Shown here: piece after piece, positions 1 to 8,706 of the stretch | Layout of the letters: each line of letters opens with the position of its first letter | Numbering within the stretch: the stretch's first letter is position 1 | Assembly (NCBI GenBank): GCA_024655865.1 | Contig: JANLFM010000039.1 | Span: 1-8,706, forward strand | Length of the DNA: 8,706 bases | From: Caldisericota bacterium | GTDB taxonomy: Bacteria; Caldisericota; JANLFM01 | Reading direction: 5' to 3' | The notes under the pieces: model-generated | The model's input: only the letters and a program-made list of their open reading frames with translations | Told to the model about the DNA's origin: nothing | Database searches by the model: none | Program-made: the position numbers and the translations under genes

Positions 1-55
1 AGGAGAGTTAAAAAGGAAAGGATGCTCTTGACAGAGGCTACCTTTTCATAGATGT
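1..55. repeat. 55-bp exact terminal inverted repeat, left copy
   Basis: Bases 1-55 are the exact reverse complement of 8652-8706. The match breaks at base 56 (g here, the complement a at 8651). The repeat lies mostly just outside the 3' end of the IS256 transposase copy at each end of the window. An exact 55-base match at contig ends is the usual mark of a de Bruijn graph built with k=55, so this probably marks where the assembler met a repeat. The true genomic repeat could extend further outward. No gene is recognised in it. Confidence 0.95.
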
Positions 56-1389
56 GTCACTCCCTTCAAACCTCAACCAGCGCCTCCTCTGACTGAACTC
101 TTGTTCCATATTTCTCATTTCTGATCTTCTCTAAAGCTGGCTTGCTTAAGTGCCAGTTCTGTAGAGTCCTCTTTCCGTAGCTTTCGTTCATCTGCCCCGT
201 GACCATGAGGAGCACCATTTTCTCTGCCTCGGGATGGGAGAAGGACTCGATCACTTTGGCTCTCCTTTTTACCTCCTTGGCAAACCTCTCTAAAGCATTT
301 GTGGTGTAGATGAAGGGCTGGAGCTCTTTAGGATAGGAAAGGTAGGTAGTCAGGTAGAAGAGGTCCCTCTCCCAGGAGGTAACCACTTCCGGGTAGACCC
401 TCTTCCAGTTCTCCTGGAATTCCTTGAAGGAGCTCTGAAACCCCTCCTTCTCCCTTTGATGAGCTACCTTCCTCATGTCCTCAGCTAATGCTTCCCGATC
501 CCTCTTTCTCACCTTAGCCAGGCTCTGCCTCATTTTGTGCAGGAGGCAACTCTGGAAGTCAGCTTTGTGGTAGATCTCCTTCACCGCATGGGAAAGTCCC
601 GTGAGCCCATCTCCGATGAAGAGGAGAGGTTCCTTCAATCCTCTTTTCTTCAAGTCCGCTAAGACCTCTTTCCAGACTTCCGCGCTCTCCCCGGAAGAAG
701 CAGGGAAGAAGGTGAGCACCTCCTTTAATCCCTCCTCGTTGATCCCTAAAGCTAAGTAGACCACTTCCTCTCCCACTATCCCTTCCCTCCTCACCTTGAG
801 GAAGGTCCCGTCCAGGTAGATTATGGGATACCACTTCTCGATCCTCCTTTTCCTGAAGGCTTCCGCCTTCTCCAGGGCTTTTTGGGTGATGGCAGAGACC
901 CTTTGGGGGCTGTACTTGCTCTCCAAGAGGGCCTCCAGGGTGCGGGAGATGTCCCTGGTGGAGAGGCCACCTGAATACATAGCATAGATCAGTTCCTCTA
1001 ATTTAAAGAGGTGGCGCTCGTGAGGTTCCAGGAAGCAGGGGTGAAAATCCCCTGTGCGCACCCTGGGTACCTGGAGGTCCTCAATTGCTCCCATGGGAGT
1101 TAAAAGGTCCCTTTGGTAATAGCCGTTGGCCCTAACCTCGTGCTCCTCCTGATAGGCTTTTCTCTCCTCCTTTCCCATGGTCTCCAGAAGCTCTTTCATC
1201 CTTTTAAGGATCTCTTTCTCCACCAGCTTCCTCAATAAGGCTTTGACCTCTTCCTCGCTTCCACCCAACTCCTTGATCAGTTTTTGGTATTGTGCTTTCA
1301 TAGAAACTGCCTCCTGTTTGGTTGGGATTTGGTTTGATCAACAGGAGGCTAATGGTTTTTGGGGCCTGACACAAATTAAAGTACACTAT
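54..1389 (-). mobile_element. IS256-family insertion sequence, nearly complete
   Basis: The element is about 1.34 kb and carries one transposase gene read on the minus strand. The upstream terminal repeat is visible at 1367-1389 (begins tgacacaaattaaag, ends in cactat). It matches the ends of the decayed copies at 1811-1834 and 4553-4575. The other end should sit just past the transposase stop codon. There gtgacac (60-54) is followed directly by atct, whereas the related end at 8634-8657 has 14 extra bases. This end therefore seems to have lost 14 bp between two aca triplets. No target-site duplication could be identified. If the deletion is real, the element may be unable to move by itself although its transposase is intact. 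Confidence 0.85.
66..1301 (-). CDS. IS256-family (Mutator-type) transposase
   Basis: This is a DDE transposase of 411 residues, normal for IS256-family enzymes, which move DNA by copy-out/paste-in through a circular intermediate. Catalytic residues expected from the family are visible: D164 (in IIYLDGTFLKV), D231 (in LLFIGDGLTGL) and E338 (in IYTTNALERFAKEVKRR). The conserved C252-x2-H255 lies between D231 and E338. The basic N-terminal region (about 1-85) fits the DNA-binding part. The ATG at 1301 is preceded by AGGAGG (minus strand, 1310-1315) at good spacing. The frame is uninterrupted, so this is the one apparently functional transposase here. Fragments of close relatives, read on the plus strand, occur at 1624-1834, 3759-3965, 4427-4575 and 8412-8657. 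Confidence 0.95.
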   Translation of the reverse strand: MKAQYQKLIKELGGSEEEVKALLRKLVEKEILKRMKELLETMGKEERKAYQEEHEVRANGYYQRDLLTPMGAIEDLQVPRVRTGDFHPCFLEPHERHLFKLEELIYAMYSGGLSTRDISRTLEALLESKYSPQRVSAITQKALEKAEAFRKRRIEKWYPIIYLDGTFLKVRREGIVGEEVVYLALGINEEGLKEVLTFFPASSGESAEVWKEVLADLKKRGLKEPLLFIGDGLTGLSHAVKEIYHKADFQSCLLHKMRQSLAKVRKRDREALAEDMRKVAHQREKEGFQSSFKEFQENWKRVYPEVVTSWERDLFYLTTYLSYPKELQPFIYTTNALERFAKEVKRRAKVIESFSHPEAEKMVLLMVTGQMNESYGKRTLQNWHLSKPALEKIRNEKYGTRVQSEEALVEV

Positions 1390-1501
1390 GTTTCTCTGTG
1401 GTGACGGTAGTAAATGACAGTGGGAATAAGGTAGTAAAAAAGAAGGAAGATAGAAAACACAGACCACAGAATAGTTAAATTCTTCCAAAGCCTTCTTGAT
1501 G

Positions 1502-1622
1502 AAGTTGGAGTGGTGATCGAGACCCGATTAAAGGCTTGAAGAACGCAATCCATGCCCTTTTAGCGCAAGAAAACGTCCCAAATCTTTTAAGCGACATCTT
1601 CGGTAAGGCAGGGCCGCCCATC
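1502..1622 (+). pseudogene. IS110-family transposase fragment
   Basis: The frame from 1536 reads LKNAIHALLAQENV, then LLSDIFGKAG, then a stop at 1623-1625. This matches the end of the DEDD domain in IS110-family transposases, where R-T-x-L-K-N-x-I-H-A-L-L is followed by S-D-x-F-G-K-x-G. Just upstream, 1519-1533 reads ETRLK in another frame, so ttaaag/ttgaag looks partly duplicated across an 8-bp shift. Only about 40 codons of a protein of roughly 350-400 remain. The fragment runs straight into IS256-derived sequence at about 1624. Bases 1390-1501 upstream show no gene I recognise. Recognised by motif only; family assignment is moderately secure. Confidence 0.6.
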
Positions 1623-1623
1623 T

Positions 1624-1834
1624 AAAAACTTAATGAGTCCTTTTCTCATCCTAAGAAACCGTGAAGATCCTGCTTATTAAACCGTACAGATGAACGAAAG
1701 CAACAGAAAGAGGACATTACCTAACTGGCATGTAAGTAAACTGACTCTGGAGGAGATGAGGTCTCAGAAATATGGTACAAAGGTTCAATTTTAGGAGAGT
1801 ATATGGAAATTAACCCAATTTTCTTTACACAACC
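1624..1834 (+). pseudogene. IS256 transposase 3' remnant with terminal repeat
   Basis: This is a decayed C-terminal part of an IS256 transposase related to the intact copy. ESFSHP is visible at about 1632-1650. After frame breaks, 1692-1794 reads MNESNRKRTLPNWHVSK and continues to KYGTKVQF and a stop. The intact protein has MNESYGKRTLQNWHLSK in the same place. The terminal repeat follows at 1811-1834 (taacccaattttctttacac). It joins IS110-derived sequence on the left. On the right it abuts the ABC exporter gene, which it truncates. Everything upstream of the last ~60 codons is missing. Confidence 0.85.
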
Positions 1835-2074
1835 CTTGATATCCAAATAGAAGGGCAAAGGCAAAGAAATAACGGATATTTCCAGCAGACCAAAAATAAT
1901 AATGTTCTTGGCTTCCTTCAGAGCCACCCCTTGATCAAAAAGCAATTTAGCGAAATAGGGTGGCAGCAAGGCGGCAAAACTGGCAATGAATATTGTAAGC
2001 ACTATTACAAAAATGGGCCATCTTAGACTAAACAGGACAGGTTGAAGGAATTTCAAGGGAGAGGAAAGTCTCAT
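1835..2074 (-). pseudogene. ABC exporter (TMD-NBD type), N-terminal fragment
   Basis: About 80 residues of real coding sequence remain, starting at the ATG at 2074. They fit the start of an ABC exporter half-transporter: a short cytoplasmic lead, a hydrophobic first helix (about 19-42), then LPPYFAKLLFDQG, which matches the P-x-L-x-K-x-L-I-D pattern of type 1 exporter membrane domains. A second hydrophobic stretch begins before the frame runs into the IS256 terminal repeat at about 1834. The frame stays open antisense through the insertion to a stop at 1721, but those residues are IS sequence. The rest of the membrane domain and the whole ATPase domain (about 500 residues) are gone. Its ATG overlaps the permease stop as ATGA, so it was the third gene of the operon. 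Confidence 0.75.
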
Positions 2075-2724
2075 GAAAGGACTATTACCATCCTCTCCTT
2101 AGAAATCTTGCTCACTACAAAGAAGAGGAGCAAGGCAAGTAAAATGCCAAGGACAATGGGCAGAGCTGGGGAGGAAATAATCGAATTGATGATCGGCATA
2201 ATCTGGGATGGTGATAGCAAAAAGGGAATAATGAAAACCATTACCAACCAGAGGTAGGAGACATTTCCCAGAAGGGCGTAGGCTAAGCTGTACAACTCCA
2301 TGAAGACAAAGCCATAGATGGGGATGGTGATGAAAAGCATCGGAAGAAGGGAGGGAGGTGGAAGAACGGCAAAGGTGGACCAAATGACGCAAGCGGAGAT
2401 TGCCAAAGCGATCAATTGAGTGAGATAGGCCACCAGGAAAATTGCCAGGTACTTTCCCAGGAAGATCTCCCCCACCGTCAGAGGGGAAGAGAGTAGCATC
2501 AGGAAGGAGCCTTGAGTCCGCTCATAGTAGAAGCTGATAGTTTCCAGTAAATAAACTCCGCCGAATATTCCCCAAAGAGAAGTTACAAGGAATCCCGTCG
2601 CTCCCATCTCCAGACTCAGGAGTGGACCAAGTGCAAGAGTGACGAAAAGACCGAGCCAAGCCATCCAGCCAAAGCCATAGAATGAGCGCAATTCCTTCCA
2701 GAAAACAGCCGAAACCCCCCTCAT
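2071..2724 (-). CDS. ABC-2 type transporter permease
   Basis: This is a 217-residue integral membrane protein, short for the family but with about six hydrophobic segments (roughly 18-36, 42-60, 91-113, 126-150, 155-171, 186-204). The loop after the second segment reads FYYERTQGSFLMLLSSPLT, the usual E-R-x-x-G-(S/T)-x-x-x-L-L-x-S-P pattern of ABC-2 permeases that pair with a separate ATPase. The likely role is export of, or resistance to, a small molecule, lipid or peptide; the substrate cannot be read from sequence. The ATG at 2724 overlaps the ATPase stop (ATGA) and has gaggagag just upstream. Its own stop overlaps the exporter start in the same way, so the three genes were translated together. 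Confidence 0.85.
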   Translation of the reverse strand: MRGVSAVFWKELRSFYGFGWMAWLGLFVTLALGPLLSLEMGATGFLVTSLWGIFGGVYLLETISFYYERTQGSFLMLLSSPLTVGEIFLGKYLAIFLVAYLTQLIALAISACVIWSTFAVLPPPSLLPMLFITIPIYGFVFMELYSLAYALLGNVSYLWLVMVFIIPFLLSPSQIMPIINSIISSPALPIVLGILLALLLFFVVSKISKERMVIVLS

Positions 2725-3638
2725 CTCTCCTCATCCTCCTTCACCATCTTGATGTAAATGTCTTCCAGGGTTTCCTTCTTTTCCTCAACCAAATTGATAT
2801 CGACCCCACTTTCCACCAAGAACCTGATTAGTTCCCCCCGATTGTGACCCGTGGGAAAGAGCAACTCATTAGCAGCCAGCGGCTTGATTCCAAACCTCTT
2901 CTCCAAGCTTTCTCTTAAGCCTTCTGGGATGGGGACCGAGGTCTCCACCCTCACCTGCTGGGTAGCCCCCAGTTTTCTCTGGAGTTCCTCCATTGATCCT
3001 TGGGCAACGATGAGCCCGCGCCTGAGAATTACTATCCTGGTGCAGATTCTCTCCACATCGAACAAGTCGTGTGAGGTAATGAGGAGGGTTCTCTCTGAGT
3101 TGGCGAAACCGCGGAGCAAATCCACGGTGGTTCTCCGAACCACAGGGTCCAGGCTGGAGGTGGGCTCATCCATCACCAGAAGAGAAGGCTGGTGGAGGGT
3201 GACCTGGGCGATCATCAGCCTGCGCTTCATCCCCTGAGAGAGAGTCTTGGCTCTCTTCTTCCGGAATTCCCAAAGCCCCCACTCTTTCAAAGCCTCTTCT
3301 CCTCTAATTTTGGAGATGCCGTAGAGCTTCTCCCAGAAGATGATGTTCTCTTCTACAGTAAGGCTCTCGAAAGGAGAGCCTCCTTCGGGTAGGAAACCGA
3401 TTTTCTCTTTCATTGACCGAGGAAGCTGTCCGAACCGGGACCCCCAGAGTTCAATTCTCCCGGAGGTGGGCTCTAAGAGGCCTACTACCAATTTGGCCAG
3501 GGTCGTTTTGCCGGCGGCGTTGGGGCCGATCAATCCTATCGCCTCTCCCTCCTGAATCACAAGATCAATTCCTCTTAGAGCCTCCGTTCCGTTGGGATAG
3601 ACTTTCCTGGCCTCTTGCAGATTTAAGGCAATCCCCAA
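2721..3638 (-). CDS. ABC transporter ATP-binding protein (ABC-2 partner)
   Basis: This 305-residue ATPase should power the adjacent permease. Visible motifs are Walker A GPNAAGKTT (38-46), signature LSQGM (133-137), Walker B LLVMDE (153-158), D-loop SSLD (161-164) and switch His190 (in LLITSHD). The Q-loop position reads FLPEGG, so E85 replaces the usual Gln; this is seen in other ABC-2 ATPases. Walker A has Ala41 where Gly is more common. A C-terminal region (about 215-305) follows the nucleotide-binding domain, as in drug- and antibiotic-type ABC-2 ATPases. The start is TTG at 3638 with AAAGGAG about 10 bases upstream; I see no better ATG. It is first in the operon. The 120 bp upstream (3639-3758) hold no gene and no promoter I could name with confidence. 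Confidence 0.93.
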   Translation of the reverse strand: MGIALNLQEARKVYPNGTEALRGIDLVIQEGEAIGLIGPNAAGKTTLAKLVVGLLEPTSGRIELWGSRFGQLPRSMKEKIGFLPEGGSPFESLTVEENIIFWEKLYGISKIRGEEALKEWGLWEFRKKRAKTLSQGMKRRLMIAQVTLHQPSLLVMDEPTSSLDPVVRRTTVDLLRGFANSERTLLITSHDLFDVERICTRIVILRRGLIVAQGSMEELQRKLGATQQVRVETSVPIPEGLRESLEKRFGIKPLAANELLFPTGHNRGELIRFLVESGVDINLVEEKKETLEDIYIKMVKEDEER

Positions 3639-3821
3639 AATCAGCCGGCTCCTTTCCCTATCCTTTCTGGATAATCTTCGAACAAATTCTTTTTTTAGCT
3701 AAACAAATTACCTTGCCATAAAGATTACCAGTTAAAGATGTTTCCAGCGCACGCAATCATAGTATATCGTATTTTGTCACCCTCCAAGAATCAGTAACCC
3801 CCTGTTGATCGAGCCAAATCC

Positions 3822-3965
3822 CAACCAAACAGGAGACAGTTTCTCTGAAAGCACAATAGGAAAGCTGATCAAGGAGTTGGGTGGTAGTGAGGAAGAGGTT
3901 AAAGCCCTATTGAACAAGATGGCGAAGAGAAGCTCCTGGAAAGGAGTCAGGGAAGCCTGGATCTC
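3822..3965 (+). pseudogene. IS256 transposase N-terminal remnant
   Basis: The reading frame contains GKLIKELGGSEEEVKALLNK, nearly identical to residues 7-26 of the intact transposase, with the same leader bases in front. The original ATG position now reads ctg (tttctctgaaagc). After about 30 codons the likeness is lost (RSSWKGVREAWISGGR). Further on, another frame (about 3970-4023) reads RRKNFYRIIGSVEEVLKQTR. This vaguely recalls the K-N-G-F-Y-R-R stretch of other IS256 enzymes but is not convincing. Bases 4024-4129 show nothing recognisable. Confidence 0.8.
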
Positions 3966-4129
3966 AGGAGGAAGAATTTCTACCGGATAATTGGCTCCGT
4001 AGAGGAGGTTCTGAAACAGACCCGTTGAGTCGAGTTTAGAACGCCCGGCCAGAGGAGAAAGGATTAGTACTGCTCCAGCTCTGGGGGCGATTTAGGCACA
4101 GTTTGTTTCACTTTCATCTTCGCTTCCTC

Positions 4130-4425
4130 CATTTCCTACCTGAACTTTAACGAGATCCAATGTCGCACCAACACAAGGTGGGTGATCCTCAGACTAATGA
4201 CTACGTGGAACGCTTCAACCGAACAGTCCTGGACGAGTTCTTCCGTTCGGCCTTCCGCTACAAGTTCTACGAATCGGTGGAGGAGCTCCAGGAGGATTTA
4301 GACCAGTGGCTGGCCTGCTACAATACAGAGAGGCCACATCAGGGATACCGTAATCAGGGGGCAAGACCCATGGAAAGAATCGAGGAATATCTGGAGAGCG
4401 TCAGACACGATGGGTAAGAATACAT
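4130..4425 (+). pseudogene. IS481-family transposase, C-terminal fragment
   Basis: From the ATG at 4160, 85 codons encode the end of an IS481-type integrase-core transposase. GDPQTNDYVERFNRTVLDEF carries the catalytic Glu of the DDE triad (in the N-x-Y-V-E-R-F motif). It is followed by FRYKFYESVEELQEDLDQWL and YNTERPHQGYRNQGARP, stopping at 4415-4417. Upstream, 4132-4155 reads YLNFNEIQ in another frame, matching the segment that normally precedes it, so a frameshift separates the two. The first two catalytic aspartates and the N-terminal helix-turn-helix are missing. At about 4426 the sequence turns abruptly into IS256. A related fragment lies inverted at 7801-7974. Confidence 0.88.
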
Positions 4426-4426
4426 A

Positions 4427-4575
4427 TGAAAGCTACGGAAAGAGAACTTACCTAACTTTTAGTTGAGTAAGCCAGCTTAAACAGAGATCAGGATTAAGAA
4501 ATACGGTCCAAGGGTTCGATGAGAGGAAGCATTGGTTGCGGCATAAAGGGAATGGCACAATTCTCTTTACGCTAC
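4427..4575 (+). pseudogene. IS256 transposase C-terminal remnant with terminal repeat
   Basis: The sequence gaaagctacggaaagagaac (4429-4448) encodes ESYGKRT of the intact enzyme. After frame breaks, the frame from 4482 reads EIRIKKYGPRVR, a stop codon, then EEALVAA and stop. The intact protein ends with EKIRNEKYGTRVQSEEALVEV. The terminal repeat follows at 4553-4575. It is probably the far end of the same element as the remnant at 3822-3965. Directly after it, the frame of the recombinase pseudogene begins (KSQAEVTNEDVKDH). Confidence 0.8.
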
Positions 4576-4576
4576 C

Positions 4577-5190
4577 GAAGAGCCAGGCAGAAGTTACTAA
4601 CGAAGACGTGAAGGATCACCTTTTTATCTTGCTGAGAGAAAAGAAGGTCTCATGTCTCAAGTTGGAATATTGCTATTTTCGTTATAAATGCTTAAAGTTT
4701 TACTAAGGTGAGGCCTTGAAGCAGGATTACGTATATGAGATACGAAGACCGAAAAAAGACAAGAAGCTGCCTGTTGTGCTGAGGGGAGAAGAGGTTGGGA
4801 GGTTTTTAGCCTCAGTTATCAACATCAAACGCAAGGCAATTCTGACGCTTACTTATTCTGCCGGATTGAGAGTAGGCGAGGCCGTAAAATTGAAAGTAGA
4901 TCCGGGAGCACAACCAGATAAACACATGCCTGCAAGGGAAGCGCAAGCAATCTTTGAGAATGCTTACAAGAAAGTAGTCATAACAAAAGATGTAAGCATT
5001 CATTCATTAAGGCACAGTTTTTGCCACGCACCTCTTAGGAAGCGGTACAGATCTGCGGCATATTCAGAAACGATTGGGGCACAAGAGCAGTAAGACGACT
5101 GAGATTTGCACCCACGTGAGCAACAAAGACCTAAGTAAAATGAAAAGTCCCCTGGATTTCTTATCTCTTCAAGGAGGTGAATCGAAGTGA
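4577..5190 (+). pseudogene. Tyrosine recombinase / integron-type integrase, inactivated
   Basis: Remains of a tyrosine site-specific recombinase. In order: EVTNEDVKDHL (end of the core-binding domain); a stop codon TAA at 4704-4706 where the family has a Tyr (KFY*GE); RRPKKDKKLPVVL; TYSAGLRVGEAVKLKV with catalytic Arg I; an apparent deletion of roughly 50 or more codons near 4900; and IFENAYKK...[10 protein letters not shown] with the H-x-x-R pair. The frame is broken in the T-run at 5018-5022. In the shifted frame it continues as [22 protein letters not shown], then [13 protein letters not shown] and KSPLDFL. The catalytic Tyr of T-x-I-Y-T-H-V is Cys (TGC, 5107-5109). The 5' end is cut by the IS256 remnant. 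The gene points toward the cassette boundary at 5306, the reverse of classical integrons. Confidence 0.9.
5171..5180 (+). promoter_or_regulatory. Near-perfect Shine-Dalgarno site at the integrase 3' end
   Basis: AAGGAGGTGA complements the 16S rRNA 3' end over ten bases. It ends 9 bases before the ATG at 5190. It also lies inside the last codons of the recombinase pseudogene (LQGGESK), so part of it could be coincidental coding sequence. It would drive the small frame at 5190-5351. Confidence 0.6.
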
Positions 5191-5351
5191 TGAACACGCA
5201 CAGTTCCAGAAAAACAAGTTTATCACCCAAAGGGGCGGATAGACAAAATATTTCATCCATATGCCTAAATCGGAATAATATGCTAAATATTGCGTATATG
5301 AACAAGTTAGCCGCAATTGGGCTCGCTATTGTGGAATCTCGACATGATTAA
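5190..5351 (+). CDS. Small ORF (53 aa) spanning the attI/cassette joint
   Basis: The frame begins MNTHSSRKTSLSPKG and ends VESRHD. Its ATG shares one base with the recombinase stop codon (TGATG), and a ten-base Shine-Dalgarno match lies at 5171-5180. It crosses the cassette boundary at 5306/5307. It ends with TAA at 5349-5351, 8 bases into the cassette gene that starts at 5344. The peptide has no recognisable domain. The layout recalls ORF-11 of attI1 in class 1 integrons, a short frame with a good ribosome site whose translation boosts the first cassette gene. It may have no product of its own and serve only to bring ribosomes to the cassette gene, whose own upstream region has only a weak site. 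Short length leaves real doubt. Confidence 0.45.
   Translation: MNTHSSRKTSLSPKGADRQNISSICLNRNNMLNIAYMNKLAAIGLAIVESRHD
5191..5306 (+). other. Candidate attI (integron attachment region)
   Basis: This 116-bp AT-rich stretch lies between the recombinase stop and the first cassette boundary. It ends with the G of GTTAGCC (5306-5312). It contains clustered AT-rich part-palindromes (aaaatattt near 5246, catatg near 5259, atatgctaaatattgcgtatatg at 5278-5300) that could be recombinase binding sites. Its position is what the integron model predicts for attI, but attI sites have little sequence conservation, so the call rests on position and the boundary heptamer. Confidence 0.45.
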
Positions 5352-6792
5352 TCCGTTCAAGCAATCGAAGGGATTCCAGGAACCGCAGATTCGCAAAATC
5401 CCGAGCATTAGAAAAATGCTTGAGGAGATGACGAATTTCGTCGCGATCAAGCGGGCATTCCCTTTGATTAAACCGTTTCTGAGGTTGCTAAAGGTCGACG
5501 TGAACAGAATCGAGGACGCTTTGGCGCGCGTAGATGAGCTTGCCGAGCAAGCACAAAAATTGACCTCGATCCCGGATCGCTTCAACGACCACTTCGCAGA
5601 GCGCGGCTGGATCATTTTCGATCGCATGAATCTGGAGGTCGCCGAGAATGCCGTCCAGAAAGCCGATGCCGGTGATCTCGATAGCGCTGAGGCGGACTTG
5701 GTGGACTACTATTCTCCCGAGACGGTCAAGGGGCACCTCATGGCCATGCGTGCTATCCGTGCCTTCCGCCCGCGGATGCGGCTAGCAGAGAAAGCGCTGG
5801 AGGATTACGAGGCAGAGCGATACCACGGGTGTGTTCCTGTCGTGCTCGCGCTCACCGACGGGTTGGTAAACGAGCTTCATCAGCAGCGGCGGGGTTTCTT
5901 TGCCAAGGACGTGGACCTGAAGGCGTGGGACTCAATCGCAGCACATAGCAAAGGGTTGGGTAAGCTTACACATGTCCTTCAGAAAAGGCGCTGCAAAACG
6001 ACCACTGACCCGATCACCATCCCGTACCGCAACGGCATTTTGCATGGGATGGATCTTGGTTACGACAATCGGATGGTGGCGGCGAAGGCGTGGGCGACCC
6101 TCTTTGCGGTGCGAGATTGGGCGATCAGGGCCGAACAAGGTCTCCTTGAGGCTCAACCTGAAGAGCCAAGCCCGTCGTGGCGTGAAGTTCTCAAGCGGGT
6201 TCGCGAAAACGCAGAAGAAAAGGCAAGACTACAACAATGGAAGCCGCGCCACATCCAGCTCGGCCGCGATGTGCCGGCGTCTGGAGCACCCGATGCCTAT
6301 CCGGAGGGGACACCAGAGCGGAAACTTGCGGAGTATCTGGACTACTGGAAGAAGAGGAATTTTGGCTTTATGGCGCGGTGTATCGCTCCAACCTTTGGTC
6401 CACCGCCCAAAATTGCTCCTGCGCGCGTGAGAGAGGAATTCGAGCGCAAGAAATTAATCTCCTTCGAAATGAAAGAGATTCACGACGAGGCGGCTGCAAT
6501 CACGGTCATCGACACAAAACTCCAATTTGAAGTTGATGGACAGCCGACCGAGACGCAGCTCGCCTTTCGGCTTGTGAATTCAGATAAAGGCAGCCGCCCG
6601 GCAACGAGAGGAAAACCCGGCAGTGAGTGGGGGCTTGTTTTCTGGTCCGTCTCTTAAGCCACTAACAGGGCTGTGCTGCCAGCGAGCCCGACAGCGGCTA
6701 ACAGCCGCGTTTACGCTGCGCCCGCCTGCGGAGGGATCGCCCTCCGGGAACGGCCTCCGATTCGCTTCGGCCGTTTGTAAACGCCGGAATCG
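5307..6792 (+). mobile_element. Integron gene cassette (1486 bp)
   Basis: The segment starts with TTAGCC, completing the core site GTTAGCC at 5306-5312, and ends with the G of the next core site GTTATAT at 6792-6798. In integron cassettes the 5' heptamer is complementary to the first core box of the cassette's own attC. Here GGCTAAC at 6696-6702 is the exact reverse complement of GTTAGCC. Excision between 5306/5307 and 6792/6793 would give a circle with a complete attC. One gene nearly fills it, in the standard orientation, with the attC 38 bases after its stop codon. All of this is typical of cassettes. Confidence 0.75.
5344..6657 (+). CDS. Cassette-encoded HEPN-motif protein, putative RNase/defence effector
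   Basis: This 437-residue soluble protein has no signal peptide or membrane helix. Residues 229-235 read RNGILHG, the R-N-x3-H active-site pattern of HEPN ribonucleases. They sit between two predicted helical stretches: YHGCVPVVLALTDGLVNEL (160-178) and DNRMVAAKAWATLFAVRDWA (about 239-258), as expected for a HEPN bundle. The N-terminal part (1-150) looks helical. A separate C-terminal part (about 320-437; LAEYLDYWKKRNFGFMARC, ITVIDTKLQFEVDGQ, ending WGLVFWSVS) looks like a small alpha/beta barrel, perhaps NTF2-like. HEPN proteins are common in toxin, abortive-infection and other RNA-cleaving systems; that role here is inference. The ATG at 5344 is chosen; a TTG at 5317 would add nine residues. 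Codons are distinctly GC-rich compared with the next gene. Confidence 0.7.
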   Translation: MINPFKQSKGFQEPQIRKIPSIRKMLEEMTNFVAIKRAFPLIKPFLRLLKVDVNRIEDALARVDELAEQAQKLTSIPDRFNDHFAERGWIIFDRMNLEVAENAVQKADAGDLDSAEADLVDYYSPETVKGHLMAMRAIRAFRPRMRLAEKALEDYEAERYHGCVPVVLALTDGLVNELHQQRRGFFAKDVDLKAWDSIAAHSKGLGKLTHVLQKRRCKTTTDPITIPYRNGILHGMDLGYDNRMVAAKAWATLFAVRDWAIRAEQGLLEAQPEEPSPSWREVLKRVRENAEEKARLQQWKPRHIQLGRDVPASGAPDAYPEGTPERKLAEYLDYWKKRNFGFMARCIAPTFGPPPKIAPARVREEFERKKLISFEMKEIHDEAAAITVIDTKLQFEVDGQPTETQLAFRLVNSDKGSRPATRGKPGSEWGLVFWSVS

Positions 6793-6798
6793 TTATAT
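6696..6798 (+). other. attC recombination site of the cassette
   Basis: Parts in order: R'' box GGCTAAC (6696-6702); L'' box GCGTTTAC (6707-6714); a structured centre with the hairpin GGAGGG-atcg-CCCTCC (6730-6745) and the arms cggcc/ggccg (6751-6755, 6768-6772); L' box GTAAACGC (6777-6784), an exact complement of L''; a 7-base spacer; then the R' box GTTATAT (6792-6798), of which all but the first G belongs to the next unit. The span of about 100 bp is within the normal attC range. With the cassette's own 5' end, R' would be GTTAGCC, fully complementary to R''. As a single strand it should fold into the hairpin that integron integrases use. Confidence 0.75.
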
Positions 6799-6816
6799 GA
6801 AATCGCTCGTCAGTTC

Positions 6817-6822
6817 AGGAGG
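6817..6822 (+). promoter_or_regulatory. Strong ribosome binding site facing a non-standard start
   Basis: AGGAGG lies 8 bases before ATT (6831-6833), which is in frame with the PsbP-like gene. It lies 20 bases before the first conventional start, GTG at 6843. Either ATT is used, or ATG mutated to ATT. A decoy frame, MKSLVSSGGFQD, starts at the ATG at 6797 immediately after the cassette boundary and ends at 6835. Confidence 0.55.
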
Positions 6823-6842
6823 GTTTCAAGATTAAGAAGAGA

Positions 6843-7751
6843 GTGAGTGAAGACATAAGGTATGCCAGCTATACCAGCAGTAAATTAGGATTCTCCATAT
6901 CTATTCCCTCAAATTGGGAAGTAAACGAGGATAGATTGGAAGCAGAACCAGGACCTGGCTGGGAAGAGGTCTATAAGCATTTTGGCCAGGCTTTCCCGGA
7001 TTCTACCATGACTTTGGAAGAGTTTAAACAGCAGGTAGAACAACCACGGAGACCTGTCTCTGCTCAGGAAGCTTATAAAAAACTTCTGGAAGAGCAAAGA
7101 GCTTCTGCACTGAGCTTTGAAAAGTTCAAGAAAATATATGAAGAGGACAAGAAGAAGGCTTATAAAGCATTTTTCGAGACCTGTCTGGGCATACCGACTG
7201 ATGAGGACATTGAAAAAGAGTATGTGAGCAGAGATCTTTATGCTGAAGAAGCTTATAAGAGACTCATGGAAGACCCTGAAACTTTTCTAATAAGTTTCGA
7301 AGAGTTCGAGCAGCAATACAAAGAAGAACAGGAACGTCAGAGGGAGCAGGAGAGGAAGAGGGAAAAGTTATCCCAAATGGAGGAAGGATATTTTGAAGCC
7401 TCGTCTCCTGATGATGAGAATTATCCCTCCGTGGAGGTTACTAAACTGAGGCTTACAAGGATCATGACTCCTCTGGAGTTATACCAACTGGATAAACCAA
7501 GGCCTGAAGCAGTACCGTGGGGTAATCGTCCCTCAAAAGGGATAACAGTGAATGGCCTCCAAGGGATAAAATATTACTACATATTCGATACAGGTGAGAC
7601 AAGAAACATGTCGGAGATGCCCCAATTCTTTAATATTTATCTGACAGAAGGGCAGACAGGGTGGATTATCTCTTGTTCATGTTTAGCAAAAGTTTTCCCA
7701 AAATACAAGGAAATTTTCACCAAAATAATTAGCAGTTTTCGTAGAATTTGA
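6843..7751 (+). CDS. PsbP/Mog1-like protein with internal helical repeats
   Basis: About 302 residues, no signal peptide, probably cytoplasmic. The N-terminus (KLGFSISIPSNWEV, 14-27) is the opening beta-strand pattern of PsbP/Mog1/DcrB-type folds. The C-terminus (about 195-302) fits the rest: a G-x-x-G-I-K-Y-Y-Y-I-F strand, a W-I-I-S-C-S-C strand and the end YKEIFTKIISSFRRI. Between them lie four repeats with spacing Y-x16-F-x3-Y (Y44-F61-V65, Y78-F95-Y99, Y107-I123-Y127, Y138-F155-Y159), typically EEAYKRL...SFEEFEQQY, then a charged coiled-coil (160-180). GTG at 6843 is the first standard start, but the strong ribosome site points to ATT at 6831, which would add four residues (MKKR). It directly follows the cassette boundary, so it may be a second cassette whose attC is lost. 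Much more AT-rich than the previous gene. Function unknown. Confidence 0.8.
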   Translation: MSEDIRYASYTSSKLGFSISIPSNWEVNEDRLEAEPGPGWEEVYKHFGQAFPDSTMTLEEFKQQVEQPRRPVSAQEAYKKLLEEQRASALSFEKFKKIYEEDKKKAYKAFFETCLGIPTDEDIEKEYVSRDLYAEEAYKRLMEDPETFLISFEEFEQQYKEEQERQREQERKREKLSQMEEGYFEASSPDDENYPSVEVTKLRLTRIMTPLELYQLDKPRPEAVPWGNRPSKGITVNGLQGIKYYYIFDTGETRNMSEMPQFFNIYLTEGQTGWIISCSCLAKVFPKYKEIFTKIISSFRRI

Positions 7752-7800
7752 TGAGAGAATGTTAAAAGAAAAGCTAAGATGATCTACTTCAATACTATTG

Positions 7801-7974
7801 TGTATTCTTGCCCATCGCGTCTAACACTTTCCAAATATTCATCAATTCTTTCAATGGATCTCTTCCCCTGATTGCTATATCTTCGATGTGGTCTCTCCGT
7901 ATTGAGTAGACAAGCCACTAGTCTAAATAATTTTACTGGTCTAAATCTTCTTTTCAGAGCTTTAATAATTCCAT
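7801..7974 (-). pseudogene. IS481-family transposase C-terminal fragment, inverted copy
   Basis: On the minus strand this reads NTERPHRRYSNQGKRSIERI and then DEYLESVRRDG. It corresponds to NTERPHQGYRNQGARPMERI / EEYLESVRHDG of the fragment at 4130-4425. The likeness continues past the stop (gaatacaca against gaatacata). Upstream on the same strand, EDLDQ at about 7941-7951 is separated from WLVY by about 15 inserted bases and two stops. Only the last ~60 codons remain and it is more decayed than the other copy. It probably removed the 3' end of the second cassette. Confidence 0.8.
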
Positions 7975-8411
7975 TGGGCTTGGCGAGGAAACCTGAAATG
8001 GCTCACTGAAGTTACCGTTAGTTTTGGAATTTGAAGAATTAATTGCCCTTTCTCTGTAGCTTCTTACTCAAGAGGCGGGAGCTTGGCCAGGAATGACAGG
8101 GCGCGGTAGAGGAGGAGAGCACCCTCTAGGGCGTCAGAGGCTGGTCGGGCTGAAGGTCCTGTCCGGGAATCCCTGGAGAATCCCCAAATCGTGCCGGGCG
8201 AGGACTGCTTGGCGCGCTTTCCCATCCCAGAGAGTAGGAGGGGGGTCCGGGAAAGGATCGAGGGTCTGGGTGGATACCGGATCCCCGTAATCGGCAGAAC
8301 GCCTGGCTCCCCTTCCGGCCGACCCCTACCCAAAGAGAAGGAAAACCCGCCCGTGCCGTCTCCGCTTCCCACTATTCTTGCAGTCCTATTAAGGTGCTTT
8401 GGTAAGTATCT
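7975..8411. other. Region without a recognisable gene
   Basis: The first ~90 bases are AT-rich and show nothing. About 8070-8390 is clearly more GC-rich and holds overlapping open frames on both strands (the longest is 8064-8372, minus, 102 codons). Their predicted sequences are proline-, glycine-, serine- and arginine-rich, which is typical of chance frames in GC-rich DNA. The end of the minus frame, ALLLYRALSFLAKLPPLE, faintly recalls an L-L-Y-R-x-L-S-F motif of YbhN/AglD-type membrane proteins. Nothing upstream of it supports that. Confidence 0.5.
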
Positions 8412-8657
8412 AAAATTTTAAAGAGGTGAAATTGGGCGCGAAAGTGATTGGGTCATTTACACCAGCATGAGGCCGCAGAGAAGATCCTCCTTATGGTCAC
8501 GGAGATGCACGAGAGCTACGGGAAGAGGACCTTACCCAACTGGCATTTAAGTAAGCCAGCTTTAGATGAGTCCTCTCTTGGAAGTACGGGAAAAATGTCG
8601 GGTCAGAGCAAGATTGGTCGCAGTCTAAGGGGGTGACACAGTTCAGTTGATACATCT
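8412..8657 (+). pseudogene. IS256 transposase 3' remnant with terminal repeat, right end
   Basis: From about 8418 the frame reads KEVKLGAKVIGSF (intact enzyme KEVKRRAKVIESF). After a frame break it continues as EKILLMVTEMHESYGKRTLP, then NWHLSKPALD, diverging and ending at the stop at 8634-8636. The terminal repeat at 8634-8657 begins tgacacagttcag. It faces outward, like the 3' end of the intact copy at the other end of the window, so the two IS256 3' ends form an inverted pair. The first ~340 codons are missing. Confidence 0.88.
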
Positions 8658-8706
8658 ATGAAAAGGTAGCCTCTGTCAAGAGCATCCTTTCCTTTTTAAC
8701 TCTCCT
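8652..8706. repeat. 55-bp exact terminal inverted repeat, right copy
   Basis: Exact reverse complement of 1-55. Its first six bases (acatct) also form the outer end of the IS256 terminal repeat at 8634-8657; the remainder lies outside the element. See the left copy for its likely origin as an assembly-graph boundary. Confidence 0.95.

Follow-up and report, generated by a model that had tools for sequence, protein, structure and literature searches.

A probable decayed integron with an intact gene cassette and a HARP-type integrase relic in a Caldisericota bacterium

Integrons are recognised in genomes by their integrase, IntI. The question raised by a contig of a Caldisericota bacterium (JANLFM010000039.1, assembly GCA_024655865.1) is to what kind of element a cassette-like segment belongs that stands beside the remains of a different tyrosine recombinase. 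We analysed the whole stretch of 8,706 nt, referred to as the window. A preliminary description of this DNA had read positions 5306–6798 as an integron cassette; the recombinase relic, the attI, and the start of a second cassette (6793) were absent from it and are listed together with the other features in Table 1. With a probability of roughly 80%, we interpret the window as a decayed member of an integron class that has been overlooked, "HARP-integrase integrons"; its own cassette is intact and its recombinase is a pseudogene.

Table 1. Integron-related features of the window, with positions counted from its first nucleotide (↓, cut site).
Feature	Position	Strand	Details
Tyrosine recombinase relic, HARP-type/XerA-like	4548..5172	+	Reads towards the cassette, same orientation
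attI-like site, left half	5232..5306	+	Ends TTGCGTATATGAACAAG↓; insertion point between 5306 and 5307; conserved 3' of related integrases
Inverted repeat, 5' arm	5306..5327	+	Closes on 6681-6702 in circular form
Complete gene cassette 1	5307..6792	+	1486 bp; single ORF plus attC
Cassette gene	5344..6657	+	437-aa protein, uncharacterised widespread family
attC	6696..6798	+	R'' 6696-6702; L'' 6707-6714; two-armed tip; L' 6777-6784; R' 6792-6798
Probable second cassette start	6793..7751	+	TTATATGAAAT...; ORF 6843-7751

The cuts that would release the cassette were placed at 5306↓5307 and 6792↓6793. The exact heptamer complement on which the cassette reading had been built was located as described (GTTAGCC at 5306–5312, GGCTAAC at 6696–6702), and the pairing of the ends extends beyond it: GTTAGCCGC and GCGGCTAAC form 9 bp and, past a 4-nt gap, GGGCTCGCT and AGCGAGCCC pair as well, for a total of 22 nt at 86% (5306–5327 with 6681–6702). 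The cassette start had also been said to fit the R'' box of its own attC, and nine of the ten bases of the 5' decamer at 5306 indeed match that box. The chance of at least nine matches in ten at one fixed junction is p = 0.0013, the junction having been set independently by the attI alignment. Extended end complementarity was considered as a hallmark of the class and dropped, as class 1 cassettes have it also.

The attC of the window contains the perfectly complementary 8-base L boxes (GCGTTTAC and GTAAACGC) and the final core GTTATAT that had been attributed to it. In 100 dinucleotide shuffles, attC-like sites whose L boxes pair at 8/8 were expected 0.01 times per window. When the bottom strand was treated as a closed circle, the R and L stems formed with a log10 pfold of −0.41, and class 1 attCs treated alike ranged from −0.1 to −2.9; the top strand folded as well as the bottom strand. 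The bottom-strand fold proposed earlier was therefore attC-like in its circular form, but the extrahelical base looked for on the L'' side was absent: the L box is a perfect 8 bp without a bulge, and we thus term the site a variant, non-standard attC. Scoring with an attC covariance model had been suggested as well, and a model trained on 12 sites of other genomes, with the window excluded, recovered the site with 26.2 bits (E = 4.4e-4, 124 kb searched), a score below those of other sites of the class. The site carries the traits of that class, namely a match to model R1, a perfect L box and a two-armed tip. An Rfam search of the window gave no match, and BLAST of its attC against plasmids gave matches at chance level only.

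The left junction provided a view of the locus from other genomes. In a DNA search, the 69 bases ending at 5306 resembled DNA located 3' of related integrases in genomes G034 and G006, and the motif CGTATATGAAYRAG↓TTAGSCG was found directly before differing genes in the G034, G006, and G022 loci. The integron reading had been staked on the flanks of the cassette varying between homologous loci; the left junction proved to be an attI that is kept in other genomes and there precedes other genes, so that one insertion point receives differing genes in different genomes. Together with the fold and the match to a model built without the window, this supports the integron reading of 5306–6798. In most of the 17 attI loci compared, a pair of imperfect palindromes is present: the inner one stops about 8 nt short of the cut, the other lies further out, and the arm sequences vary between loci. 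The window has a palindromic attI ending GAACRAG↓TT directly 3' of the integrase relic, as in the class, with palindromes that are degenerate. Allowing at most two mismatches, the attI motif gave 14 matches in 12 of 386 genomes and a reversed control pattern gave 8; the pattern alone is therefore weak, and the case rests on its context. The pattern was not found in the viral contigs searched. On one contig (L080:552, G073:C1), a second attI-like sequence, GCAATACTGCGTGTATGAACGAG↓TTATATGACAT, was seen upstream of the first, at a distance of about 3.8 kb.

The recombinase relic has lost its N-terminus and contains an in-frame stop, an internal deletion near 4905, and a frameshift near 5022. Its patch III region is deleted, as is the HARP-like N-terminus, and the missing insert of this enzyme was therefore inferred from relatives. 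These were retrieved from the attI-motif matches and the nearest integrases, mostly in fragmented genomes and in a small sample. The intact relatives belong to six other bacterial families. HARP-type integrases are intact in L052, L111, L112, L113, L118, and L124 and incomplete or broken in three further loci (cut by a contig end in L117, frameshifted in L079, split in L050). Integrase, attI, and attC-bearing cassettes occur together in L050, L052, L079, L111, L113, L114, and L118, and the cassettes of these loci, L114 apart, were found to carry differing genes. The number of same-strand attC-like sites 3' of the integrase or attI was four in L118, three in L050, two each in L052 and L113, and one each in L079, L111, and L114; for L112, L117, and L124, the sequence ends too early for this count to be informative. 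L073 and L080 possess attI and attCs with no recognisable integrase upstream. Closure of the cassette on its own attC recurs in the relatives: the reverse complement of the first R'' decamer stands at the attI junction with 10/10 (L052, L079) or 9/10 (L114) matches, and in L118 each of three consecutive R'' decamers is exactly complementary to the junction decamer before it. In a further locus (L120, G142:C23), a cassette-like start, ACAAACAAG↓TTAGGCGACA, falls near 2250–2280 within the reading frame of a broken HARP-type integrase, which looks like the outcome of a cassette insertion at that place. Read by eye, the cargo of L050, L111, L080, and L120 includes McrB-like, HNH, DUF262-like, MNT/HEPN-like, and HATPase proteins, which suggests defence functions.

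The HARP-type enzymes differ from IntI at patch III and in their place on the tree. In an alignment of IntI1, IntIs from the phylum of G222, and nine HARP-type enzymes, the patch III position was occupied by four residues in the nine HARP-type enzymes and by a 35-residue insert in 25 IntIs. In the tree built from the core columns, the 25 IntIs clustered together (support 100/100); the HARP integrases fell into a group of six (100/99) and a group of three from family f35 (100/100), with the order among the two HARP groups and other XerA-like enzymes left without resolution. The integrases of L052 and L050 scored 222 and 199 bits against the IntI profile TIGR02249 (cut-off 265), and both lie above the NCBIfam cut-off for XerA-like recombinases (NF040815). 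The N-terminal stretch of the intact relatives resembles Pfam HARP with E = 5e-4, which is below the Pfam cut-off, and a profile of its own matches too. For the predicted structure of the L052 enzyme (pLDDT 83), the nearest structure was the Vibrio IntI–attC complex 2a3v, followed by XerA. In open-access PMC papers, preprints excluded, we found no paper on such an integrase, a silence that is weak evidence of novelty.

Among the IntIs examined, a single true IntI (L119/L131, G222:C1:54-1361, minus strand) has both the patch III insert and a HARP-like N-terminal domain, and it was placed inside the IntI group. Many other IntIs of the same phylum (L130, L142, L144–L149, and others) have open frames of 410–500 residues, compared to the usual 320–340, without a HARP match. 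In the window's own family, an IntI-like gene (L031/L056, G002:C210) is interrupted, in the stretch that separates patch III from the HxLRH motif, by tandem short repeats (LDSPQQ units), and further such repeats occur on its contig.

The attC sites of the class also differ from those linked to IntI. An unpaired base on the L'' side was found in 0/14 HARP-class sites, window included, versus 15/15 IntI-side sites. Ten of the latter stand beside a true IntI, five are class 1 attCs, and each has one such base; the bulge is present in the IntI-side attC of L107. The contrast has p = 1e-8 if sites are taken as independent, which sites from one locus are not. At least two arms above the L stem were present in 12 of the 14 HARP-class sites versus three of the 15 IntI-side sites. 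The class covariance model recovered held-out sites in L075, L080, and L073 at 41–61 bits and gave <12 bits on those loci of class 1 and of IntI to which it was applied. Across 22 genomes, it matched all 10 with an integrase or attI and three of the 12 others; seven of the 10 had given training sites, whereas G006, G096, and G228 had not, yet matched. The window's own genome had one further match (G000:C20:3689-3771), which stands behind a gene that itself follows a similar hairpin, and in G014 and G255 such sites occur with no integrase nearby. Single extrahelical bases on the R''–L'' arm have been called common to known attCs; one such base sets the strand used, and without these bases recombination persists with strand choice partly lost (PMC2727003). 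The patch III region is reported to be required for recombination in integrons (PMC9668308).

Two other origins of the segment were weighed. A canonical IntI acting in trans could have placed an ordinary, lone attC-bearing cassette at an off-target site, with the recombinase relic being unrelated. Lone cassettes without an integrase are known, and occur here too in G014, G255, and G000:C20; one relative, G139, has both kinds of integrase. We nevertheless consider such an event unlikely, since the insertion point coincides with a conserved attI-like sequence 3' of related integrases in several genomes, and the window's attC is without the extrahelical base present in every IntI-linked site examined. 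In addition, TIGR02249 over its cut-off was found in none of 54 genomes of the window's phylum and, among the 13 genomes with a HARP-type integrase or attI, in G139 alone, with the complete genome G313 likewise negative.

It is very improbable that the segment is no integron cassette at all, whether a terminator-like hairpin with a chance 7-base match or a transposon spanning 5306–6702 with terminal inverted repeats. IS remnants are abundant in the region, the contig ends in 59-nt inverted repeats next to an IS256/Mutator-type transposase, and the 22-nt inverted repeat (86%) is similar to the short termini of transposons. However, class 1 cassettes have the same extended end complementarity, the ORF of the cassette is not a transposase, and neither the covariance-model match nor the rarity of 8/8 L pairing in shuffled sequence fits this explanation. 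Closure at the attI junction and the recurrence of this layout around other genes in further loci speak against it too, and the homologous loci already contradict it.

The cassette gene and the remainder of the window were examined separately. The cassette protein belongs to a family present in many bacteria and some archaea. It had no significant match in Pfam or NCBIfam; its C-terminus gave weak matches to NTF2-like folds, and its helical part gave no convincing fold match. An invariant R-x4-H in RNGI-HGMDLGYDN recalls HEPN ribonucleases, judging by eye. Homologs of the protein were considered as evidence of mobility and set aside, since a simple ungapped scan of 22 homolog loci found no comparable attC beside the gene, which is therefore not visibly cassette-bound elsewhere. 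In two Methanothrix genomes (L006, L011), similar inverted stretches, around GAAGTTATTGT...GCTTAGG and CCTCTAAGCACAACAATTTTCTT, lie on either side of the homolog gene, perhaps reflecting another way of moving. The start of the probable second cassette was also weighed as the right-hand part of an unoccupied attI, a reading that was dropped because it is also found after other attCs (L052, L111). The right-flank gene, sought in the other 53 genomes of the phylum for an empty site, was absent from them. No attC for the second cassette was found before IS-like sequence begins at ~7801. Positions 1–59 and 8648–8706 are near-perfect 59-nt inverted repeats adjoining the IS256/Mutator-type transposase; as the contig ends in these IS-side repeats, its assembly stopped at IS copies.

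Compared to known systems, HARP-integrase integrons share with canonical integrons (class 1 and chromosomal) circularly permuted one-ORF cassettes, an R''-L''-L'-R' attC, the G↓TT junction, a cassette 5' end that closes on its own R'' box, and an attI beside a tyrosine recombinase. Unlike in canonical integrons, the integrase is without patch III, lies outside the IntI clade, has a HARP-like N-terminus, and is co-oriented with the cassettes, and the attCs are without an extrahelical base and mostly two-armed. The reverse-orientation integrons of Treponema and other Spirochaetota also have the integrase gene in the cassette direction, but their enzymes are counted as IntI (PMC9668308) and so presumably have patch III. 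XerA-type recombinases (NF040815) have the catalytic core of the HARP-type integrases; the chromosomal XerA acts on dif-like sites to resolve dimers (PMC8371274), whereas the HARP-type enzymes adjoin attI and cassettes and bear the HARP-like domain. Like a CALIN or a single attC without integrase, the window has an attC cassette and no recognisable IntI, and tools that require IntI would file it there; it differs in having a non-IntI integrase relic with its attI.

The namesake HARP domain, that of SMARCAL1, binds DNA fork junctions. We infer that members of the class are active in recombination, with the HARP integrase as the acting enzyme. Such an enzyme would combine a HARP-like N-terminal domain with an XerA-like core, be without the IntI patch III insert, and be encoded in the orientation of the cassettes, with an attI of two palindromes and GAACRAG↓TT directly 3' of its gene. 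In the manner of IntI systems, one of the two strands of the circular cassette would fold; the enzyme would use this one folded strand and most likely, as IntI does, cut between G and TT and join the folded attC to the double-stranded attI. Replication would then resolve the product, again on the IntI analogy, and a cassette array would be built up. In this scheme, patch III and the extrahelical base would go together, and the HARP-like domain would take over recognition of the folded site by aiding the binding of folded DNA. More tentatively, at somewhat less than even odds, the class may represent a second biochemical form of integron recombination, in which an XerA-like enzyme with a HARP-like domain acts on folded, two-armed attCs lacking the L'' base, patch III and the extrahelical base are a matched pair that has been dispensed with, and the HARP module reads the single-strand/double-strand junction.

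The proposed class would have an enzyme lacking what is taken to define integron integrases, and folded sites lacking a feature taken to be universal. With patch III and the extrahelical base both absent, the evolution of attC strand choice can be tested directly, and the presence of a HARP-like domain both in the class and in one true IntI (L119) bears on the origin of integrons. If a patch-III-free enzyme does run cassette arrays, some "integrase-less" attC clusters in uncultured phyla would have an integrase that current searches miss.
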